Shown: positions 1 through 64,000 of the stretch, piece by piece | Layout of the letters: every line of letters starts with the position of its first letter | How positions within the stretch are numbered: the stretch's first letter is position 1 | Source: Pseudanabaena frigida | GTDB taxonomy: Bacteria; Cyanobacteriota; Cyanobacteriia; Pseudanabaenales; Pseudanabaenaceae | Reading direction: 5' to 3' | Length of the DNA stretch: 64,000 bases | Assembly: GCA_003242085.1 (NCBI GenBank) | Contig: QBML01000012.1 | Span: forward strand, 1 to 64,000 | Position numbers and translations under genes: made by a program | Notes under the pieces: generated by a model | Told to the model about the DNA's origin: nothing | Seen by the model: only the letters and a program-made list of their open reading frames with translations | Database searches by the model: none

Positions 1-27
1 TAAGTACAAATCGATTCCTTCATTTTC

Positions 28-2037
28 TTGATTCATCTTTCTTTTGTGCAATGCCAGGAAATTCGTGTACAACTTCAACCATTAATTGAAAAACGATGCG
101 GCACAATGCGTGTGTTGGATATGGAACAGCCTATTGGCTTAAGTGCGATTTACATTAATGTGAACACTTTAGAAAAAATCACAGGACGTAGGAGACTGGA
201 AATTGCCGATCTACTGACCGAGAGTAATCCAGATGAATTTGATCGCATAGGTTTAGCTGCCATTAGAGAAGAACAAGTCGATGGCTTAGTAGCTGTGCAA
301 AAGTACCAACAGATTATGATTCTGGGCAAACCTGGTTCGGGAAAGACGACCTTTCTAAAACGTTTAGCAACACTATGTAGTGCAGGTAAATTTCAACCTA
401 GCCAAGTACCGTTTTTCATTACACTCAAGGACTGGGCAGAGTCAGAAGGGCGATTGGATCTGTTGGAGTATATTACTCAGACTGTTTCATCTTCATCAAC
501 AAGCGATGTTCACGAAATTTTAAGACATGGACGTGCCTTGATTTTACTGGATGGTTTGGATGAAGTGCGTGAAGCTGACACTAAACGAGTCATCCAGCAA
601 ATTCAAGATTTTACCACTAGATATCATGCAAACTCATTTGTTATCACCTGTCGCATTGCTGCTAAAGACTACACTTTTGAACAGTTTACTGAAGTTGAAG
701 TAGCGGATTTTAACAAAGAGCAAATTCAAGAATTTTCTACCAAATGGTTCACCTTTAAAAATGATCCTATCAAGGCAGAAACATTTCTGCAAAAGCTTCA
801 GAAGAATCCACCAATTCAAGAGTTAGCAGCGACCCCGTTATTGCTAACCTTGCTGTGTTTAATATTTGGTGAAGCAGCAGACTTCCCAGCAAATCGCGCG
901 GAACTCTATGAAGAGGGATTGGATGTATTGTTGAAGAAGTGGGATGCTAAACGTAACATTGAGCGTGACCAGATTTACAGAGCTTTATCGCCTAAGCGGA
1001 AACAGGATTTATTGAGCTATCTGGCGTACAGTTTTTTTGAGCAAAGCGAGTACTTTTTTAAGCAGCAACGAGTGACAATGATTATCGTTGAATTTATTCG
1101 CAACTTGTCCTTAGCAAGCTCAGATGAGACGGTGCTTAACTTAGATGGAGTTGCTATATTACGATCTATTGAAGCACAGCATGGGCTATTAGTTGAACGA
1201 GCCAAAGGAATTTACTCGTTCTCACATCTAACATTTCAAGAATATTTTGCCGCTCGGTATATCAAAGAAAATTGGACTGACGATTTGTTAAATTCATTAA
1301 TGAACCATGTATCAGAGAAGCGATGGAGAGAAGTTTTTCTGCTTACAGTGAGTTTGATGATTAATGCTGATAGCTTTTTATTGCTGATGAAGCAAAAAAT
1401 TGACGAGTTAGCTTCAGATAAGAAATTGCAAAAATTTCTAAAGTGGGTTAATCAAAAATCTGATTTGATTGAAGCACCTTACTCTCCTAAAGCTATAGCT
1501 GCCTTTTATCTAGGGCATGAGATGACATTATCTAGCGACTTTGATCTTAATCCCGAACACGATCTCAGTTTAGCTTGGAAGTTAGATCGTGCCCTAGTTA
1601 ACCTGAGCCGTCTTCTCCCGCCTCTGCGACTTGACCGTGAACTTTATACAACTCTCGATACAGCACTTCTTTTTCCACCACAGGGATATTTTGATAATGC
1701 TGTCCATACTGCCTCGAGAATTGTTCCAGAGCTATCAAGAATACTTAACCAGCTTGGCGAAGAGCTACCTAAAAGAGGATCATATGAGACAGGAGCCAGA
1801 TGGAGTGCAGAGGGGGAACATTGGGTCATTAGGTTTCGGCAAGTAATAAACGAATACCGCCAAATTGGATACGATTGGCAATTTAATGACAAACAAAAGC
1901 AGCAGCTACAACAGTATTACAATGCTAATAAACTTCTCGTTGATTGCCTCTACAGTGACTGTTATGTCAATCGAGAAGTGAGAGAGAGCATCGAAGATAC
2001 CCTGTTTCTACCTCTCGAAGAAATCCAACGACGATAG
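28..2037 (+). CDS. NACHT-family STAND NTPase, N-terminally truncated or with non-ATG start
   Basis: Signal-transducing NTPase of the NACHT clade; bacterial members of this group (bNACHT) are known mostly from anti-phage defence. The P-loop GKPGSGKT lies at residues 100-107 and the Walker B LILLDGLDEV at 171-180, followed by a helical region and the typical 'FSHLTFQEYFAARYI' block near residue 400. The C-terminal third is helical with no repeats I recognise. The only starts in frame are TTG at 28 or ATG at 106, and an in-frame TAA sits at 1-3. Relatives usually carry an N-terminal HTH or effector domain before the 'CGTMRVLDM' segment, so here that part is missing, encoded in another frame upstream, or lost. 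Family call is firm; the start and an intact function are not. Confidence 0.85.
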   Translation: MIHLSFVQCQEIRVQLQPLIEKRCGTMRVLDMEQPIGLSAIYINVNTLEKITGRRRLEIADLLTESNPDEFDRIGLAAIREEQVDGLVAVQKYQQIMILGKPGSGKTTFLKRLATLCSAGKFQPSQVPFFITLKDWAESEGRLDLLEYITQTVSSSSTSDVHEILRHGRALILLDGLDEVREADTKRVIQQIQDFTTRYHANSFVITCRIAAKDYTFEQFTEVEVADFNKEQIQEFSTKWFTFKNDPIKAETFLQKLQKNPPIQELAATPLLLTLLCLIFGEAADFPANRAELYEEGLDVLLKKWDAKRNIERDQIYRALSPKRKQDLLSYLAYSFFEQSEYFFKQQRVTMIIVEFIRNLSLASSDETVLNLDGVAILRSIEAQHGLLVERAKGIYSFSHLTFQEYFAARYIKENWTDDLLNSLMNHVSEKRWREVFLLTVSLMINADSFLLLMKQKIDELASDKKLQKFLKWVNQKSDLIEAPYSPKAIAAFYLGHEMTLSSDFDLNPEHDLSLAWKLDRALVNLSRLLPPLRLDRELYTTLDTALLFPPQGYFDNAVHTASRIVPELSRILNQLGEELPKRGSYETGARWSAEGEHWVIRFRQVINEYRQIGYDWQFNDKQKQQLQQYYNANKLLVDCLYSDCYVNREVRESIEDTLFLPLEEIQRR

Positions 2038-2190
2038 CCTTATAAAGTGCAGGTGTAATTGCCGTAGGCTAACAAGTCGATGAAGCGCGGACGGGCGAGA
2101 GATCCTGAGTGTGATGCTGAGGTTATCGCCGCTTATCTTAGCCTTTATATTCGCCGTATTTCAGGACTTTATCATATTCTGTCAAATTCC

Positions 2191-2250
2191 ATTTAAGCGT
2201 ACGATGGAACTTTGTATTTATCGATCGTGAGGCAGGAGTATACGATCGCT
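2191..2250 (+). pseudogene. Fragment duplicated from the pyrE part of pyrFE
   Basis: The stretch GTATTTATCGATCGTGAGGC at about 2214-2233 matches the pyrE region of the downstream gene (about 3857-3876) with one substitution, and the match runs on through GAGTAtaCGATCGC; a matching GTACG block lies about 10 bases upstream of it in both copies. The copy has an in-frame TGA and is noncoding. The similarity stops at the CGATCGC site, where cobD-like sequence begins. Confidence 0.7.
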
Positions 2251-2449
2251 GACTAAGTTCTACAGCTTACCAGCATTGAGACTCGGCTATGCGATCCAAC
2301 TTCGGAAGGAACTACTACAAACCAATAAGATCCTCATTCGTGATTGCCTTAGTTTTCCAGAATTAGGCGATCGCTATTTTCGAGTGGCTGTCAGCTTAGA
2401 AAGCAAAACTTTCATTACTATACATGCAGGGTTGCAAGGACAAAATTAG
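2246..2449 (+). pseudogene. cobD-like aminotransferase remnant (threonine-phosphate decarboxylase)
   Basis: The frame reads S-LTKFYSLPALRLGYAIQ, the signature around the PLP lysine of CobD/HisC-type aminotransferases, followed directly by LLQTNKILIRDCLSFPEL and GDRYFRVAV, which belong to the C-terminal domain of CobD. The roughly 60-100 residues that normally separate these blocks are absent, and nothing upstream encodes the N-terminal half. It ends at TAG 2447-2449. I infer a deletion derivative of a cobalamin-pathway gene. It could instead be a diverged short peptide gene, but no start codon supports that. Confidence 0.75.
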
Positions 2450-2509
2450 TTTTCATGAAGATGCAAGCGCTATATTTGTTGCAGATTCTCCAAATTAGGC
2501 TTCCAAATT

Positions 2510-4006
2510 ATGAGCTTTACATCAAAACTCAGGACAGCGATCGCCACCAATCAGAGCATTTTGTGTTTGGGACTAGACCCAAATCCTGAAGTGATGCCTG
2601 CCAAATATAAAGCGAAATATGACTCTGAAATTAACTCTGCGATATATCACGATCGCGCTGTTGCCTCTCTGTGGGAATGGATGAACTTTATCATTCAGTC
2701 AACCGCCGATTTGGTTTGTGCATATAAACCGACTTTGGGCTTTTATACCGCGATGGGCGCAGCAGGACTAGAGCTATTGGCAAAGACTTTAGCGGCAATT
2801 CCGCCTGAAATTCCGATTATTCTCGATGCTAAACATGCCGATCTCAATAGCAGCACAGTCATGGCAAAGACTGCCTTTGAGCAATGGGGCGTAGATGCGA
2901 TTACTTTAAGTCCCTACATGGGACAAGATTTGGCGGCACGTTTTTTGATGTATCCCGACAAAGCTGTTTTTGTGAGTTGCTACTCATCGAATACAACGGC
3001 GCAGGATTTTCAGGAATATCCTAGCCTTGATCGACCTTTATATTTAAGCGTGGTGCAAAATTGCCAAGCATGGGCAGGTTTAGAGCAATTAGCACTAGAA
3101 GTTGGTGCAGCCGTTCCCGAAGCCTTGGCGAAAGTGCGATCGCTGGCTCCTGAGAGGTTAATTTTGGCGCGAAGTATTTGGGCAAATAGTCAAGCCAAGG
3201 GACAAAGAATCGAAAATCTAGCCGCAATTCTCCAAGCTGGATTAGATAGCAATGGTGGCGGCTTAATTTTGCCTGTAAATCAAGATGCCTTGGCGATCGG
3301 CGAACCCGCACAATTAGTGCGATCGCTACGGGATGAAGTCAATCAAGCGATCGCCTTAACTGCCAATCAACGCCCCACTTGCGATCTCTGGATGCCCAAT
3401 GTATGTCTGCTAGATCGACAAGGACATCCCCATGCCAATTTAATTTTGCAATTGTTTGATATTGGCTGCATTACCTTTGAGGAAACCGTACAAGCCTCTG
3501 GACAAGTTTTTCCCTATTACATCGATTTACGGCGGATTATCTCCAATCCTCAGGTATTTGATGCCGTGATTGGCACATATGCCGAGATCTTGCAACAACT
3601 TGAATTCGATCGGATTGCTGGTATTCCCTATGGCTCCTTACCAACCGCTTCAGGCTTAGCGCTAAGGCTAAATTTCCCGCTTATTTTCCCGCGCAAAGAA
3701 GTTAAGGCATACGGTGCAAGACGTTTGATCGAGGGTAATTATGAATCTGGCGAGACTATTGTTGTTGTGGACGATATTTTGATTTCGGGGAAGAGTGCGA
3801 TTGAGGGAGCGCAAAAAATTGAGAGCTGCGGTTTAAAAGTACGTGATATCGTCGTATTTATCGATCATGAGGCAGGAGTATGCGATCGCCTCCAAAAAAG
3901 TGGATATTCACCCCATGCGGTGTTAAAAATCTCGGAAATAAATGAGACACTGTACCAATCAGGACGTATAAGTGAAAAACAATTTCTCACTTTGTCGCAT
4001 TCTTAG
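2510..4006 (+). CDS. pyrFE: Bifunctional orotidine-5'-phosphate decarboxylase / orotate phosphoribosyltransferase
   Basis: Catalyses the last two steps of UMP synthesis in one chain. Residues about 1-275 form a type 2 OMP decarboxylase: LGLDPNPEVMP near 20-30 and the catalytic DAKHAD at 106-111. Residues about 290-495 form the orotate phosphoribosyltransferase, with the PRPP-binding loop ETIVVVDDILISGK at 415-428. The PyrF-PyrE order (reverse of eukaryotic UMP synthase) is known in cyanobacteria. Full length at 498 residues, with an ATG start. A degraded copy of part of its 3' region lies upstream at about 2191-2250. No operon partner: the next gene begins 42 bases on and encodes an unrelated exported protein. 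Confidence 0.95.
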   Translation: MSFTSKLRTAIATNQSILCLGLDPNPEVMPAKYKAKYDSEINSAIYHDRAVASLWEWMNFIIQSTADLVCAYKPTLGFYTAMGAAGLELLAKTLAAIPPEIPIILDAKHADLNSSTVMAKTAFEQWGVDAITLSPYMGQDLAARFLMYPDKAVFVSCYSSNTTAQDFQEYPSLDRPLYLSVVQNCQAWAGLEQLALEVGAAVPEALAKVRSLAPERLILARSIWANSQAKGQRIENLAAILQAGLDSNGGGLILPVNQDALAIGEPAQLVRSLRDEVNQAIALTANQRPTCDLWMPNVCLLDRQGHPHANLILQLFDIGCITFEETVQASGQVFPYYIDLRRIISNPQVFDAVIGTYAEILQQLEFDRIAGIPYGSLPTASGLALRLNFPLIFPRKEVKAYGARRLIEGNYESGETIVVVDDILISGKSAIEGAQKIESCGLKVRDIVVFIDHEAGVCDRLQKSGYSPHAVLKISEINETLYQSGRISEKQFLTLSHS

Positions 4007-4048
4007 TCATTTGTTAGTATCGTTACAGGTTATTGATTAGAGTTACGC

Positions 4049-4924
4049 ATGTTCAAACGAATTACTCTGTTACTTGTTTCTGCGGTAGTTGCTACGATTG
4101 CGCCGATCGCCAATCCCACGCTTGCTGCCCAATCATCGAAACCTGCCCCTGCTGAGCTTTCAAATATCGTCTTTGCTCTGGACAAAGCCGCCAGTCAGCA
4201 AGATATCGAAGCTGTAATGAAATACTATGCCCCAACTTTTAATCACTCAGACGGGCTAGATCGCGATCGATACAAACAGGTATTGCGCGAACTCTGGCAG
4301 CGTTATAAAAATATTAGCTATCGCACCGAAATCTCAAAATGGGAAAAAAAAGGTGACCTGATTACTGCGGAAACAGTAACAATGGTTCAGGGCATGAAGG
4401 GGGCGGAAAACGACAACTTCAAATTAGATGCAAGGTTGATTTCCACACAGACCTATAAAACTATTAACGGTCAGTTACAGGTTGTGTCACAGCAAATTCT
4501 GGCGGAACAATCTTCGCTTAGTACTGGTGATGCGCCGCCACCAGTAAAGCTGAAAGTGCCCGAACTAATTGGTGTAGGTCGTCAGTACGTCCTTGATGCA
4601 ATCGTTACTGAGCCACTTGGCACAAGTCTCGTATTAGGTGCGGCGATCGAAGAACCTGTCGAAGCTAAGAATTTTCTGAACGAAAATACAATTAATTTGC
4701 GCCCTCTCAAGGCTGGTGGACTGTTTAAGATTGGTCAAGCACCTTTCGCATCAGGCGATCGCTGGATCTCAGTAGTTTTAGTACGTGAGTCTGGCATCAC
4801 GATCACCAGCCAACGTTTGCGCGTCAGCAAAGATTTTACAGGCAATCAGTATACGCCTCTGCCTGAGCCAGATACGACTCCGAGCCGCGTACGTCCTCGT
4901 CCCAATAACGAGCAAACTCTCTAA
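4049..4924 (+). CDS. Exported protein with NTF2-like N-terminal domain, function unknown
   Basis: The first 27 residues form a signal peptide (MFKRITLLL... ending PTLAAQ). Residues about 35-150 look like an NTF2/SnoaL-type fold: 'AASQQDIEAVMKYYAPTFNH' followed by 'YKQVLRELWQRYKNISYRTE'. A second, beta-rich part (about 170-265) is followed by a proline/arginine-rich tail. No catalytic residues are recognised. Likely periplasmic or outer-membrane facing. It lies 42 bases after pyrFE and ends just before a strong terminator hairpin. Fold assignment is a guess from sequence style. Confidence 0.7.
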   Translation: MFKRITLLLVSAVVATIAPIANPTLAAQSSKPAPAELSNIVFALDKAASQQDIEAVMKYYAPTFNHSDGLDRDRYKQVLRELWQRYKNISYRTEISKWEKKGDLITAETVTMVQGMKGAENDNFKLDARLISTQTYKTINGQLQVVSQQILAEQSSLSTGDAPPPVKLKVPELIGVGRQYVLDAIVTEPLGTSLVLGAAIEEPVEAKNFLNENTINLRPLKAGGLFKIGQAPFASGDRWISVVLVRESGITITSQRLRVSKDFTGNQYTPLPEPDTTPSRVRPRPNNEQTL

Positions 4925-4930
4925 TCCAAA

Positions 4931-4961
4931 CTAAAAAGGGACGCGAAGCGTCCCTTTTTAG
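4931..4961. terminator. Bidirectional terminator hairpin with GCGAAGC apex
   Basis: Inverted repeat CTAAAAAGGGACGC / GCGTCCCTTTTTAG around GAA, flanked by A and T runs. It lies between two convergent genes and can serve both. Confidence 0.85.
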
Positions 4962-4964
4962 TAA

Positions 4965-5537
4965 TTATTTAGGCAAAGCTTTAAAAATTGTTTTCCATGC
5001 TTCGACAGTCCCCGCACCAATCGGTAAATCGGTAGTCGAATCATCTCTCCAAACTGCGCGAATAGTCATATTTCCAGCAGGGGCATTAGCAAGAATTGCC
5101 GCGAGTTCGGGTTCGACTTCCCCATTTGTATAAGTATAAATTTCTCCATTCACCGCAAAGAGTAGAGCTTTTGGCGATTGCGATCGCGATCGCCTTTCGC
5201 GAATTGGCTCGCGGTCGAAATAACGCTCATCTATATAGCGATCGTTGTGCCAAACCCGACGAGTTTTGCGAATATTACGATAACCAACAACTTCCGACCA
5301 ATACTGGGTATAAGTTGCCTTGATTCCTTGCATTGACCAACTAGTGACGAAAGCAAAATCATCGGTGAAGTGCTTATCGTAAACAAGTTTGCCATCAAAA
5401 GGATTTTCAATAACACTCGACCAAGGCACATTGGCATCTTGGTTAACCGATGCTGGTGATACTGCAAAAGCGCATGGTGGCATTATTGCTAATAACACTC
5501 CCATGCCAATCCCCAACCCTAGATATTTTTGACGCAT
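4965..5537 (-). CDS. Conserved exported protein of unknown function
   Basis: 190 residues with an N-terminal signal sequence (MRQKYLGLGIGMGVLLAIMP to about residue 25, AFAVSPAS). The mature part has an Arg-rich segment (RYFDREPIRERRSRSQS, about 108-124) and an SPKALLFAVNGEIYTYTNG beta-like segment. I do not recognise a family. The gene is followed by a terminator shared with the convergent exported protein and lies 30 bases downstream of the trypsin-like protease on the same strand, so the two may be co-transcribed. Confidence 0.65.
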   Translation of the reverse strand: MRQKYLGLGIGMGVLLAIMPPCAFAVSPASVNQDANVPWSSVIENPFDGKLVYDKHFTDDFAFVTSWSMQGIKATYTQYWSEVVGYRNIRKTRRVWHNDRYIDERYFDREPIRERRSRSQSPKALLFAVNGEIYTYTNGEVEPELAAILANAPAGNMTIRAVWRDDSTTDLPIGAGTVEAWKTIFKALPK

Positions 5538-5567
5538 GACAAATCTTCCCTCTCTAAATCTGGAATT

Positions 5568-7004
5568 CTATTTCACTCGTTTGATCGTAAGTTTGTATGA
5601 GCCTTTGCCTGAGCGATCGTAAGCATTCACAATTGTCCGATATGTTCCCGTAAAAGGAAGCTCAAGCGTCATCGTTGCTTGACTGCGGCTGGGAAGACCA
5701 TTATTTTCGCTCAATACCTTACTATTTGGTGCAAATAACACCAAATAGGGGTGAAAATCAGAACTAACTAATTCAATTTGAACAACTTGCCCTGCTTGAC
5801 CGTTAAAGCTAAACGTGTCAAATAGGCTGCCATCTCTGGCAAAGACACGACTTTGTGTTCCTAAGACTCCATTTTTCTGTAAAAGGATGCCGCGATCGCT
5901 TGTTGATTCGGCAGTAAAGTTATTGCTTATACTTCCTGAGAGTGTAAAAGAGCCTGCTTCGCCAACTTCGTAGGAATTGGCGTAGAGGGTGTATTTTCCC
6001 GTGGTTGGCAAAGTAATCACAATTTTTGCGTTTTTGCCACCAGCGCCATCGTCATCTTCAGCAACTTTGCGCCCATTCGGATCAAATAGCACTAGATAGG
6101 GATCGATGCCAGTACCTCGCATTTCAATTACTACTGATTGTCCCGCTTGACCCTGAAATTGGTAGGCTTTGTAATAACTGCCATCGGGTAACGTATTGTC
6201 AGAACGACTGAGTGTCGCGGTAATTGCCTTACCATCGAGAGTAAGAACGCTGGCACGCGGGATATTTGGGGTAGGGGTATTAGTGATTGTCCCTTGATTT
6301 ACGGCGGCAATAAATTTCTTGACCGTATCCACTTCGATCGCTAAGCCAATGCCACTATTGGTCGAGTTTGTCGTAAAAATTGCCGTATTCACACCCACCA
6401 ATTCCCCACGACTATTCAGCAATGGGCCTCCTGAATTTCCGGGATTAAGGGCAGCATCGGTTTGTAAGAGTTTGCGCTCAAGGTCAATCCGACTGATGAT
6501 ACCTGTGGTAAGTGTGCCTGCAAAGCGACCAAAAGGATTACCGATCGCAAAAGCCCGCTGTCCAACTTGAATTCCACCAGAATTAGCAATCTGAATTGTC
6601 GGTAGGTTTTCGGTCACGCCCTCTAATCTAATCATCGCTAGATCGGGATTGCGACTGCTAGCAATAACCACACCACGAAATTGTCGTTTATCACTGAGGA
6701 TGACATTTACTGTAGTTGCACCACGTACTACATGCCAGTTAGTCAATACCAATCCCTTTGCCTCGACAATCGATCCGCTGCCACTACCTTGCTGTGATTG
6801 AATCGATACTACCGCAGGGCTAGCTAGCTTATAAACGCGAATATTAGTGTCTTCGTCTGATTGAGCTTGGACTGGGTCATTTGAGACAAAAGGAAGAGTG
6901 GCGATCGCACTCATGCCGCCACATAAAACGAGGCTAGATGCCACAAAATTTACAAACCCTTTTTGTATTCCTTCTTTCACAAAACCATCCTCAAGCGCAG
7001 TCAT
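5568..7004 (-). CDS. Exported trypsin-like serine protease (HtrA-type) with two PPC domains
   Basis: S1C-type protease: His91 in LTNWHVV, Asp121 in NPDLAMIRLE and Ser191 in GNSGGPLL form the triad. An N-terminal hydrophobic segment (about 20-45, ending VQAQS) suggests export. No PDZ domain follows; instead there are two copies of the bacterial pre-peptidase C-terminal (PPC) beta-sandwich, about 255-358 and 370-476, each with a 'DPYLVLF/HPYLVLF' core and a 'GKYTLYANSYE/GTYRTIVNAYD' end. Such domains typically help secretion or substrate binding. ATG at 7004 is used; a shorter start is possible. Its 5' side faces a long perfect hairpin. Confidence 0.9.
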   Translation of the reverse strand: MTALEDGFVKEGIQKGFVNFVASSLVLCGGMSAIATLPFVSNDPVQAQSDEDTNIRVYKLASPAVVSIQSQQGSGSGSIVEAKGLVLTNWHVVRGATTVNVILSDKRQFRGVVIASSRNPDLAMIRLEGVTENLPTIQIANSGGIQVGQRAFAIGNPFGRFAGTLTTGIISRIDLERKLLQTDAALNPGNSGGPLLNSRGELVGVNTAIFTTNSTNSGIGLAIEVDTVKKFIAAVNQGTITNTPTPNIPRASVLTLDGKAITATLSRSDNTLPDGSYYKAYQFQGQAGQSVVIEMRGTGIDPYLVLFDPNGRKVAEDDDGAGGKNAKIVITLPTTGKYTLYANSYEVGEAGSFTLSGSISNNFTAESTSDRGILLQKNGVLGTQSRVFARDGSLFDTFSFNGQAGQVVQIELVSSDFHPYLVLFAPNSKVLSENNGLPSRSQATMTLELPFTGTYRTIVNAYDRSGKGSYKLTIKRVK

Positions 7005-7144
7005 TTTTGTTTGCAGCTAATACCAATTTAGACAAGAAGTTTAAGCCTCTTGTTTCCACATTTTAGGAAATTTGGTTAAAGCCACTATTACTATTATTGC
7101 TATTTTCAATTGCGATCGCATCGCCTATATCTACTAAAAATTAT

Positions 7145-7203
7145 TTTAAAACCCGACAGAGAGTTTCGGTGCGAAGCACCGAAACTCTCTGTCGGGTTTT
7201 AAA
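7145..7203. terminator. Perfect 28-bp-arm hairpin, GAA loop
   Basis: Arms of 28 bases match exactly around GAA (apex GGTGC-GAA-GCACC), ending in an A/T run on each side. It lies 12 bases beyond the stop of the PstS-like gene (minus strand), so it is a likely terminator for it. Confidence 0.8.
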
Positions 7204-7214
7204 TCCTGCGACAG

Positions 7215-8204
7215 CTATAACATAGGAATAAATCCTAATTTCTGCACGACTTGTTGTCCTTGCGGCGAGAGAGCAAGCTCGATGAATTGCTTGGCGGCAG
7301 GACTAGTTGTTTTCTTTACTCCCAAAAACAAACTGCGGCTGATCGGATACTTACCAGCTTTGACTGCTGCAATATCAGTAGGGCTTACACCATCAATCGA
7401 GATAATTCTCACAATTTCTTGCTTTTCTAGCTGTGAGACTGTGGCATAACCGATGCCGTTCTCGCCTAAGTCGCGTAAGATAGCTGTCGTTTCATCTTGT
7501 TTCCATGTGATGAAGTTAGCACTATCAGGTGGAAAGCTTTGACCTAGTAGGACAATATCTTGAAAAGCTTCTCTAGTGCCGCTTGAGGTAGCGCGGTTGA
7601 TTACCTTAATTGGTAAGTTTGGACCTCCGACTTGCGACCAATTAGTAATTTTGCCTTGATAAATATCGCGGACTTGCTCCTTAGTTAAATTCCCTTTAAA
7701 TGGATTGTTTATACCAACTACAATGCCGATCGCATCTTTGGCGATTGGCACTAACTGGATGCCTGATTTAGCTTCCTCAGCTTTTAGAGGACGCGAACTT
7801 GCAGCGATCGATATAGATCCACCAATGAGATACTGTAAACCTTGACTAGAACCATTTGGCTTCCCATCAGGCAAGCCAAATGTAGTTGGGATGTTAGGGT
7901 TAGCTTGACTATAAGCATTCCGCAATTCCTTAACTAATGTCACCATTGTCGTGCTGCCGTCAATTTCCAAAACGCTGGGATTTGGCAGAGATGTATCGAA
8001 ATTCAAGTTAGTTGCTGTTGGGGCGTTTGTCGGAGTCCCAGACGGTGACTGTGTTGTTGGTGATGATGGATCGGGTGACGCAGTTGCAGTAGTGGATTGT
8101 CCTATTTTTGACTGTTGCGAAAAGAAAAAGTAGCCACCGCCTGCAATACCCGCCGTGACTAGCAATGACAGCAGTAACACTGTAGTTTCTTTGCCTTGTG
8201 ACAT
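7215..8204 (-). CDS. Orphan PstS-like phosphate-binding protein
   Basis: Periplasmic substrate-binding protein of the PstS/PBP-like family, 329 residues. One N-terminal hydrophobic segment (about 8-28) is followed by a low-complexity T/S/P-rich linker (about 33-70). The binding-domain signatures are LEIDGSTTMVTLV (about 78-90), IGIVVGINNPF, and VINRATSSGTREAFQDIV, which matches the second phosphate-binding loop. No transporter genes are adjacent; the complete Pst system is at 41.9-46.8 kb. It may feed that transporter or act as a sensor or storage protein. The ligand is inferred from family only. Confidence 0.85.
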   Translation of the reverse strand: MSQGKETTVLLLSLLVTAGIAGGGYFFFSQQSKIGQSTTATASPDPSSPTTQSPSGTPTNAPTATNLNFDTSLPNPSVLEIDGSTTMVTLVKELRNAYSQANPNIPTTFGLPDGKPNGSSQGLQYLIGGSISIAASSRPLKAEEAKSGIQLVPIAKDAIGIVVGINNPFKGNLTKEQVRDIYQGKITNWSQVGGPNLPIKVINRATSSGTREAFQDIVLLGQSFPPDSANFITWKQDETTAILRDLGENGIGYATVSQLEKQEIVRIISIDGVSPTDIAAVKAGKYPISRSLFLGVKKTTSPAAKQFIELALSPQGQQVVQKLGFIPML

Positions 8205-8254
8205 AGTCCAATGATCCTAAATATCTGGCTTAACTTTAACGTAAATTCAGCTTA

Positions 8255-8307
8255 AAAGCCCAAATAGTGAAGGCAGCGCGAAGCGCTGCCTTCACTATTT
8301 GGGCTTT
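8255..8307. repeat. Perfect 25-bp-arm hairpin, GAA loop
   Basis: Arms AAAGCCCAAATAGTGAAGGC(AGCGC) and complement around GAA, with no mismatch. It lies between the divergent PstS-like and ccs1 genes, so it is not at a gene 3' end; it belongs to the hairpin family of this genome. Confidence 0.85.
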
Positions 8308-8371
8308 AACAAAAGTAACAACAGCCATATAAGCTAAGATCGAGTCTAGAAGTAGTAATCATAGACGTGAC

Positions 8372-9724
8372 GTGTTTCAACAAATCCGATTCCAAGCAAA
8401 GCAAATCTGGCGGCATCAGGTGGTGGCGCTCCTTGCCAATCTCAAAGTAGCGATCGCCTTACTATTATTAATTGCCCTATTTAGCATTCTCGGCACGGTG
8501 ATCGAGCAGGGGCAAACCATCGACTTTTATCGCGAAAACTATCCCGAACATCCAGCTCTGTTTGGGTTTTTATCGTTTAAGGTGATCTTGGCGATCGGGT
8601 TAGAGCATGTCTACGGGAGCTGGTGGTTTCTCACGTTATTGATTCTGTTTGGTACGAGTCTCACCGCCTGCACATTCAATCGCCAATTACCAATTCTCAA
8701 AGCTTCCAAACGTTGGTTCTACTACACCAAGCCCCAAAGTTTTGCCAAACTTCCCCTTGCGACTGAAATTGTCGGCGGCAATCTGACTAATCTGGCACAG
8801 TCTTTGCAAAGTAAAAATTACAAGGTTTATCAAGCTGACGATCGCCTTTATGCTCGTAAAGGACTAGTAGGCAGGATTGGGCCAATTGTTGTTCATGCCA
8901 GCATGTTGATCGTTTTGATTGGTTCGATCTGGGGTTCGCAGACTGGATTCATCGCGCAGGAAATGGTTCCTAGTGGCGATACCTTTCAAGTCAAAAACAT
9001 TACCGAAGCGGGGGCATGGTCTGCTTCGCAAGTTCCTAAGGATTGGTCAGTACGAGTCAATCGCTTTTGGATTGATTACACCCCTAAGGGAAGCATCGAT
9101 CAGTTCTATTCAGATTTATCAGTTCTAGATAAAGATGGGAAAGAGGTCGATCGCCAAACTATTCATGTGAATAAGCCGCTCAAATACAAAGGAGTCAGCT
9201 TTTATCAAGCTAACTGGGATATTCACGCGATCAGATTTACGCTCAACAACAGTCCAATTTTGCAATTGCCAGTAAACAAATTGGAATCTCAGAATGGAGG
9301 TCGTCAAGTTTGGGGAACATGGATTCCGACTAAACCCGATCTGAGCACAGGGATTACTTTAATCACACCAGATTTGCAAGGAACTTTCTTAATCTATGAC
9401 GAGAAAGGGAATTTACTCACTACAGTGCGCACCAATGGCAGCGCCGAAGTCAATGGCATCACCTTTACGCTAAAAGAAGCGATCGGTAGTACGGGTTTAC
9501 AAATTAAAGCTGACCCAGGAATTCCGATTGTTTATACGGGATTTGGCTTGTTGATGTTAGGGGTGATGATGAGCTATATCAGTCATTCACAGGTATGGGC
9601 TTTGCAGGTTGGCGATCGCCTTTATGTCGGGGGCAAAACTAATCGCGCCCAAGTCAGTTTTGAGGCAGAATTAATTGATGTCACTAGTGCGATCGATAAT
9701 CAGGCGATCGCCTCCCTTGCATAA
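8372..9724 (+). CDS. ccs1: Cytochrome c biogenesis protein Ccs1 (ResB family)
   Basis: Component of the system II (Ccs1-CcsA) cytochrome c maturation complex, which carries haem across the thylakoid/cytoplasmic membrane and ligates it to apocytochromes. 450 residues with membrane segments at about 27-48, 80-98, 171-189 and 385-405, and a large lumenal domain between the third and fourth, as in ResB. Family signatures: [20 protein letters not shown] and '[19 protein letters not shown]', which holds a conserved His. GTG start at 8372. The next gene begins 11 bases after its stop and may be co-transcribed. Confidence 0.93.
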
Positions 9725-9735
9725 ATGTTATAAAA

Positions 9736-10305
9736 ATGTATAAAAATTCTCAAGATTTTCCCTTTACCGCCAATTTAGAAGCCAATTGGCTCACTGTCCG
9801 CAATGAACTCGAACAATTAAGCGATCGCAGTTTTGTCGAATGGCCAGAGAAGCATCTCTACAAAGATGGCTGGGATATATTCGGTCTATACGCTTTTGGG
9901 ATGAAGCTAGATAAAAATTGTCAACTCTGCCCCGAAACAACTAAACTGGTCGAACAAATTCCCAATCTCGTCACCGCAGGTTTTTCTTCACTTAAGGTTG
10001 GGACTCATATCAAGCCACATACTGGCTATCCTGATGGCGTATTGCGCTGTCATTTAGGATTGATCGGTTGCGATGGTTGTGCTTTGAGGGTTGGTGATGA
10101 AACGAGAGGATGGCAAGAGGGAAAAACGCTCGTATTTGATGACACAAGCGAACATGAGGCATGGAATCGCGGCTCTCAAACTCGAATTGTGCTTCTTCTA
10201 GATTTTAAATATCCTGTAGATGGGGAAAAAGTAAACAATTTAGAAGATAAGAGCGTTCTCGAATTACTCAAAGGTGCATTACCTTTCTTTAAGAAGAAGT
10301 CCTAA
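9736..10305 (+). CDS. Aspartyl/asparaginyl beta-hydroxylase-type 2OG-Fe(II) dioxygenase
   Basis: 189 residues spanning a single AspH/LpxO-type double-stranded beta-helix. Probable metal and co-substrate residues: His91/His95 in THIKPHTGYPDG, Arg104-His106 in LRCHLGL, His140 in DDTSEHEAWN and Arg150 in SQTRIVLLLDF. These are the family hallmarks. The substrate may be a protein residue or a lipid; the sequence does not say. It has no signal peptide and no membrane segment, so it is probably cytoplasmic. It follows ccs1 by 11 bases, suggesting an operon without an obvious shared role. Confidence 0.85.
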   Translation: MYKNSQDFPFTANLEANWLTVRNELEQLSDRSFVEWPEKHLYKDGWDIFGLYAFGMKLDKNCQLCPETTKLVEQIPNLVTAGFSSLKVGTHIKPHTGYPDGVLRCHLGLIGCDGCALRVGDETRGWQEGKTLVFDDTSEHEAWNRGSQTRIVLLLDFKYPVDGEKVNNLEDKSVLELLKGALPFFKKKS

Positions 10306-10309
10306 TTTC

Positions 10310-11059
10310 TTATTTTGCTCCTGCCTTTTTGAGTATATCAACTATTTCCAAATGACTTTTTTGGATAGCGATCGCTAAAGGTTTCGCAAAGTTGTTTCCA
10401 AAATTAACATCTGCACCATGCTCGATCAGGATACTCACGATTTTGGTATATCCAAGTTCGGCAGCAAAATAGAGCGGGCTATATCCGTCAACATAGCGAT
10501 TGGGAGTTGCGCCATTCTCTAGCAGGAACTTCACGACTTCAGCACGATTTTCAGCGATCGCCTCATCAAGAGCCGTATATCCCCCATCCGCAGAAATATT
10601 GATTTTTGCACCTTTGCTGATTAACAGTTGGACGATTTCAATATGTCCTTTGGCTGCGGCTGTTGATAATGGCGTTCCCCCAGTATATGTATAGCGATCG
10701 TCACCATTTACGTTTGCACCATAAGCGATCAACACTTTGGCAATCTCAAGACTATTGTTGTCAGCCGCAATTTGCAAGGCTGGTCTATCCTTAAGCGCCT
10801 CTTCTTCTACTTTTTCATCTATGGCATTTGGGTCAGCTTTTTGAGACAAAGCCGCTTTGACTAAAGCTAGATTCCCATCTCTAACTGCCTCAATCAAGAT
10901 CGAATTTTGTTCTATAGAATAGACTTGATTTGGTTTAGCCTGCTTAGGTAAAGAAGAATTTGATACTTGTGCAGTGGACATATGCGGAAAAACTATTGTA
11001 GCGATCGCTATAGCTGCCAAAATAGAATAGATTGATTTTAAGGAAATGCTTTTAATCAT
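10310..11059 (-). CDS. Exported ankyrin-repeat protein
   Basis: Signal peptide at about 1-31 (SIYSILAAIAIATIVFPHMSTAQ). The rest is a tandem array of about five to six ankyrin repeats (about 50-248) with the usual T/ALxxAAxxGHxEIVxxLLxxGA pattern, for example TPLSTAAAKGHIEIVQLLIS and SPLYFAAELGYTKIVSIL. Ankyrin arrays bind proteins; the partner is unknown. It is convergent with the hydroxylase gene, four bases between the stops. Confidence 0.9.
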   Translation of the reverse strand: MIKSISLKSIYSILAAIAIATIVFPHMSTAQVSNSSLPKQAKPNQVYSIEQNSILIEAVRDGNLALVKAALSQKADPNAIDEKVEEEALKDRPALQIAADNNSLEIAKVLIAYGANVNGDDRYTYTGGTPLSTAAAKGHIEIVQLLISKGAKINISADGGYTALDEAIAENRAEVVKFLLENGATPNRYVDGYSPLYFAAELGYTKIVSILIEHGADVNFGNNFAKPLAIAIQKSHLEIVDILKKAGAK

Positions 11060-11346
11060 GGGAATAGGGTAATTATAAAAGTTTGATTGCTGATTGGAAG
11101 CTCAAGTAGATAATATGCAAAAAGTTAGGTCTAAGTCCTACTTCATTACAATTATCATTAGAAGCTAGCATATATTCGTAAATCTGAAATAAACATATCC
11201 GCACAAGCCAACTAAACCTGTTATAGTTTGCGTCTATGTTCTTATTAATAAGCTGCGTCTATAGTATTAGCAGTATCAGTAAGAGATTAGTAGGTAGTCG
11301 TACTTTGGGTATTTATCTACTTTGAGAATAATGTGGAGACAATGAC

Positions 11347-13083
11347 ATGATCGAGCCGATTGGATACATATTAGGAACCAAAGATGCCACGCCACTTGAG
11401 TTTTGGGTGGCAGTCAGTGATGGCAAAGTCCTGCGACTTGATGATGTCGTGCAAGTCAAAACCGATCGCCCCGACAAAAAAGGTGTCGTCAACTTTTATG
11501 GTGTAGTCGATCACGTACGAACTATCCACGAAGGAACCCAATTTGATACGGATACATTCTTAGTTACTAGTGGCAGTATGCCCGTGAATGTGTCCTATGC
11601 TGCCCATATCCAAGTCACGCGCATTGAGCCCGAAGAATATTTACCACCACAGCCTAGCGATGCTGTCTATTTAGCTGAAGATGAGAACCTCAGATTTGCG
11701 CTAAATTTTGATGGGATGGAACAGCGCATCTCCGCAGGAATCATGCGAAATGGTAGTCCTGCCTATTTGAATTATGAATTTATCGACGGTACAAAGGGCG
11801 CTCATGTCAATATTTCGGGAATTTCGGGGGTAGCGACTAAAACCTCTTTTGCCCTATTTTTACTGCATTCCATCTTTAATTCGGCGGCTCTTGGTTCTAA
11901 AAGAGCGAATACCAAAGCATTAATCTTTAATGTCAAGGGCGAAGATTTATTCTTTCTCGATAAGTCAAATAATAAAATGCGCGAAGAGGATCGCGCTACT
12001 TATCATGCACTCGATCTACCTGTAGAGCCATTTCGAGATGTGCGGTTTTGCGTAGCTCCAAAGAAAAATACTCAAGAGATAGAACCCCATCTCGATCAAC
12101 GATCCGATAATATTTCGGCATATGTTTGGGGAATGCGTGAATTTTGTCGCGATCGCCTATTTCGTTTTTTGTTTGCAGGAGACGACTTAGAGCGCGGAAA
12201 TATTGGATTCTTAGCAAGTATTGTCGAGGAGCGTTTGGCGAGATTAGCGGCGGATAATGACAAATATGATAAGAAGTTAGGATTTATGCCTAGAGCTAGT
12301 CTAGACCTTGATGATGCCTATGGAGAAGATGGCAAGGATAAGGTAGAAACATTCCGCGATTTGATTGAATTTCTCGAAGATAAATTAGTTGAGAATCCCG
12401 ATCAGAAATGGTTGGGACGCAATGCTCCTGCCACTGCGGAAGCACTTACCCGCCGTTTATGGGGAATTGCCGATGAAATGGGACATCTGGTACGGGGCGA
12501 TCTTCCTGCGGAAGAGTTGCAAAAATACAAGCTCGATCCCCTTGCTGCCGAATATCAGCTAACGATCGCCGATATCAATAAGCTTGGCAGTAAAGCCCAA
12601 AAGTTTGTGGTGGGTGTATTGCTACAAAAACTCTTCATGGAAAAGGAAAAGCGCGGTCAATATCCCGTAGTCTTTATCGTTCTCGATGAGCTGAATAAAT
12701 ATGCACCTAAAGAAGGTCGCAGCCCCATTAAAGACTTGTTAGTGGAAATTGCAGAACGGGGGCGATCGCTTGGCATCATTTTAATTGGCGCACAACAAAC
12801 TGCCTCGGAGGTGGAGCGTCGCGTCGTCGGACAGGCGGCGGTGCGCGTAGTTGGTCGTCTTGATTCTGCCGAGGTAGAGCGTCCTGAATATAACTTCTTG
12901 ACAGGTGCTTGTCGGAAGCGATCGCTCTTATTAAAGTCTGGCAGTATGTTCATCCATCAGCCCGAAGTTCCATCACCATTGCTGGTTGGTTTTCCATTTC
13001 CTGCTTATGCGACGCGATTGCGTGAAGTACAAATCAATGAAATGGAAGAGAAGATTCTCAAAAACAAAGTTAAGCGTTTGTAA
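11347..13083 (+). CDS. HerA-like ATPase (DUF87) with N-terminal HAS-barrel
   Basis: HerA/FtsK-clade ATPase; relatives act as DNA-translocating pumps, often with a nuclease partner (NurA), which is not adjacent here. Residues about 1-95 resemble the HAS-barrel that precedes HerA motors. The P-loop region is GISGVATKTS at 158-167, in which the usual GK[ST] glycine is Thr. Walker B is VVFIVLDE (Asp447-Glu448), followed by 'ELNKYAP' and the arginine-rich ERGRSLGIILIGAQQTASEV. The altered P-loop may be normal for this cyanobacterial subgroup. A 166-base copy of its 3' end sits 0.5 kb downstream. Function in repair or defence cannot be decided from sequence. Confidence 0.85.
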   Translation: MIEPIGYILGTKDATPLEFWVAVSDGKVLRLDDVVQVKTDRPDKKGVVNFYGVVDHVRTIHEGTQFDTDTFLVTSGSMPVNVSYAAHIQVTRIEPEEYLPPQPSDAVYLAEDENLRFALNFDGMEQRISAGIMRNGSPAYLNYEFIDGTKGAHVNISGISGVATKTSFALFLLHSIFNSAALGSKRANTKALIFNVKGEDLFFLDKSNNKMREEDRATYHALDLPVEPFRDVRFCVAPKKNTQEIEPHLDQRSDNISAYVWGMREFCRDRLFRFLFAGDDLERGNIGFLASIVEERLARLAADNDKYDKKLGFMPRASLDLDDAYGEDGKDKVETFRDLIEFLEDKLVENPDQKWLGRNAPATAEALTRRLWGIADEMGHLVRGDLPAEELQKYKLDPLAAEYQLTIADINKLGSKAQKFVVGVLLQKLFMEKEKRGQYPVVFIVLDELNKYAPKEGRSPIKDLLVEIAERGRSLGIILIGAQQTASEVERRVVGQAAVRVVGRLDSAEVERPEYNFLTGACRKRSLLLKSGSMFIHQPEVPSPLLVGFPFPAYATRLREVQINEMEEKILKNKVKRL

Positions 13084-13117
13084 TTGCGATCGCTAAACTC
13101 GTCACCAAAAATTACAA

Positions 13118-13513
13118 CTAATAAAGTGGATGCCAGCCGCGCCACCGTAAGATTGCCCATGCATGAGCTTTGGTTAACATCATCCGATCAACGATCTTTC
13201 CTAAATCTTGGAGTTCTTGATATTCTGTTTCTGAAAGTTCAGACTGTTGGTTTTTCTCAAGCAAATACTGGTGGCGATCGCTATGTACGTCTGAGACTTG
13301 ACTATGGGCAATTTCTAATAACTGATTAATCTTTAATAATTGCATTTTCGATAATTCAGCTTGCATTTCTAGTGGCAAGTTCTCGACTGAGGGTGGCAAG
13401 TTACCTGTAATACTTTGTAAAGCTAGTGATTCTAAAGGTTGAGCAGTTTGCTCGGCAATGCGAGTCAACTGTTGAAAAAGTGGCTCAGGTAGCTCTAATG
13501 TCAGTTTTTGCAT
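13118..13513 (-). CDS. Small protein with antitoxin-like N-terminus, unknown function
   Basis: 131 residues. The start MQKLTLELPEPLFQQLTRIA resembles ribbon-helix-helix or antitoxin-type N-termini of cyanobacterial proteins; the middle and end are helical and Gln/Glu-rich, ending RMMLTKAHAWAILRWRGWHP, a tail seen in many uncharacterised cyanobacterial proteins. No toxin gene is beside it. It lies convergent with the HerA-like gene, 34 bases away, and upstream of it is the duplicated HerA 3' end. Confidence 0.6.
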   Translation of the reverse strand: MQKLTLELPEPLFQQLTRIAEQTAQPLESLALQSITGNLPPSVENLPLEMQAELSKMQLLKINQLLEIAHSQVSDVHSDRHQYLLEKNQQSELSETEYQELQDLGKIVDRMMLTKAHAWAILRWRGWHPLY

Positions 13514-13855
13514 AACTTTTTTAGTGATAGCTTAATCTATATTAGCGATATTGCCGATCGCTAAGTCAAAAAATAATAGAGCTTAATAGATAAAATCAGC
13601 GATCATTTAATTCATAACCAAAAATTGCGATCGCTCTTGTTAAAGTCTGGCAGTATGTTCATCCATCAGCCCGAAGTTCCATCACCTTTGCTAGTTGGTT
13701 TTTCATTTCCTTCTTATGCAACGCGATTGCGAGAAGTACAAACCAGTGAGATTGAAGAGAAGATTCTCAAAAGTAAAGTTAAGCGGTTGTAATTTTCACG
13801 ATTTCTATGTTAGCCTCTGTAAATTTAGAAATCGCGATCACCTTTAGGAGAGAAA
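13514..13855. other. Intergenic region carrying the duplicated HerA 3' end
   Basis: The only recognisable content is the 166-base HerA tail copy. Near the right edge TTTAGGAGAG (about 13843-13852) is the ribosome-binding site of the alpha/beta hydrolase. Confidence 0.6.
13627..13792 (+). pseudogene. Displaced copy of the 3' end of the HerA-like ATPase gene
   Basis: 166 bases align without any gap to 12918-13083, the last 55 codons and stop of the HerA-like gene, with about 20 substitutions. The copy begins exactly at GCGATCGC, as does the matching part of the source gene. No start codon or upstream part of the gene is present, so it is a noncoding fragment or the leftover of a former second copy. 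The many silent or conservative changes suggest it was once under protein-level selection. Confidence 0.92.
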
Positions 13856-14761
13856 ATGAACCTAAAAAGACAAACTCTCATCAAGGCGGTAATCAGTATC
13901 TCGTCTGTCTTAGCGATCGCCTATTTAGGAATCTCTGCCTTTGCTGGTCACACCCTCTCCACACCCAATAGAATAATTCCCGATTCTCAAAAGGCATCTA
14001 TTTTTATAAATCCTCCTGAAGAGGTAAGATTTCGGACATCCGACAACTTAGAAATTTCAGGATGGTTTATTCCATCAAAAAATTCTGACAAGGTCTTAAT
14101 CTTAGTACATGGATTGAATTCAAATCGTACTTCTGAGTTCGCTGGCAGGTTTACTGAATTTGGCTCTGCTATGCAAAAGCAGGGATTTTCTATCCTGATG
14201 ATTGACCTTCGTGGGCATGGACTGAGTGCTGATTCTCGACTTACTTTTGGAATTATAGAAAGGAGAGATATTATTGCGGGGGTGAATTGGGTCAAACAAA
14301 AAGGATTTAAGCCTAATAAGATTGGGGTTTTAGGAGTTTCTATGGGTTCTGCATCGGTGATTGGATCCGCCGCTGAAAATCCTGATATTTCCGCAATTGT
14401 TGTGGATAGTGGTTACGCGGAAGTTTATCCTGTCATTCAAAAACATTGGCAGACAGCTTCTGGACTTCCAGACATATTCCTTCCTTCTACGATGATGTTT
14501 GGGCAATTATGGACTGGCTACGACCTCACTTCTTCCAGACCTGTTAATGAGATTAGTCGAATTGCTCCTAGACCAGTTTTGATAGTTCATAGTGCAATCG
14601 ATCCTTACACGCCCGTAGAAAATGCCCGTCAGCTAAAAGCAGCATATCCATCAGCCGAATATTGGGAAACCAATGCTAAAGAACATGCGGGAAGTTATAG
14701 CTCTAACCCTAAGAACTACGTTGATAAAGTTGCCGCGTTTTATAACCGAAGTCTAAAGTAG
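13856..14761 (+). CDS. Alpha/beta hydrolase, membrane-anchored or exported
   Basis: 301 residues. A hydrophobic segment at about 10-31 acts as a signal or anchor. The hydrolase triad is visible: Ser162 in GVSMGS, Asp249 in VHSAIDPYTP and His277 in AKEHAGSY; the oxyanion part is LVHGLNSNR (83-91) and LRGHGLSA lies at 118-125. It resembles the BEM46/YtmA-like esterases; the substrate is unknown. A good ribosome-binding site (AGGAGAG) precedes the ATG. Confidence 0.87.
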   Translation: MNLKRQTLIKAVISISSVLAIAYLGISAFAGHTLSTPNRIIPDSQKASIFINPPEEVRFRTSDNLEISGWFIPSKNSDKVLILVHGLNSNRTSEFAGRFTEFGSAMQKQGFSILMIDLRGHGLSADSRLTFGIIERRDIIAGVNWVKQKGFKPNKIGVLGVSMGSASVIGSAAENPDISAIVVDSGYAEVYPVIQKHWQTASGLPDIFLPSTMMFGQLWTGYDLTSSRPVNEISRIAPRPVLIVHSAIDPYTPVENARQLKAAYPSAEYWETNAKEHAGSYSSNPKNYVDKVAAFYNRSLK

Positions 14762-14765
14762 TTTT

Positions 14766-16262
14766 TTATCCTCTAAACACATTCTGGCGTGAAGCTAGTC
14801 TTGCCTTTCCTGAAGCCGCCCATTCCTGCAAAACTTGAATTTCCTGTTGAGCAGTTTGCGCCAATGGCACGATTTGGCTGGCAGCTTCGAGGATGTCATC
14901 GGTGGTGAAGTCGCGATTTTGGCTGAAGCCAATATGCATCGCTTCAATGATGCCTTGCTCGATTTCCGCTCCAGAGAAATCTGGTGTTTCGTAGGCGAGG
15001 CGATCGATATCGTAGGCACGAGTATTGTGAGGGCGGTATTTGCTCAAATGTACCGCGAAGATCTGCGATCGCTCCTCTTGATTAGGCAACCCCACAAAAA
15101 ACACCTCATCAAACCTTCCCTTGCGTAATAGTTCGGGTGGCAAAGTCCGAATATTATTCGCAGTCGCGACCACAAACACTGGTGAAATTTTTTCTGCCAT
15201 CCATGTCAGGAACGTACCAAACACGCGATTAGTTGTTCCCGAATCCCCTCGACCATCGGTTCCTGCAAAAGCTTTATCGATTTCATCAATCCATAGCACA
15301 CAGGGAGAGAGAGCTTCGGCTAACTGAATCATCTGACGGGTGCGGGATTCACTCTCGCCAACTAGTCCCGCAAAGAGACGACCAACATCAAGGCGCAATA
15401 GGGGTAAATGCCAATGATGGGAAATAGCTTTCGCCGTGAGCGACTTGCCTGTACCTTGAATCCCCGCTAGCAATAAACCTCTGGGATGGGGTAGCCCGTA
15501 TTTTCGAGCGCGATCGCTAAAGGCTCCACCTCGACGCAATAGCCATTCTTTGAGATTATCTAAACCACCAATATCACTAATTTCTGTGGTCGATGGATAG
15601 AACTCTAGAATCTGAGTTTGGCGAATACTTTGACGTTTTTCTTCGAGAATTAATTCCACATCTTCAGGACGGAGACAACTATTTTCGGCGATCGCCTTCG
15701 CTAATACTCTTCTAATTCGCTCTAGAGAAAGACCTTGTCCTGCACGTACTAGATCATCGATCGCCTGTTTATCTAACTGAATATCATGCCCTGAGTTAGT
15801 AGAGCTGGCGATTTGGGTAATTTCTGTTTTTAATTCGCTCGGATTGGGAAGGGGAAATTCTAAGATCGAGAAAAATTCACTGAGACTGTCGGGAATATTA
15901 ATCTGTGAAGCAAGCACAATAATATTTTGGGCTTCACTTTTGAGCTTACGCGCCAGATTTTTCAGCTTACGGGCGATCGCGACATCTTCCAAAAAGCGAT
16001 CGAAGTCTCGCAATACAAACACGGAACTTTTAGAGATTTTATCGACAAATTCTAGAGCTTGTAAAGGATTGCGCTTACCCATCCCTGCATCATTAGGATT
16101 GGACTGATAGCCATCGACAAAATCCCACACAAACACGCTGCGTCCAAGAGATTTCGCTACGTTGGCAATTACGGCTTCGACTCGTTCTTCTTCGGCTGAA
16201 GGTATGTAAATCAAGGGATAGCGAGCGCGGAGTGTGAGATTTAAGTCAGCTTCAAAATTCAT
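14766..16262 (-). CDS. ycf46: Ycf46-type AAA+ ATPase
   Basis: 498 residues, the size of plastid/cyanobacterial Ycf46. The N-terminal half (about 1-225) is a Ycf46-specific domain; the AAA+ module follows with P-loop GIQGTGKS at 267-274, Walker B CVLWIDEIDK at 321-330, and the sensor/arginine-finger region VVATANNIRTLPPELLRKGR. Published work in Synechocystis links Ycf46 to control of photosynthetic carbon uptake; no neighbour here indicates a role. It ends five bases from the convergent hydrolase gene. Confidence 0.92.
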   Translation of the reverse strand: MNFEADLNLTLRARYPLIYIPSAEEERVEAVIANVAKSLGRSVFVWDFVDGYQSNPNDAGMGKRNPLQALEFVDKISKSSVFVLRDFDRFLEDVAIARKLKNLARKLKSEAQNIIVLASQINIPDSLSEFFSILEFPLPNPSELKTEITQIASSTNSGHDIQLDKQAIDDLVRAGQGLSLERIRRVLAKAIAENSCLRPEDVELILEEKRQSIRQTQILEFYPSTTEISDIGGLDNLKEWLLRRGGAFSDRARKYGLPHPRGLLLAGIQGTGKSLTAKAISHHWHLPLLRLDVGRLFAGLVGESESRTRQMIQLAEALSPCVLWIDEIDKAFAGTDGRGDSGTTNRVFGTFLTWMAEKISPVFVVATANNIRTLPPELLRKGRFDEVFFVGLPNQEERSQIFAVHLSKYRPHNTRAYDIDRLAYETPDFSGAEIEQGIIEAMHIGFSQNRDFTTDDILEAASQIVPLAQTAQQEIQVLQEWAASGKARLASRQNVFRG

Positions 16263-16354
16263 TGATCAGCAAGCCGTGAGTAAAACGCTAGAATATCTAC
16301 AACCTACAATCTACAACAAACTATAGCAATAGTGACAACGAAAGAGCGCTTTAT

Positions 16355-16828
16355 TCATTCGGCAGTAGGCGGAATGGGATGATTAGCTGCAATCTCACGG
16401 GCAAGCATTTCTTCTAAATGTTGAATTGTCTGATTCTGGTCATTAAGCATCTGCCGAAGTTCAGCGATCTCCCGCTCCCTTAAACTATCGATCTTCTGAT
16501 GTAAAGACTCAATTTCCATTTCTGCTTTCATATCAACGTCAAGGTCTTGCTTTGCTTTATCTCGATCGACCTCAGATTGACGATTCTGACTCATCAGGAT
16601 GAATGGAGTAGCATAGGCAGCTTGGAAACTAAGAGCAAGATTGAGAAGAATGAAAGGATATTCATCCCAATGTTTAATCCAGCTAATAATATTTAAGACA
16701 ATCCATACTCCCAGTAAAAAGCTTTGGATCAGGATAAATCTCCATGAGCCGACAGTGGCTGTCACGGTATCAGCGATACGTTCTCCCCTTGATGATTGAG
16801 AATGTTTGAGCTTGGCTGACTTTTCCAT
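16355..16828 (-). CDS. DUF1003 membrane protein
   Basis: The family signature is GERIADTVTATVGSWRFILI followed by two membrane segments (about 31-50 and 60-80) with the WDEYPFILLNL motif between them. A coiled coil (about 90-145, Glu/Lys/Gln-rich heptads) forms the tail. Role unknown; DUF1003 members are common in bacteria. The ATG at 16828 is preferred over TTG at 16837 because GGGA lies 11 bases ahead of it and only two bases ahead of the TTG. Confidence 0.85.
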   Translation of the reverse strand: MEKSAKLKHSQSSRGERIADTVTATVGSWRFILIQSFLLGVWIVLNIISWIKHWDEYPFILLNLALSFQAAYATPFILMSQNRQSEVDRDKAKQDLDVDMKAEMEIESLHQKIDSLREREIAELRQMLNDQNQTIQHLEEMLAREIAANHPIPPTAE

Positions 16829-16887
16829 AGATAGCAATATCCCGTGCGAAAATTTGCACTGAATTTAGATGTAGCTTAACATTGAAA

Positions 16888-16932
16888 TCCTAAAAGAGAT
16901 TTGCAGCGAGGAGCAGCGCAACTCTCTTTTGG
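16888..16932. repeat. Imperfect hairpin upstream of speA
   Basis: CCTAAAAGAGATTTGC and CAACTCTCTTTTGG pair with a few mismatches around an 'AGCGAGGAGC' loop. It is in the 278-base gap between divergent DUF1003 and speA. No other element is seen in the gap. Confidence 0.45.
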
Positions 16933-17115
16933 GTAACTGTAATTATAATCAACCTTTTTGGGGATGTAATTCAAAATTAGTTAATAACTTGTTCAAAAAG
17001 ATCTAGACTATTTTCGATATTAACCACTAGATTAGTTGGTAGTGCTAAAGTTGATACGGTCAGCCTAAAGTGCCGCCCGTCCCAGTATGTAGATCAAGGT
17101 TTGTAGGGTTTAAAA

Positions 17116-19041
17116 ATGTTGCAAGAGATTCAATTACCTGTTGTTGCAGATGTCAAAAAGTGGACTATTCAAGATAGTGAAGCACTTTATCGGATTAATG
17201 GCTGGGGGGAACCTTATTTCAGTATCAACGAAGCAGGGCATGTGACCGTCTCACCAAAGGGCGATCGCGGTGGCTGTATTGACCTGTTTGAACTGGTAAA
17301 CGATCTCAAGCAAAGAGGACTGCGATCGCCAATCTTAGTAAGATTTTCCGATATTCTCGCCGATCGCATTGAGCGGCTTAACGCCACTTTTGCCAAAGCA
17401 ATCGCGCGTTATAACTACAATGGCGTTTATCGCGGCGTTTTTCCTGTCAAGGTCAATCAACAACGGCAATTGGTAGAGGAAATTGCTAAGTATGGTAAAC
17501 CCTTTCAGTTTGGACTAGAAGCAGGTTCTAAGCCTGAATTATTGATTGCTCTTGCAACTTTACGCACCCCTGGTTCACTATTAATCTGTAATGGTTACAA
17601 GGATGCTGAATATATCGAGACGGCTTTGCTAGCTCGGAAGCTAGGACAAAATACGATCGTTGTGATCGAGCAATTAGAAGAAGTAGAAATGCTCATCCGT
17701 GCCTCCACTAAGTTGGGAATTGCACCTGTGGTCGGTGTCCGCGCTAAACTAAGTGCCAAAGGTTTGGGTCATTGGGAAGACTCAACAGGCGATCGCGCTA
17801 AGTTTGGTTTGAGCATGTGGGAGATTTTGGAAGCCGTAGAGCAATTAGAAGCGGCAAACATGCTAGATTCGCTCAAACTTCTACACTTCCACATTGGTTC
17901 CCAAATTAGCAACATCAGCACGATCAAAGATGCTCTGCGCGAAGCAGGACAAATCTACGTGCAGCTTGCAGCTCTCGGCGCACCAATGGGACATCTTGAC
18001 GTAGGCGGAGGGTTAGGCGTTGACTATGACGGTTCCAAAACTAATTTCTATGCCTCCAAAAACTACAGTATGCAGAACTACGCATACGATATCGTTGCGG
18101 AGATTAAGGATGCCTGTGCTGAAAAGGGCATTCCCGTCCCTACCCTCACAAGCGAAAGCGGGCGGGCAATCGCCTCGCATCAATCAGTTTTAATTTTTGA
18201 TGTAGTTGGCATTAGTGGTACTCCTAATCAAGCGATCGAACCATTAAAGGAAGACGAACATTTAATCGTTCGCAAATTCTTTGAAGCTCTAGAAAATATC
18301 AATGAAAACAATTATCAAGAGATTTATCATGACGCTGTCCAGTTCAACCAAGAGGCAACACAGCGATTTACTTTAGGAAATCTATCGCTGAAACAGCGAG
18401 CCAGAGTCGAACGCCTCTTTTGGGAATGTTGCGATCGCATTCTCAAGGTAACGCGCAAACTCAAATATGTCCCCGACGATCTCGAAGATCTAGAAAAGGC
18501 AATGGCGTTGACCTACTATTGTAATTTTTCAGTATTTCAGTCTGCACCTGATAGTTGGGCGATCGATCAACTCTTCCCGATCATGCCGATCCATCGCCTC
18601 AATGAAGAACCAACCTGTCGCGGCACTATCGCCGATCTCACCTGCGATAGCGATGGTAAGATTGATCGCTTCATCGATTTGCGTGATGTCAAATCTACTC
18701 TAGAACTACATCCATTCATTTCTGAAGAACCTTATTACTTGGCTCTATTTCTTGGTGGAGCCTATCAAGAGATTCTTGGTGATTTGCATAATCTGTTTGG
18801 TGACACCGATGCCGTACACATTCACACAACCCCCACTGGGTACAAGGTCGAACATGTGATTAAAGGCGATTCTATGACCGAGGTTTTGGCATACGTGCAA
18901 TATAACCGTGATGCAATGCTAGAGAATATTCGCCAAGAGACAGAACGTGCGCTCCAAGACAAGCAAATTACTCTCGATGAAGCCAGACTATTCTTGCAAA
19001 AATACGAGCATTGCTTAAATGGTTACACCTATCTTAGCTAA
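17116..19041 (+). CDS. speA: Biosynthetic arginine decarboxylase
   Basis: Converts arginine to agmatine, the first step of polyamine (putrescine/spermidine) synthesis. 641 residues, a fold III PLP enzyme. The PLP lysine is Lys112 in VFPVKVNQQRQLVE; the barrel holds VGVRAKLSAKGLGHW, LHFHIGSQISNI and LDVGGGLGVDYDG, and the second active-site part is PTCRGTIADLTCDSDGKID. The length and motifs are those of the SpeA family. The gene stands alone and ends at a strong bidirectional terminator. Confidence 0.96.
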   Translation: MLQEIQLPVVADVKKWTIQDSEALYRINGWGEPYFSINEAGHVTVSPKGDRGGCIDLFELVNDLKQRGLRSPILVRFSDILADRIERLNATFAKAIARYNYNGVYRGVFPVKVNQQRQLVEEIAKYGKPFQFGLEAGSKPELLIALATLRTPGSLLICNGYKDAEYIETALLARKLGQNTIVVIEQLEEVEMLIRASTKLGIAPVVGVRAKLSAKGLGHWEDSTGDRAKFGLSMWEILEAVEQLEAANMLDSLKLLHFHIGSQISNISTIKDALREAGQIYVQLAALGAPMGHLDVGGGLGVDYDGSKTNFYASKNYSMQNYAYDIVAEIKDACAEKGIPVPTLTSESGRAIASHQSVLIFDVVGISGTPNQAIEPLKEDEHLIVRKFFEALENINENNYQEIYHDAVQFNQEATQRFTLGNLSLKQRARVERLFWECCDRILKVTRKLKYVPDDLEDLEKAMALTYYCNFSVFQSAPDSWAIDQLFPIMPIHRLNEEPTCRGTIADLTCDSDGKIDRFIDLRDVKSTLELHPFISEEPYYLALFLGGAYQEILGDLHNLFGDTDAVHIHTTPTGYKVEHVIKGDSMTEVLAYVQYNRDAMLENIRQETERALQDKQITLDEARLFLQKYEHCLNGYTYLS

Positions 19042-19048
19042 AGCCAAA

Positions 19049-19091
19049 CCATAAGAAAAAAGATTCACTACGTGAATTTTTTTTCTTATGG
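19049..19091. terminator. Bidirectional terminator between convergent genes
   Basis: 20-base arms CCATAAGAAAAAAGATTCAC / GTGAATTTTTTTTCTTATGG, with a single mismatch, around a short loop. The right arm covers the stop codon of the next, convergent gene. Confidence 0.85.
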
Positions 19092-19472
19092 CTGGCGAAG
19101 AGAGGCAATCGCTTGATTAAGTGACTTCAACTCTTGCAAGATCTCGCGCAATAATCGATTAGTCTCATTCTGAGTCGGCTCTTGTACTTGAATCGTTACT
19201 TGTTTCATTTTCAGGACATCCCGCGCAAACCTCGACACTTCAGTCGGATGAAATAATAATGGTTCGCGATCGCTTTGACGCAATTCAGGATTTAGCCTAG
19301 TTGGATCGTAAGGTAAGTTGAGTAATCCTTGAGTTGGATCGGTGTTGGCATAGCGATACACAGATGCGCGCGATCGCCCCAAAGCTTTCTGGATCGCATC
19401 CACATCCATCAGCTCGTAGGCATTATTAGAGGTCAGTTCAGGCGAAGAAAATGGGAGATCCATGAGAAACAT
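19086..19472 (-). CDS. HTH protein of a cyanobacterial conserved family
   Basis: 128 residues. Residues about 22-42, VDAIQKALGRSRASVYRYAN, look like a resolvase or MerR-like helix-turn-helix, and the C-terminal part (about 95-125) is a coiled coil (ETNRLLREILQELKSLNQAI) that could mediate dimerisation. No catalytic domain of a recombinase is present. It is probably a DNA-binding regulator; target unknown. Confidence 0.65.
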   Translation of the reverse strand: MFLMDLPFSSPELTSNNAYELMDVDAIQKALGRSRASVYRYANTDPTQGLLNLPYDPTRLNPELRQSDREPLLFHPTEVSRFARDVLKMKQVTIQVQEPTQNETNRLLREILQELKSLNQAIASLRQP

Positions 19473-19588
19473 ACTTAGGCTTCGTCACTAGTATAGTCTC
19501 ATTGATAGTCTATTAGTCTCAAAGTTTAATGGCATAGCGATTTTTCTTCTGGTTCCTTCGATCGGTAATTACTGTAAAAACAAAAGAG

Positions 19589-19687
19589 ATAGCTAGGACA
19601 AATCAAAACCCAAATAAGTAGAGGCGGCGCTTCGCGCCGCCTCTACTTATTTGGGTTTTATGTCCTAAGCAAAACTCACACTGCTAC
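19589..19687 (+). mobile_element. 99-bp MITE-like element, copy 1
   Basis: Starts ATAGCTAGGACAAATC and ends TGTCCTAAGCAAAACT...GCTAC; the centre is a perfect 26-bp-arm palindrome (19605-19659) around TTC. Two further copies of identical length are at 28541-28639 and 34363-34461. It has no coding capacity. It lies 5 bases beyond the stop of the Hpt gene and could terminate it. Confidence 0.85.
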
Positions 19688-19692
19688 ATAGT

Positions 19693-20055
19693 TCAGGATG
19701 AAAAACCAGCCATTTTTTCCGCAACAAACAGCTCAATATCTTTCATTTTTTCAAGCATATCATTGAGGATAGTTAAGATTTTTTCTGAATCACAGTTAAG
19801 ATCTAATTTTTCAATTTGTTCGGCTAAAGCTTGCATTTGCAGAGCTCCTACATTACTGCTAGCCCCCTTAATGTGATGGGCTTCTCTCAGAACTTGAGCA
19901 AGATCGTTGCTAGAAAACTCACCACGAATTTTATCTATCCGTTGCATAATATCTTCAATATAAACTTGCAGAACCTCAATTTCAAACTCTATATCTCCTT
20001 CTGAAATTTGATTGAGTTGTTCTAGATCGATAGCAGAGTTCGATTTGCGATCCAT
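19693..20055 (-). CDS. Hpt-domain phosphotransfer protein
   Basis: 120 residues, a stand-alone histidine phosphotransfer domain: His60 in REAHHIKGASSNVGA is the phosphorylated residue. Such proteins pass phosphate between hybrid kinases and response regulators. A hybrid kinase without its own Hpt domain is encoded about 3 kb away (23169-25676), a plausible but unproven partner. Its 3' end abuts MITE copy 1. Confidence 0.88.
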   Translation of the reverse strand: MDRKSNSAIDLEQLNQISEGDIEFEIEVLQVYIEDIMQRIDKIRGEFSSNDLAQVLREAHHIKGASSNVGALQMQALAEQIEKLDLNCDSEKILTILNDMLEKMKDIELFVAEKMAGFSS

Positions 20056-20327
20056 ATAGGTTGATAGCCTTACAGCACTTAACTAACTTCATAGCTCTAT
20101 ACGTGGCTAAACTAACACATATGCAGTCAAAAAACTCAAAGTACAGAGAACACAATTTACAAGCATTCTATTTTTTGTACTAGCGATCGCGATATCAATG
20201 TTAGAATATGTCTTAAATGTAAAGTTTTGCAAAGACATTTATTTATTCATATTTTACTAGGATAGACGACACTAAGCTCCGTTCATCTTGGATTTTAGAC
20301 AATTAAACAAGACGAGTCAAATCGACC

Positions 20328-21509
20328 ATGCGTATCATTTTAATGACAGGAAAAGGCGGAGTTGGTAAAACTTCCGTAGCAGCAGCAACAGGTTTACGCT
20401 GTGCTGAATTGGGTTATAAAACTTTGGTTTTGAGTACTGATCCTGCTCACTCTCTAGCTGATAGCTTTATGGTTGAGTTGGGACACGATCCTAAAGAAGT
20501 TCGTCCAAATCTCTGGGGGGCAGAACTAGATGCATTACGCGAGCTAGAAGGGAACTGGGGAGCAGTCAAGCGTTACATTAGCGAAGTTTTACAGGCACGA
20601 GGTTTAGAAGGAGTACAAGCTGAAGAATTAGCTATTTTACCAGGAATGGATGAAATCTTTGGACTTGTACGTGTCAAACGTCACTATGACGAAAAGGAAT
20701 TTGATGTATTAGTGATTGACTCTGCTCCGACGGGCACTGCGCTCCGCTTACTATCACTGCCTGAAGTTGCGGGTTGGTATATGCGAAAATTTTATAAGCC
20801 GTTGCAAGGCATGGCTCAGGTTTTAAGTCCAGTATTTGAGCCGATTTTCAAGCGAGTTACAGGTTTCTCGTTGCCAAATAAAGAAGTAATGGATGCTCCC
20901 TATGAGTTCTATGAAGAACTGGAAGCTCTAGAAAAAATTCTTACAGACAATACAACTACAACCGTAAGGCTAGTAACCAATCCCGAAAAGATGGTAATCA
21001 ATGAGTCGTTAAGAGCGCATTCCTATCTCAGTCTTTACAATGTGGCTACAGATATGGTGATTGCTAATCGAATTATCCCTGAAGAAGTGCAAGATCCATT
21101 TTTCAAGGCTTGGAAAGATAATCAGAAGCAATATTGCGAACAAATTCACCGTGATTTTCATCCTCTACCAATCAAAGAGATTCCACTCTATGCTGAAGAG
21201 ATGTGCGGAATTGCTGCTCTAGAACGCTTGAAAGAAACTCTATACGGTGATGAAGATCCATCACAGGTCTATTACAAAGAAAATACGATGCGGGTGGTGG
21301 AAGAGAACAAACAGTATCGTTTGGAATTGTATTTGCCAGGTGTACCCAAAGAGAAGATCGAGTTAACTAAGACTGGTGATGAGCTAAATATCCGTATTGG
21401 TAATCATCGCCGTAACTTGGTATTACCTCAAGCTTTGTCAATTCTGCAAACCTCTGGTGCAAAGATGGAAGATGATTATTTAAAAATCCGCTTCTCAACA
21501 CCTGTTTAA
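20328..21509 (+). CDS. ArsA/GET3-type ATPase with C-terminal Hsp20-like domain
   Basis: 393 residues. The deviant Walker A motif GKGGVGKTS (8-16) and the [10 protein letters not shown] switch region mark the ArsA/GET3 family (signal-recognition-like dimeric ATPases). [20 protein letters not shown] is the second switch. Residues about 325-393 ([17 protein letters not shown]... YLKIRF) form an Hsp20-like domain typical of the cyanobacterial and plastid branch. The CxxC that holds zinc in eukaryotic GET3 is not seen. Client and role are unknown; arsenite export is unlikely, with no arsB nearby. Confidence 0.9.
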
Positions 21510-21530
21510 ATCTGCTTAAAAATTTATTCC

Positions 21531-21581
21531 CTGAAATAATTAGCGGTGCGTGGTGAATCCACGCGCCGCTAATTATTTCAG
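21531..21581. terminator. Bidirectional terminator
   Basis: Inverted repeat CTGAAATAATTAGCGG...CCGCTAATTATTTCAG with a GTGCGTGG/TCCACGCG inner stem and TGAA loop. It lies between the convergent ArsA-like and EcsC-like genes. Confidence 0.8.
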
Positions 21582-21586
21582 TATTT

Positions 21587-22801
21587 TTACGAAATCTTCT
21601 CCAATTTTTGTTCGATCGTTTTGATTAATTTAGCTTCTTCAGGCGTTACAATCCCATCTAGCATCGCGAATTTTTGACATTGAGCGCATAAAAATAACGC
21701 AAGCTCTGGTTTGATATCATTGAGTAAATTTTCAAGGAGCATTGGCGCATCAATGTAACTGGCGATCGATACGATCGCCTCAGATTTGAGGTTAGCGGCT
21801 CTCAAATCATTTAAAATCTCTTCCTTATTTTTGCCTTGATTGCCAGCCAAGATTACATGGGCAAGAATCCGATCGATGATTTCTTCCTGTGGAATGGCAC
21901 TTTTTAAGATCTCCTCACTATCTTTCTGAATCGCTTCTATTTGCTCCTCAAAGTCGACAGGATTGAGTTTAGCTTCATAAAACGCGCAACTCGCCTGCCC
22001 CAATGTATAAAGCATCACTGCATTAGAACTTACGGCAATCACCGATCCTGCAACGGGAATATTTCTAAGCATTCCTAACCCTGCTTTGATTGCCATTTTG
22101 CCTCCAAAAGCTAATCCAAATACTGCGGCAACTTCACCTTTTCTAGTCGAATCCTGAAGATCCATTCCATAGGCACTAGCAATTTGATAGACCATTTCCG
22201 CTTGAAGTGTAGTTGTGGCAATGAGATCGCCCGCAAAAAAAATAGCCGCCGCCCCTGGGACAATCGATGACGCAAATCCAGTTGCACCTGCAAATACTGA
22301 CTTTTGTTTGATAATCTTTTGGGCGATTTGATTGGCGGAATCGTAGGGATACTTTTTTTGGAGTCGCTTGACCTCAGCTTCTGCTTTGCTAACATCAACT
22401 CGATCTAGTATTTGCAGCAACCAATCAGCCTTGAAGGTTTGAGCAACTTTTTTAACTAAAAAGTTGTTCCCGATCGCATCGATCGCCTGTCCTGTACTAC
22501 TGGTTGCTGTTGATATACCACCAACTACAGCACCACCAACGGTTTTAGACAATGCTCCAACAGCACCGCCAACAGCTCCTGCGGCATTACTAATGGAATC
22601 TCCCGCCACAACCATAGAACCACTAACCGCACTAGCTGCACCACCAACTGCATTACCTACCGATCCTGCTACTCCAGAAACTGCGCCAAATACTTTTCCC
22701 CATCTTCCTTTCTTCGGGTTGGCTATAGGTGTAGTAATTGCAGAATCTATGTTGGGAACTTCTTCTATAGGTTTAGAGTTATCAATAGGCTCAGTTGTCA
22801 T
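21587..22801 (-). CDS. EcsC-like protein with TerB-like tail
   Basis: 404 residues in three parts. About 33-97 is Ala/Gly/Val-rich with repeating 'GAVGGAV/NAVGGAA' turns. About 130-280 resembles EcsC-type proteins: YPYDSANQIAQKIIKQKS, glycine-rich hydrophobic helices and MVYQIASAYGMDLQDSTRKG. The last 50 residues (LALFLCAQCQKFAMLDGIVTPEE) look like the metal-binding TerB/tellurite-resistance helical unit. Membrane association is likely; no activity can be named. The low-complexity segment may insert in or lie along a membrane. Confidence 0.65.
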   Translation of the reverse strand: MTTEPIDNSKPIEEVPNIDSAITTPIANPKKGRWGKVFGAVSGVAGSVGNAVGGAASAVSGSMVVAGDSISNAAGAVGGAVGALSKTVGGAVVGGISTATSSTGQAIDAIGNNFLVKKVAQTFKADWLLQILDRVDVSKAEAEVKRLQKKYPYDSANQIAQKIIKQKSVFAGATGFASSIVPGAAAIFFAGDLIATTTLQAEMVYQIASAYGMDLQDSTRKGEVAAVFGLAFGGKMAIKAGLGMLRNIPVAGSVIAVSSNAVMLYTLGQASCAFYEAKLNPVDFEEQIEAIQKDSEEILKSAIPQEEIIDRILAHVILAGNQGKNKEEILNDLRAANLKSEAIVSIASYIDAPMLLENLLNDIKPELALFLCAQCQKFAMLDGIVTPEEAKLIKTIEQKLEKIS

Positions 22802-23168
22802 CTTGATTACCTTATTACATTTTCTCTAGGATTTTTTAGCTACTTGTCTTGAATGATAACGCACCAGATATAGGTGTAAATACTTTAGAAACTTTTTTGG
22901 CAAAAAATACTTTTTCAACAGCTAAATCGATCAAGACTGTTTGGATAGGTTTATAGAATGGATAGATAATTTATGATGTATTACAACAATCCAAAATAAT
23001 ATAAGAGAGAATGAAGTCAGAGAAAAAGATACAAAAACACTGAGAAAAGAATGGAAGACAAGTAGGTAAATTCTTATTCAAGTTTGTTATCTATCGACAG
23101 ACTTTTCGTTTCCACGAATTTTTATATTTAATTCTCTGAAATTACTATATGAAATCTTTTGCAAGCAA
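22802..23168. other. Intergenic region, nothing recognised
   Basis: 367 bases between the hybrid kinase stop and the start of the EcsC-like gene, A/T-rich. It must hold the EcsC-like promoter. I see no hairpin with a T run, repeat or RNA gene. Confidence 0.4.
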
Positions 23169-25676
23169 TTAAGTTACTTTTGAAGAAGCTCTTTGTAGTA
23201 CTCGGTTTAGCTCATTTAGTCGAATCGGCTTGCTAATATAATCATCGATACCAATGGAAAAATAGCGATCGCAGTCTTCTTTTAATGCAGAGGCAGTCAC
23301 GGCAATAATCACAGGACGATTTTTAATAGCTTGGTTATCACGAATTATTCTAGTTGCTTCGATTCCATCCATTTCTGGCATTCGGATATCCATAAGAATG
23401 ACATCATAGGACGATTTTTGTAAAGATTCTAGTACTTCACGCCCATTTTCTGCTGTATCTGCTTTATATCCTAGCTTTTTTAACATATTCAATATGACTT
23501 TGCGATTGATATTATTATCTTCAGCTAAAAGCAGGCGCAGAGGAGAAATATTACGTTGTAATACTAGCTCTGTTTCATCAATAATTTCCTCTTCCGAAAT
23601 AGCGTCGATGATTGGGAATAGCAATGCCTGTAAAGTAAAAGTAGTCCCAACTCCCAAAGCGCTCTGTACAGTAATTTCTCCACCCATCGCGTTGGCTAAA
23701 CGTTGGGATATGGACAATCCTAAACCTGTTCCTTCCTGTTGTCGACTTTCTTCTGTTTGGAAAAAAGGAGTAAACAGTTTTTTGAGATTTTGGGGACTAA
23801 TACCAACACCTGTATCTTCGACTGCAAAACTGAGTTGACACATATCATTCTGGAGATTATGGCTAGTAGCTTTGACGGTAATACTTCCCTTCTCAGTAAA
23901 CTTAATGGCATTATTAATTAAGTTAATTAATATTTGGCGTAATTTGAGTTCATCCCCTAAAATTTGATCAGGTAAATCTTCAGCAATTATCATATTTAGA
24001 GTGAGTCCTTTATTAAAAACCTTAAGCTTGACATTCTCTTGTAACTCCAACAAGAGAGACGTCAGTGAAAATTCGCGTTCTTGTAATACAAGATTTCCTG
24101 ATTCAATTGCTGATAGATCTAGTACGCTATTAATTAACTCCAGTAAATGCTTTCCGCTTGATGCCATATAGCCCAATTCTTCCTGTTGAGAATCATCCAT
24201 TGATGGATCCAGTTGTAAAAGCTGGGTAAATCCTAAGATGGCATTTAGAGGTGTGCGTAATTCATGACTCATATTAGAGAGAAATTCACTTTTGGCTAGG
24301 TTAGCAATTTCGGCGGATTCTTTAGCTTTCTGTAAATCTCTTGTACGTTCAGTCACAATTTTTTCTAGTTCATCCCGAGATTTTGCCAAAGAGGCATTGA
24401 GTTTGTCCTTAAGATACAATTTCTCCTGCTGATTGTGGATTTTTTCGCTCTGAAATTGATTAATGCGATCAGCAAGAGCTATAGATAATAGGATTGGTGT
24501 AACTATAAAACTGGCACGATAAACGTTAATCATGGATATTTGCAAAGGTAAAATAGCAAGAATATCCACGATCAAATAAATTATAATTACTACAAGAAAG
24601 ACACTCCATGTTAACAAAAATAAACGTGCAATATGGATTTTTTTCCACATGGCAATTATACCAATTACTATATAACTTATAAAAGCAATTAAAACAGAGC
24701 TATTATGAGCTAGAGCTGAGATGCGATATGGTAAAAATGGACAAATTAATACCATTGTGAAGCTATAAGTACTCAGAATAAGCAACCATCGGTGTAGCTT
24801 TGGTAAGATGAGATGTGTTTGTAGGAACTCAATCGTAAAATAAGAGGTTGCCCCAATAGCTAGAAACACAGAAATAGATGTTAAAATACGGTTCCACCAA
24901 ACTGCATTTTGCCAAAGATATTGCATCCCATAACCATCTGCAACCAAAATATGGAGAATAAAGGCGGTAGTTGAAAGCACAAAATACAGATAACTGCGAT
25001 CTTTTAATGACACAAAAAGAAAGAGATTATAAATCAATGTAAACACAAGAATGCCATACAGAAAACCATTCCATAGCTGACTACTATATCGTTCTTGCCA
25101 AAAAGCTTGAGACCTATAAAGATTCGCATCAATCAATAGAGTGGATGCTGTAGCAAAACGGAGATAAACAGTAATCTCTCCATTAGCGGGAATCTCAATC
25201 GGGAACACAAAATTGTGATCTGCCACTTCTCTTTGCGAAAATGGATAAATACGTCCACTACGATGAATTTGCCATCGATCATTTTTTAGGATGTACAAGT
25301 CAACGCGATCTAAAATAGCTGGTCCGATCGCCAAATACCATTCTGTGATTGGGCTGTTGTTCTGTAGCGATAATCTTGCCCAGTAAGCATTTTTCGTAAA
25401 ACCCAAAGCAGGCGTGTCTTTAGTGCTTTTAGTAAAAGCTAAATTGATCGCTGGGGATTCAGGCGATACGTTGCTATCAAAGGTAGCTTCAGGATCGGTT
25501 GCAAACTCTAAAGATTTGCCCACTAAGTATCGATCTATATCATTCTGTAATGTTAAGGGAGCATTGTTGCTTGGAGTAATACTAGCTATAACTTGAGAGT
25601 TAGAAAAATACTGTACTAATAATATGAATGAAATTAGGATTATTGCTAAAATCCATTTCCGAGCTAATTTATTCAT
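23169..25676 (-). CDS. Hybrid sensor histidine kinase with 7TMR-DISM input
   Basis: 835 residues. Signal/anchor at 8-25; periplasmic 7TMR-DISMED2-type domain about 40-190 ([20 protein letters not shown]); seven membrane segments about 200-400; coiled coil about 405-460; HisKA with His471 in [14 protein letters not shown]; HATPase with N-box [12 protein letters not shown] and G-box [10 protein letters not shown]; receiver domain with Asp763 in [13 protein letters not shown]. Complete and apparently functional. The periplasmic domain suggests a sugar-like or small-molecule ligand. There is no fused Hpt domain; the Hpt protein at 19.7 kb could complete the relay. No cognate DNA-binding regulator is adjacent. 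Confidence 0.93.
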
Positions 25677-25945
25677 ATTTGTAACTTTATCAAGTTGTTT
25701 CTAGAGTAGAAAAAATATTATGGGCTTAGATATAAATCTGCAAATAGATCTTCATGTATGCATATCTATTGCATAAGTACTATTACATAAGCGATCGCCT
25801 GTCTAGTTAACAGGATGATTTTCTTATTCTTGCATGGTTTTTTAAGTTAGCGATCGCGCGATCTAGTCGCTGGATAAATAAACACCTACTCTTCTAAATA
25901 TCTGGGTTTGCTATAAGATATTGGCAAATGGACAGTTAATTTCCT

Positions 25946-27082
25946 ATGGCAATCAAACGGCGGCAGTTATTAATATTAGGTGGATTGGCGATTGGTGGCG
26001 GCATAGGTGGCGCAGCTTTTTCGGGAATATTGAGCCGTAAACCTGAAGCGATCTCCCCCACAGATCCCAAAGCAACTACTGCTAATAATCCTAAACCTAC
26101 CAAATCATTATCAACTGTCAAAAGTTCGCCAAATCCCGCACCAAAAGGATTATTTGCCCCAAGTCGCGGGGATGTACGGATTGTCTTAATCAGCGATCTC
26201 AATAGTGCCTATGGTTCTACGGATTATCTCGCTCAGGTAAAACAGGCGATCGCCTTTGTACCAGATTGGGAACCAGACTTAGTGCTGTGTGGCGGTGATA
26301 TGGTGGCTGGACAAGATAACAGTCTTAGACCTTCTGAAATAGAAGCAATGTGGCAAGGATTTGATAAACATATTGCCGCACCAATCCGCAAAGCTAAACT
26401 TCCCTTTGGATTTACGATTGGAAATCATGATGCATCAGGATCGTCATTTGGCGGCAAATCAACCTTTGAGAACGATCGCAATGCCGTAATCAAATATTGG
26501 AGCGATCCAAAACATGATGCTAATTTAAACTTTGTCGATCGCGCAGGATTTCCCTTCTATTACACCTTTGCTCAAAATGATATTTTCTTTTTAACTTGGG
26601 ATGCATCGACATCCGAGATTCCATCAGAACAACTGAAATGGGCGGAGAAAAGTCTCGCGAGTGAAGCCGCACAAAAAGCGAAGTTACGGATTGCGATCGG
26701 ACATTTGCCACTCTATGCTGTTGCTAAAGGACGCGAAACATCTGGTAATTATTTAGAAGATGCCGATCGCTTGAGAGCATTGTTTGAGAAATATAACGTT
26801 CACACCTACATCAGCGGACACGATCATGCCTATTATCCCGCCCACAAGGGGAAGTTAGAATTGCTCAATGCTGGTGTTTTAGGTGATGGCCCCCGCCGTT
26901 TACTAACGGGTGACATTACGCCAAATCGCACTGTTTCCGTGATTGATATTAAGATCGAAACTGCGGAAACAATTTATACGACCTACGATATGGATACACT
27001 CAAGGTTGTCGATCAGAGTACTTTGCCACGTTATATTGATGCGCCCAATGGTCGGATTACGCGCCGTGATATCAAAATCTAA
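25946..27082 (+). CDS. Exported metallophosphoesterase
   Basis: 378 residues. The N-terminus MAIKRRQLLILGGLAIGGG has a twin-arginine-like pair and a hydrophobic stretch, suggesting export (Tat or Sec). Calcineurin-type motifs are complete: ISDLNSAYG, LVLCGGDMV, TIGNHDASG, IAIGHLPLY and YISGHDHAY. A linker rich in Pro/Thr/Ser (about 35-75) follows the signal. The substrate is a phosphate ester; which one cannot be told. An ATG start precedes the signal directly; the gene is monocistronic with its own terminator hairpin. Confidence 0.87.
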   Translation: MAIKRRQLLILGGLAIGGGIGGAAFSGILSRKPEAISPTDPKATTANNPKPTKSLSTVKSSPNPAPKGLFAPSRGDVRIVLISDLNSAYGSTDYLAQVKQAIAFVPDWEPDLVLCGGDMVAGQDNSLRPSEIEAMWQGFDKHIAAPIRKAKLPFGFTIGNHDASGSSFGGKSTFENDRNAVIKYWSDPKHDANLNFVDRAGFPFYYTFAQNDIFFLTWDASTSEIPSEQLKWAEKSLASEAAQKAKLRIAIGHLPLYAVAKGRETSGNYLEDADRLRALFEKYNVHTYISGHDHAYYPAHKGKLELLNAGVLGDGPRRLLTGDITPNRTVSVIDIKIETAETIYTTYDMDTLKVVDQSTLPRYIDAPNGRITRRDIKI

Positions 27083-27111
27083 AGAAATAGTGCTTTGCAC
27101 TATTTCTTTAG
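27079..27111 (+). terminator. Terminator hairpin overlapping the phosphoesterase stop codon
   Basis: Perfect 15-base arms CTAAAGAAATAGTGC / GCACTATTTCTTTAG around TTT. The left arm includes the TAA stop. Confidence 0.8.
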
Positions 27112-27240
27112 AGAATGGGAACCTATGTAATTAGTCGTTTCTGAAAATGCAACCACGCTAAATCCTGTTTTATTTAGGTGATATCTTAAAAGCAGTAGAA
27201 ATGAAAATATCATGAAATAAAATTTCAAGGATTTAGGAAT

Positions 27241-27972
27241 ATGCGTCAATTAACTACATTCATTCTCAGTCTCGCTTTTTGTATTCCCTCTGTGGCTGCG
27301 ATCGCCCCTTCCGCCAAAGCTCAAGAAAGTTCATCAAGCATTCAAGCAATTAAAAATGAGCGTGTAATAACTGTCACAGGTCGTGGCGAAAGAGCTGTGA
27401 AAACTACCAAAGCCCGAATTCAGCTAGGTGTAAATGCTGATGGTAAAACGGCGATCGCAGTTCAAGCGGAAGTTGCGCGACAAGCTAACAGTATAGTCTC
27501 GCGCTTGCAGCAACTTGGCGTGGAGAAGTTGCAAACTACCAGCATTCAACTTAGTCCCAAGTATGTCTATGAAAATAATCGTCAGCGTCAAGAAGGTTTC
27601 ACTGGACAAACTAGTGTCAGCTTTTTAGTAGCGATCGAGCAAGCAGGTGCAACCCTTGATGCCGCAGTTGATGCAGGTGCAAACCAAATTGAACAGCTTA
27701 GTTTTATAGCTACCGATACAGCATTAAATGATGCCAAGCAACTCGCCCTCCAAGATGCGATCAAGGATGCCCAAACTCAATCGGGGACAGTTTTAAATGC
27801 ATTAGGATTTACTCCTAAGACGATTAAGACAATCCAAATTAGTGATTCGGCGATCGCCTATCCTGTAGCACAGCCTCGTATGGATACTTTTGCTAAGGCT
27901 GCCAACTCAGTGCCGATTTTAGGAGGTGAGCAAAAAGTCGAAGCTTCAGTAACTTTGCAAATTACTTATTAA
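27241..27972 (+). CDS. SIMPL-domain (DUF541) periplasmic protein
   Basis: 243 residues. Signal peptide to about residue 28 (AIAPSAKAQ). The SIMPL/DUF541 signatures are ITVTGRGERAVKTTKARIQLGV (within about 43-68), an internal 'LQQLGVEKLQTTSIQLSPKY', and the C-terminal VEASVTLQITY. Members in bacteria (for example E. coli YggE) are linked to oxidative stress defence; the mechanism is unknown. It is preceded by AAGGATTTAGGA, a usable ribosome-binding site. Confidence 0.85.
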   Translation: MRQLTTFILSLAFCIPSVAAIAPSAKAQESSSSIQAIKNERVITVTGRGERAVKTTKARIQLGVNADGKTAIAVQAEVARQANSIVSRLQQLGVEKLQTTSIQLSPKYVYENNRQRQEGFTGQTSVSFLVAIEQAGATLDAAVDAGANQIEQLSFIATDTALNDAKQLALQDAIKDAQTQSGTVLNALGFTPKTIKTIQISDSAIAYPVAQPRMDTFAKAANSVPILGGEQKVEASVTLQITY

Positions 27973-27983
27973 TAAAAATCCAG

Positions 27984-28020
27984 ATTTTTAGTGGCGCGGC
28001 TTCGCCGCGCCACTAAAAAT
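27984..28020 (+). terminator. Terminator hairpin after the SIMPL gene
   Basis: 17-base perfect arms ATTTTTAGTGGCGCGGC / complement around TTC. Confidence 0.8.
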
Positions 28021-28052
28021 TGTCCCTAAGCTATAGAGCTTCGTACTTACAT

Positions 28053-28091
28053 AGAAAGTGAGAACGGCGTAAAGCGCCCTTCTCACTTTCT
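28053..28091. repeat. Near-perfect hairpin
   Basis: Arms AGAAAGTGAGAACGGCG and CGCCCTTCTCACTTTCT pair with one mismatch; loop TAAAG. It is the second hairpin after the SIMPL gene. Confidence 0.75.
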
Positions 28092-28181
28092 GACTTTTAA
28101 GCTAAAAAACTCTTGTTTTTTAGTGGATAATCAATGAATATTTTGCAGAAATCCACATAATCAAGTTAATTATTGAACTTT

Positions 28182-28487
28182 ATGCTGACAAATATACCTG
28201 TAGTACTTAGCGATTTTGGCGCATATTTGAAGGCTAGCGGTAGAAAGTTTCAGTGGATTGCCCCTAAAAAAGATACTAAATTTCGGGCGATCGCTTGGTC
28301 AAGCGGCACAATGTTGCTTTTGCGCGTACTGCTACCTAATCGTAAATATGCAGTGGCGAGAATATATTGTGCGAATCAAGAAATTTTGAACAAAACTAAC
28401 CAGCATTTAATAAATGGAGAACGACTATCGGTAAAAATCGGCTTTCAGCTAACGCGATCGATATGGTGCGCGATTCCTCAAGTTTAA
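28182..28487 (+). CDS. Short hypothetical protein
   Basis: About 101 residues from ATG 28182 (TTG 28173 also possible). No family is recognised: N-terminus MLTNIPVVLSDFGAYLKASG, a basic middle part, and an end rich in hydrophobic residues. It lies between two hairpin repeats and may be a chance frame; it contains one HIP1-type site in frame. Confidence 0.35.
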   Translation: MLTNIPVVLSDFGAYLKASGRKFQWIAPKKDTKFRAIAWSSGTMLLLRVLLPNRKYAVARIYCANQEILNKTNQHLINGERLSVKIGFQLTRSIWCAIPQV

Positions 28488-28540
28488 AAAGGTTGGCAAT
28501 CCATTTAAATTTTGAGAACTCAACTATAGTAATTCAAGAG

Positions 28541-28639
28541 ATATCTAGGACAAATAAAAACCCAAATAAATAGAGGCGGCGCTTTGCACCGCCTCTATTT
28601 ATTTAGGTTTTATGTCCTAAGCAAAACTCGTACTGCTAT
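28541..28639 (+). mobile_element. 99-bp MITE-like element, copy 2
   Basis: Same architecture and length as the 19.6-kb copy: ATATCTAGGACAAAT at the left, TGTCCTAAGCAAAACT...GCTAT at the right. The central stem has a few unpaired positions (GCGCTTTGCACC), so this copy is more decayed. It lies 74 bases upstream of the ATG chosen for the PAS-GGDEF-EAL gene. Confidence 0.85.
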
Positions 28640-28712
28640 ATAACCAGTCAATTTGGCAGTAGATATACAATTAAGAGGGCTACCAACTACTAGAATTCGC
28701 GATGTAGAGGTT

Positions 28713-31679
28713 ATGCAAGAGACTCATCCTATGTTGCCTAAGCAAATATCTCTCGAAAATTGGGGAAATACACCAGAAAGTGTTAAACAACTGGTGAATT
28801 CATTACTAGCAAATGTTGCATTATTAGAGAGCGAAAGTCATCTAGTTCAGTTTTTGGACGCTAATCCTTTGGGAATTGCCGTCCACGACGCTACAGGGAA
28901 ATTAATTTATATCAATCATATTGGGCGGGATTTGCTAGGCACCGATCGCAACTCAGATGCGGAGACCGATCGACTTTCTGAATCATTCCAAGTTTATCGT
29001 GCTAAAAGCCAATCTCCTTATCCGATTGATGAGCTGCCAAGTACTCGCGCTCTCGCTGGAGAAATCGTCAAAGTTGACGATCTAGAAATTCATCGTCCCG
29101 ATCGCGTGGTTCCCTTTGAGGTTTCGGCTACACCGATTTTTGATGATCGTGGACAAGTGATTTATGCGATCGTCGTATTTCAAGATATTAGCGATCGCCT
29201 ACTTGCCAAAGCGGCTCTAGAGAAAAGCGAACAAAGATTTCGTAAGTTGTTTGAGTCCACTCCAATGATCTCAGTTCAGGGATACAACCGCGATCGGCAG
29301 GTAATTTACTGGAACGAAGCTAGTGAGAAGCTTTATGGCTATAGCAAAACAGAAGCCATCGGACAACAATTGGAAGATCTGATTATTCCTCCAGAAATGC
29401 GACAAGGCGTGATCGAGGCAATACAAACTTGGATCACACAGGGAGAGCAAATTCCCGCCTCGGAATTGAGTTTAATGCGCAAAGATGGCTCTAGGGTTGC
29501 AGTCTATTCTAGCCACATCATGCTGATCACTCCTGAAGGTGAGCATGAAATATATTGTGTGGATATTGACCTGAGCGAGCAGCAAACCGCACTACGCGAT
29601 CGAGAACGAGCAGAAGAAGAGTTACGTCGAGCTGTTGCGAAAAATCAAGCCTTGATCGATACGATCCCCGATCTAATTTTACGTGTAAATCGAGATGGTT
29701 ATTATATTGATGCGATTCCTTCGGACGAAATTGAGGCTGCTTATCCGCTCGATCTAGTAATCGGCAAATGTATCTTGGATGTTCTTCCCCCAGAGCGCGC
29801 ACAAGAAAGAATGTATTACCTAGAACGTGCTTTTCAAACTGGGGAAACTCAATTTCACGAGTACCAAATTCAGATTAATGGAAGATGGCAGTATGAAGAG
29901 GCTAGGATTGTTGTTAGTGGTAACAATGAAGCTACCATCCTAATTCGCGATATTACTGACCGAAAGCAAGCAGAAATATCTTTGCGAGAGAGTGAAGCCC
30001 GCTATCGACTATTAGCTGAGAATATTAACGATCTTGTTTGTCTTCATGACTACGATGGTAAATATCTCTATGTAAGTCCTTCCTGTGAAACACTTCTAGG
30101 CTATCGGGATGATGAAATGTTGGGACAGTCTCCTTATGATTTTTTCCATCCAGACGATCGCGATCGCATTCGACAGGAAGCTCATATGTCTGCGATCGAG
30201 GGGAAAGCTAATCCGATTACTTATCGGATGCGCCAGAAGTCTGGTAAATATATTTGGTTTGAGACTCTGACCAATCCGATTTTGGATGCTATGGGGCAGG
30301 TTATCCAACTGCAAACAACTTCCCGCGATGTAACTGAACGAATCCAAGCTCAAAATCAGTTGGAATACGATGCTTTTCACGACTCGCTAACAGGATTGCC
30401 AAATCGCCATCTATTAATGGAGCGATTAGAGCTCTCTATACACCGAGCCAAACGCATCGATAGCTATCATTTTGCAGTTTTATTTTTAGATCTAGATCGT
30501 TTTAAAGTCATCAATGATAGCTTAGGACATCTAGTAGGAGACAAGTTACTCATTGCTATTGCCCAAAAACTACAAACTATTCTGCGAGAGATCGATCTTG
30601 TAGCTCGATTTGGTGGTGACGAGTTTGTGATCCTGCTCGATGAGATCGAGGATATTCAGGAAGCTATTCACGTTACAGAAAGGATTTTCAGCAAGTTAAA
30701 GCTCCCTCTGACTATTGAAGGACGCGAAGTATACACGACCGCTAGTGTTGGCATCGTTTTAGGTACGCAAGACTACATACAAGCCTCTCACCTCTTGCGA
30801 GATGCTGATATTGCGATGTATCGAGCCAAAAATAGCGGCAAAGCAAGGTATGAAATTTTTGATGCGGAAATGCACAGGCAAGCACTAATTCGGATGCATT
30901 TAGAAAACGATCTGCGACGTGCGATCGATTGCCATGAATTTGTGATGTACTATCAGCCGATTGTTTCTCTGGACAATGGCTATCTGATTGGATTTGAAGC
31001 CCTGATCCGTTGGCAAGATCCGTATCAAGGCTTCAAATATCCCAATGACTTTGTCCCTATAGCTGAAGAGATTGGACTCATCTCCCAATTAAGCCATTGG
31101 GCACTACAGAAAGCTTGTCATCAATTAGCAACTTGGCAAACCACTTTCCCTAATCTACATTCCCTCAAAATATGCGTAAATCTCTCAGCGCAAGATTTAC
31201 AAAGATCGGCGCTAATCGAGGAAGTCGATCGCATCCTTGCCCAAACAAATTTGCATGGTCGATGTCTGACTCTAGAAATTACTGAAAGTATGCTGATTGA
31301 TGATGTTGAATCTACGATTAAACTGCTTAGCCAGTTAAAAACTCGTGGAATTCAAATTAGCATTGACGATTTTGGCACTGGCTATTCATCCTTAAACTAT
31401 CTCCACCGTTTACCTTTAGACAACCTCAAAGTCGATCGCTCGTTTGTCAGTCAAATGCAAGATGGCAAAAAAAACCATCAGATTGTCGAAACGATCTCGA
31501 CCCTAAGCAACCAATTAGAACTTAATGCGATCGCTGAAGGAATAGAAACACCGCAACAATTACACCGATTGCAAAATCTTGGCTATAAGTTTGGACAGGG
31601 ATATCTCTTCTCGAAACCCATTAGCCAAGAGGCAGTAGAAGCACTTCTAGCAAGTAATAATTTGTATCTATTCCCCTAA
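28713..31679 (+). CDS. PAS-GGDEF-EAL protein (cyclic-di-GMP turnover)
   Basis: About 988 residues, no membrane segment. Four PAS-type sensor domains precede the catalytic part: about 30-180, 190-300, 310-430 and 430-555. The GGDEF domain has an intact GGDEF at 634-638 and an REID inhibitory (I-site) motif five residues before it. The EAL domain has EALIRW (762-767), EITES, IDDFGTGYSSL, KVDRSFV and AEGIET, all needed for phosphodiesterase activity. Both activities are therefore possible. ATG 28713 is used; an in-frame TTG at 28653 adds 20 residues but neither start has a clear ribosome-binding site. It follows MITE copy 2, whose hairpin may affect its transcription. Confidence 0.92.
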   Translation: MQETHPMLPKQISLENWGNTPESVKQLVNSLLANVALLESESHLVQFLDANPLGIAVHDATGKLIYINHIGRDLLGTDRNSDAETDRLSESFQVYRAKSQSPYPIDELPSTRALAGEIVKVDDLEIHRPDRVVPFEVSATPIFDDRGQVIYAIVVFQDISDRLLAKAALEKSEQRFRKLFESTPMISVQGYNRDRQVIYWNEASEKLYGYSKTEAIGQQLEDLIIPPEMRQGVIEAIQTWITQGEQIPASELSLMRKDGSRVAVYSSHIMLITPEGEHEIYCVDIDLSEQQTALRDRERAEEELRRAVAKNQALIDTIPDLILRVNRDGYYIDAIPSDEIEAAYPLDLVIGKCILDVLPPERAQERMYYLERAFQTGETQFHEYQIQINGRWQYEEARIVVSGNNEATILIRDITDRKQAEISLRESEARYRLLAENINDLVCLHDYDGKYLYVSPSCETLLGYRDDEMLGQSPYDFFHPDDRDRIRQEAHMSAIEGKANPITYRMRQKSGKYIWFETLTNPILDAMGQVIQLQTTSRDVTERIQAQNQLEYDAFHDSLTGLPNRHLLMERLELSIHRAKRIDSYHFAVLFLDLDRFKVINDSLGHLVGDKLLIAIAQKLQTILREIDLVARFGGDEFVILLDEIEDIQEAIHVTERIFSKLKLPLTIEGREVYTTASVGIVLGTQDYIQASHLLRDADIAMYRAKNSGKARYEIFDAEMHRQALIRMHLENDLRRAIDCHEFVMYYQPIVSLDNGYLIGFEALIRWQDPYQGFKYPNDFVPIAEEIGLISQLSHWALQKACHQLATWQTTFPNLHSLKICVNLSAQDLQRSALIEEVDRILAQTNLHGRCLTLEITESMLIDDVESTIKLLSQLKTRGIQISIDDFGTGYSSLNYLHRLPLDNLKVDRSFVSQMQDGKKNHQIVETISTLSNQLELNAIAEGIETPQQLHRLQNLGYKFGQGYLFSKPISQEAVEALLASNNLYLFP

Positions 31680-31724
31680 ATCTAGACCTTACCTAATTTA
31701 TCAACTATCAATACAAGGTAGCTT

Positions 31725-31763
31725 ATAAAGGAAGACGGCGCGAAGCGCGCCGCCTTCCTTTAT
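31725..31763 (+). terminator. Hairpin after the PAS-GGDEF-EAL gene, part of a decayed MITE
   Basis: ATAAAGGAAGACGGCGCG / CGCGCCGCCTTCCTTTAT with one mismatch, apex AAG. It is followed by GGGTTTTAATTTATCCTAACTAT (to about 31789), the right end of the 99-bp element in altered form. Confidence 0.7.
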
Positions 31764-31793
31764 CTGGGTTTTAATTTATCCTAACTATCGCTT

Positions 31794-31844
31794 GCAAATA
31801 AATATTAGAAGCCTTGCAAAGCAAGGCTTCTAATATTTATTTGC
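31794..31844. repeat. Perfect 24-bp-arm hairpin, AAA loop
   Basis: Arms GCAAATAAATATTAGAAGCC(TTGC) and complement around AAA with no mismatch. Confidence 0.85.
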
Positions 31845-31918
31845 TTTTGGCTAGAGCGCAAAGCGCTATACACTAAAAGTAAGCAATAAATTGCGGCATC
31901 ATTCGTCAACATCGGTAT

Positions 31919-32704
31919 ATGAGAAAGCTACTAAAGGGTTTACACAAGTTTCAGTCGTCCTATTTCCCTGCCAATCAAGAAATTTTTGAACAACTCGCTG
32001 AAGGACAAAAACCGCGAGTATTGTTTATCACTTGCTCCGATTCGCGGATTGTGCCGCATCTCATTACTCAGTCAGGTGTTGGCGAACTATTTGTAATTCG
32101 TAATGCAGGAAATTTAGTGCCGCCCTTTGGTGCTGCCAATGGTGGTGAAGGCGCTGCGATCGAATATGCGATCCATGTTCTTGGTATTGAGCAAGTAATT
32201 ATTTGCGGACATTCTAACTGTGGGGCGATGAAAGGCTTGCTCAAGCTAGAAAAGCTGAGAACCGAGATGCCATTGGTCTATGAATGGCTACAACATGCCG
32301 AGTCAACGCGCCGCTTGATTCAAGAAAATTATGCTGACATTAAAGGCGAAGAACTGATGACGATTACGATGGCGGAGAATGTCGTCACCCAAATTGAAAA
32401 CTTGAAAACCTATCCCGTGATTCGATCTAAATTGCATCAAAACAAGATGTCTATTTATGGTTGGATTTTTGACATTGAGTCGGGTGAAGTACTCGCCTAT
32501 AATCCTGAGACTGATGAGTTTGAAGTTCCCCAAACTTTGTTAGCCAGTACGCCCACTGAACATTTTGTCCATACTGATGCCCCACCAATTCCATCTGCAT
32601 ATCAGAATGGATCGCAACAGGTCAAACCCAAAAATGCTGGTGATTTGCCATCATGGATGTCCCCCGAACAAGCCGATCGCATCTATCGCGGTTCCACAAG
32701 ATAA
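31919..32704 (+). CDS. ccaA: Beta-carbonic anhydrase, CcaA type (carboxysomal)
   Basis: Interconverts CO2 and bicarbonate, supplying CO2 to Rubisco inside beta-carboxysomes. 261 residues. Zinc ligands Cys39 (with Asp41/Arg43 in CSDSR), His98 and Cys101 (HSNCGAMKG) are present. The C-terminus ends SPEQADRIYRGSTR, matching the CcaA-specific tail known to be needed for carboxysome targeting in Synechocystis; a simple housekeeping beta-CA lacks this. A good match over the whole length. It is monocistronic, ending at a hairpin shared with the convergent arsR-type gene. Confidence 0.93.
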   Translation: MRKLLKGLHKFQSSYFPANQEIFEQLAEGQKPRVLFITCSDSRIVPHLITQSGVGELFVIRNAGNLVPPFGAANGGEGAAIEYAIHVLGIEQVIICGHSNCGAMKGLLKLEKLRTEMPLVYEWLQHAESTRRLIQENYADIKGEELMTITMAENVVTQIENLKTYPVIRSKLHQNKMSIYGWIFDIESGEVLAYNPETDEFEVPQTLLASTPTEHFVHTDAPPIPSAYQNGSQQVKPKNAGDLPSWMSPEQADRIYRGSTR

Positions 32705-32739
32705 ATTAAAGGAAGCGCCTAGCGCTTCCTTTAATTTAT
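32701..32739. terminator. Bidirectional terminator between ccaA and the ArsR gene
   Basis: Perfect 18-base arms ATAAATTAAAGGAAGCGC / GCGCTTCCTTTAATTTAT around CTA. The arms overlap the stop codons of both genes. Confidence 0.85.
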
Positions 32740-33033
32740 ACCATTCAAAATCGCATCCAATAAGTTAGGAAACCGCGCATCCAAATCCTCGCGCCGCAAA
32801 GAATTATGATGTTGAGTTCCCTCTAAGCGCGTATACATGATTCCAGTATCGCGCAAAACTTTGAAATGATGAGACTGAGTAGATTTGCTCATTTCCAAAC
32901 AAAATTCTCCACAGGTAATCTCATCCCTAGTCGCTAACATTTTGACAATTTGTAAGCGCGTCGGATCGCTGAGTCCATAGAGTACTCCTGTTAAAGAAAT
33001 ATTTTCGCGATCGGGATGTTGGTATTGACGCAT
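32731..33033 (-). CDS. ArsR-family winged-helix regulator
   Basis: 100 residues. The HTH region SDPTRLQIVKMLATRDEITCGEFCLEMSKSTQSHHFKVLRDTG carries the usual recognition part STQSHHFKVL. Two cysteines, in TCGEFC, lie where metal- or redox-sensing ArsR proteins often place their sensing residues. Divergent from an ene-reductase gene with two palindromes between, so I infer it represses one or both; the inducer may be an electrophile or thiol-reactive compound. Small, complete protein. Confidence 0.88.
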   Translation of the reverse strand: MRQYQHPDRENISLTGVLYGLSDPTRLQIVKMLATRDEITCGEFCLEMSKSTQSHHFKVLRDTGIMYTRLEGTQHHNSLRREDLDARFPNLLDAILNGIN

Positions 33034-33051
33034 TACAAACTGCTGTAAACA

Positions 33052-33097
33052 AATTCATACAAGATTTATCTCAAAAGATATAAATCTTGTATGAATT
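33052..33097. promoter_or_regulatory. Palindromic candidate operator 1
   Basis: Perfect 17-base arms AATTCATACAAGATTTA / TAAATCTTGTATGAATT separated by 12 bases. It begins 18 bases upstream of the ArsR start, in the divergent gap. Confidence 0.6.
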
Positions 33098-33108
33098 ATC
33101 CCATGTTA

Positions 33109-33138
33109 TTGCATATATTTCTATAGTTCGCATATAAT
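33109..33138 (+). promoter_or_regulatory. Promoter of the ene-reductase gene
   Basis: TTGCAT and TATAAT with an 18-base spacer; the -10 box lies inside the second palindrome. Confidence 0.6.
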
Positions 33139-33152
33139 CGAACTATAGAAAT
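33117..33152. promoter_or_regulatory. Palindromic candidate operator 2
   Basis: Perfect 14-base arms ATTTCTATAGTTCG / CGAACTATAGAAAT with 8 bases between; it covers the -10 box, the typical placing of a repressor site. Confidence 0.65.
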
Positions 33153-33182
33153 TTCAATTGTCTTACTCAGTACATAACTCCC

Positions 33183-34274
33183 ATGAGCGCACCTCTTCTC
33201 TCTCCAGTTAAACTCGGTCGCTACACATTGCCAAATCGAATTGTGATGGCTCCTCTAACTCGCAATCGGACGGTTACGGATAATATTCCCAATGCTCTAA
33301 TGGCATTACATTACGAACAAAGGGCTTCGGCTGGATTAATCGTATCTGAGGCAACACAGGTTTCTCCACAAGGCTTAGGATATCCCAACACACCTGGCAT
33401 TCATTCGCCAGAACAAATCGAAGGCTGGAAACTAATAACTAATGCAGTTCATGCTAAGGGCGGCAAAATCTTTTTGCAACTCTGGCATGTGGGCAGAATT
33501 TCGCATCCAGATTTACAACCCAATGGCGATTTGCCAGTTGCACCTTCAGCGATCGCCCCAGAAGGTGAAGTCGCTACCTACACAGGCATGAAACCCTATG
33601 TCACACCGCGTGCTTTAGAATTGGAAGAGATTCCCCAAATTATCGAACAATATCGTATCGGCGCGAAAAATGCACTGGAAGCAGGATTTGACGGTGTGGA
33701 AATTCACAGCGCTAATGGATATCTATTAGATCAATTTTTACAAGATAATTCTAATCATCGTACCGATATTTATGGCGGCTCAGTAGAGAATAGAGCACGT
33801 CTATTATTGGAAGTAACGGAAGCAGTGGTTAGTGTCTGGGGTAGCGATCGCGTTGGCGTGAGACTATCTCCGAGTGGCATTTTTAATAGCATGTATGATT
33901 CTAATCGTGCCGTAACATTTGGCTACGCAGTCAAAGAATTGAATCGCTTTAATCTAGCGTATCTACATTTAGTCGCACCCAGAGTTGAAGGATTTGGCTC
34001 CCCTGAAGATCAACCCGATCTCGGTGCAGATTTTTTCCGTCCTATCTTTAATGGAACGATTATTACCGCAGGTGGTTATACTTTTGAGACTGGAAATGCA
34101 GCGATCGCTTCAGGCAATGCAGATCTAGTTGCCTTCGGTCGCCTTTACATCGCCAATCCCGATCTAGTAGAGCGTTTTGCAGTAGGAGCTTCTTTGAATA
34201 AGCCCGATCGCAACACTTTCTATGGCGGAGATGAGAAGGGTTATACCGATTATCCGACTTTACAAGCCTCCTAA
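33183..34274 (+). CDS. Old yellow enzyme-type ene-reductase
   Basis: FMN-dependent NAD(P)H oxidoreductase that reduces activated C=C bonds of electrophiles (NemA/OYE family). 363 residues. Motifs: NRIVMAPLTRNR, KIFLQLWHVGRISHP, FDGVEIHSANGYLLDQFLQD (His/Asn substrate-binding pair), GVRLSPSG and AFGRLYIANPDLVERF. Full length with all parts. It is divergent from the ArsR-type gene. Likely role: detoxification of electrophilic or oxidised compounds, induced through the ArsR protein (inferred). Confidence 0.94.
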   Translation: MSAPLLSPVKLGRYTLPNRIVMAPLTRNRTVTDNIPNALMALHYEQRASAGLIVSEATQVSPQGLGYPNTPGIHSPEQIEGWKLITNAVHAKGGKIFLQLWHVGRISHPDLQPNGDLPVAPSAIAPEGEVATYTGMKPYVTPRALELEEIPQIIEQYRIGAKNALEAGFDGVEIHSANGYLLDQFLQDNSNHRTDIYGGSVENRARLLLEVTEAVVSVWGSDRVGVRLSPSGIFNSMYDSNRAVTFGYAVKELNRFNLAYLHLVAPRVEGFGSPEDQPDLGADFFRPIFNGTIITAGGYTFETGNAAIASGNADLVAFGRLYIANPDLVERFAVGASLNKPDRNTFYGGDEKGYTDYPTLQAS

Positions 34275-34284
34275 TCTTCAAGTG

Positions 34285-34323
34285 AAACCGAAGAGATGTC
34301 ACAACCTGCCATCTCTTCGGTTT
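34285..34323 (+). terminator. Terminator after the ene-reductase gene
   Basis: 14-base perfect arms AAACCGAAGAGATG / CATCTCTTCGGTTT with an 11-base loop. Confidence 0.75.
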
Positions 34324-34362
34324 GGATCTTAGTTTCTACTCCCTTCACACCTGAAAATAGAT

Positions 34363-34461
34363 ATAGCAATGCAAGTTTTGCTTAGGATATAAAACCCAAA
34401 AGACGAGTGGCGGCGCGAAGCGCCGCCACTCGTCTTTTGGGTTTTGATTTGTCCTAGCTAT
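34363..34461 (-). mobile_element. 99-bp MITE-like element, copy 3
   Basis: Reverse orientation of the same element (ATAGC...TTTTGCTTAGGATATAAAAC at the left, TTTGTCCTAGCTAT at the right). Its central stem sequence (AAGACGAGTGGCGGCGC) differs from copies 1 and 2, yet the arms still pair perfectly around GAA. The stop codon of the pentapeptide gene lies inside its right end. Confidence 0.85.
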
Positions 34462-35675
34462 CCCTTCCATTCTGCGATCAGCCATTTTTGGATAATTTCC
34501 TGTGAAACACTGACAAAAGTATTCTCAGCTAATAACTTAGTTAAGTCCTGATTATCTGGCTTACCGATCGCTTCAAGCAATCGTAATTTAAAAGCAGGAT
34601 CGAAGTTCGCTTGATAACTAATTTCTAATTTTAAAAGCGTTAAGCGATCGCTTTCAGAAGCATCAACATAACGTTGAGAATATTGGTCGATCAAATTATC
34701 GAAAATATGGCTCATTTCTTCGATAATAACGCGCTCTTGAAGAATATCCGATCCTCGATTTTCTAGTTCTATAGCCGCTTTATCCTTACTAACTAATTTC
34801 ACAAAATCGCCTTGAGCAAAAGTTGTATGGGGATTAAATGGGCGGCGATCGCGATATTTGCGGAGAATATAATCGGGAAAACTACGGAGAATATGCTTCA
34901 GATAGATGGATTTACAAATAACCTCATCAAATCTCGTATCAGAATCAATTATCCAGTCCTCAATACAAGCATCCGTGAGATCTGCGGAACTAAAGTTCGC
35001 ATTCAGAGCTTTAACTCGAAATAAATCTGCTCCACAAAGATTTACATTCGTTAGGTTAGCTTTATTTAGATTTGCAGCAAATAGCTTAGCTTTACTTAGA
35101 TTTGCACCACTGAGATTTGCGGCAAAAAGATCGGCAAAATCAAGATTAGCTTCGCTCAAATTTGCTCCACTCAGATTTGCTTCTTGGAGATTAGTTTGCC
35201 GAATTGAAATCAATGAAATAACATTGCCACTGAGAATAGACTGAATATTTTTAGATTTAATAAATTCTGGTACGCCTAGGCTGAGATTAGCTTTGTGCAA
35301 ATCTGCATTACTCAAATTTGCACCAGTAAGGGTTACTTCACAAAGCAGAGCATCAGTTAGAATAGTGTTTTGGAGGGACGCTCCTTGCAGTTCTGCTCCA
35401 CTAAGCGCCGCACTACTCAGATTTGCTCCATTAAAATTTGCTCCAATTAGCTTTGCCCCAAATAAAGTTGCTTCTTTAAGATTAGTGTTACTTAAATTCG
35501 CTCCACTGAGGTTAGCTCCACTAAGGTTAGCTTTACTCAAATTGGCGTTGCTCAAATCTATTTTTTCAAAGCTAGCTCCAGCTGCACTAAATCGTTGACT
35601 TTCTTCTCCATCGCTCTCTAGCCATAGCTTGTGTTTAGCTATGCTTTCTTTTAGGGACGATCTAAAAAGTGCCAT
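34458..35675 (-). CDS. Pentapeptide-repeat protein
   Basis: 405 residues. The first 240 residues contain two blocks of A(N/D)LSxA-type pentapeptide repeats (about 40-130 and 155-235), each forming a right-handed quadrilateral beta-helix. The C-terminal part (about 240-405) is a helical domain, not recognised, rich in charged residues. Function is not known; pentapeptide proteins are abundant in cyanobacteria and some mimic DNA. The stop codon (TAG, 34458-34460) is supplied by the terminal repeat of MITE copy 3, so insertion may have altered the 3' end. Confidence 0.9.
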   Translation of the reverse strand: MALFRSSLKESIAKHKLWLESDGEESQRFSAAGASFEKIDLSNANLSKANLSGANLSGANLSNTNLKEATLFGAKLIGANFNGANLSSAALSGAELQGASLQNTILTDALLCEVTLTGANLSNADLHKANLSLGVPEFIKSKNIQSILSGNVISLISIRQTNLQEANLSGANLSEANLDFADLFAANLSGANLSKAKLFAANLNKANLTNVNLCGADLFRVKALNANFSSADLTDACIEDWIIDSDTRFDEVICKSIYLKHILRSFPDYILRKYRDRRPFNPHTTFAQGDFVKLVSKDKAAIELENRGSDILQERVIIEEMSHIFDNLIDQYSQRYVDASESDRLTLLKLEISYQANFDPAFKLRLLEAIGKPDNQDLTKLLAENTFVSVSQEIIQKWLIAEWKG

Positions 35676-35746
35676 GATAGACCTCTTGTGATGAAATTAA
35701 ACCCAGAGAAGCCTACAGTTTGCGCGATCGCATCTAGTTTTTATGT

Positions 35747-36457
35747 TTACGTAAGATGTCGATAGGCGCTAAAAGGAATTCCCGTGCGTTTTTTAATATC
35801 CATGATGGATTTGAATTCTCCACGTCGTTGCCGCTCTTCAGCGATCGCTGCTGCCACTGTTGGCTCAATCCCTAAGCCTATTAAGTCATCCGCAGTCATT
35901 GAGTTAATCCGTTTCCACGAATAACCCGACTCTTGGCGATAGTCATAGCTAAATACAACCATTGGCTCAATTTTTTGAAGCGTGATATTAGGAATTTCCA
36001 AAATATCGTGTAGTTCTTCAATGCTAGTAAAAATATGCCCCTCAGCTCGCAATGAGTCAATGTCGTTAGCATAGACAATTGGTAAGCCTAAAACGTTGAC
36101 CAAATCGTTTTTAGAGCAGCTATTGATATCGATCTTAGGACGTTTAGCGGCGATCGTTGCAAATAATTGAGGGTCTTCAGGAAGTGGGAGATGTTTAGGA
36201 TAGGTTTTGGTTAAGTATTCACGTTTGAGAGCAAATGCTGTAGCAACTTGAGCAATCCAAACAAGTGTTGTAAAGCTAGCAAGAACTGGGAGAGAAGGCA
36301 AAACGATCGCTGTCGCAACAAATCCTGCCCCAATCCCAATCCAAATATTGGAGCCACACTTTACTCCAGCATAGGCGATCGCGCCACCTCCTAGAACTGG
36401 GAAGAAAGACCACCATACCCATTGCGGTGTTTGGTCAAACCACGAAGGTTGAGACAT
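35747..36457 (-). CDS. Helix-hairpin-helix (ComEA-like) membrane protein
   Basis: 236 residues. N-terminal hydrophobic segments (about 14-75) anchor the protein; two helix-hairpin-helix units follow: KIDINSCSKNDLVNVLGLPI (about 108-127) and 'INSMTADDLIGLGIEPTVAAAI' (about 184-205). The HhH units suggest DNA or protein binding, as in ComEA, but the domain order differs from a plain competence protein. Role unknown. Confidence 0.7.
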   Translation of the reverse strand: MSQPSWFDQTPQWVWWSFFPVLGGGAIAYAGVKCGSNIWIGIGAGFVATAIVLPSLPVLASFTTLVWIAQVATAFALKREYLTKTYPKHLPLPEDPQLFATIAAKRPKIDINSCSKNDLVNVLGLPIVYANDIDSLRAEGHIFTSIEELHDILEIPNITLQKIEPMVVFSYDYRQESGYSWKRINSMTADDLIGLGIEPTVAAAIAEERQRRGEFKSIMDIKKRTGIPFSAYRHLT

Positions 36458-36473
36458 AATCTTAAATATTTTT

Positions 36474-36809
36474 TTAAATATTCTTAAGTAGCTTTTTACG
36501 TTTTTCTTCGTATTCTTCAGCAGTGATTACACCGTCATCATAAAGCCTTTTTAGATCACCCAGAGCTGTGGTCGAGTCTTTAACTGATGCTGTAGCAGTA
36601 TTTGCACCGCCATTAAACTTACGGTTAAATTCTTCCTCAGACATTACTAGCAACATGATGAACTCGATAAAAGCTGCGATTGATGGGATTCCAGTCCAAC
36701 AAAATAATAAATAAAGTACCCCCCAGCCAGTTTGCCCAAGATAAAATTTATGAGCCCCAAATGCCCCAAGAAAGAAGCACCAAAGAATTGTATTAGTTCT
36801 AGTCTTCAT
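36474..36809 (-). CDS. TM2-domain protein with SHOCT tail
   Basis: About 111 residues. TM2 motif 'WCFFLGAFGAHKFYLGQTGWGVLYLLFC' (about 8-37) and a second helix form the two membrane segments; the last 30 residues (LKRLYDDGVITAEEYEEKRKKLL) are a SHOCT oligomerisation helix-turn-helix. The ATG at 36809 is chosen because AGGA lies 7 bases before it; the ATG at 36815 sits directly after that site. Confidence 0.85.
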   Translation of the reverse strand: MKTRTNTILWCFFLGAFGAHKFYLGQTGWGVLYLLFCWTGIPSIAAFIEFIMLLVMSEEEFNRKFNGGANTATASVKDSTTALGDLKRLYDDGVITAEEYEEKRKKLLKNI

Positions 36810-36977
36810 AACCATTTCCTTTGTTTATTTTTTGTTTTCGAAATTGAGCGCTACTTCTAAGTTAGGACTAAAATATAGATGGCTTTACATCTGACTTGAT
36901 TACCCAATTATTTAAGCGCAAAGCGCTGCAAATTACACTTAAGTTATACATGGCTCATACAATAAAATAGAGTCTCA

Positions 36978-37232
36978 CTAAGTTGAATGCTTTTCTTTAC
37001 TATGATTCTCTAGCTTCTTGCTCAATAAATATACCAAAACCGCTCCAAGTTTGGCTTCTAGTAGAGTTATGTAAATTTGCAAATAGGGATGAGAGTCTGA
37101 GCTAGCATTCAAAGCAAACACAACTCCCCCTATAAGCACATACGGCAAAAATCTGAGTTTTCTGATTAACTGAGGGTTAACCAGTTTGGTACTGATTAGA
37201 GCGAGTCTTTCAGTCATTTGACTTAACTCCAT
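36978..37232 (-). CDS. Small membrane protein of unknown function
   Basis: 84 residues. Two hydrophobic segments (about 27-44 and 52-72) with a short charged loop, and a Lys/His/Glu-rich C-terminus. No family recognised. It starts from ATG and is not an overlap of another gene, so probably real. Confidence 0.5.
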   Translation of the reverse strand: MELSQMTERLALISTKLVNPQLIRKLRFLPYVLIGGVVFALNASSDSHPYLQIYITLLEAKLGAVLVYLLSKKLENHSKEKHST

Positions 37233-37433
37233 AAATCTTTAAGCTTTTATCAAAGATCATCCACTACATCCTAGGTCGATCGCTGTATTTTGTGACGCTT
37301 TTTTACATATTTGTACTTTAGTTTGACTTTAGAGATGCTGAATCCTGAAGTCATCTGACCTAAACATGGGGATACGTGGTTGCAAGTAGCTATAGAATAG
37401 GGTATAGCTGAATATTTTTTGCAGGAGTTGGCT

Positions 37434-38684
37434 TTGATTTCTTCAGCAGCTTTTTCTGATACTTTAGAGCGCGATCGCGAATTGGACTTATTCGCGCATA
37501 GATCGCACTTTCCTGCTTTAGAAGTCAAAAATCGTTCTTACTTTAATTTTGGTGGTCAAGGCGTTTTATGCAGAGCCGCGTTGGATGCGATCGCTAGAAA
37601 TTTCCAGCATATTGAGACACAGGGAAGTTTCTCAAATGCAGCAGGGCATTGGATGATGTCTGAATATAATGCAACCAAAGTGGCGATCGCCCAAGAATTT
37701 CAAGTCGATCCAACTACAATTACCCTCACCGAAAATACAACTGTTGGCTGCAATATTGCATTATGGGCTATAGATTGGCAACAAGGCGATCGCCTGTTAC
37801 TTTCAGATTGCGAGCATCCAGGGATTATTGCTAGTGCCGTCCAAATTCAAAAACGGTTTGGCATTGAAATAGACTATTTTCCCTTAACTAATACTCACAA
37901 TGCCAGCGCAGAGGGAAAAAGTAGCGAAGCAGTTGTAGAGCTATTATTGCAGCATTTGCAGCCCAACACCCGCATGGTGATGCTCAGCCATATTTGCTGG
38001 AATACAGGGCAAGTGCTGCCACTAAAAGCGATCGCCAAGGCTTGCCACGCTCGAAATGTACTAGTTGCCGTCGATGCAGCCCAATCTGTGGGCGTATTAC
38101 CTCTCAATCTTGACGAGATTGCTGCGGACTTTTATGCATTTACAACACATAAATGGTGGTGTGCACCTCTGGGACTAGGAGCTCTGTATATTCGCCCCGA
38201 AATTTTTGATGAAATTGAGCCAGTATTTGTAGGTTGGCGTGGACTGACTGGCAAAACGCCAATTCCACAATGGCGACAAGATGGTGCTAAGTTTGAGGTG
38301 GCAAGTTCTACTTATGCACTCTATGAGGCGATGCGAATTGCGATCGCCTATGCTAATAATTGGGGCACACAGCAGCAACGGTACGAACGTATTTGCCAAC
38401 TAAGTCAAATTTTGTGGCAACGATTAAATGATTTGCCCCACATTTCCTGCATTCGTCAACTGCCTCCAGAATCAGGTTTGGTTTCTTTTAGAGTCGATCG
38501 AGAAATATCCAAAAGTGCGATCGCCCAACAGTCCCATTCTTCGATCGCCCAACAATTGGAATCCGAACATCAAATATTTATCCGCGCACTTCCCGACCCA
38601 GATTGCTTAAGGGCTTCTGTCCATTATCTAACTTCTATTTCTGATATCGATCGCCTTATCTCAATCATTGAAACCTTTGCTTAA
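37434..38684 (+). CDS. L-cysteine/cystine C-S lyase (C-DES-like), class V aminotransferase fold
   Basis: PLP enzyme related to NifS. It matches the Synechocystis cystine lyase C-DES in signature segments: YFNFGGQGVL, DCEHPGIIA, LSHICWNTGQVLP and the FTTHKWW loop with the PLP lysine at residue 240. The reaction would be C-S cleavage releasing a persulfide, useful for iron-sulfur cluster assembly; the substrate preference cannot be read from sequence. The start is placed at TTG 37434, six bases after AGGAG; an upstream TTG at 37419 lies before this site. Confidence 0.88.
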   Translation: MISSAAFSDTLERDRELDLFAHRSHFPALEVKNRSYFNFGGQGVLCRAALDAIARNFQHIETQGSFSNAAGHWMMSEYNATKVAIAQEFQVDPTTITLTENTTVGCNIALWAIDWQQGDRLLLSDCEHPGIIASAVQIQKRFGIEIDYFPLTNTHNASAEGKSSEAVVELLLQHLQPNTRMVMLSHICWNTGQVLPLKAIAKACHARNVLVAVDAAQSVGVLPLNLDEIAADFYAFTTHKWWCAPLGLGALYIRPEIFDEIEPVFVGWRGLTGKTPIPQWRQDGAKFEVASSTYALYEAMRIAIAYANNWGTQQQRYERICQLSQILWQRLNDLPHISCIRQLPPESGLVSFRVDREISKSAIAQQSHSSIAQQLESEHQIFIRALPDPDCLRASVHYLTSISDIDRLISIIETFA

Positions 38685-38758
38685 AACCAATCAATCGCCA
38701 AGCGCCATATTTACTTTTTACCATTCTTAATTAATCAAATACTTATAAGGCTCCTGCC

Positions 38759-39364
38759 ATGTCTCTATTTTCCCAAGCTCCTAGACCAACCCAAGACAAA
38801 AAAAGTGATACTTTGTCACGATCTCAAGTGCTGATTGCGATGGCAGTCACGGCAATTATCTTCTTAGCGATTTCCAAAGGTTGGGTTTACCTGACTGGTA
38901 TACCGATGGTGCATCTCTATTGGCAACCAGAACATGCAGCGATCGGAGTTGGTATTGGCTTGGGAGTAGCATTACTCAGTAGTTTAATTTATGAAGTGTG
39001 GGAAAGCTACCGCATTGCTGCCCAAGAATATTTAGAAATGGTACTCAAACCACTAGAACCAATCGATCTGATTTGGTTAGGTCTTTTGCCAGGTTTGAGC
39101 GAAGAAATGTTATTTCGCGGTGTTGCTTTACCCGCTCTCGGTATGAATGGGTTTGCTTTGATTATTACTAGTGTGGTGTTTGGTGCACTGCATATGGCAA
39201 GTGCCAAGCATTTATCCTATACAGTTTGGGCGATCGCTGTTGGTATGATGCTTGGAGCGATCACCATGTATACGGGCAATCTTTTGTCCGCGATCTTGGC
39301 TCATGTTCTTACCAATTCACTTTCAGGCATCATTTGGAAATGGAAGCAATCCAAACTTGCATAA
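38759..39364 (+). CDS. CPBP-family intramembrane metalloprotease
   Basis: 201 residues, five or so hydrophobic segments. Glutamates in LSEEMLFRG (EExxxR) and histidine in VFGALHMAS are the two active-site motifs of the CAAX/bacteriocin-processing family. The second conserved His-containing motif (ILAHVLTNSL) is also present. Substrate unknown. It follows the C-S lyase by 74 bases and has its own terminator. Confidence 0.87.
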   Translation: MSLFSQAPRPTQDKKSDTLSRSQVLIAMAVTAIIFLAISKGWVYLTGIPMVHLYWQPEHAAIGVGIGLGVALLSSLIYEVWESYRIAAQEYLEMVLKPLEPIDLIWLGLLPGLSEEMLFRGVALPALGMNGFALIITSVVFGALHMASAKHLSYTVWAIAVGMMLGAITMYTGNLLSAILAHVLTNSLSGIIWKWKQSKLA

Positions 39365-39396
39365 TTATCTATAAGTAGCTCAGCATAAATAAACTC

Positions 39397-39441
39397 AGCG
39401 TGTATCGCCCACTTTGCAGGCGACACACGCTTCTGTTTTTT
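39397..39441 (+). terminator. Rho-independent terminator after the CPBP gene
   Basis: AGCGTGTATCGCC / GGCGACACACGCT stem with one mismatch followed by TTCTGTTTTTT. Confidence 0.75.
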
Positions 39442-39455
39442 GGGTTTAAAAAGAT

Positions 39456-40211
39456 CTATTTTGCTTGAGACTTTCGCTTTCTGATTTGATTTGCACCAAA
39501 AACACCACCTGCTAGAACAATTCCAGCCGCAAAGCTAGGAACTGGTACAGCGCGAATCTGTTCTTGTCTACCGATACTGAAGTCATCGAAGGCAAAAACG
39601 TCTGTGCCAGAATTGGTATTACCAAAAGTAATAGAAGTAAATTGCTCGCTAGGGGTTGTAGAAATTAAACCAAAATAGAGCGCTCCACCACCTTGAGTTC
39701 CAGTAGTAGGAACTGTAAAGACTTCTGTTCCTCCATCTGTTTTTGTAAGTGTTAATGTAACTTTTCCATTGAAGTCACCAATATCAACTCCATAGAACCC
39801 GAAAGCGGCTTGAGCGGTGTTAAAAGTAAGTGTAAAAACACCTGTAACTTCATAATATTTGCTACCAGAAATTGCATAGCGACCAAACCCATTTGTGCCA
39901 GATATAACTGTTGCAATACTTCCAGAACCAGTGATAGTTGCAGTATCTACGCCAAAAGCGACAGCGATCGGTGAAGAAGAACCATTGGCTTTAGATTCGA
40001 ATGTTTCATCGCCAACATTTACTAGATTGGAAAAGAAATCGTTGCGAGCTAAATTAGCATTGGGAGTAGAAGACAATCGGGCGAATTCTCCTTGTCCTTG
40101 GTCTTCGCCAAAATAAGTAAGATAAGCGGCTTCTGCTGGATTAACAATCACGGGTGATGAAACTGCAAATAGACCGATCGCTGATACTAATAACTTTTGA
40201 GCCGCATTCAT
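39456..40211 (-). CDS. Exported PEP-CTERM-like surface protein
   Basis: 251 residues. A signal peptide at 1-28 (ends PAEAA) and a C-terminal segment VPVPSFAAGIVLAGGVFGAN followed by a basic tail (QIRKRKSQAK) give the layout of PEP-CTERM-type sorting signals, here with 'VPVPS' in place of PEP. The middle is a beta-rich domain with 'YEVTGVFTLTFNTAQAAFGFYGVDIGDF', like secreted domains of this class. Probably exported and processed by an exosortase-like protease elsewhere in the genome. No exosortase is in this window. Confidence 0.75.
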   Translation of the reverse strand: MNAAQKLLVSAIGLFAVSSPVIVNPAEAAYLTYFGEDQGQGEFARLSSTPNANLARNDFFSNLVNVGDETFESKANGSSSPIAVAFGVDTATITGSGSIATVISGTNGFGRYAISGSKYYEVTGVFTLTFNTAQAAFGFYGVDIGDFNGKVTLTLTKTDGGTEVFTVPTTGTQGGGALYFGLISTTPSEQFTSITFGNTNSGTDVFAFDDFSIGRQEQIRAVPVPSFAAGIVLAGGVFGANQIRKRKSQAK

Positions 40212-40594
40212 ACTTTTTGATTCCCATGCTGTATTAAAAAAGCGATTTTATAGATACTTTCATTTATTTTGGCATAGTCATCAAAGAAGTTTAGAATTCT
40301 GTTCTAATCCCTCCCCCAGAAAAAAGCAGAATCCTAAGCTTCTTTAGTTGAGAGAATCAAATGTAAGCTCGATCTAGAATCTAGATTAACTAAACGTACT
40401 TTTGCTTCACTGAGAAAAATATAGCACCGTCTAGTTTAATTTTTTATGCGTGAAGTTATACAAAAGTTATATAAAATTCACTTAAAAGTGGTGTTTATGA
40501 CTTAAGTGCACACAAGCTCAAAAATTATCCTAGACTAATTTTTGAGCTTTAATTATGAGATAGATTTGAGCCTAAACTTTGCTCCCATGAAAAA
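40212..40594. other. Intergenic region between the PEP-CTERM-like gene and aroE
   Basis: 383 bases. Apart from the hairpin at 40515-40548 I see an A/T-rich stretch without a gene. A promoter for the PEP-CTERM-like gene must lie near 40212-40300. Confidence 0.4.
40515..40548 (-). terminator. Probable aroE terminator
   Basis: 13-base perfect arms AGCTCAAAAATTA / TAATTTTTGAGCT with 8 bases between; it lies 47 bases past the aroE stop. Confidence 0.6.
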
Positions 40595-41467
40595 TTAAGC
40601 AAGATGTTGAAGTAAAGCTTGTCGCATAGTTTCAATTGGAACAGTCCGATCTAGCCAAAATTCAAGAGCGATCGCCCCCTGATTGATCAGCATTTCTAAA
40701 CCATCGATCGCTCTAAGCCCTCTGGCTGTGGCAAGTTGTAAAAACTTAGTTGGGCGTGGTGTATAAATTAAATCGTAGGCGATCGCGCGATCGGGTAGAA
40801 TCGCGATTTCTAATTCGGAAATCGGAGTATTTAGATCGCCTGCCATACCTATCGGCGTTGCATTGATGACAATTCCTGCTACTTCTAGCAAATGGGGAAT
40901 CGATGCCCAAGGATGAACTCGCAAATTATAATCGTGAAGTTGACTAGTCATCGTGCCGTGAAATTTTTTCATCTTCTTCGGATCGCGTCCGACGACATGA
41001 ATTACTGGGCAGCCTAATTCTAAGCAAGCAGCGACAACAGCTTTAGCTGCGCCACCACTACCAAGGATCACAGCAGGCATATTTTTCCAATCACATTGAA
41101 GTTGCTTGAGTGGCTCTAAAAAACCTGCAACATCAGTATTTGTGCCAATCCACCTATCATCAACACGCTTAACTGTATTTACTGCGCCCACAGCTTTAGC
41201 GATCGGTGTGACTTCATCAAGCAAGGGGAGCACTTCAATTTTGTGGGGAATAGTCAAATTGAAACCCTGTATTGACTGAATTGCCTTTAGTCCTGCGATC
41301 GCTGTAGATAGCTGCTCCACAGCAATCGGGAAAGGGACATACACGTAGTCAAGCCCCATCGCCGCGATCGCCGCATTGTGCATCACAGGCGAAAGGCTGT
41401 GACTGACGGGAAACCCCATCACCCCTAAAATTTTAGTTGTCCCTAAGACGCTCCCGATCATAGTCAC
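40595..41467 (-). CDS. aroE: Shikimate dehydrogenase
   Basis: Reduces 3-dehydroshikimate to shikimate with NADPH in the chorismate (aromatic amino acid) pathway. 290 residues. FPVSHSLSPVMHN (19-31) is the shikimate-binding start; 'NLTIPHK' has the catalytic lysine; 'AVNTVKR', VILGSGGAAKAVVAA (nucleotide loop) and NATPIGMAG are as in AroE. Length and order are normal. No other aro gene is nearby. Confidence 0.95.
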   Translation of the reverse strand: MTMIGSVLGTTKILGVMGFPVSHSLSPVMHNAAIAAMGLDYVYVPFPIAVEQLSTAIAGLKAIQSIQGFNLTIPHKIEVLPLLDEVTPIAKAVGAVNTVKRVDDRWIGTNTDVAGFLEPLKQLQCDWKNMPAVILGSGGAAKAVVAACLELGCPVIHVVGRDPKKMKKFHGTMTSQLHDYNLRVHPWASIPHLLEVAGIVINATPIGMAGDLNTPISELEIAILPDRAIAYDLIYTPRPTKFLQLATARGLRAIDGLEMLINQGAIALEFWLDRTVPIETMRQALLQHLA

Positions 41468-41597
41468 TTACCTAAAGTATTAAAAAACTATGACACAATT
41501 GTTCCGTCTAAAGAATAAGCAATACATAGAAATCTGGGCAATTACTCTCCAAAAACCAATCAAGACACAAACTTAGCCAGTTAGAGATTTGATAGTG

Positions 41598-41650
41598 ATT
41601 TAGAGGTTAGTATAGGCGGCGCTTTGCGCCGCCTATACTAACCTCTAAAT
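41598..41650. repeat. Perfect 25-bp-arm hairpin, TTT loop
   Basis: Arms ATTTAGAGGTTAGTATAGGC(GGCGC) and complement around TTT with no mismatch. Confidence 0.85.
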
Positions 41651-41706
41651 CTTGCTATCTTTAGCACCACCAAAGATTTATTGAAGTGTTATGGAAATGC
41701 AAGATG

Positions 41707-41778
41707 TAGCTATAACAAGTCAAAACCCAAATAAATAGATGTGGCAAGTGGTCTCGCCTCTATATTATTTGGGTTTAA
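41707..41778 (+). repeat. Decayed MITE-like palindrome
   Basis: TAGCTATAACAAGTCAAAAC...CTCTATATTATTTGGGTTTA resembles the 99-bp element (TAGC...CAAAACCCAAATAAATAG and its complement), but the centre no longer pairs. Confidence 0.55.
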
Positions 41779-41913
41779 AGTGAGATTAATACAAATTTTC
41801 ACTAAGCAAAGAATGGATTCAGAAATAATAGAGACTAAGTTTGTGAAATTTACAACAGCCCTATTTATAGCATTCCTTATGTAATGGTTCATTTTTGACA
41901 GGGTGAAAAAATT

Positions 41914-42837
41914 CTAATAAGTGCGCTTTCCTGCTGCCAAACGAGAAAAGATACTAGTTACTAAGATCATTACAACCAAAACTAAAGCACCCGCCCAAGC
42001 AAGTTGTTGCTGATTTATAAATTGAGGACCTCCAGGAACAATCGAGAAGTTATAGACAAGTACACCTAAGGAAGCTGTTTTCTCTAAAATTCCATTTGAC
42101 CAGTACTGACTAAACAAAGCAGTAAAGATTAAAGGAGCTGTTTCCCCTGCGGCTCTGGCAACCGCAAGCATTGCACCAGTGATAATTGCTGGCAAGGCTG
42201 CTGGTAAAACCACAAAGAATACAGTTTGAAAGTTAGTCGCACCAATGCCTACGGAAGCTTGACGGATTTCTTGCGGTACAAGTTTTAAACTTTCTTCACT
42301 AGTACGAACAATAATCGGAAGCATTAATACTGATAAAGCTACCCCACCTGCTAAGGCGGAGAACCCTAAACCTAGGGAAAAACCACCCTTAACAACAATG
42401 ATCCCGTAAGTAAATACACCTACTACAATTGAAGGAACGCCGCTTAAAACGTTAGTAGCAAAGCGAATCCAAAAAACAATTGGTTTCTTACCACCGAATT
42501 CAGATACAAAGATAGCTGCCATTACTCCGAATGGAACGCTAATTAATGCAGCAATCCCTACCATAACTAGGGTTCCGATGATGGCATTAGCAAATCCACC
42601 ACCCGCAATGCCAGGGGCAGGCGGTAGTTGAGTGAATACTCCCAAGTCTATTCGACTTGCGCCTTTGATAATTACGTAGGCTAGTACAGCTACTAGTGGC
42701 AGCAAGGCGATCGCCGCCGCACCGACAGTAAGCACTGTCATCATATTGCCAAAAAGTGTACGAGGCGAGGAGTCGCTTCGTACCAAGCTCCCCATAGGGA
42801 TGTTACTTGCGGTTGAATTTTGAGGTTCAAATGTCAT
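41914..42837 (-). CDS. pstA: Phosphate ABC transporter permease PstA
   Basis: Inner-membrane subunit of the high-affinity phosphate importer. 307 residues, six hydrophobic segments. The EAA-type loop 'LKLVPQEIRQASVGIGATNFQTVF' and the 'LPAALPAIITGAMLAVARAAGETAPLIFTALF' segment are diagnostic of PstA/PstC. Third gene of the minus-strand pstS-pstC-pstA set, 77 bases after pstC. Confidence 0.95.
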   Translation of the reverse strand: MTFEPQNSTASNIPMGSLVRSDSSPRTLFGNMMTVLTVGAAAIALLPLVAVLAYVIIKGASRIDLGVFTQLPPAPGIAGGGFANAIIGTLVMVGIAALISVPFGVMAAIFVSEFGGKKPIVFWIRFATNVLSGVPSIVVGVFTYGIIVVKGGFSLGLGFSALAGGVALSVLMLPIIVRTSEESLKLVPQEIRQASVGIGATNFQTVFFVVLPAALPAIITGAMLAVARAAGETAPLIFTALFSQYWSNGILEKTASLGVLVYNFSIVPGGPQFINQQQLAWAGALVLVVMILVTSIFSRLAAGKRTY

Positions 42838-42914
42838 AGGACAAGAAAAATCAGTGGATTTAGGTCAGGAAATTACAGAGAACTGGCAATGACAAATTAA
42901 TAAAAGAATCAGAG

Positions 42915-43874
42915 TTATTTGATTTTTTGGACGCGCATGATGAGCAACTCTGCCAAAACATTGACAAACAAAGTTAGCCCAAACAAAACTAGCGCCGCAT
43001 ACATCAAGGCGGAAATTTGCAAATCGGCAGCTTCAGCAAATTCATTAGCTAGTTTTGCTGCAATTGAGTTGGATGGAGCCAAAATCGAGAAATTAATTTT
43101 TGAAGAGTTGCCAATCAACATGGTTACAGCCATAGTTTCGCCCATGGCTCGACCGAGAGCTAGCATTACCGCACCGACTATGCCTGAAAATCCTGCTGGT
43201 AATATAACTTTGATAATTGTCTCCCACCTTGTTGCGCCTAAGCCCATTGAAGCTTGACGTAAATCTTTGGGAACCGCAATCAATGCTTCGCGAGAAATAG
43301 CCGCGATCGTTGGCAAAATCATAATTGCTAATACAATTGCCGCAGGGAGCATTCCCGTACCACTTAGTGGAGTACTAAATAGTGGGAACCATTTGAAATT
43401 GCCATAAAGGAAATCTCCAACAGGCTTGATAATGGGGATTAAAACGAAAATACCCCACAGACCGTAGACAACACTGGGGATTGCAGCCAATAGCTCAACT
43501 AAAAATACGAGAATCTCCTGTACTTTAACGGGCAAAAAATCAAATTCTTCGCTCAAAAAAACCGATACACCGATACCAATTGGTACTGAGATCAGCAGAG
43601 CAATAAAAGAACTAACTACAGTCCCGTAGATTTGGGGTAAAACTCCATAGGCATCTCTGGTGACATCCCAGTCACTAGAAAACAAGAAGCCGATTCCATA
43701 TTTACTAATTGCAGGCAAGGCATCGATCGCTACCTTAATTACCATGGAGATTAGGATTACAGCTACACCGATGCCAAAAATTCGGGTAAGCCAGACAAAG
43801 CCATTGTCAAGATTTCGAGCTGCATTAGAGCGATGGGGCAAGCTGATTTCAGGGACTAAAGTTTCAGAACTCAT
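42915..43874 (-). CDS. pstC: Phosphate ABC transporter permease PstC
   Basis: Partner permease of PstA. 319 residues; segments 'YGTVVSSFIALLISVPIGIGVSVFLSE' and the EAA loop 'IAVPKDLRQASMGLGATRWETIIKVILPAGFSGIVGAVMLALGRAMGETMAV'-type block match PstC. It lies between pstS and pstA. The 138-base gap from pstS holds a hairpin likely to lower its expression relative to pstS. Confidence 0.95.
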   Translation of the reverse strand: MSSETLVPEISLPHRSNAARNLDNGFVWLTRIFGIGVAVILISMVIKVAIDALPAISKYGIGFLFSSDWDVTRDAYGVLPQIYGTVVSSFIALLISVPIGIGVSVFLSEEFDFLPVKVQEILVFLVELLAAIPSVVYGLWGIFVLIPIIKPVGDFLYGNFKWFPLFSTPLSGTGMLPAAIVLAIMILPTIAAISREALIAVPKDLRQASMGLGATRWETIIKVILPAGFSGIVGAVMLALGRAMGETMAVTMLIGNSSKINFSILAPSNSIAAKLANEFAEAADLQISALMYAALVLFGLTLFVNVLAELLIMRVQKIK

Positions 43875-43923
43875 TATTCAGAATATTAATGATGAACAGG
43901 ATAAAATCATGAAATCTAAGCAA

Positions 43924-43965
43924 ATAGGGCAAGGTCGAGATTTGTATCTCAGAACTTTGCCCTAT
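43924..43965 (-). promoter_or_regulatory. Hairpin between pstS and pstC (attenuator or RNA-stability element)
   Basis: ATAGGGCAAGGTCGAGAT and ATCTCAGAACTTTGCCCTAT pair imperfectly around TTGT. Such a hairpin after a binding-protein gene commonly protects the upstream message and reduces read-through (inference). Confidence 0.6.
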
Positions 43966-44012
43966 CTTAAACAATTTAGCCTTTTGGGCGATTGCTTATA
44001 GAAGAATGAATA

Positions 44013-45149
44013 CTATGAGATAGATGCGATCGCAGGTTTGATCTTAGTGACAACATCAGCAGGAAGTGGAATATAGCCCAATTCCGCACTGGTTTTTTGT
44101 CCTTCGGTGATCGCCCATTCCAACATCGCTTTGATTGCTTCAGCCTTGTTAGGATCGTCATACTTCTTGTAAAACGCCAACCAAGTGAAAGAAACGATTG
44201 GGTAAGCACCTTCGCCCTTAGGATCTGGATCGAAAGCGATCAAGCTAGGAGGTAGCTCGATCGACGCAAGAGATTTTGAGCCGCTTTCAGGATCTGCCTT
44301 GATATACTTGCCAGATTTATTCTCGATAGTTGCAAAGGAGAGCTTGTTCTGAACGGCGTAGCCATATTCAACATAGCTAATTGCACCAGCAGTTTGTTGA
44401 ACTTGAGCGGTTACACCCTCGTTACCCTTAGCGCCAGTACCTGTTGGCCATTGAACGGACTTACCTTCCCCAGGACCAGATTTCCAGTCAGCACTAATTG
44501 TGCTCAAGTGCTTGGTAAATACGCCTGTAGTACCACTTCCATCAGCACGATAAACAACAGAGATAGCTGTATCAGGAAGCTTCGTACCTTCATTCAACTT
44601 AGCGATCGCAGGATCGTTCCATTTTGTGATTTTGCCTAAAAAGATACTGCTATAAACTTCACGGCTAAGCTTTACTTCTTTAACGTCAGGTAGGTTATAA
44701 GCAAGAACAATGCTACCAGCAGTTACAGGAATTAATACTGCACCTTTAGCTACCTTAGCAATTTCATCGTCTTTCATTGCAGTGTCGCTAGCACCGAAGT
44801 CAACAGTAGCAGCAGTAAACTGTTTTACACCAGCACCGCTTCCAACAGATTGATAGCTAATTTGTACGTTGGAATTTTTTTTGTTGAAATCCGAAAACCA
44901 ACGTTGATATAAGGGAGCAGGGAATGAAGCTCCAGCGCCGCTGAGGCTTACGGGTTTACCACCTGCTATTTGTGCTGATGGTGAAGAAGATGCATCAGTT
45001 GTAGGCTTGCCAGAAGCTGTAGCTGTAGCAGCAGGTTTAGTTGCTTCTGGGGTGGGTGCTGGCGAGTTGCAAGATACCATCGCAAAGCCAAGTCCGCCGA
45101 GAGTTAGATAGAGAGCCTTGCGGCGGGATAGTTTCAAGCTAGGACGCAT
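44013..45149 (-). CDS. pstS: Phosphate-binding protein PstS (lipoprotein)
   Basis: Periplasmic receptor of the phosphate importer. 378 residues. Signal with SRRKALYLTL (twin-arginine-like) and lipobox 'GFAMVSC' (Cys27) suggest a lipoprotein. A Pro/Thr/Ser-rich linker (about 30-65) precedes the binding domain: LSGAGASFPAPLYQRWFSDF, YQSVGSGAGVKQF and YRADGSGTTGVFTKHLS bind phosphate. First of pstSCA; a two-repeat Pho box lies about 210 bases upstream. Confidence 0.95.
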   Translation of the reverse strand: MRPSLKLSRRKALYLTLGGLGFAMVSCNSPAPTPEATKPAATATASGKPTTDASSSPSAQIAGGKPVSLSGAGASFPAPLYQRWFSDFNKKNSNVQISYQSVGSGAGVKQFTAATVDFGASDTAMKDDEIAKVAKGAVLIPVTAGSIVLAYNLPDVKEVKLSREVYSSIFLGKITKWNDPAIAKLNEGTKLPDTAISVVYRADGSGTTGVFTKHLSTISADWKSGPGEGKSVQWPTGTGAKGNEGVTAQVQQTAGAISYVEYGYAVQNKLSFATIENKSGKYIKADPESGSKSLASIELPPSLIAFDPDPKGEGAYPIVSFTWLAFYKKYDDPNKAEAIKAMLEWAITEGQKTSAELGYIPLPADVVTKIKPAIASIS

Positions 45150-46048
45150 AGTGATGATGTGGTGAAACGTTATAATAGTTGTGATGGTACTTAAATAAAA
45201 TTTTTCAATCAGAAAATTTTAGATTTAGATACCAAAGCATTGTTCTAATGAAACCATTAACTGTATAGCTCTGTAGCAATAATTTTGGAATTTATAAAAT
45301 CAACAGTTACTAGCTAATACAAGGTTTTTTAACATCAAACAAAATAGATAATACACCTCAAAGGTAAAGAGAAGGTTAAGGAGAAAAACAAAGTGTCGAT
45401 GTTATTAATGAGTTGTAAATATCTAAACTAAAACCCATGCTTTCTACATTGTCATCGCATCTGTATTTACGGATCAAACCTTTAATTGGCAAAGGTTTTA
45501 AGACTATTAAAATATTTTTTGTTAAAGTGCAACCTTGGTGATATATATTTTGTTAGGTATGTTTCTACGTGACGTACTGGGTTCTATTCTGATACAGTAT
45601 TTTTAACTAAGTCTCATTACGATCCAATGTATTTAGTCGAACCTATTGATAGAAGTTGTAATACTTAATGGTATAGAGAATTTATTCTAAAAATACACTA
45701 AAACCTACGAGACTTATTTTTCTACATTTAATTAATTTTGATTTAGAAGAATTCAAGAAGTAATTTTTATGTTTGATCTCATTATTGAACTTAATGACAT
45801 GGGTGCATTTATATCAATGTTTGCTGCGATTCTTGAGTCTATGTTGCTCTAGTAATAACCTGATTAGTAATTGTTGCGAACTTATATATCTAGAAAGTGT
45901 GTAAAAACATCCTAGACATTGATTCTTAGGCATCTTCTGAGATGTCAGGCATATCTCTACGAAACTAAATAAAGACTTTGAGTCTTGGTAAATCTCAATC
46001 CAACCTAAAATCCTAAAATCTACCGAAGTAAACATTTCTTCAAATTCT
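45150..46048. other. Divergent control region between pstS and pstB
   Basis: 899 bases without an accepted gene. It holds the Pho box (45362-45380), an A/T-rich stretch, the 27-codon frame 45769-45852, and presumably the promoters of both transcripts. I see no tRNA or known RNA. Confidence 0.6.
45362..45380 (-). promoter_or_regulatory. Pho box (two 8-base repeats)
   Basis: On the minus strand CTTAACCT, three bases, CTTTACCT: two direct repeats with the 11-base spacing of cyanobacterial SphR/PhoB sites. It is about 210 bases upstream of the pstS start. A third repeat is not evident. Confidence 0.65.
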
Positions 46049-46837
46049 ATGGAAAACGCAATCATCAATGCAGATAACGTCGCAGTGTATTACGGTTCAC
46101 ATCTTGCCGTTTCTGGAGTTAATCTAGCAATCAATACTAATCAAATCACTGCTTTTATTGGCCCTTCAGGTTGTGGTAAAAGTACCGTTTTACGCTGCTT
46201 TAACCGCTTAAATGATTTAATTTCTGGCGCAAGAGTAAAAGGTAAGATTACCTTTGGAGCGCACGATCTCTACGACCCTAAAATCGATCCTGTCGCAGTG
46301 CGCCGTCGTATTGGCATGGTGTTCCAGCGTCCGAATCCATTTCCAAAATCTATTTATGAAAATATTGCCTTTGGCCCTCGCATCAATGGGTTTAAGGGTA
46401 GCAAAAGTGATATGGACGATCTTGTCGAAAGATCGCTAAAACAAGCTGCTATTTGGGAAGAAGTTAAGAACAAGTTAGGGGAAAGCGGCTTAGCACTTTC
46501 TGGTGGACAGCAGCAGAGGTTATGTATTGCCCGTGCGATCGCAACGGAGCCAGAAGTGATTTTGATGGATGAGCCATGTTCAGCTCTCGATCCAATTTCT
46601 ACTTTGAGAATTGAGGAACTGATGACAGAACTCAAACAGCGTTTCACGATTGTGATCGTTACTCACAACATGCAACAAGCTTCACGGGTATCTGATATTA
46701 CTGGGTTCTTTAATACCGAACTAGATGACCGCGGACAACGTACGGGTAAGCTAGTGGAGATCGATCGCACTTCAGTAATTTTCAGTAGTCCCAAACAAAC
46801 CGCAACTGAAGAATATATCAGCGGTAGATTTGGCTAA
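46049..46837 (+). CDS. pstB: Phosphate ABC transporter ATP-binding protein PstB
   Basis: ATPase that drives the phosphate importer. 262 residues: Walker [11 protein letters not shown]-loop '[23 protein letters not shown]', signature LSGGQQQRL, Walker B '[13 protein letters not shown]', H-loop 'IVTHNMQQA', and the PstB-type C-terminal EYISGRFG. Unusually it is divergent from pstSCA instead of following pstA. It needs only an ATP-binding dimer, so the split does not affect assembly. Confidence 0.96.
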
Positions 46838-46848
46838 AAACAAACAGC

Positions 46849-46905
46849 AAAAAACAGTAGCGGCAATTCATCGATCGCCGCTACTGTTTTTTTGTTTTTT
46901 GGGAA
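46849..46905 (+). terminator. pstB terminator
   Basis: 16-base perfect arms AAAAAACAGTAGCGGC / GCCGCTACTGTTTTTT with a 12-base loop, followed by TTTGTTTTTT. Confidence 0.85.
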
Positions 46906-46966
46906 AATTTCTGAAAAGATGTTAGTTTTTTGTAAAGTGATTTTTCTTAATCAGCAATAAATACCG

Positions 46967-47797
46967 ATGGAGCCAGTCAGATCTCTGATCAAAAATAGCA
47001 GCAGTGTTGTTACACCGTTACTAGAACTACGTGGAGTTCACAAGAGCTTTGGGGCTAATACAGTCCTTAATGGTATCGATCTAACTGTGCATACTGGTGA
47101 AGCGATCGCCATTATTGGGCCATCTGGCACAGGTAAGTCAACCATTTTGCGACTTATTTGTGGGTTAATTGCTCCCGACCAAGGTGAAGTATATATTAAT
47201 GGCAATCTTGTAGACACTGAGGATATCCAAGAGGATAGCTATGGACTGAGCATTGGCATGGTGTTTCAAAATGCAGCATTGTTTGACTCGCTTTCTGTTG
47301 CTGAAAATGTTGGTTTCTCTCTATTCGAGCACTCCCATTTATCACGCCGCGAAATTTATCGACTTGTCGAACATAAGCTTGCCCTAGTTGGGCTGGAGAA
47401 CATTTGCGATCGCTATCCGAGCGAGCTATCGGGAGGGATGCGAAAACGAGTTAGTTTTGCTCGCGCAATTATGGACGATCCGACAGCAAAGACTCAAACT
47501 AAAAAAGTGTTGCTTTATGATGAACCCACCGCAGGTCTCGATCCTGTAGCATCAACGATTATCGAAGACTTGATGCGATCGCTGCGGGAGCAACAGGTTT
47601 GCGATAGCTATATTGTCGTTACCCACCAAGACAGCACGATCCGACGTACAGCCGATCGCCTGCTGGTTCTTTATCGCGGATCGGTGCGCTATGCAGGAAA
47701 CGTGAGTACAATTGATACGGCAGACAATCCGTATGTCAGACAATTTTTTAGCGGCAGCATTGAAGGTCCGATTCAACTTTTGACTAAGGAGGTATGA
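46967..47797 (+). CDS. MlaF-type ABC transporter ATP-binding protein
   Basis: ATPase of a Mla/MCE lipid-transport system that maintains outer-membrane lipid asymmetry (known in Gram-negative bacteria). 276 residues: Walker A GPSGTGKST, signature 'LSGGMRKRV', Walker B 'VLLYDEPTAGLDPVAS', and HxxD-type H-loop 'VVTHQDSTIRRTADR'; GGMRKRV is typical of MlaF. The permease MlaE is not beside it. It is closely followed by the MCE-domain gene, 5 bases after its stop. Confidence 0.92.
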   Translation: MEPVRSLIKNSSSVVTPLLELRGVHKSFGANTVLNGIDLTVHTGEAIAIIGPSGTGKSTILRLICGLIAPDQGEVYINGNLVDTEDIQEDSYGLSIGMVFQNAALFDSLSVAENVGFSLFEHSHLSRREIYRLVEHKLALVGLENICDRYPSELSGGMRKRVSFARAIMDDPTAKTQTKKVLLYDEPTAGLDPVASTIIEDLMRSLREQQVCDSYIVVTHQDSTIRRTADRLLVLYRGSVRYAGNVSTIDTADNPYVRQFFSGSIEGPIQLLTKEV

Positions 47798-47802
47798 GGC
47801 TC

Positions 47803-49101
47803 GTGCAGCGAAAAACATTACGCGACGGTGCGCTTGGCTTATTTATCATCGGTGGAGTAGTCGCACTTGGGGGCGCATTACTATGGTTACGTGGCCTGCA
47901 ACTAAGTAGTTCTAAGTTTACTTTTACGATTAAGATGCCCGATGCCAGTGGATTGAATACTGGTTCAGTAGTTAGGTTTCGCGGGGTAGAAGTTGGACGT
48001 GTAATTGCGCTCACACCACAAACCGAGGGTGTTGATGTGCAAGTTAGTATTGAAAACTCAAAATTAGTTATTCCGAAGCAGTCGGTTGCCGAAACTAATC
48101 AAAGTGGTTTTTTGGGTAATACCAATATTGATATTTTTCCTCCCAAGGAGAAACTAGCGATCGATTCCAAACTCGATCCTCTAGCTAAAGATTGCAATAG
48201 TGAATTAATCATCTGTCAGGGTGGAGAAGTTGTAGGATCTCAAGGTGTAAGTTTTATTGCTTTACTCAAGGATTCGAGTACGGCTCTCCGCAAAATCAAT
48301 GACCAAAACTTGATTGACAATCTCAACGACACCTTAGTTTCCGCAAAAGCTACAGCTCGTAGTATCCAAAAATTAACTGACTCTGCTAATCGAGTTGTTA
48401 GTACATTTGAGGGTCAAATTGTTAAATTTGGAGATACGGCGGATGCAATTAGTGGAGCAGCAACGAAAGTTGGAAATGTCGCAAATAGTGCCCAAGATCT
48501 AATCGAGGTCAACCGTGAAAAATTAGCACAAACTTTAGATGGGATTGCCGCAGCTTCTAGAGAAGCACGAGCCTTGCTTGCGACGGCAAAACCGCTATTG
48601 AATGATGGCAAGTTCATTGAAAATCTCCAAAAGCTATCCGAAAATGCCGCCGAGACCTCGGCAAATCTTCGCAAAGTATCAGGTGAATTAAACGACCCCT
48701 CAACAATTGCTTCCTTGCGTGAGACTCTTGACTCGGCGCGGGCTACTTTTGCCAATGCCAAAAAAATTACTGCCGATCTCGATGAGTTAACTGGCGATCC
48801 AAAGATTCGTAATAATATTCGCAACTTGATTAATGGTTTAGGTGGGTTGCTTTCTACTGCACCAAATCTTGACATCACATCAACTGCTAGTAATTCTCGT
48901 CCTAGCGATTCGTCTATTCCTGTAGAAGTTGCTCGCAGTAAAATCATCAAGCCTGCTAACAGCGATCGCCCCCAAAAAGACAAATCAATTGAATCTCCAA
49001 AGATAAAAATTAATAGCCCCAAACCAAGTGGAACAGTTGGTAAGTCGGAGACAACATCATCACTAGAAATTTTGAATTTTGACAGTCCGAATAAGCAATG
49101 A
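47803..49101 (+). CDS. MlaD-type MCE-domain protein
   Basis: Lipid-binding substrate receptor of the Mla-type system. About 432 residues. One membrane anchor (about 12-30), then a single MCE domain (about 38-115; ASGLNTGSVVRFRGVEVGRV) and a long helical/coiled-coil tail (about 160-355) that could form a periplasmic bundle. The GTG at 47803 follows AAGGAGG at 47786-47792 by ten bases; an ATG at 47794 overlaps the ABC stop but sits one base after that ribosome-binding site. It overlaps the NfeD-like gene by an ATGA. Confidence 0.9.
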   Translation: MQRKTLRDGALGLFIIGGVVALGGALLWLRGLQLSSSKFTFTIKMPDASGLNTGSVVRFRGVEVGRVIALTPQTEGVDVQVSIENSKLVIPKQSVAETNQSGFLGNTNIDIFPPKEKLAIDSKLDPLAKDCNSELIICQGGEVVGSQGVSFIALLKDSSTALRKINDQNLIDNLNDTLVSAKATARSIQKLTDSANRVVSTFEGQIVKFGDTADAISGAATKVGNVANSAQDLIEVNREKLAQTLDGIAAASREARALLATAKPLLNDGKFIENLQKLSENAAETSANLRKVSGELNDPSTIASLRETLDSARATFANAKKITADLDELTGDPKIRNNIRNLINGLGGLLSTAPNLDITSTASNSRPSDSSIPVEVARSKIIKPANSDRPQKDKSIESPKIKINSPKPSGTVGKSETTSSLEILNFDSPNKQ

Positions 49102-49532
49102 ACCTACCACCTAGTCAAGTTTGGCTAATTATTGGTATTGCATTATGCGTTATCGAGTTACTAGTTCCATTGCCAACTTTTTTGATAGCTGGAGCAATGG
49201 GAATTGCCGCCATATTAGTGTCAGCTGTCGCCCTAATACTTCCTATTCCAGCGCTACAAATATTAGCTTGGATGCTGATATCAGGTGCTTTAGTGAACTT
49301 ATCGCGCCGCTTCATTCCTAGAGATTCTCACCAACTTAAAGAAGCTAGTGAAGGTATCACCCTCACTGAAATTCCCGCAGGACAAACCGGACGAGTCCAG
49401 CATGAAGGAGTTTCTTGGAAAGCAAGATGTGACGATCCTAATGTAGCGATCGCAACACAGCAAAAAGTGATTATTCTGAGGCGACAAGGAAATACACTTG
49501 TAGTCGTACCTGAAAATTGGCTAAAGGAGTAG
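49098..49532 (+). CDS. NfeD-like membrane protein
   Basis: 144 residues. Three hydrophobic segments (about 8-30, 31-50 and 53-70), then an OB-fold-type domain (about 85-140: 'AGQTGRVQHEGVSWKARCDD' and 'VIILRRQGNTLVVVP'). This is the short form of the NfeD/YbbK family, known to act with stomatin-like (SPFH) proteins in membrane microdomains. It overlaps the MCE gene stop by four bases, so all three Mla-region genes form one operon. No stomatin gene is in the window. Confidence 0.9.
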   Translation: MNLPPSQVWLIIGIALCVIELLVPLPTFLIAGAMGIAAILVSAVALILPIPALQILAWMLISGALVNLSRRFIPRDSHQLKEASEGITLTEIPAGQTGRVQHEGVSWKARCDDPNVAIATQQKVIILRRQGNTLVVVPENWLKE

Positions 49533-49971
49533 GTTGTAAGTGTCGCAAATTGCCACTTTTTGTAAGATTGTTTATTGCGATAAATATTAAAAAAAAATAA
49601 TTTTCTAATCAATAGTCTCAAAGTTTTCCACAGAGTTATCCACAGATATAGCGCTTTTTTCCACAGATTAACTACAGTTTTCCACAGGCTGTTTAATCAG
49701 AAATGATGCCTTCTCCTTACTGGTTAAGGATTCATTAATAAACGAGACAACCTAGCTGGGGAAACTTTTTTAAACTTGTTTTTTGTAAAGATAAGTTAAG
49801 GGGATCGCATTAAAATTGCGATTAGTCCAAGTAGTTTTCAGCTATATATTATTTCAACTTAACTTTTCGTTACGTTGACAAGAACTGCTAGTTGAACGCA
49901 CAATTAAGTCCCGACCTATGAAAATGGTTGCGACATTCCTATAAAACTTATTTAAAAGTTGAGGTTTCAGC
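49533..49971. other. Intergenic region with candidate replication origin
   Basis: 439 bases. Contents, in order: a run of A/T (about 49578-49615), the four DnaA boxes at 49624-49686, then a mixed region up to the DUF2811 gene with no RNA or gene seen. Confidence 0.65.
49624..49686 (+). other. DnaA-box cluster, candidate oriC
   Basis: Four boxes on one strand: TTTTCCACA at 49624, TTATCCACA at 49636, TTTTCCACA at 49657 and 49678. Start-to-start spacing is 12, 21 and 21 bases (near whole helical turns). TTTTCCACA is the box form used by cyanobacterial DnaA; TTATCCACA is the E. coli consensus. An A/T-rich stretch (TAAATATTAAAAAAAAATAA and beyond) lies directly to the left as a possible unwinding element. 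dnaA and dnaN are not in the window, which is common for cyanobacterial origins. Confidence 0.7.
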
Positions 49972-50196
49972 ATGAGTACGACCATCAGCATCTTGGCAGA
50001 AATTCCTGAGGAATTGCACGAAACCCTCAAAACATATTTAGAGACACACCCTGACTGGGATCAGGATCGCGTATTTGCCGCCGCTTTATCCCTGTTCTTG
50101 TTGCAAAATGGTGGCAGCGATCGTAGTGGCGCAACCCATAGTTATCGCAGCACCGCTAAAGTGTACTTGAATGCCTTATTTCAGCATTCGATCTAA
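49972..50196 (+). CDS. DUF2811 protein
   Basis: 74 residues. MSTTISILAEIPEELHETLK and 'HPDWDQDRVFAAALSLFLLQNG' are the features of the short cyanobacterial DUF2811 family; the end is 'AKVYLNALFQ'. No function is known; the Pro-Glu-Glu start resembles ribbon-helix-helix-like proteins. It follows the DnaA-box region. Confidence 0.75.
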   Translation: MSTTISILAEIPEELHETLKTYLETHPDWDQDRVFAAALSLFLLQNGGSDRSGATHSYRSTAKVYLNALFQHSI

Positions 50197-50299
50197 GTTC
50201 AATTTGAACACTTCACAGCCGCTTAACACAGCTATAGAAAATAGGAACTCACGTTGTACTAGACTGAGAATTGATTAATCGACTTAACCATTTCAAGCT

Positions 50300-51751
50300 A
50301 TGACCACCTCTCAAGAAACTAAAGCTAGTCAACCGTTAGATGTTCTTGTCGTTGGGGCAGGAATATCGGGTTTAACGATCGCCCACGAACTGGCGATCGC
50401 TAAGCACAGACATGTCTTAGTTGCTGAAGCACAGGATCGAGTGGGTGGTGCGATTACCACGGCTAGCAATAACGAGGGTTATCTTTGGGAAGAAGGGCCC
50501 AACAGTTTTCAACCTGCACCCGAACTATTGCGCCTAGCGGTAGAGGTTGGGCTTAAAGATGAATTGGTACTGGCAGATGGCAAATTACCAAGATTCGTGT
50601 TTCTCAATGGCAAGTTAAATGCTCTACCAATGAGTCCACCGACGGCGATCGCCTCCAAGATCTTGAGTTGGGGAGGCAAAATCCGTCTAGCTTTAGGTGC
50701 TCTTGGCTTTGCGCGTCCAGCGATGGCTGGCGAAGAATCTGTCGATCGATTCTTTTCGCGTTTATTGGGGAAACAGGCTGTTGAAAGATTGGTTGCCCCC
50801 TTTATCTCTGGTGTCTATGCAGGCGATCCGAAGCGGCTCAGTGCGAAGGCAGCCTTTTCCAAAATTGCCAAACTCGAAACCTATGGAGGCTTGCTCGCAG
50901 GAGCAATATTGTCGAGCAAAGAGCGGAAAGCCCAAAAGCTCAATGACCCTAATATTCCCAAAACTAAGGCTGGTGAACTTGGCTCTTTTCGCCAAGGGAT
51001 TAAAATGCTACCCGAAGCGATCGCTGCTAAGTTAAGAGCGCAAGGGACACCAGTTAAGCAGCAATGGACGTTGCGATCGCTCCAGAAGCAAGATGAAATT
51101 TATATCGCTAAGTTCGATACGCCAACGGGTGAAGAGGTCGTCACATCGAAGTCTGTGGTTCTCAGTACACCAGCCTATGTTTCCGCCAAACTACTGCAAG
51201 ATTATTTGCCTGCTGCCAGTCAAGCGTTGAGCGAGATTTTTTATCCCACTGTTGCTTGCGTGGTGCTTGCTTATCCTAAGAGTGCATTTGCCTATGACAT
51301 GAAAGGCTTTGGCAACTTGATTCCTCGCACTCAAGGCGTGAGAACTCTCGGCACAATTTGGTCATCAAGTCTATTTGCTGGACGCGCTCCCGATGGCTGG
51401 CAACTGTTACTTAACTTTATCGGCGGTACGCTCGATCCTGCTCTAGCTCAACTTTCGGAATCTGAAATCATTCAAGCCGTACATCAAGATCTCAAGAAAA
51501 CAATTCTCCGTCCTGATACGCAAGTGGAACCAAAGACGATCGCCGTTCATGTATGGGATAAGGCAATTCCACAGTACGAGATCGGTCATTTACAACGCCT
51601 TGCAACCATCAAAGCAGAATTACAAAAATCTCAAGGATTGTACATCAGCGCTAATTTTATCGGCGGTGTAGCTCTAGGCGATTGCATAAAGCGTAGTCTG
51701 CAAGAATCGATCGAAATTGATGAGTTTCTATCGAGAACAAACTCTCTTTAA
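50300..51751 (+). CDS. Protoporphyrinogen oxidase (HemY type)
   Basis: Oxidises protoporphyrinogen IX to protoporphyrin IX for haem and chlorophyll synthesis. 483 residues, FAD-binding: 'VVGAGISGLTIAHELA' (residues about 16-32) and RVGGAITTASNNEGYLWEEGPN. Other family blocks: RLVAPFISGVYAGDPKRLS and the C-terminal 'LYISANFIGGVALGDCIKRS'. Length is normal for the oxygen-dependent type. The gene name is hemY or hemG depending on convention; not assigned here. Confidence 0.95.
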   Translation: MTTSQETKASQPLDVLVVGAGISGLTIAHELAIAKHRHVLVAEAQDRVGGAITTASNNEGYLWEEGPNSFQPAPELLRLAVEVGLKDELVLADGKLPRFVFLNGKLNALPMSPPTAIASKILSWGGKIRLALGALGFARPAMAGEESVDRFFSRLLGKQAVERLVAPFISGVYAGDPKRLSAKAAFSKIAKLETYGGLLAGAILSSKERKAQKLNDPNIPKTKAGELGSFRQGIKMLPEAIAAKLRAQGTPVKQQWTLRSLQKQDEIYIAKFDTPTGEEVVTSKSVVLSTPAYVSAKLLQDYLPAASQALSEIFYPTVACVVLAYPKSAFAYDMKGFGNLIPRTQGVRTLGTIWSSSLFAGRAPDGWQLLLNFIGGTLDPALAQLSESEIIQAVHQDLKKTILRPDTQVEPKTIAVHVWDKAIPQYEIGHLQRLATIKAELQKSQGLYISANFIGGVALGDCIKRSLQESIEIDEFLSRTNSL

Positions 51752-51783
51752 ATCTTTAAAATAAGGAATTGCTGCCATTCCTT

Positions 51784-52917
51784 TTAAAGGCTCACTAAAT
51801 TATCTCGATGAATTACAGTTTCTTCGCCATCGAAGCCGAGTAGTTTAGGAATATCTTCCGATTGAGAACCGAGAATGCGAAGAATATCACTACTGCTGTA
51901 ATTAGAGATACCTCTCGCTATTTCCTTACCATCACGATCGCATAAACTTACGGATTCATTTGCCTCAAACTTACCTTCTACTTGGGTAATTCCCGCAGGT
52001 AAGAGCGATCGCCCTTTGCGAATAACCGCAGTCACGGCTCCATCGTCTAAAAATATCTTACCCAAGGGAACCATGCCATAGGCAATCCAGCGTTTACGAG
52101 CATTAACAGTCTTTGGTTGAGCAGCAAATTGAGTGCCAAAGTTCTCTCCATTGAGAATTGCCGACAAGCGATCGGGAAAAGCTCCGCGTGTAATTACAGT
52201 GCGAACTCCCGCCGCCGAAGCGATTCTGGCTGCATCAAGTTTGGTGGTCATACCGCCAGTTCCCCACTGCGTACCACCACCTTGTCCTCCCAGAGCTTGC
52301 TTCTCACCGATCGCTTGTCTTAGTTCTTGTAGTTCGGAATGTTCGACAAATTCAATGGGTTTAGCATCAGGATTTTGACGCGGATCGTCGGAATAAAGGC
52401 GATCGACATCGGTTAAGAGAAACAACCAATCTGCCTCGATTAAACTTGCCACCAAAGCCGAAAGCGTATCATTATCCCCAAATTTCAACTCATCCACAGC
52501 CACCGTATCATTCTCATTCACAATTGGCACTACCCCCATCGCTAGCAACTCATGAAATGTAGCATGAACATTCATATAGTGCTGTCGCTGAATCAGATTG
52601 GCACGGGTCAATAAAACTTGGGCAACGGGCTGTTGTAGCGAGCCAAAAAAGTCATCATAAATTCTAATCAAACGACCTTGTCCGACCGCAGCAACAGCTT
52701 GCTTTTTGGAAATTTTGCGCGGACGTTGTTTCAGTCCGAGCCTACCGCAGCCTATCCCCACTGCGCCCGAAGAAACTAATACGACACTATGTCCCTCCCG
52801 TCTCAAATGCACGATCGCTTCAACTAACTTGGCAATCGTCGCTAGCTGGAGATCTCCAGATTCAGGGTGACTGAGACTAGACGTGCCAATTTTGATAACA
52901 ATGATCTGCGGTTGCAT
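51784..52917 (-). CDS. proB: Glutamate 5-kinase
   Basis: Phosphorylates glutamate in the first step of proline synthesis. 377 residues: an amino-acid kinase domain (KIGTSSL at the start, [11 protein letters not shown], '[28 protein letters not shown]'-type block) and a C-terminal PUA domain (about 280-370). Motif [19 protein letters not shown] is the ProB regulatory/substrate loop. Convergent with the PPOX gene, whose stop is 32 bases away. Confidence 0.95.
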
Positions 52918-52979
52918 TTGCTCTAAAGATAAGGAAGGATATCGCTTAGCGACTCTCGATCCTATCAGGAAATTGAATT

Positions 52980-53819
52980 TTAATAACCGATCGCGGCAAG
53001 ATCGGGATGGAAACTGCCAACTTTGAGGCGATACACCTCCGTTTGGATAGAGCCGTCAGGATAAAGTCGCAAGTGCCGAAATCCTGGAGGTTGATTATCG
53101 ATTTGGAACTTTTGATTATGTGGTTCAAACTGAATACAAGTCGAAGGCGTTACCAAACAGCGCACAGAATTATGCGGAGTTTCATAAATCTGGTCAAAAT
53201 CTTGATGAGCATGTCCATTCAGGACAACTTCTACTTGAGGATAGCGATCGCAGATTTCCCAAAACTCATCTTGATTTTCTAAGCAAATACCATCGATCCA
53301 TTTCGAACCAAGTGGTACGGCAGGATGGTGAAAAGCGATTAAAGTGGGGCGATCGGGCTGTGATTTTAAGGTTTCTTCGAGCCATGCTAATTCTGAAGCC
53401 GCTAAACACCCATGTACCGCTCCAACCACAACAGAGCTGAGCATTAAAATTCGCCATTTACCAACATCTAGCGATCGATCCAGATGAGCATACTTGCTAG
53501 GCAAATAAGCTTGCATTCGGGGCAAATCATCGTGATTGCCTGCTAAGCAATATGCATGAATGCCAAATCGATCGAGAGATCGTCTTAAGCGCGAGTAAGA
53601 TGTGACACTACCATCTTGAGTTAAATCACCAGTCAAAAGTAGTAAATCAATTTGCGGTACGACTCGTTTGATTTCCCGTAAAACTTCTTGAAAAGAAGCT
53701 TCAGTTTGAATCCCCACCAAAGAGCCTTCGATATCTCCAAATAGGTGAATATCGGTTAACTGTGCAATTGATAGATAACTACCACCATTCATTTTGCCTT
53801 TCATACTACCTATGCCCAT
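52980..53819 (-). CDS. CpdA-like metallophosphodiesterase
   Basis: 279 residues. Class III phosphodiesterase motifs in order: Asp23/His25 in QLTDIHLF, Asp65 in [10 protein letters not shown], Asn95-His96-Asp97 in AGNHDD, His163/164 in FHHPA, and His202/His204 in NGHAHQD. These define the CpdA/Icc group, which hydrolyses 3',5'-cAMP; related enzymes act on other phosphoesters, so the substrate is provisional. The first ATG at 53819 is used; ATG 53792, after AAAGGC, would give a start closer to family length. An adenylate cyclase is encoded 1.6 kb away. Confidence 0.85.
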
Positions 53820-53845
53820 ACAAAAAAGCTTTAAGTAGCAACTAT

Positions 53846-53935
53846 TTATTTCTCTTTGACTTTTTTAGGTTGTTTTAATTTGCCTAATAAAACAGCAACT
53901 GCTCAGCCCATTAAGCAGATAGCCAGAATATTCAT
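53846..53935 (-). pseudogene. Possible disrupted small membrane-protein gene
   Basis: Minus-strand frame: ATG at 53935, MNILAICLMG, an in-frame TGA, then AVAVLLGKLKQPKKVKEK and TAA. Read through the TGA it is a 29-residue single-span protein with a basic tail. It may be a decayed gene or chance. Confidence 0.3.
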
Positions 53936-54102
53936 ATTAATTTACTTCAAGCCAGAAAAATATTTTTTGAGGTGCTATCAAAAATCTTAAATCTGAATAC
54001 TAACTTATGACGTATACATGCAATACGTTGTGATTTGTGTCACAGCTTAAACCAGTAAAGTGTAAATCAAGCCCTCTTAAAACTCTACTAGGTTTTTGCT
54101 AA

Positions 54103-55335
54103 ATGTTACTTGGAAAGTCTCGGACATATCACGATCCAATTCATAGCGCGATTACTCTTAATGGCAACGATCGCACTGAGTCGTTATTGATTCAATTGAT
54201 TGATACGCCTGAGTTTCAACGATTGAGACGCATTCGCCAGCTTGATATCGCTTATTTCACATTTCATGGTGCTGAGGGGTCTCGATTTACGCATTCTCTG
54301 GGTGTAATGGCATTAACCCGCCGAGCTTTTGATGCGATTACGATTAAGTATCCTTACCTTACACCGCACCGTACTGTGGTTTTAGTCGCTGCCCTACTTC
54401 ACGATCTCGGTCATGGGCCTTATAGCCACGCATCGGAAGAGGTTTTTGGAAGTAATCACGAAATATGGACTTTGCGATTGCTAAAGTTCGGCAAAATTAC
54501 TGAGGTTCTAAACGACTTTTCTCCTACTCTCATCTCTGATTTAGAAAAGGTATTTTCTAAACAATATTCTGTGCCATTTGTATATCAATTAGTATCTAGT
54601 CAAATCGACTGCGATCGCCTTGATTATTTACAAAGAGACGGTTACTTTACAGGAGCAAAATACGGTCAGTTAGATATCGATCGAATTTTATTAGCTTTAC
54701 GCTTCGATCCCATATCTCAAAACCTAGTAATCGGTCGTAAAGGAATGGTGGCGATCGAGCATTATTTGACAGTGCGATACTTTATGTATTTGCAAGTTTA
54801 TAACCACCCTAAAAACTTAGCCGCCAGGTTTTTATTAGAAAGAATTTTTCGTCGTGCTAAGGCTTTGATTGCGGCGAGTGATACCGAACTTACGGAGCAA
54901 ATATTTAGCGATCGCACGATGCTACCTTGGCTAACTCAAGATCCACAATCTCTAACCTGTGAGGAATATCTCGCCTCCGATGACGTAGTTTTTGCCTATC
55001 ACATCCACCGATGGCGCGATAGTGGCGATCGCATTCTTGCGGATTTATGCCGACGCTTTTTAGATCGCGATTTATTGCGCGCTACCGATATTTCGCATTT
55101 GGATGACATTCAGCAACAAGAAAGTCTCGAAAGTTGGCGCGAAAAACTAACCGCCCAAGGACTAGAGCCTAAATACTATTGCGGGATTCGGGTAGCACGG
55201 ACTAAAGGCTACAGCATTTACAAACAAGGCATCAATGTGCAGACCGAACAGGGTTTACAGGATATTGCGCGCTTGTCGCCACTGGTACAGGCGATCGTGC
55301 AGCCAATACAACGAGCGTGGTTAGTACATCTATAG
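54103..55335 (+). CDS. HD-domain phosphohydrolase
   Basis: 410 residues. HD signature: His64 (RFTHSLGVM), His100-Asp101 in LLHDLGHGPYSHASE with His104/His109, and Asp171 in SQIDCDRLDYLQRD. These are the metal ligands of the dNTPase/YwfO-like group. The C-terminal half (about 200-410) is helical with no named domain. Likely hydrolyses a nucleotide; the substrate is not known. It sits between the CpdA-like and adenylate-cyclase genes but on the opposite strand. Confidence 0.87.
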   Translation: MLLGKSRTYHDPIHSAITLNGNDRTESLLIQLIDTPEFQRLRRIRQLDIAYFTFHGAEGSRFTHSLGVMALTRRAFDAITIKYPYLTPHRTVVLVAALLHDLGHGPYSHASEEVFGSNHEIWTLRLLKFGKITEVLNDFSPTLISDLEKVFSKQYSVPFVYQLVSSQIDCDRLDYLQRDGYFTGAKYGQLDIDRILLALRFDPISQNLVIGRKGMVAIEHYLTVRYFMYLQVYNHPKNLAARFLLERIFRRAKALIAASDTELTEQIFSDRTMLPWLTQDPQSLTCEEYLASDDVVFAYHIHRWRDSGDRILADLCRRFLDRDLLRATDISHLDDIQQQESLESWREKLTAQGLEPKYYCGIRVARTKGYSIYKQGINVQTEQGLQDIARLSPLVQAIVQPIQRAWLVHL

Positions 55336-55374
55336 CAAACGATCTCGCCGCAAAGCGACGGCTCTCTTTAAGAT

Positions 55375-57060
55375 CTAAGCTATTTTGAGCTTTGAACTAA
55401 ACTCTTTCCTGCTACTTAACCAATAGGTCATCATTTCGCCTTTGCCTTTGACCGCAATCATGCCACGTTGCTCGCAATTAAATCGATCGCGGATACGGAT
55501 ATAGGTGGCTTCCGTAACCTGAATCGCATCAGCTATGCCCAATGACTCCATGCGGCTGGCAACATTGACCGTATCACCCCATAGATCGTAAATAAATTTC
55601 TTGGTTCCAATTACGCCCGCAACTACTGGCCCCGAATTAATCCCAATTCGCATCGAAATTTGCGTACCTTCGCGCCACTTAATTTGCGAGATCGCTTTTT
55701 GCATATCCAGAGCCATATTGGCGATCGCTACCGCATGATCGGCTCTGGGTTGAGGCAATCCACTAACCACCATATAAGCATCACCAATCGTTTTGATTTT
55801 TTCGAGCTTGTGGCGATCGCACAAATTATCAAATATGGAAAAAATGCGATTGAGCAAACCAACTACCTCAGTGGGAGACATGCTATTGGAAAGTTCGGTA
55901 AAGCCAACTATATCGGCAAATAAAACCGATACTTCTTCAAAGCCATCTGCCATTGATGCTCGACTATGCTTGAGCTTTTTGGCGATCGTCGCAGGCAACA
56001 TATTTAGTAATAAACTTTCAGAGCGATCCCTCTCAGCTTGCAGTTCTTGCTGGATCCGAATGCGCTCCGTTACATCGCGAAAATACCACACCATTCCATA
56101 AAACTTACCTTCAGGCGAATGTACTTGTCCTGAATAACAATCAAACACGCGGCGATCGGCAAGATAAATCTCTTGTTGTGTATATATTTCAGAAGAATCA
56201 TAAGCATTTTCAAGGGCTTCAACCAGTCCTTCAGGTAGTTGGAGGTGATGTTGCAACAGACTGAGTAATCCTCCATATTCCACCGATTGCAGTACTGCTT
56301 CAGGAATCTGCCATAACTGACAAAATCGATTGTTATAACTAACAATGCGTCCCTGCTCGTCTACTGCCAAAACACCATCCACCGAGGCTTCACGCTGAGA
56401 TTTTAGAAGTGAATTACTACGTTGCAATGCTTCTTCAACTTCTTTGCGTTGATTAATCTCAGCCAATTCCCGCGACCTTATCAGCGAAATTGCAACCTGT
56501 TGGCATAGCGATCGCACAACTTGTAAGCATTCAGGTTCAAGTAGGGTTGCGCTGGATTGCTCCTCTAAATAAATTGCACCTAGTAATTGATCTTCCTCGT
56601 ATAGAGGTATGCATAGTGCTGCTTGAGGACAATTAACCAACCAATAGGGATCGTCAGCAAAATGTAGATCGGGATTACCTTGATTCCAGATTGATTCTGT
56701 GCGCTCGTTCAAGGTATAGCGCGCCATCAATATTGGCAAGCTTGTTGTTTCGGTGCAAGCAAGGGATAATCTCTGCACTGTTTCTAAGTTTGACGATCGT
56801 TCAGAGATCATGGCAGCAATGCTAAATTCTTCCCCTTCAGCTAAAATCACAGCGCCAGACTGCGCCTCCGAAAGGTTGAGTAATACTGAAAGGCTTAGAT
56901 TAGCAAGCTTTTCAACATTTAACTCTCGCGAAATATCCTGTGCTGCTTGAAGTGCGGCGACAAGATTAAAGTTTGACTGATTACCAATGTTCGCTGCGCT
57001 CATCAATTTCATCACTGATTTTGAGGGCAAAGAATTGGTCCGCGATCGTAGTGGTAACAA
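55375..57060 (-). CDS. Class III adenylate cyclase with GAF and PAS domains
   Basis: 561 residues. Order: GAF-like domain (about 35-195), PAS (about 220-335), cyclase (about 370-555). Metal-binding Asp383 (FADIVGF) and Asp427 (GDAYM) are present; Lys423 in KIKTIGDAYM and Asp492 in YDLWGDTVN are the ATP-selecting pair, so it should make cAMP and not cGMP. TTG at 57060 is chosen because GAGG lies seven bases upstream; in-frame ATGs at 57012 and 57003 lack a ribosome-binding site. GAF suggests control by a small molecule or bilin-type ligand. Confidence 0.92.
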   Translation of the reverse strand: MLPLRSRTNSLPSKSVMKLMSAANIGNQSNFNLVAALQAAQDISRELNVEKLANLSLSVLLNLSEAQSGAVILAEGEEFSIAAMISERSSNLETVQRLSLACTETTSLPILMARYTLNERTESIWNQGNPDLHFADDPYWLVNCPQAALCIPLYEEDQLLGAIYLEEQSSATLLEPECLQVVRSLCQQVAISLIRSRELAEINQRKEVEEALQRSNSLLKSQREASVDGVLAVDEQGRIVSYNNRFCQLWQIPEAVLQSVEYGGLLSLLQHHLQLPEGLVEALENAYDSSEIYTQQEIYLADRRVFDCYSGQVHSPEGKFYGMVWYFRDVTERIRIQQELQAERDRSESLLLNMLPATIAKKLKHSRASMADGFEEVSVLFADIVGFTELSNSMSPTEVVGLLNRIFSIFDNLCDRHKLEKIKTIGDAYMVVSGLPQPRADHAVAIANMALDMQKAISQIKWREGTQISMRIGINSGPVVAGVIGTKKFIYDLWGDTVNVASRMESLGIADAIQVTEATYIRIRDRFNCEQRGMIAVKGKGEMMTYWLSSRKEFSSKLKIA

Positions 57061-57182
57061 TCTAAAACCTCAATCAAAGCCTGAAAAATTTCTATAATCC
57101 TAACTAACCCGATCGATTTGTAGCATCAGACATTTTACTGAACATCTCAAAAAATACAACTCATGCCTGTCGCCTTTCTATA

Positions 57183-57227
57183 CCAAACAAATAGAGGCGG
57201 CGCGAAGCGTTGCCTCTATTTGTTTGG
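57183..57227. repeat. Hairpin with GCGAAGC apex, MITE relic
   Basis: CCAAACAAATAGAGGCGGCGC and GCGTTGCCTCTATTTGTTTGG pair with two mismatches around GAA. The MITE-like right end follows. Confidence 0.7.
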
Positions 57228-57270
57228 GGTTCATATCCTAAGCAAACGTGAGTTCGGGATAATTTAAAAC

Positions 57271-57315
57271 GGGCTTTGAGAGAGGGTTTGCTACGCAAAC
57301 TCTCTCTCAAAGCCC
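57271..57315. repeat. Near-perfect hairpin
   Basis: GGGCTTTGAGAGAGGGTTTG / CAAACTCTCTCTCAAAGCCC with one mismatch, loop CTACG. Confidence 0.75.
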
Positions 57316-57341
57316 AGAAGCAAAAGCCCATATCCTAATGC

Positions 57342-57387
57342 CCAATAAAGAAAAAGCTTGCTTATTAGCAAGCTTTTTCTTTATTGG
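57342..57387 (-). terminator. Terminator of the CO2 hydration gene
   Basis: 21-base perfect arms CCAATAAAGAAAAAGCTTGC / GCAAGCTTTTTCTTTATTGG (each plus one base) with a 4-base loop. It overlaps the stop codon at 57381. Confidence 0.8.
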
Positions 57388-58517
57388 AGTGTATCTAAAC
57401 GCGATCGCGATAGTCGAGCTAACCAAGGCGCTAAAAATTTCTCGTTGGTTTGCTTTTCTTGGGGATCTTGTGTTTCTAAAGGGTGAGGTGCCAGACCTCG
57501 TAAGGCAGCAGTCGTTACACAAAACATTGACTTCTGGAAAGAAAGGCAAATCTTAACAAGTAAGTCTTCTTCGGCACGATCGCCTCCTTGATAAAATTTA
57601 TGTAAATATTCAGGAAGATAGTGTCGCATATCTTGCATAAGTAATGTGGGTGGAATCCCAGCCCCACCTACTGGTAACGGATCGGCATAAAGTACGCCGT
57701 AATTAAACTGAGAAATCTCTGAGGAAATTTGCTGAGCTTGCGCATTGTAAGAAACTGTGCCCCGAAATGGGAAGGAGCGGAAAAAGACAGCCTCTACATA
57801 GGGCACTGCCGTATCCATTAAAAATGTCAAATTAGCGGAATCTGGAACAATTTCATAATATTCGCCGCCGATCTCCACCTTATAGATGTAGGGCACGCTA
57901 GCAGAATTAACTAGACCATCCTGAATATGTTTAACTACATCAGGGATGCTCTTAATTTCACCACGATCGTAGCGATCGCTCAATTCTAAAAACATCGGCG
58001 ACATGAATGACCAGAAATAGCCTAGAGCACTGTAGTAAGTCATCAAACGTACTTGCTCTGGCAAAAAATCTGGGAATAAACGATTCAATAACAGCAATAA
58101 TGGACTGCGCTTAACTTTGGCAGCGATCGCGTCTTTAGCAAGTTTTTTAAATTTATCGGAATCTAAATAAGTATCTAACCCACCACCACCATGCCAAAAC
58201 ATTGCCTTCATGCAATATTCGGCAAATTCTAGGTTAATGCGATCGTGCCACCAATGACGACCGAGCTTACCGAGAGAAAATTTTCCATTAAAGAATTTGA
58301 AAAATGGAAAAATTTCGAGAAATTGATATTCAGATATGTAAGTGAGATTCCGATAATACTCACCCAGTACAACACCGTAACTTTTAAGGATGCCAACAAC
58401 CTCTAGCAAGTTGTCATGGCTATCTGGCAGTAATGCTCCGCCTTCTTCCAAGCGTTGTTTTACGTTACTAAGGTTTGGTTCGATAGTTTTGACTTGAATC
58501 GATGCACTCATGATCAA
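57381..58517 (-). CDS. CO2 hydration protein (CupA/CupB, ChpX/ChpY family)
   Basis: Subunit of a specialised NDH-1 complex that converts CO2 to bicarbonate in the cytoplasm of cyanobacteria. 378 residues. Matching blocks: RLEEGGALLPDSHDNLLEV, HWWHDRINLEFAEYCMKAMF, 'SYNAQAQQISSEISQFNYGVLYADPLPVGGAGIPPTLLMQDM' and QKSMFCVTTAA. It lacks the insert I recall for the longer form and stands without ndhF/ndhD neighbours, so I lean to CupB (ChpX), but this is not certain. It starts at ATG 58517 or, two residues later, at the second ATG. Confidence 0.92.
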   Translation of the reverse strand: MIMSASIQVKTIEPNLSNVKQRLEEGGALLPDSHDNLLEVVGILKSYGVVLGEYYRNLTYISEYQFLEIFPFFKFFNGKFSLGKLGRHWWHDRINLEFAEYCMKAMFWHGGGGLDTYLDSDKFKKLAKDAIAAKVKRSPLLLLLNRLFPDFLPEQVRLMTYYSALGYFWSFMSPMFLELSDRYDRGEIKSIPDVVKHIQDGLVNSASVPYIYKVEIGGEYYEIVPDSANLTFLMDTAVPYVEAVFFRSFPFRGTVSYNAQAQQISSEISQFNYGVLYADPLPVGGAGIPPTLLMQDMRHYLPEYLHKFYQGGDRAEEDLLVKICLSFQKSMFCVTTAALRGLAPHPLETQDPQEKQTNEKFLAPWLARLSRSRLDTLQ

Positions 58518-58565
58518 ATTTTACAATGCTTCATACCAGTTAATCACTTACAGTAATTCCCAAGC

Positions 58566-58636
58566 AAACCCGAACCAAGAAAAATTTTGAAAGCGTTGCT
58601 TTGCAACGCTTTCAAAATTTTTCTTGGTTCGGGTTT
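58566..58636. repeat. Perfect 34-bp-arm hairpin, TTT loop
   Basis: Arms AAACCCGAACCAAGAAAAAT(TTTGAAAGCGTTGC) and complement around TTT with no mismatch: the longest palindrome in the window. It lies just past the stop of the HAD gene (58652) and can terminate it. Confidence 0.9.
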
Positions 58637-58651
58637 AGGTGCACAGCATCT

Positions 58652-60682
58652 CTAATTTCTAGTTTTGATGGACATAACCAGTTTTTTGAGCCGTTGCAGT
58701 AATTTTCGCTGGGCGATCGCAATGGGCACTAGTACTTTAACATGGGGCGAACTAACTTGTAAGCTGGCTTCGTACCATGCATTGCGATGCACAGTAATAC
58801 CAGCACTTCGAGCGATCGCATATTTAAGAACGGTAGCTAGGCGAAAAGGCATCGCCCAATAAAAGTGATAAAGCTCATTAGGATCGTCAAAAAATGGGCA
58901 ATCCATAAAAGCTTCTGCTTCTTGCTTAGTCGGTGAGTTGTTAAAAGTCAGAAAAAGCTCATCTAAGGCTTCGCGGAGTAACTTTGGAGAGATCGTCGAG
59001 AACATGGAGAGAGGGAAGTCGGCAGGCGATCGCTCGACTAAATGGCGAACAAAAGTAATTACAGATTCTTGAAAAGGTTTTAGCCCCCAACTCAGCGCAG
59101 GTTGATTGTTAACATGTTTAAGAACTGGCAAGACGCTATTATCTGGTTGCAATGCATAGTCAAGAGTCGTACCTTCACAACCAGCACAAAAAACTTCCAT
59201 AGCCGAAACATAGCGATAATCGATATCGTTACGGAGTCCAGTAGAGTTATTTAAGTTAAAGAAAAAGGCGATCGCTTCTCCTTTGTGCTTCAGTCCTCCA
59301 GTTGGTTTATCCAAAGCAAAGTAGAAGCCAACTGGCATCCTCGTACCAAATAACTCAAAAACATTTTCAAGAGAAACTTGTAAACTACCACGCCAACCCA
59401 CATCGACTAGACCAAAGGCTTGCCCATCCAGCATTTTTTCCTGCTGCAAGTAAGCCTTTAAAACTTCACGTTTTTGCTTGGCAACTTGTAAAACTAATTC
59501 TTGGAGAGGTTCGTTTTTTTCCAACTGCGATCGTAGCGATAGTCTCTCTTTAGATGATAAATTCTGTTGCCAGCGATCGCACGGATAACCTAATGGCTCA
59601 AAAATTGGCTGAGCCGATTGGCGATCGAGACACATTCTTGCTAGCAAACTATCAATCGTAAAAATATCCGTATCATCAAACATCCACTCCCAAAAGGCCT
59701 TATTGATTTTAGTGAGTCCAGGCATTCTTAATGCTTGACGACTGACATAAAGATAACGAAGTTCAACTTCTGGATAAATATTAGGTGCAAGTTCTTTGGC
59801 AATTTTCAACAAGATTTCGCCATCTCTTGCTAAAAAATAAATCCTTGCTAGTTGCTTCTCTTTTGCCTGCTGCAAAATCCAGATTGTATAGGCTGTTAGA
59901 ATAGGTGCAGCGACAGAAGCAGCTATATCGCGGAGAACGGCTTCTTTATTCGATTTCGCATCTCTAGTTAAGCGTGTATAGCGGGCAATCCCAGCCCATA
60001 GCGAAGTAATTCCATTTGTATTATGAGAATATTTTTGCAGTATTGATTCATAACGGTTGGGATTGGCATCATTAAATCCAATAGAGCGAACACCCAAAGA
60101 TTTAGGTTTATCAACATCAGTATGCTTGCTATTACCTGTATGAACCAGAGCTTGGGGGCTTAAACGCAAATCTTCAAGTACTTGCAAGAACAAATCTCCC
60201 TGCCCTTTAGACTTTCGGCATTGAGCAGATAAATATAATCGCTCGCCTTCTTGCCAAAATCCATGCTGTTTGAGCCTTTCTTCAAGAAAGTCAGCAGGCA
60301 AATACATATCTGATAGGAATAAAACATGAGGATGAGATCGCCTCGCTTTCTCAACAAGTTGATGGGCTGTGGGTACGGCAACTAGATATTCTGTTTCGAC
60401 TTCTATCTCTAGCTTCTTGAGCTTATCTACTATTTCTAAATCTATTTCTAGGGTATTAGCAATTTCACGATAGATTTCATCTAAACTAACTTCGCCACCT
60501 TCATAGAACAAGCGCGATTGTCTCTCAGCATTAATACGGATGTTTCTAAAGGTTTCAGACGAGAATTTAATCCATCCAAATTGTAGGGCGCGATCGCCAC
60601 ATATTCTAAAGATTTCGGTTGGCTCGATAACCAATCTAGTAAGAAGCGTATCGAATATATCAAAGCTAAATATTTCTGTCAT
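58652..60682 (-). CDS. Large HAD-family protein with uncharacterised C-terminal domain
   Basis: 676 residues. Residues about 1-215 form a HAD-type phosphatase: Asp8 in FDIFDT (motif I), Ser in LFLSDMYLP (motif II), Lys in RKSKGQGDLF (motif III) and HTGNSKHTDVDKPKSLG (motif IV). Residues 240-676 (about 430) form a second, mainly helical/mixed domain with no motif I can name; proteins of this sort often sit beside glycosyltransferases. Probably a surface-polysaccharide or glycan-related enzyme. The gene is followed (downstream) by a 34-bp palindrome. Confidence 0.8.
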   Translation of the reverse strand: MTEIFSFDIFDTLLTRLVIEPTEIFRICGDRALQFGWIKFSSETFRNIRINAERQSRLFYEGGEVSLDEIYREIANTLEIDLEIVDKLKKLEIEVETEYLVAVPTAHQLVEKARRSHPHVLFLSDMYLPADFLEERLKQHGFWQEGERLYLSAQCRKSKGQGDLFLQVLEDLRLSPQALVHTGNSKHTDVDKPKSLGVRSIGFNDANPNRYESILQKYSHNTNGITSLWAGIARYTRLTRDAKSNKEAVLRDIAASVAAPILTAYTIWILQQAKEKQLARIYFLARDGEILLKIAKELAPNIYPEVELRYLYVSRQALRMPGLTKINKAFWEWMFDDTDIFTIDSLLARMCLDRQSAQPIFEPLGYPCDRWQQNLSSKERLSLRSQLEKNEPLQELVLQVAKQKREVLKAYLQQEKMLDGQAFGLVDVGWRGSLQVSLENVFELFGTRMPVGFYFALDKPTGGLKHKGEAIAFFFNLNNSTGLRNDIDYRYVSAMEVFCAGCEGTTLDYALQPDNSVLPVLKHVNNQPALSWGLKPFQESVITFVRHLVERSPADFPLSMFSTISPKLLREALDELFLTFNNSPTKQEAEAFMDCPFFDDPNELYHFYWAMPFRLATVLKYAIARSAGITVHRNAWYEASLQVSSPHVKVLVPIAIAQRKLLQRLKKLVMSIKTRN

Positions 60683-60741
60683 ATAGATAAATTATTCAGA
60701 TACTTTTTGAATAAATTGATTAGCAAACTCTGTAGCCTAAT

Positions 60742-61587
60742 CTATGGACTAAAGAAGGTAGAAAGCCAAAATTTATGCCTGATATCACTGACATAATGTC
60801 TCATGGCAATACTCTTAGAGGCAAATTTATCTGGATAAGTAAACTGATCGTCAACGTTCATAATATATTTATCCTGTGAAAGAGCAATACCGTGATTGCG
60901 CTTGATCGTCAAATTAACAATAGTTTGTTCTGAGAAATAGTTCGGAGCATCGGCAAGATTTGCCAATCTTTGCACGGAATCACTCCAATCTAGGGCTTTT
61001 TTAAACAAGATAAACCCTGCATTAATCGGCTCCTGCATCTCAATATCCTCGTAAATAAGACGCTTGTCCAAAGAGTTTTTGCAATCAGGTAAATAATAAG
61101 TATGAGAATCTTTAGAAGTGGCTAAATCAGCTAGATCGGAAGCTCCCTGAAAGAACAAAATATCGGAATCAGTATAAAGTGTTGCACCGTCAATAGGGAT
61201 TGACATCAAAGCTGCAAGTTTTTTACCCATGGCTTGCTGAGATGCATATTCATAAACACTTCCCGGCAAGTCATTTCTCTGAAATTTTGTTAAGAGTTGA
61301 ACATCAACACTCGGATGAATACTCTTTAGGAGCTCAATACTTTCATTGGTATAACTTCCATCAGACATAATTACAAATGCATCAGGAATTCCAACATGGC
61401 GAAGGAAAGAACGCAGACTGGCAACTTGTTCGGGTAAATCGCGCTCGCAGGATAGAGCATAGACTTTGATAGGAACTTGCCGATCTTGCTTCACAGGAAA
61501 ACTAACTAAACTTGAAAGGCTAGATCTATAAATAGATCTCAGAAAGTTTCCTTGAATTTTCGCTGAATGATAGCCAATGTTTACCAT
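60742..61587 (-). CDS. GT-A-type glycosyltransferase-like protein
   Basis: 281 residues. A nucleotide-sugar transferase-like fold is suggested by 'KVYALSCERDLPEQVASLRSFLRHVG', the DxD-like 'LYTDSDILFF' and the 'EPINAGFILFKKALDW' substrate segment. No membrane segment. It is 59 bases upstream of the HAD gene on the same strand, so the two are probably co-transcribed and may act on the same glycan. Sugar and acceptor unknown. Confidence 0.72.
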   Translation of the reverse strand: MVNIGYHSAKIQGNFLRSIYRSSLSSLVSFPVKQDRQVPIKVYALSCERDLPEQVASLRSFLRHVGIPDAFVIMSDGSYTNESIELLKSIHPSVDVQLLTKFQRNDLPGSVYEYASQQAMGKKLAALMSIPIDGATLYTDSDILFFQGASDLADLATSKDSHTYYLPDCKNSLDKRLIYEDIEMQEPINAGFILFKKALDWSDSVQRLANLADAPNYFSEQTIVNLTIKRNHGIALSQDKYIMNVDDQFTYPDKFASKSIAMRHYVSDIRHKFWLSTFFSP

Positions 61588-61627
61588 TTATTTCTCCTCA
61601 AGTTATTTATTTGGTAGTGCTATGGGT

Positions 61628-61660
61628 TTAGGATAGGCGGTGCGAAGCGCCACCTATCCT
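61628..61660. repeat. Hairpin with GCGAAGC apex
   Basis: TAGGATAGGCGGTGC and GCGCCACCTATCCTA pair with two mismatches around GAA. It lies upstream of the glycosyltransferase-like gene. Confidence 0.7.
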
Positions 61661-61818
61661 ATTATTTAGTAGCGTTAAGAAGGGCAAAATTTCAGAAACT
61701 AGAATAAATGGCATTTTGTACTGAATGCTTTAATCTCTAAATCAATCGCAATTATAAAGCTGAAATATAACGATCGCTACTAAAACAATAAACTAGCCAA
61801 TATTCGTACCCTTGCCAT

Positions 61819-62415
61819 TTACTTTCTTTTTCTTTTAGGTCGCTTAGGTGTTGATGGATACAGCCAAAAACTCAATATCTTCGTTAGATATGGCATCACT
61901 GGATAAGTCAGTAACATTGATATAAAAATCACTGAAATTAATAAGCCTAATAGAGCTGGCAGTCCCTGTAAAAATGGATTGAGAATTAAATTAGCCAGTA
62001 GTATTAGGGGATACACGGCGATCACACCAATAATTACCTGTTTGTAATATGCAGGCTGTGGTGGACTTGGCAATGTACTTTTAGGTAAGGTAAACCAAAG
62101 CTCTAGTCCACTTGGTTGATGCTGTTGCGATCGCGTAGAAATAAATTCTTGAGATCGTTGCATCCATTGGCGATAAACAGATGAGGTGAGCCAATCTTTA
62201 CAATGTTCGTAATTGTCAAATTTGACGATGACCACATATTCAGGGTATTGACGATCGCGAGGACGAATTACTTCAACCCCCATGAATCCCTCAAACTGTT
62301 GGGCTGATTGATTGATCCCTTTTGTCCAATCTTCATATTCTTCTATGAGATTTGGTTCAACAACTTCTGAGATAACCAAAGTAATCGGATCTGAATGCTG
62401 TCTAGGTGCCTGCAT
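61819..62415 (-). CDS. ABM-domain membrane protein
   Basis: 198 residues. Residues about 10-100 form an antibiotic-biosynthesis-monooxygenase (ABM) ferredoxin-like fold (ISEVVEPNLIEEYEDWTKGI, 'VIVKFDNYEHCKDWLTSS'); two hydrophobic helices (about 125-150 and 155-175) follow. This fusion is common in cyanobacteria. Enzymatic role not known. Confidence 0.78.
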   Translation of the reverse strand: MQAPRQHSDPITLVISEVVEPNLIEEYEDWTKGINQSAQQFEGFMGVEVIRPRDRQYPEYVVIVKFDNYEHCKDWLTSSVYRQWMQRSQEFISTRSQQHQPSGLELWFTLPKSTLPSPPQPAYYKQVIIGVIAVYPLILLANLILNPFLQGLPALLGLLISVIFISMLLTYPVMPYLTKILSFWLYPSTPKRPKRKRK

Positions 62416-62494
62416 AGAATTCCCACTAAAAATTAATTGGTGGACAAAGCTTTGTGTTGTAACTAAGTAGCTAGGCGCAATTAAATATAAACCT

Positions 62495-62537
62495 CCAAAA
62501 CCTGAGGCGAAAGCTGCGCTTTCGCCTCAGGTTTTGG
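62495..62537. repeat. Perfect 19-bp-arm hairpin, CTGCG loop
   Basis: CCAAAACCTGAGGCGAAAG / CTTTCGCCTCAGGTTTTGG. Confidence 0.8.
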
Positions 62538-62594
62538 CTCTGGTTTTTAATTATGCTCAGCTACTTAATTATAAAACTTCAAAGACTATCCCCA

Positions 62595-62631
62595 AAATTA
62601 GAGGATGATGCAAAACATCATCCTCTAATTT
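62595..62631 (-). terminator. dnaB terminator
   Basis: 16-base perfect arms AAATTAGAGGATGATG / CATCATCCTCTAATTT around CAAAA; the right arm covers the dnaB stop. Confidence 0.85.
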
Positions 62632-64000
62632 AACTGCGGCTAGAAGCCATATTTTCAAATTTAGTTAATCGAGGTTCAAATAATAATTTGACCGTACCGA
62701 CAGGCCCATTCCGATGCTTGGCGATAATAATTTCTGCGACACCGCGATCGGGTGTCTCTGGGTTGTAATATTCATCGCGATACAGATTAATTACTAAATC
62801 CGCGTCCTGCTCGATCGATCCACTTTCTCTCAAATCCGATAGCATTGGACGTTTGTTAGTTCTTGCTTCTACACCACGACTTAATTGGGATAGAGCGATT
62901 ACAGGCACATTTAATTCGCGAGCTAAAGCTTTAAGCGATCGCGTAATTCTAGAAATCTCCTGCACCCGATTATCGGAACCAGAACCTTCCATCAATTGCA
63001 AATAATCAATCAAAATCAACCCAAGAGAGCCGCCTTTTTCTGATTGTAATCGACGTGCTTTTGATCTTAATTCGGTAATTGGTGGATTAGGCGTATCATC
63101 AATAAATAATGGCAATTCCGAGAGTCCACTAATTGCCATAGCAACCGTTCCCCATTCATTCTCGCTAATCTGCCCAGTGCGTAAGCGATTGCTATCAATG
63201 CCCATATCACTAGAACGCACTTTTGATTGACTAGCTAATAGACGATAAACCAATTGCTCCTTTGACATTTCTAAACTAAAAATTGCCACGGGCAATCGAT
63301 GGATATCTGCCATTTTTCGCGCTAGTTCTAAACCGAAGGCAGTTTTCCCCATTGACGGGCGACCTGCGATGATGATCAGATCTGATCGCTGTAGGCCGTT
63401 AGTCATGGCATCAAAGTCATAGAAACCCGTCACGAGTCCCGTTGCCGTAGTGTTGCCAGTGCCGAGTGAGTTAAACCGACTTTCGAGTTCGTAGAAAGTT
63501 TTGGTAAGAATATCGCCTGCGGGGACTAATCCTTGTTGCGCTCGCGATTGGGTAACCGCAAAAATCTTTTGTTCAGATTGATCGAGGAGTTGCGTAAGTT
63601 CAATTTCGTTGCTGTAACTGATCTCGACCACACCTCTTGCCGCTTCAGCAAGTTTGCGCCGTGCATATTTATCGGCAACTAATTGAGCATAAAAATCAAT
63701 ATTGACCGCGCTCACAGTGCGATCGCAAAGTTGGGCAATTTTAGATTGACCGCCAATTTTTTCGAGAAGATCGCGATCGCTGAGCCATGTAGTCAAGCTC
63801 ATCATGTCCGTGGGATTCGATTGATTATGCAACATCAAGCAAGCCCGAAAAATCTCCTGATGTGCCCCCACATAAAACATTTCGGGACGCAAGGTATCGA
63901 GCACTCGCGAAACCGCTTCAGGATCGATCAAGATCCCACCTAAGACAGCCTCCTCTGCCTCAATATTTTGTGGGGGCAAGCGATCGCTGATAGATTCAAA
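62630..64000 (-). CDS. dnaB: Replicative DNA helicase DnaB (5' end beyond window)
   Basis: Hexameric helicase that unwinds the chromosome at the replication fork. The visible 457 codons cover the N-terminal domain (LPPQNIEAEEAVLGG...) and the RecA-type motor with Walker A AGRPSMGKT, Walker B LGLILIDYLQLM and 'VIALSQLSRGVEARTNKRP'. No intein is present. The frame is open to the window edge (ISDRLPPQNIEAEE), so the start is outside; the TTG at 63979 is not a good start. It is about 13 kb from the DnaA-box cluster, so it need not be linked with it. Confidence 0.96.
   Translation of the reverse strand, partial: FESISDRLPPQNIEAEEAVLGGILIDPEAVSRVLDTLRPEMFYVGAHQEIFRACLMLHNQSNPTDMMSLTTWLSDRDLLEKIGGQSKIAQLCDRTVSAVNIDFYAQLVADKYARRKLAEAARGVVEISYSNEIELTQLLDQSEQKIFAVTQSRAQQGLVPAGDILTKTFYELESRFNSLGTGNTTATGLVTGFYDFDAMTNGLQRSDLIIIAGRPSMGKTAFGLELARKMADIHRLPVAIFSLEMSKEQLVYRLLASQSKVRSSDMGIDSNRLRTGQISENEWGTVAMAISGLSELPLFIDDTPNPPITELRSKARRLQSEKGGSLGLILIDYLQLMEGSGSDNRVQEISRITRSLKALARELNVPVIALSQLSRGVEARTNKRPMLSDLRESGSIEQDADLVINLYRDEYYNPETPDRGVAEIIIAKHRNGPVGTVKLLFEPRLTKFENMASSRS

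Follow-up and report, generated by a model that had tools for sequence, protein, structure and literature searches.

The window analysed here is the whole stretch of 64,000 nucleotides from Pseudanabaena frigida. It contains a herA gene whose 3' end is present twice, the second time behind a 543-bp spacer:

11347..13083, + strand: herA, encoding a 578-aa ATPase (assigned with phmmer to a solved HerA structure and with PADLOC)
12918..13083, + strand: copy 1 of the 166-base tail, the functional herA 3' end, starting at HIP1
13627..13634, + strand: HIP1 octamer at the joint between spacer and second tail
13627..13792, + strand: copy 2, a fragment from the 3' end of herA that lacks the ATPase part, with 54 open codons behind HIP1

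Judged from its full-length similarity to characterised HerA, the 578-aa gene product is a true HerA. It matches the solved HerA structure 7f6d in phmmer (E 2e-162, covering residues 3-561) and the HerA profile of PADLOC (2e-8), and no Pfam family was found at E 0.001. The gene contains three HIP1 sites, its DNA differs by ~13% from that of the nearest congeners, and the sequence downstream of it is highly variable among them.

The duplicated herA 3' end

The stretches 12918-13083 and 13627-13792 are 166-base direct copies that align with zero gaps, both starting with the HIP1 octamer GCGATCGC and ending with the stop codon, as the original prediction had described. Identity extends 2 bases beyond the stop codon (168 bases, 92%) and then ends, with 6 (left) and 9 (right) matches between the repeat copies in the outer 40 bases. 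A whole-genome protein search (E up to 0.001) returned the herA tail at these two places and nowhere else in the genome, and the repeat is therefore far beyond chance. The copies differ at 14 positions, fewer than the roughly 20 first counted, and many are indeed third codon positions (9 of the 14); 8 differences are silent and the other 6 change the amino acid. Of the 23 congeners compared, 22 carry an exact octamer at the position of 12918, which makes this HIP1 older than the duplication of the tail.

All tail comparisons were made with 23 congeners, leaving aside G006 (no herA, 82% complete) and G001 (match ending at residue 567, out of register); the counts over 24 rows, for tail residues and flank scoring, still contain the out-of-register G001 row. 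Copy 1 has zero changes at invariant residues, and it is altered elsewhere at places where copy 2 retains the common state, so that copy 2 does not derive from present-day copy 1. At three residues that do not vary among the 23 in-register congeners, copy 2 has undergone the replacements P>S, A>S and N>S, and a fourth replacement, I>T, affects a variable residue. Because of the three replacements at invariant residues we read copy 2 as a dead herA fragment that is decaying, and it does not look like the remainder of a lost second gene. A function of the second tail, as a small gene or a HerA decoy, is extremely improbable: the reading frame is still open for 54 codons, but the ATPase part is absent, TTG is the sole start, three invariant residues are replaced, and the DNA search with the tail found none beside herA in the congeners.

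Between the copies, dS is 0.248 (8 of about 38 sites) and dN 0.050. The ratio of 0.20 is about ten times the dN/dS of herA between species (~0.01-0.03, with no whole-gene value from congeners G007 and G018), yet remains below 1. This fits one constrained and one relaxed copy, and an early functional phase of copy 2 is neither proved nor excluded by it. This is the rate comparison proposed in the original prediction. With 8 of the 14 differences synonymous, replacements are scarcer than might be expected of an entirely unconstrained copy 2, and with 4 replacements assigned to copy 2 nominal significance is reached only when every ambiguous silent change is attributed to it as well; the numbers are too small to tell whether copy 2 has been free from constraint since its origin.

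The two copies are mutually closest. The nearest of the 23 congeners has 23 differences from copy 1 and 21 from copy 2, compared with the 14 between the copies, and in a tree of the 25 tails the two copies are split from the 23 congeners with a support of 93. The duplication therefore post-dates the split from the sampled species, or a closer, unsampled relative was involved.

The spacer and the copy number of herA

The 543 bp between the two tails hold one larger reading frame, with short repeats towards both edges:

13082..13094 (+ strand) and 13623-13635: 13-bp direct repeat AATTGCGATCGCT, at both spacer edges
13086..13113, + strand: R1, short repeat GCGATCGC-TAAACTCGTCACCAAAAATT, two bases after copy 1
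13118..13513, - strand: antitoxin-like ORF, 131 aa, comprising residues 1 to ~126 of a 139-aa protein and the last HNH codons
13136..13137, - strand: junction of a 443-bp deletion (length relative to G016; the two matches overlap by 2 bp), with nearly the whole HNH gene lost
13579..13595, - strand: degenerate S element TTTTATCTATTAAGCTC, in the upstream flank of the cassette
13599..13626, + strand: R2, a degenerate second R, 79% identical to R1, directly before the second tail

The reading frame is what is left of a pair of genes, an antitoxin-like gene and an HNH gene, which is putatively of the toxin-antitoxin type. It matches the 139-aa antitoxin-like protein of two congeners (93% in G016, 92% in G019), in which the pair is intact (loci L074 and L075, respectively): the antitoxin-like gene is followed at once by a 139-aa nuclease with an HNH domain (PF01844, 1.7e-11). 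The 443-bp deletion in the window fuses codon ~126 of the antitoxin-like gene in frame to the last HNH codons, and the window thus differs from the other antitoxin-like/HNH modules of Pseudanabaena, whose first gene it resembles, in the deletion of the partner nuclease. Some HNH match adjoins 17 of the 22 antitoxin-like loci in the genus, in 12 cases over most of the HNH protein, which shows that the gene pair is real. The antitoxin-like protein has no match in PADLOC or NCBIfam at E 0.1, and DUF7441 (E 0.14, below the family cut-off) is the sole Pfam hit of the ORF in the window.

In G016 and G019 the pairs lie on contigs different from the herA contig. The dS of the antitoxin-like gene is 0.285 to G016 and 0.306 to G019, far below that of herA codons 1-524 (0.80 and 0.86), and the cassette has therefore moved horizontally between species. 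The transfer of the cassette and the duplication of the tail are about similar in age (0.29-0.31 versus 0.25), with the 8 synonymous changes in the tail being a small number.

The short repeats are also found beyond this locus. S lies at the corresponding place upstream of the cassette in both G016 and G019; as a widespread repeat of the own genome it was sought in 1.264 Mb, where even 5 allowed mismatches gave no match. When up to 3 mismatches are allowed, 8 of the 26 genomes have a single R each; the window's own genome is one of them, and its whole sequence yields one match at that threshold. In G016, an NTP-transferase/HepT pair has a copy of R on either side. In G003 (L118, G003:C32, 1489-3028), herA is followed by R, 11 bases after the stop codon, and then by an MmeI-type restriction-modification gene. 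A plasmid collection gave no match.

The relatives have one herA. The gene is single in 24 of the 25 congeners, at 89-98% identity, and G006 (82% complete) is the sole genome among them without herA. None of the 25 has two. When the tail was used as a DNA query (E up to 0.01), the matches were each herA, copy 2 and one 62-bp relic in G021, with no herA tail beside herA in any congener.

These results bear on the origin proposed in the original prediction, in which a full tandem second herA was mostly deleted between HIP1 sites. In its favour, herA contains three HIP1 sites, and a title cited in PMC4390886 says that HIP1 promotes excision. However, the search for relatives with tandem herA genes ended at 0 of 25, and the spacer showed no remnants of herA and matches the cassette present elsewhere in G016 and G019, so that no deleted herA copy is needed. 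We therefore rejected a lost complete second herA as the main reading and consider it improbable. Two other elements of the prediction, a HIP1-to-HIP1 rearrangement behind the second tail and an antitoxin-like gene between the copies, gained support.

Origin of the second tail

The main candidate for the original downstream flank is the sequence behind copy 2:

13793..13845, + strand: sequence after copy 2, the probable original flank, similar to what follows herA in G009

Over 60 bases, the flank of copy 2 scores 28 with the post-herA sequence of G009, and among 1080 null positions this score was reached by the sequence itself alone; the match is short and the best of 24 congener rows, so that the corrected support is modest. 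For the 60 bases behind copy 1 the scores are 21 with G021, 18 with G002 and 16 with G003 (null fractions 0.009, 0.024 and 0.046), the match with G003 being the R repeat. On balance we favour copy 2 as the tail that was there first, together with the flank that belonged to it; the choice is not firm, given the short, best-of-24 match to G009 and the scores of the flank behind copy 1.

We hypothesize that the locus is an insertion scar, in which a cassette was joined at HIP1 to the 3' end of herA and the tail was duplicated; we hold this reading somewhat likelier than all others together. The distance of the nearest congeners (~13% in herA DNA), their variable sequence behind herA, the scores of the flank of copy 1 and the large share of synonymous differences between the tails weigh against it. 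The incoming cassette would have consisted of the antitoxin-like and HNH genes flanked by short repeats that bear HIP1 (R and S), and the right-hand joint would have been made between the HIP1 inside herA (12918) and a HIP1 at the cassette edge. The observed joint lies exactly at HIP1, with the conserved octamer at 12918 on one side and the edge of R2 on the other. Use of the HIP1 inside herA would have left the original tail stranded downstream as copy 2, with the original flank behind it, and herA would have stayed complete since an incoming or re-copied piece brought a second tail, now copy 1. The 166 bases do not distinguish a copy 1 that came from outside from a re-copy of the resident tail.

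The repeat, the joint at HIP1, the identity of the cassette, the deletion and the single herA of the relatives are observed, and the order of events and the route are inferred from them. The most likely route, in our view, is one-sided homologous recombination, with incoming DNA that carried a herA tail and, behind it, the cassette; the homologous tail would have served for recombination on one side and the 8-base HIP1 on the other. Afterwards, the 443-bp deletion would have removed the HNH gene and fused its last codons to the antitoxin-like gene, while copy 2 started to decay. Homology-facilitated illegitimate recombination likewise combines one long homologous joint with one joint at a few bases; the herA locus appears to share both joint types, to go by its anatomy. 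The insertion scar is favoured by the kinship of the two tails, the replacements confined to copy 2, the intact gene pairs and low cassette dS in G016 and G019, the R-flanked gene pair of G016 and the match to G009. The relic found in G021 is counted in its favour as well, as a further joint between R and a herA tail, far from herA. It is 62 bp long (L148, G021:C1:36325-36386), lies directly behind an S-R stretch and 1.8 Mb from the single herA of G021, and its match to that herA starts within the HIP1-like octamer GCGATTGC.

The main rival is a duplication in place of the segment HIP1-tail-R, by unequal exchange or template switching between the HIP1 of herA and a HIP1 behind R, with later, separate insertion of the cassette between the copies. 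In its favour, R is found two bases after copy 1, R and HIP1 stand directly before copy 2, and the succession of herA and R exists in G003. Moreover, among pairs of identical 8-mers that lie 100-2000 bp from each other in the sampled own genome, 6.9% are HIP1. On the other hand, no R follows copy 2, where the identity stops 2 bases past the stop codon, and R1 and R2 are 79% alike compared with 92% for the tails. We regard duplication in place as possible but rather unlikely.

The layout of the locus is also similar to that left by site-specific elements, which displace the 3' end of a gene and supply a new one, so that the gene stays complete. Prophage e14 in icd is such a case: the 3' end of the host gene is displaced and the gene kept whole. 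Like icd, herA is whole and has its 3' end duplicated with differences, but its spacer measures 543 bp and holds no integrase-sized gene. Among the frames listed for the spacer, the longest, the 131-aa antitoxin-like ORF, is not large enough to encode an integrase. An integron cassette would be a variant of the same explanation. Integron integrases above the family cut-off are encoded in 13 of the 26 genomes of the genus, and at ~2-4 kb from herA in G002 (G002:C1:4696011), G021 (G021:C1:1862713) and G013 (G013:C21:34220). In contrast, the own genome (G000) has none over the cut-off, the best matches being integron-integrase fragments on another contig (C11:80732-81160). The core of attC sites is GTTRRRY. 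This core is absent from S, from R and from either copy of the HIP1-headed repeat at L098 (described below), and its one match inside the 543-bp spacer is not at an edge. An element of either kind, integrating in herA and restoring its 3' end, is thus very improbable.

HIP1 at repeat ends and around toxin-antitoxin genes

HIP1 occurs 103 times in the window, where 0.8 occurrences are expected, and covers 1.3% of the bases. According to PMC4390886, the octamer is strongly over-represented in many cyanobacteria and its role is little known; the paper is also cited here for the statement that no evidence ties HIP1 to homologous recombination. HIP1-associated recombination is attributed there to Akiyama 1998 and Robinson 1997. 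As in those cases, as far as the citing text describes them, the joint at herA lies exactly at GCGATCGC, and the octamer can act as a very short homology; unlike them, with their plasmids and cloned sequences, the herA locus is a single joint in a natural chromosome, and nothing points to a dedicated enzyme. HIP1 joints thus have precedent, and the herA locus is a new natural example. No published report of this locus was found in the open literature, in searches that were not aimed at Pseudanabaena herA. With a joint that falls precisely on HIP1 in a natural chromosome, and with an insertion-like anatomy, the locus provides a datable example that HIP1 can be the short homology in a rearrangement, and an orphan antitoxin-like gene and a herA fragment are explained as one scar.

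In a 1.264-Mb sample of the own genome, low-copy repeats (at most 3 copies, at least 80% identity) have HIP1 in both copies at 5 of 68 ends. At offset positions the count was 0 of 68 at both 14 and 28 bases outside, and 1, 1 and 2 of 68 at 14, 28 and 42 bases inside. Tested against HIP1 density, the 5 ends give P 0.0009 (0.006 when the herA case is left out), and the comparison with the inside positions (4/204) gives P 0.046. When the identity filter was dropped, the 93 families had HIP1 at 6/186 ends and at 5/186 positions 14 bases inside; for the families of up to 3 copies these counts were 5/148 and 4/148. A possible enrichment is thus visible only under the 80% identity filter, and the cases are not all independent events, since the L098 repeat belongs to a dispersed repeat family. 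As HIP1 accounts for 6.9% of the identical local 8-mer pairs, plain short-homology recombination could produce such a rate, with no dedicated enzyme.

Short HIP1-bearing repeats are also seen beside other genes of the toxin-antitoxin type. At L098 (G000:C33, 13787-14565) in the own genome, 54-bp direct repeats headed by HIP1 stand on both sides of a PIN-toxin pair, and this 54-bp repeat recurs at many places in the genus. At L075 (G019:C88, 3265-6883), four toxin-antitoxin-type pairs stand in a row with a HIP1-headed S repeat at every boundary, all in a single orientation; the toxins or partners are of the PemK/MazF, ParE, HNH and NTP-transferase/HEPN types. PMC4390886 describes SDR5, a small dispersed repeat inserted inside HIP1 in cyanobacteria. 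To judge from that description, R, S and the L098 repeat are comparable, being short, having HIP1 at their start or end and recurring in several Pseudanabaena genomes.

One may speculate that in Pseudanabaena such repeats (HIP1 and about 20 nt) serve as joints for moving and stacking toxin-antitoxin cassettes, with HIP1 as a general rearrangement site and the herA scar as one event among others; we consider this doubtful. Most of 29 intervals between repeats hold toxin-antitoxin-type genes (20 representative proteins were scanned), but these regions were a biased choice, picked for two repeats roughly 0.6-0.8 kb apart. Of 40 places with the L098 repeat that were not picked for pairing, a set without the matches already counted as loci and without some weak or partial ones, 6 are within 700 bp of a match to a library of 45 proteins, compared with 46 of 1985 HIP1 sites in the sampled own genome. 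An integron-like cassette system bounded by the L098 repeat was rejected: there is enrichment (6/40), yet most such repeats are not at library genes, and for that reason we make no general cassette claim.

Two further repeats were noted. A high-copy dispersed repeat of ~115 bp, partly palindromic, is present in the window at 19540-19696, 28524-28640, 34356-34471 and 58546-58657 and in other stretches of the own genome; the pairs listed for it do not end at HIP1. At L207, 66-bp repeats that end with HIP1 (2453-2518 and 4126-4191) lie on either side of two larger ORFs of 219 and 215 aa.

Follow-up and report, generated by a model that had tools for sequence, protein, structure and literature searches.

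A class-wide cluster of DnaA boxes is a probable part of the DUF2811 control region in cyanobacteria

Upstream of the gene for a DUF2811 protein in Pseudanabaena frigida, we found a cluster of four DnaA boxes that belongs to a larger arrangement: across Cyanobacteriia, the boxes are followed by an HLR1-like motif and a sigma-70-type promoter, in constant order and direction and at near-fixed spacing. These comparisons suggest that the DUF2811 gene is tied to DnaA. We consider it probable that a composite control region governs DUF2811, with the four boxes as its DnaA-binding part, and that DUF2811 serves a DnaA-dependent process; DnaA binding, control of the gene by activation or repression, and the function of DUF2811 are inferred here from sequence comparison. 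An earlier note on this DNA had offered two readings, a replication origin or a DnaA-controlled promoter for DUF2811, and the second of these is strongly supported by class-wide conservation, by near-fixed spacing to the promoter and by the loss of boxes or gene together with dnaA. Features are listed in Table 1, numbered within the window, by which we mean the whole 64,000-nucleotide stretch that was analyzed.

Table 1. Positions of the DUF2811 gene and of the elements upstream of it in the window
Feature	Position	Strand	Sequence or remark
A/T tract, left of boxes	49580..49606	.	ATAAATATTAAAAAAAAATAATTTTCT; conserved within genus
DnaA box 1	49624..49632	+	TTTTCCACA
DnaA box 2	49636..49644	+	TTATCCACA; most relatives have TTTTCCACA here
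DnaA box 3	49657..49665	+	TTTTCCACA
DnaA box 4	49678..49686	+	TTTTCCACA; anchor for spacing to HLR1 and promoter
Weak inverted box-like block	49757..49765	-	GTTTCCCCA; 2 mismatches
HLR1-like direct repeat (RpaB site type)	49782..49799	-	TTTGTAAAGATAAGTTAA on +; 2 mismatches
DUF2811 promoter	49875..49904	+	TTGACA 49875-49880, 18-bp spacer, CACAAT 49899-49904; conserved class-wide
DUF2811 gene	49972..50196	+	PF10929, 74 aa; conserved downstream partner of cluster

The four boxes are exact, lie in one direction at intervals of 12, 21 and 21 bp, and follow a stretch in which A+T reaches 85-88% in 40-bp windows over positions 49560-49619; both the boxes and the A/T-rich stretch are where the earlier note had placed them, with the spacing it gave. 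The motif TTWTCCACA has 5 matches in the window compared to 1.2 expected, a number that was reached in 0 of 100 shuffles. From the genome-wide density of boxes (128 matches in 5.39 Mb), about 4e-9 clusters of four same-strand boxes within ~63 bp would be expected per genome by chance. Apart from the shortness of the motif, nothing speaks for chance clustering, and this expectation, together with the conservation of the cluster throughout the class, leaves it a negligible probability. Beyond the last box, many relatives carry one more that is inverted and mostly degenerate, and a weak block of this kind is found in the window. Between the boxes and the HLR1-like motif there is also a block, CCTTACTGGTTAAGGATTCATTAA (49715-49738), that is strongly conserved in the genus. 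A search of positions 48500-51000 against Rfam gave no structured-RNA match at E values up to 1.

In same-genus relatives whose upstream region is available, the 12/21/21 cluster is found ~346 bp upstream of DUF2811 with all or nearly all four boxes, and this recurrence of both spacing and boxes indicates that the cluster is under selection. The other families sampled likewise have a cluster upstream of DUF2811, with a phasing of 11, 21 or 22 bp and a related AATTCTTATT block at roughly the position of the A/T tract in the window. Among 73 named genomes with enough sequence upstream of DUF2811, an exact box on the strand of the gene occurs within 700 bp in 71, and two or more occur in 63; as controls over the same genomes, the other strand gave 1/73 and the reversed motif 2/73. 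Related genomes are included in several of the counts given here. One of the two exceptions (L121) has four phased boxes with one mismatch each. In the other (L168), a transposase-like open reading frame of the IS605 OrfB type (L168:3200-3985) lies directly upstream of DUF2811, so that an insertion separates the gene from any box cluster; the lack of boxes had raised the suspicion that this genome is without dnaA, which we rejected when dnaA was found to be present. Degenerate boxes only are seen in some genomes that have dnaA (L052, L054 and L087). The genes to the left change across Cyanobacteriia while the cluster stays with DUF2811. The earlier note had proposed to check whether the cluster is conserved beside the NfeD and DUF2811 genes in relatives; the DUF2811 linkage held and the NfeD linkage did not extend beyond Pseudanabaena. 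Upstream NfeD and MlaD genes are conserved within this genus only, and NfeD was rejected as a partner in the module because its linkage is confined there.

The position of the boxes is conserved relative to the promoter as well as to the gene. Over the loci compared, the promoter takes the form TTGACA-N17-19-CACAAT and in most lies 91-93 bp beyond HLR1. Of 104 loci, 58 have 182-184 bp between the last box and the -35 element, and a further 21 have 196-197 bp, the Pseudanabaena value. The element between boxes and promoter matches the RpaB site type, for which we took the HLR1 consensus from PMC9241938: two (G/T)TTACA(T/A)(T/A) repeats with a 2-nt gap, which the window copy has with 2 mismatches. 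In many relatives this motif is exact or nearly so at a near-fixed position, and with 0 or 1 mismatch it is found in 44 of 130 loci compared to 1 of 2,600 shuffles; these totals of 130 and 104 include some loci that two tools drew from one and the same genome, so the loci are not all independent.

We surveyed 291 genomes, each at least 95% complete, for the joint presence of dnaA (found in 285) and DUF2811 (found in 284). Both genes are present in 283 genomes and both absent from 5, while dnaA alone is found in 2, both of them drafts, and DUF2811 alone in 1; the co-occurrence gives a Fisher p of ~7e-9 when the kinship of the genomes is ignored. One of the five genomes without either gene (G294, rated 99% complete) also has no rpoB match, making its absences of dnaA and DUF2811 doubtful, and they may be assembly artefacts. 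With that genome set aside, those lacking dnaA fall in three separate spots of an rpoB tree (family f35, G153 in family f32 and G159 in family f34). The DUF2811 gene was lost together with dnaA in two lineages. In two other lineages, both in f34, the gene and its promoter were kept and every box was lost. All nine f34 genomes have DUF2811, and all six that have dnaA carry boxes upstream of it. By comparison, G159 and G313 (both 99% complete) have no dnaA and no box even at one mismatch, and they retain the left-hand AATTCTTA block, the HLR1-like sequence and the promoter; a third f34 genome, G311 (85% complete), has neither a dnaA match nor boxes. G159 and G313 likely represent two dnaA losses, since the two are assigned to separate genera and some members of the genus of G159 have dnaA; this count is drawn from taxonomy, with G313 placed in no tree. 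Comparative genomics thus shows the boxes to depend on the presence of dnaA, with the co-loss resting on about four loss events.

The same data bear on whether the cluster serves some other DNA-binding protein that recognizes a TTTTCCACA-like site, with DnaA uninvolved. We found no DnaA binding data for the window site, which leaves room for such a protein, but the sites match the boxes of the genome's own oriC and share their 21-bp phasing, and they vanish with dnaA while the neighboring elements stay. We regard this explanation as quite improbable.

A reading that retains DnaA but treats the position upstream of DUF2811 as incidental is that the cluster is a site like DARS or datA, altering how much DnaA is present or which nucleotide it carries. 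Several phased boxes of one direction away from oriC would suit such a site, E. coli DARS1 and DARS2 are also found in promoter regions (PMC5835720), and loss of the boxes with dnaA is predicted equally well. Clusters away from the origin are also present elsewhere, as in the case of one 3' of guaA. However, titration needs neither a fixed direction nor a near-fixed distance to HLR1 and the DUF2811 promoter, and the loss of the gene with dnaA is left unexplained. The distance of such sites to oriC is described as conserved in E. coli (PMC5010248), whereas in closed cyanobacterial genomes the distance between the DUF2811 site and the oriC-type cluster varies over ~0.10-0.36 of the chromosome, so a conserved relative position was not found. 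On balance, we consider a DARS- or datA-like role unlikely. The cluster at the 3' end of guaA was seen in four genomes (G052, G057, G158 and G146, at ~1660-1770 of L202, L204, L211 and L217); in G146 it lies between convergent genes and hence in no obvious promoter, and it is a candidate titration or DARS-like site.

The remaining reading treats the window site as an origin of replication, either the chromosomal one, as put forward by the earlier note, or a second one, and it draws on the A/T tract beside four exact boxes. The source genome (67 contigs, 5.39 Mb) contains a larger cluster, which the note itself had named as evidence that would overturn an origin here: nine exact boxes on both strands, with 21-bp phasing, lie upstream of dnaN at C33:143720-143925 and outnumber the four in the window. 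This cluster is likely the oriC of the genome. It includes an unwinding module of two tandem boxes (TTTTCCACATTTTCCACA), a GCCC spacer and then CTACTACTACTA trios, an arrangement of box, spacer and trio that is known from the unwinding of origins (PMC8287927); of the two sites, the one at dnaN alone has such a module, and none was found at the window site. Local GC skew rises at the dnaN-linked cluster from -0.008 to +0.116, while the skew of one closed genome (G002), taken at 20 sample points only, had no clear V. The window site adjoins neither dnaN nor dnaA, which are on contigs C33 and C22, respectively, with the window on C3, and in closed relatives the DUF2811 site is 0.35-1.8 Mb away from the oriC-type cluster. 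The retention of the promoter without boxes in two genomes lacking dnaA also argues against an origin. A scan of 17 mostly closed genomes found tandem boxes at an oriC-type cluster, at the DUF2811 site and in few other places, and the reversed tandem-box pattern had zero matches. Box count, dnaN linkage and DnaA-trios lead us to reject the site completely as the main origin, and an origin of either kind is very improbable. We also observed, at C33:146326-146357, an inverted TTATCCACA pair between response-regulator and histidine-kinase genes that resembles a terminator hairpin.

The assignment of the gene product to PF10929 is secure (profile score of 96.4 bits against a cut-off of 26.6). Its AlphaFold model is poor, with a mean pLDDT of 54, and therefore gives no clue to mechanism. 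A likeness of the N-terminal half to ribbon-helix-helix proteins, noticed by eye, was set aside when no solved chain, other Pfam family or PHROG supported it. Of 172 sequences, 166 have histidine at residue 26; the others are those of G159 (counted twice), G313 and G311, plus L059 and L061. In the f34 genomes without a dnaA match, this histidine is replaced by asparagine or glutamine (L225, L226 and L222). Because L061 comes from a genome (G035) that has dnaA, the change at this residue is a hint only.

Returning to the control region that we favor, we propose that a short DnaA oligomer would form over the boxes, which are in helical phase and precede the -35 element by ~180-195 bp. From this position DnaA would influence the DUF2811 promoter, most likely through bending or looping of the DNA. 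It would do so together with an RpaB-type regulator that would supply a light/redox input, so that DUF2811 output would follow both DnaA activity and light/redox state. The DnaA-dependent process served by DUF2811 might be a feedback on replication initiation. A counterpoint is the distance between boxes and promoter, which is large for a classical repressor or activator. Since the f34 genomes lacking dnaA keep the promoter, basal DUF2811 transcription is probably independent of DnaA. In Synechococcus elongatus, binding of DnaA to oriC drops in the dark (PMC6478999); we speculate that a control region with DnaA boxes could for this reason carry a photosynthesis signal. A more tentative possibility, which we hold to be somewhat less than even, is that DUF2811 is an unrecognized cyanobacterial DnaA partner or feedback regulator that acts on DnaA or on initiation. 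If DnaA controls DUF2811 and the protein acts in turn on DnaA or initiation, the losses of the gene, of the boxes and of histidine 26 with dnaA would all be explained.

Promoters under DnaA control and box clusters away from the origin have been described in both E. coli (PMC5835720) and Bacillus subtilis, where the clusters are intergenic (PMC7198777, citing Ishikawa et al. 2007). The literature search, which had subscription papers outside its scope, returned no mention of DUF2811 and, for cyanobacterial DnaA targets, nothing on the region upstream of its gene. What appears to be new is thus a class-wide, geometrically near-fixed DnaA-box region before DUF2811 in cyanobacteria, of which the literature searched held no instance. 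A region of this kind that is lost with dnaA names a concrete candidate for a DnaA target and partner, and its DnaA sites beside a light/redox-type motif might connect photosynthesis with the control of replication. If true, a partnership of DUF2811 and DnaA could be part of what DnaA does in species able to replicate without it.

Compared to known systems, the window cluster has the box sequence and 21-bp phasing of the dnaN-linked oriC of cyanobacteria, but it is one-directional, has fewer boxes and no DnaA-trios, and has neither dnaN nor dnaA nearby. It resembles E. coli DARS1, DARS2 and datA in being an extra-origin cluster of oriented DnaA boxes, in the case of DARS also in a promoter region; it differs in its near-fixed distance to the promoter of one gene and its varying position relative to oriC. 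With RpaB/HLR1-controlled promoters it shares two (G/T)TTACA(T/A)(T/A)-type direct repeats 2 nt apart, which here precede the -35 element by ~92 bp and are combined with DnaA boxes. Like E. coli dnaA2p and mioC and the intergenic clusters of B. subtilis, where DnaA serves as a transcription factor, it has several boxes that precede a promoter at a site away from oriC. In contrast to those promoters, its target would be DUF2811, its geometry is near-fixed throughout a class, it is paired with an HLR1-like motif, and the target gene was lost together with dnaA in two lineages.
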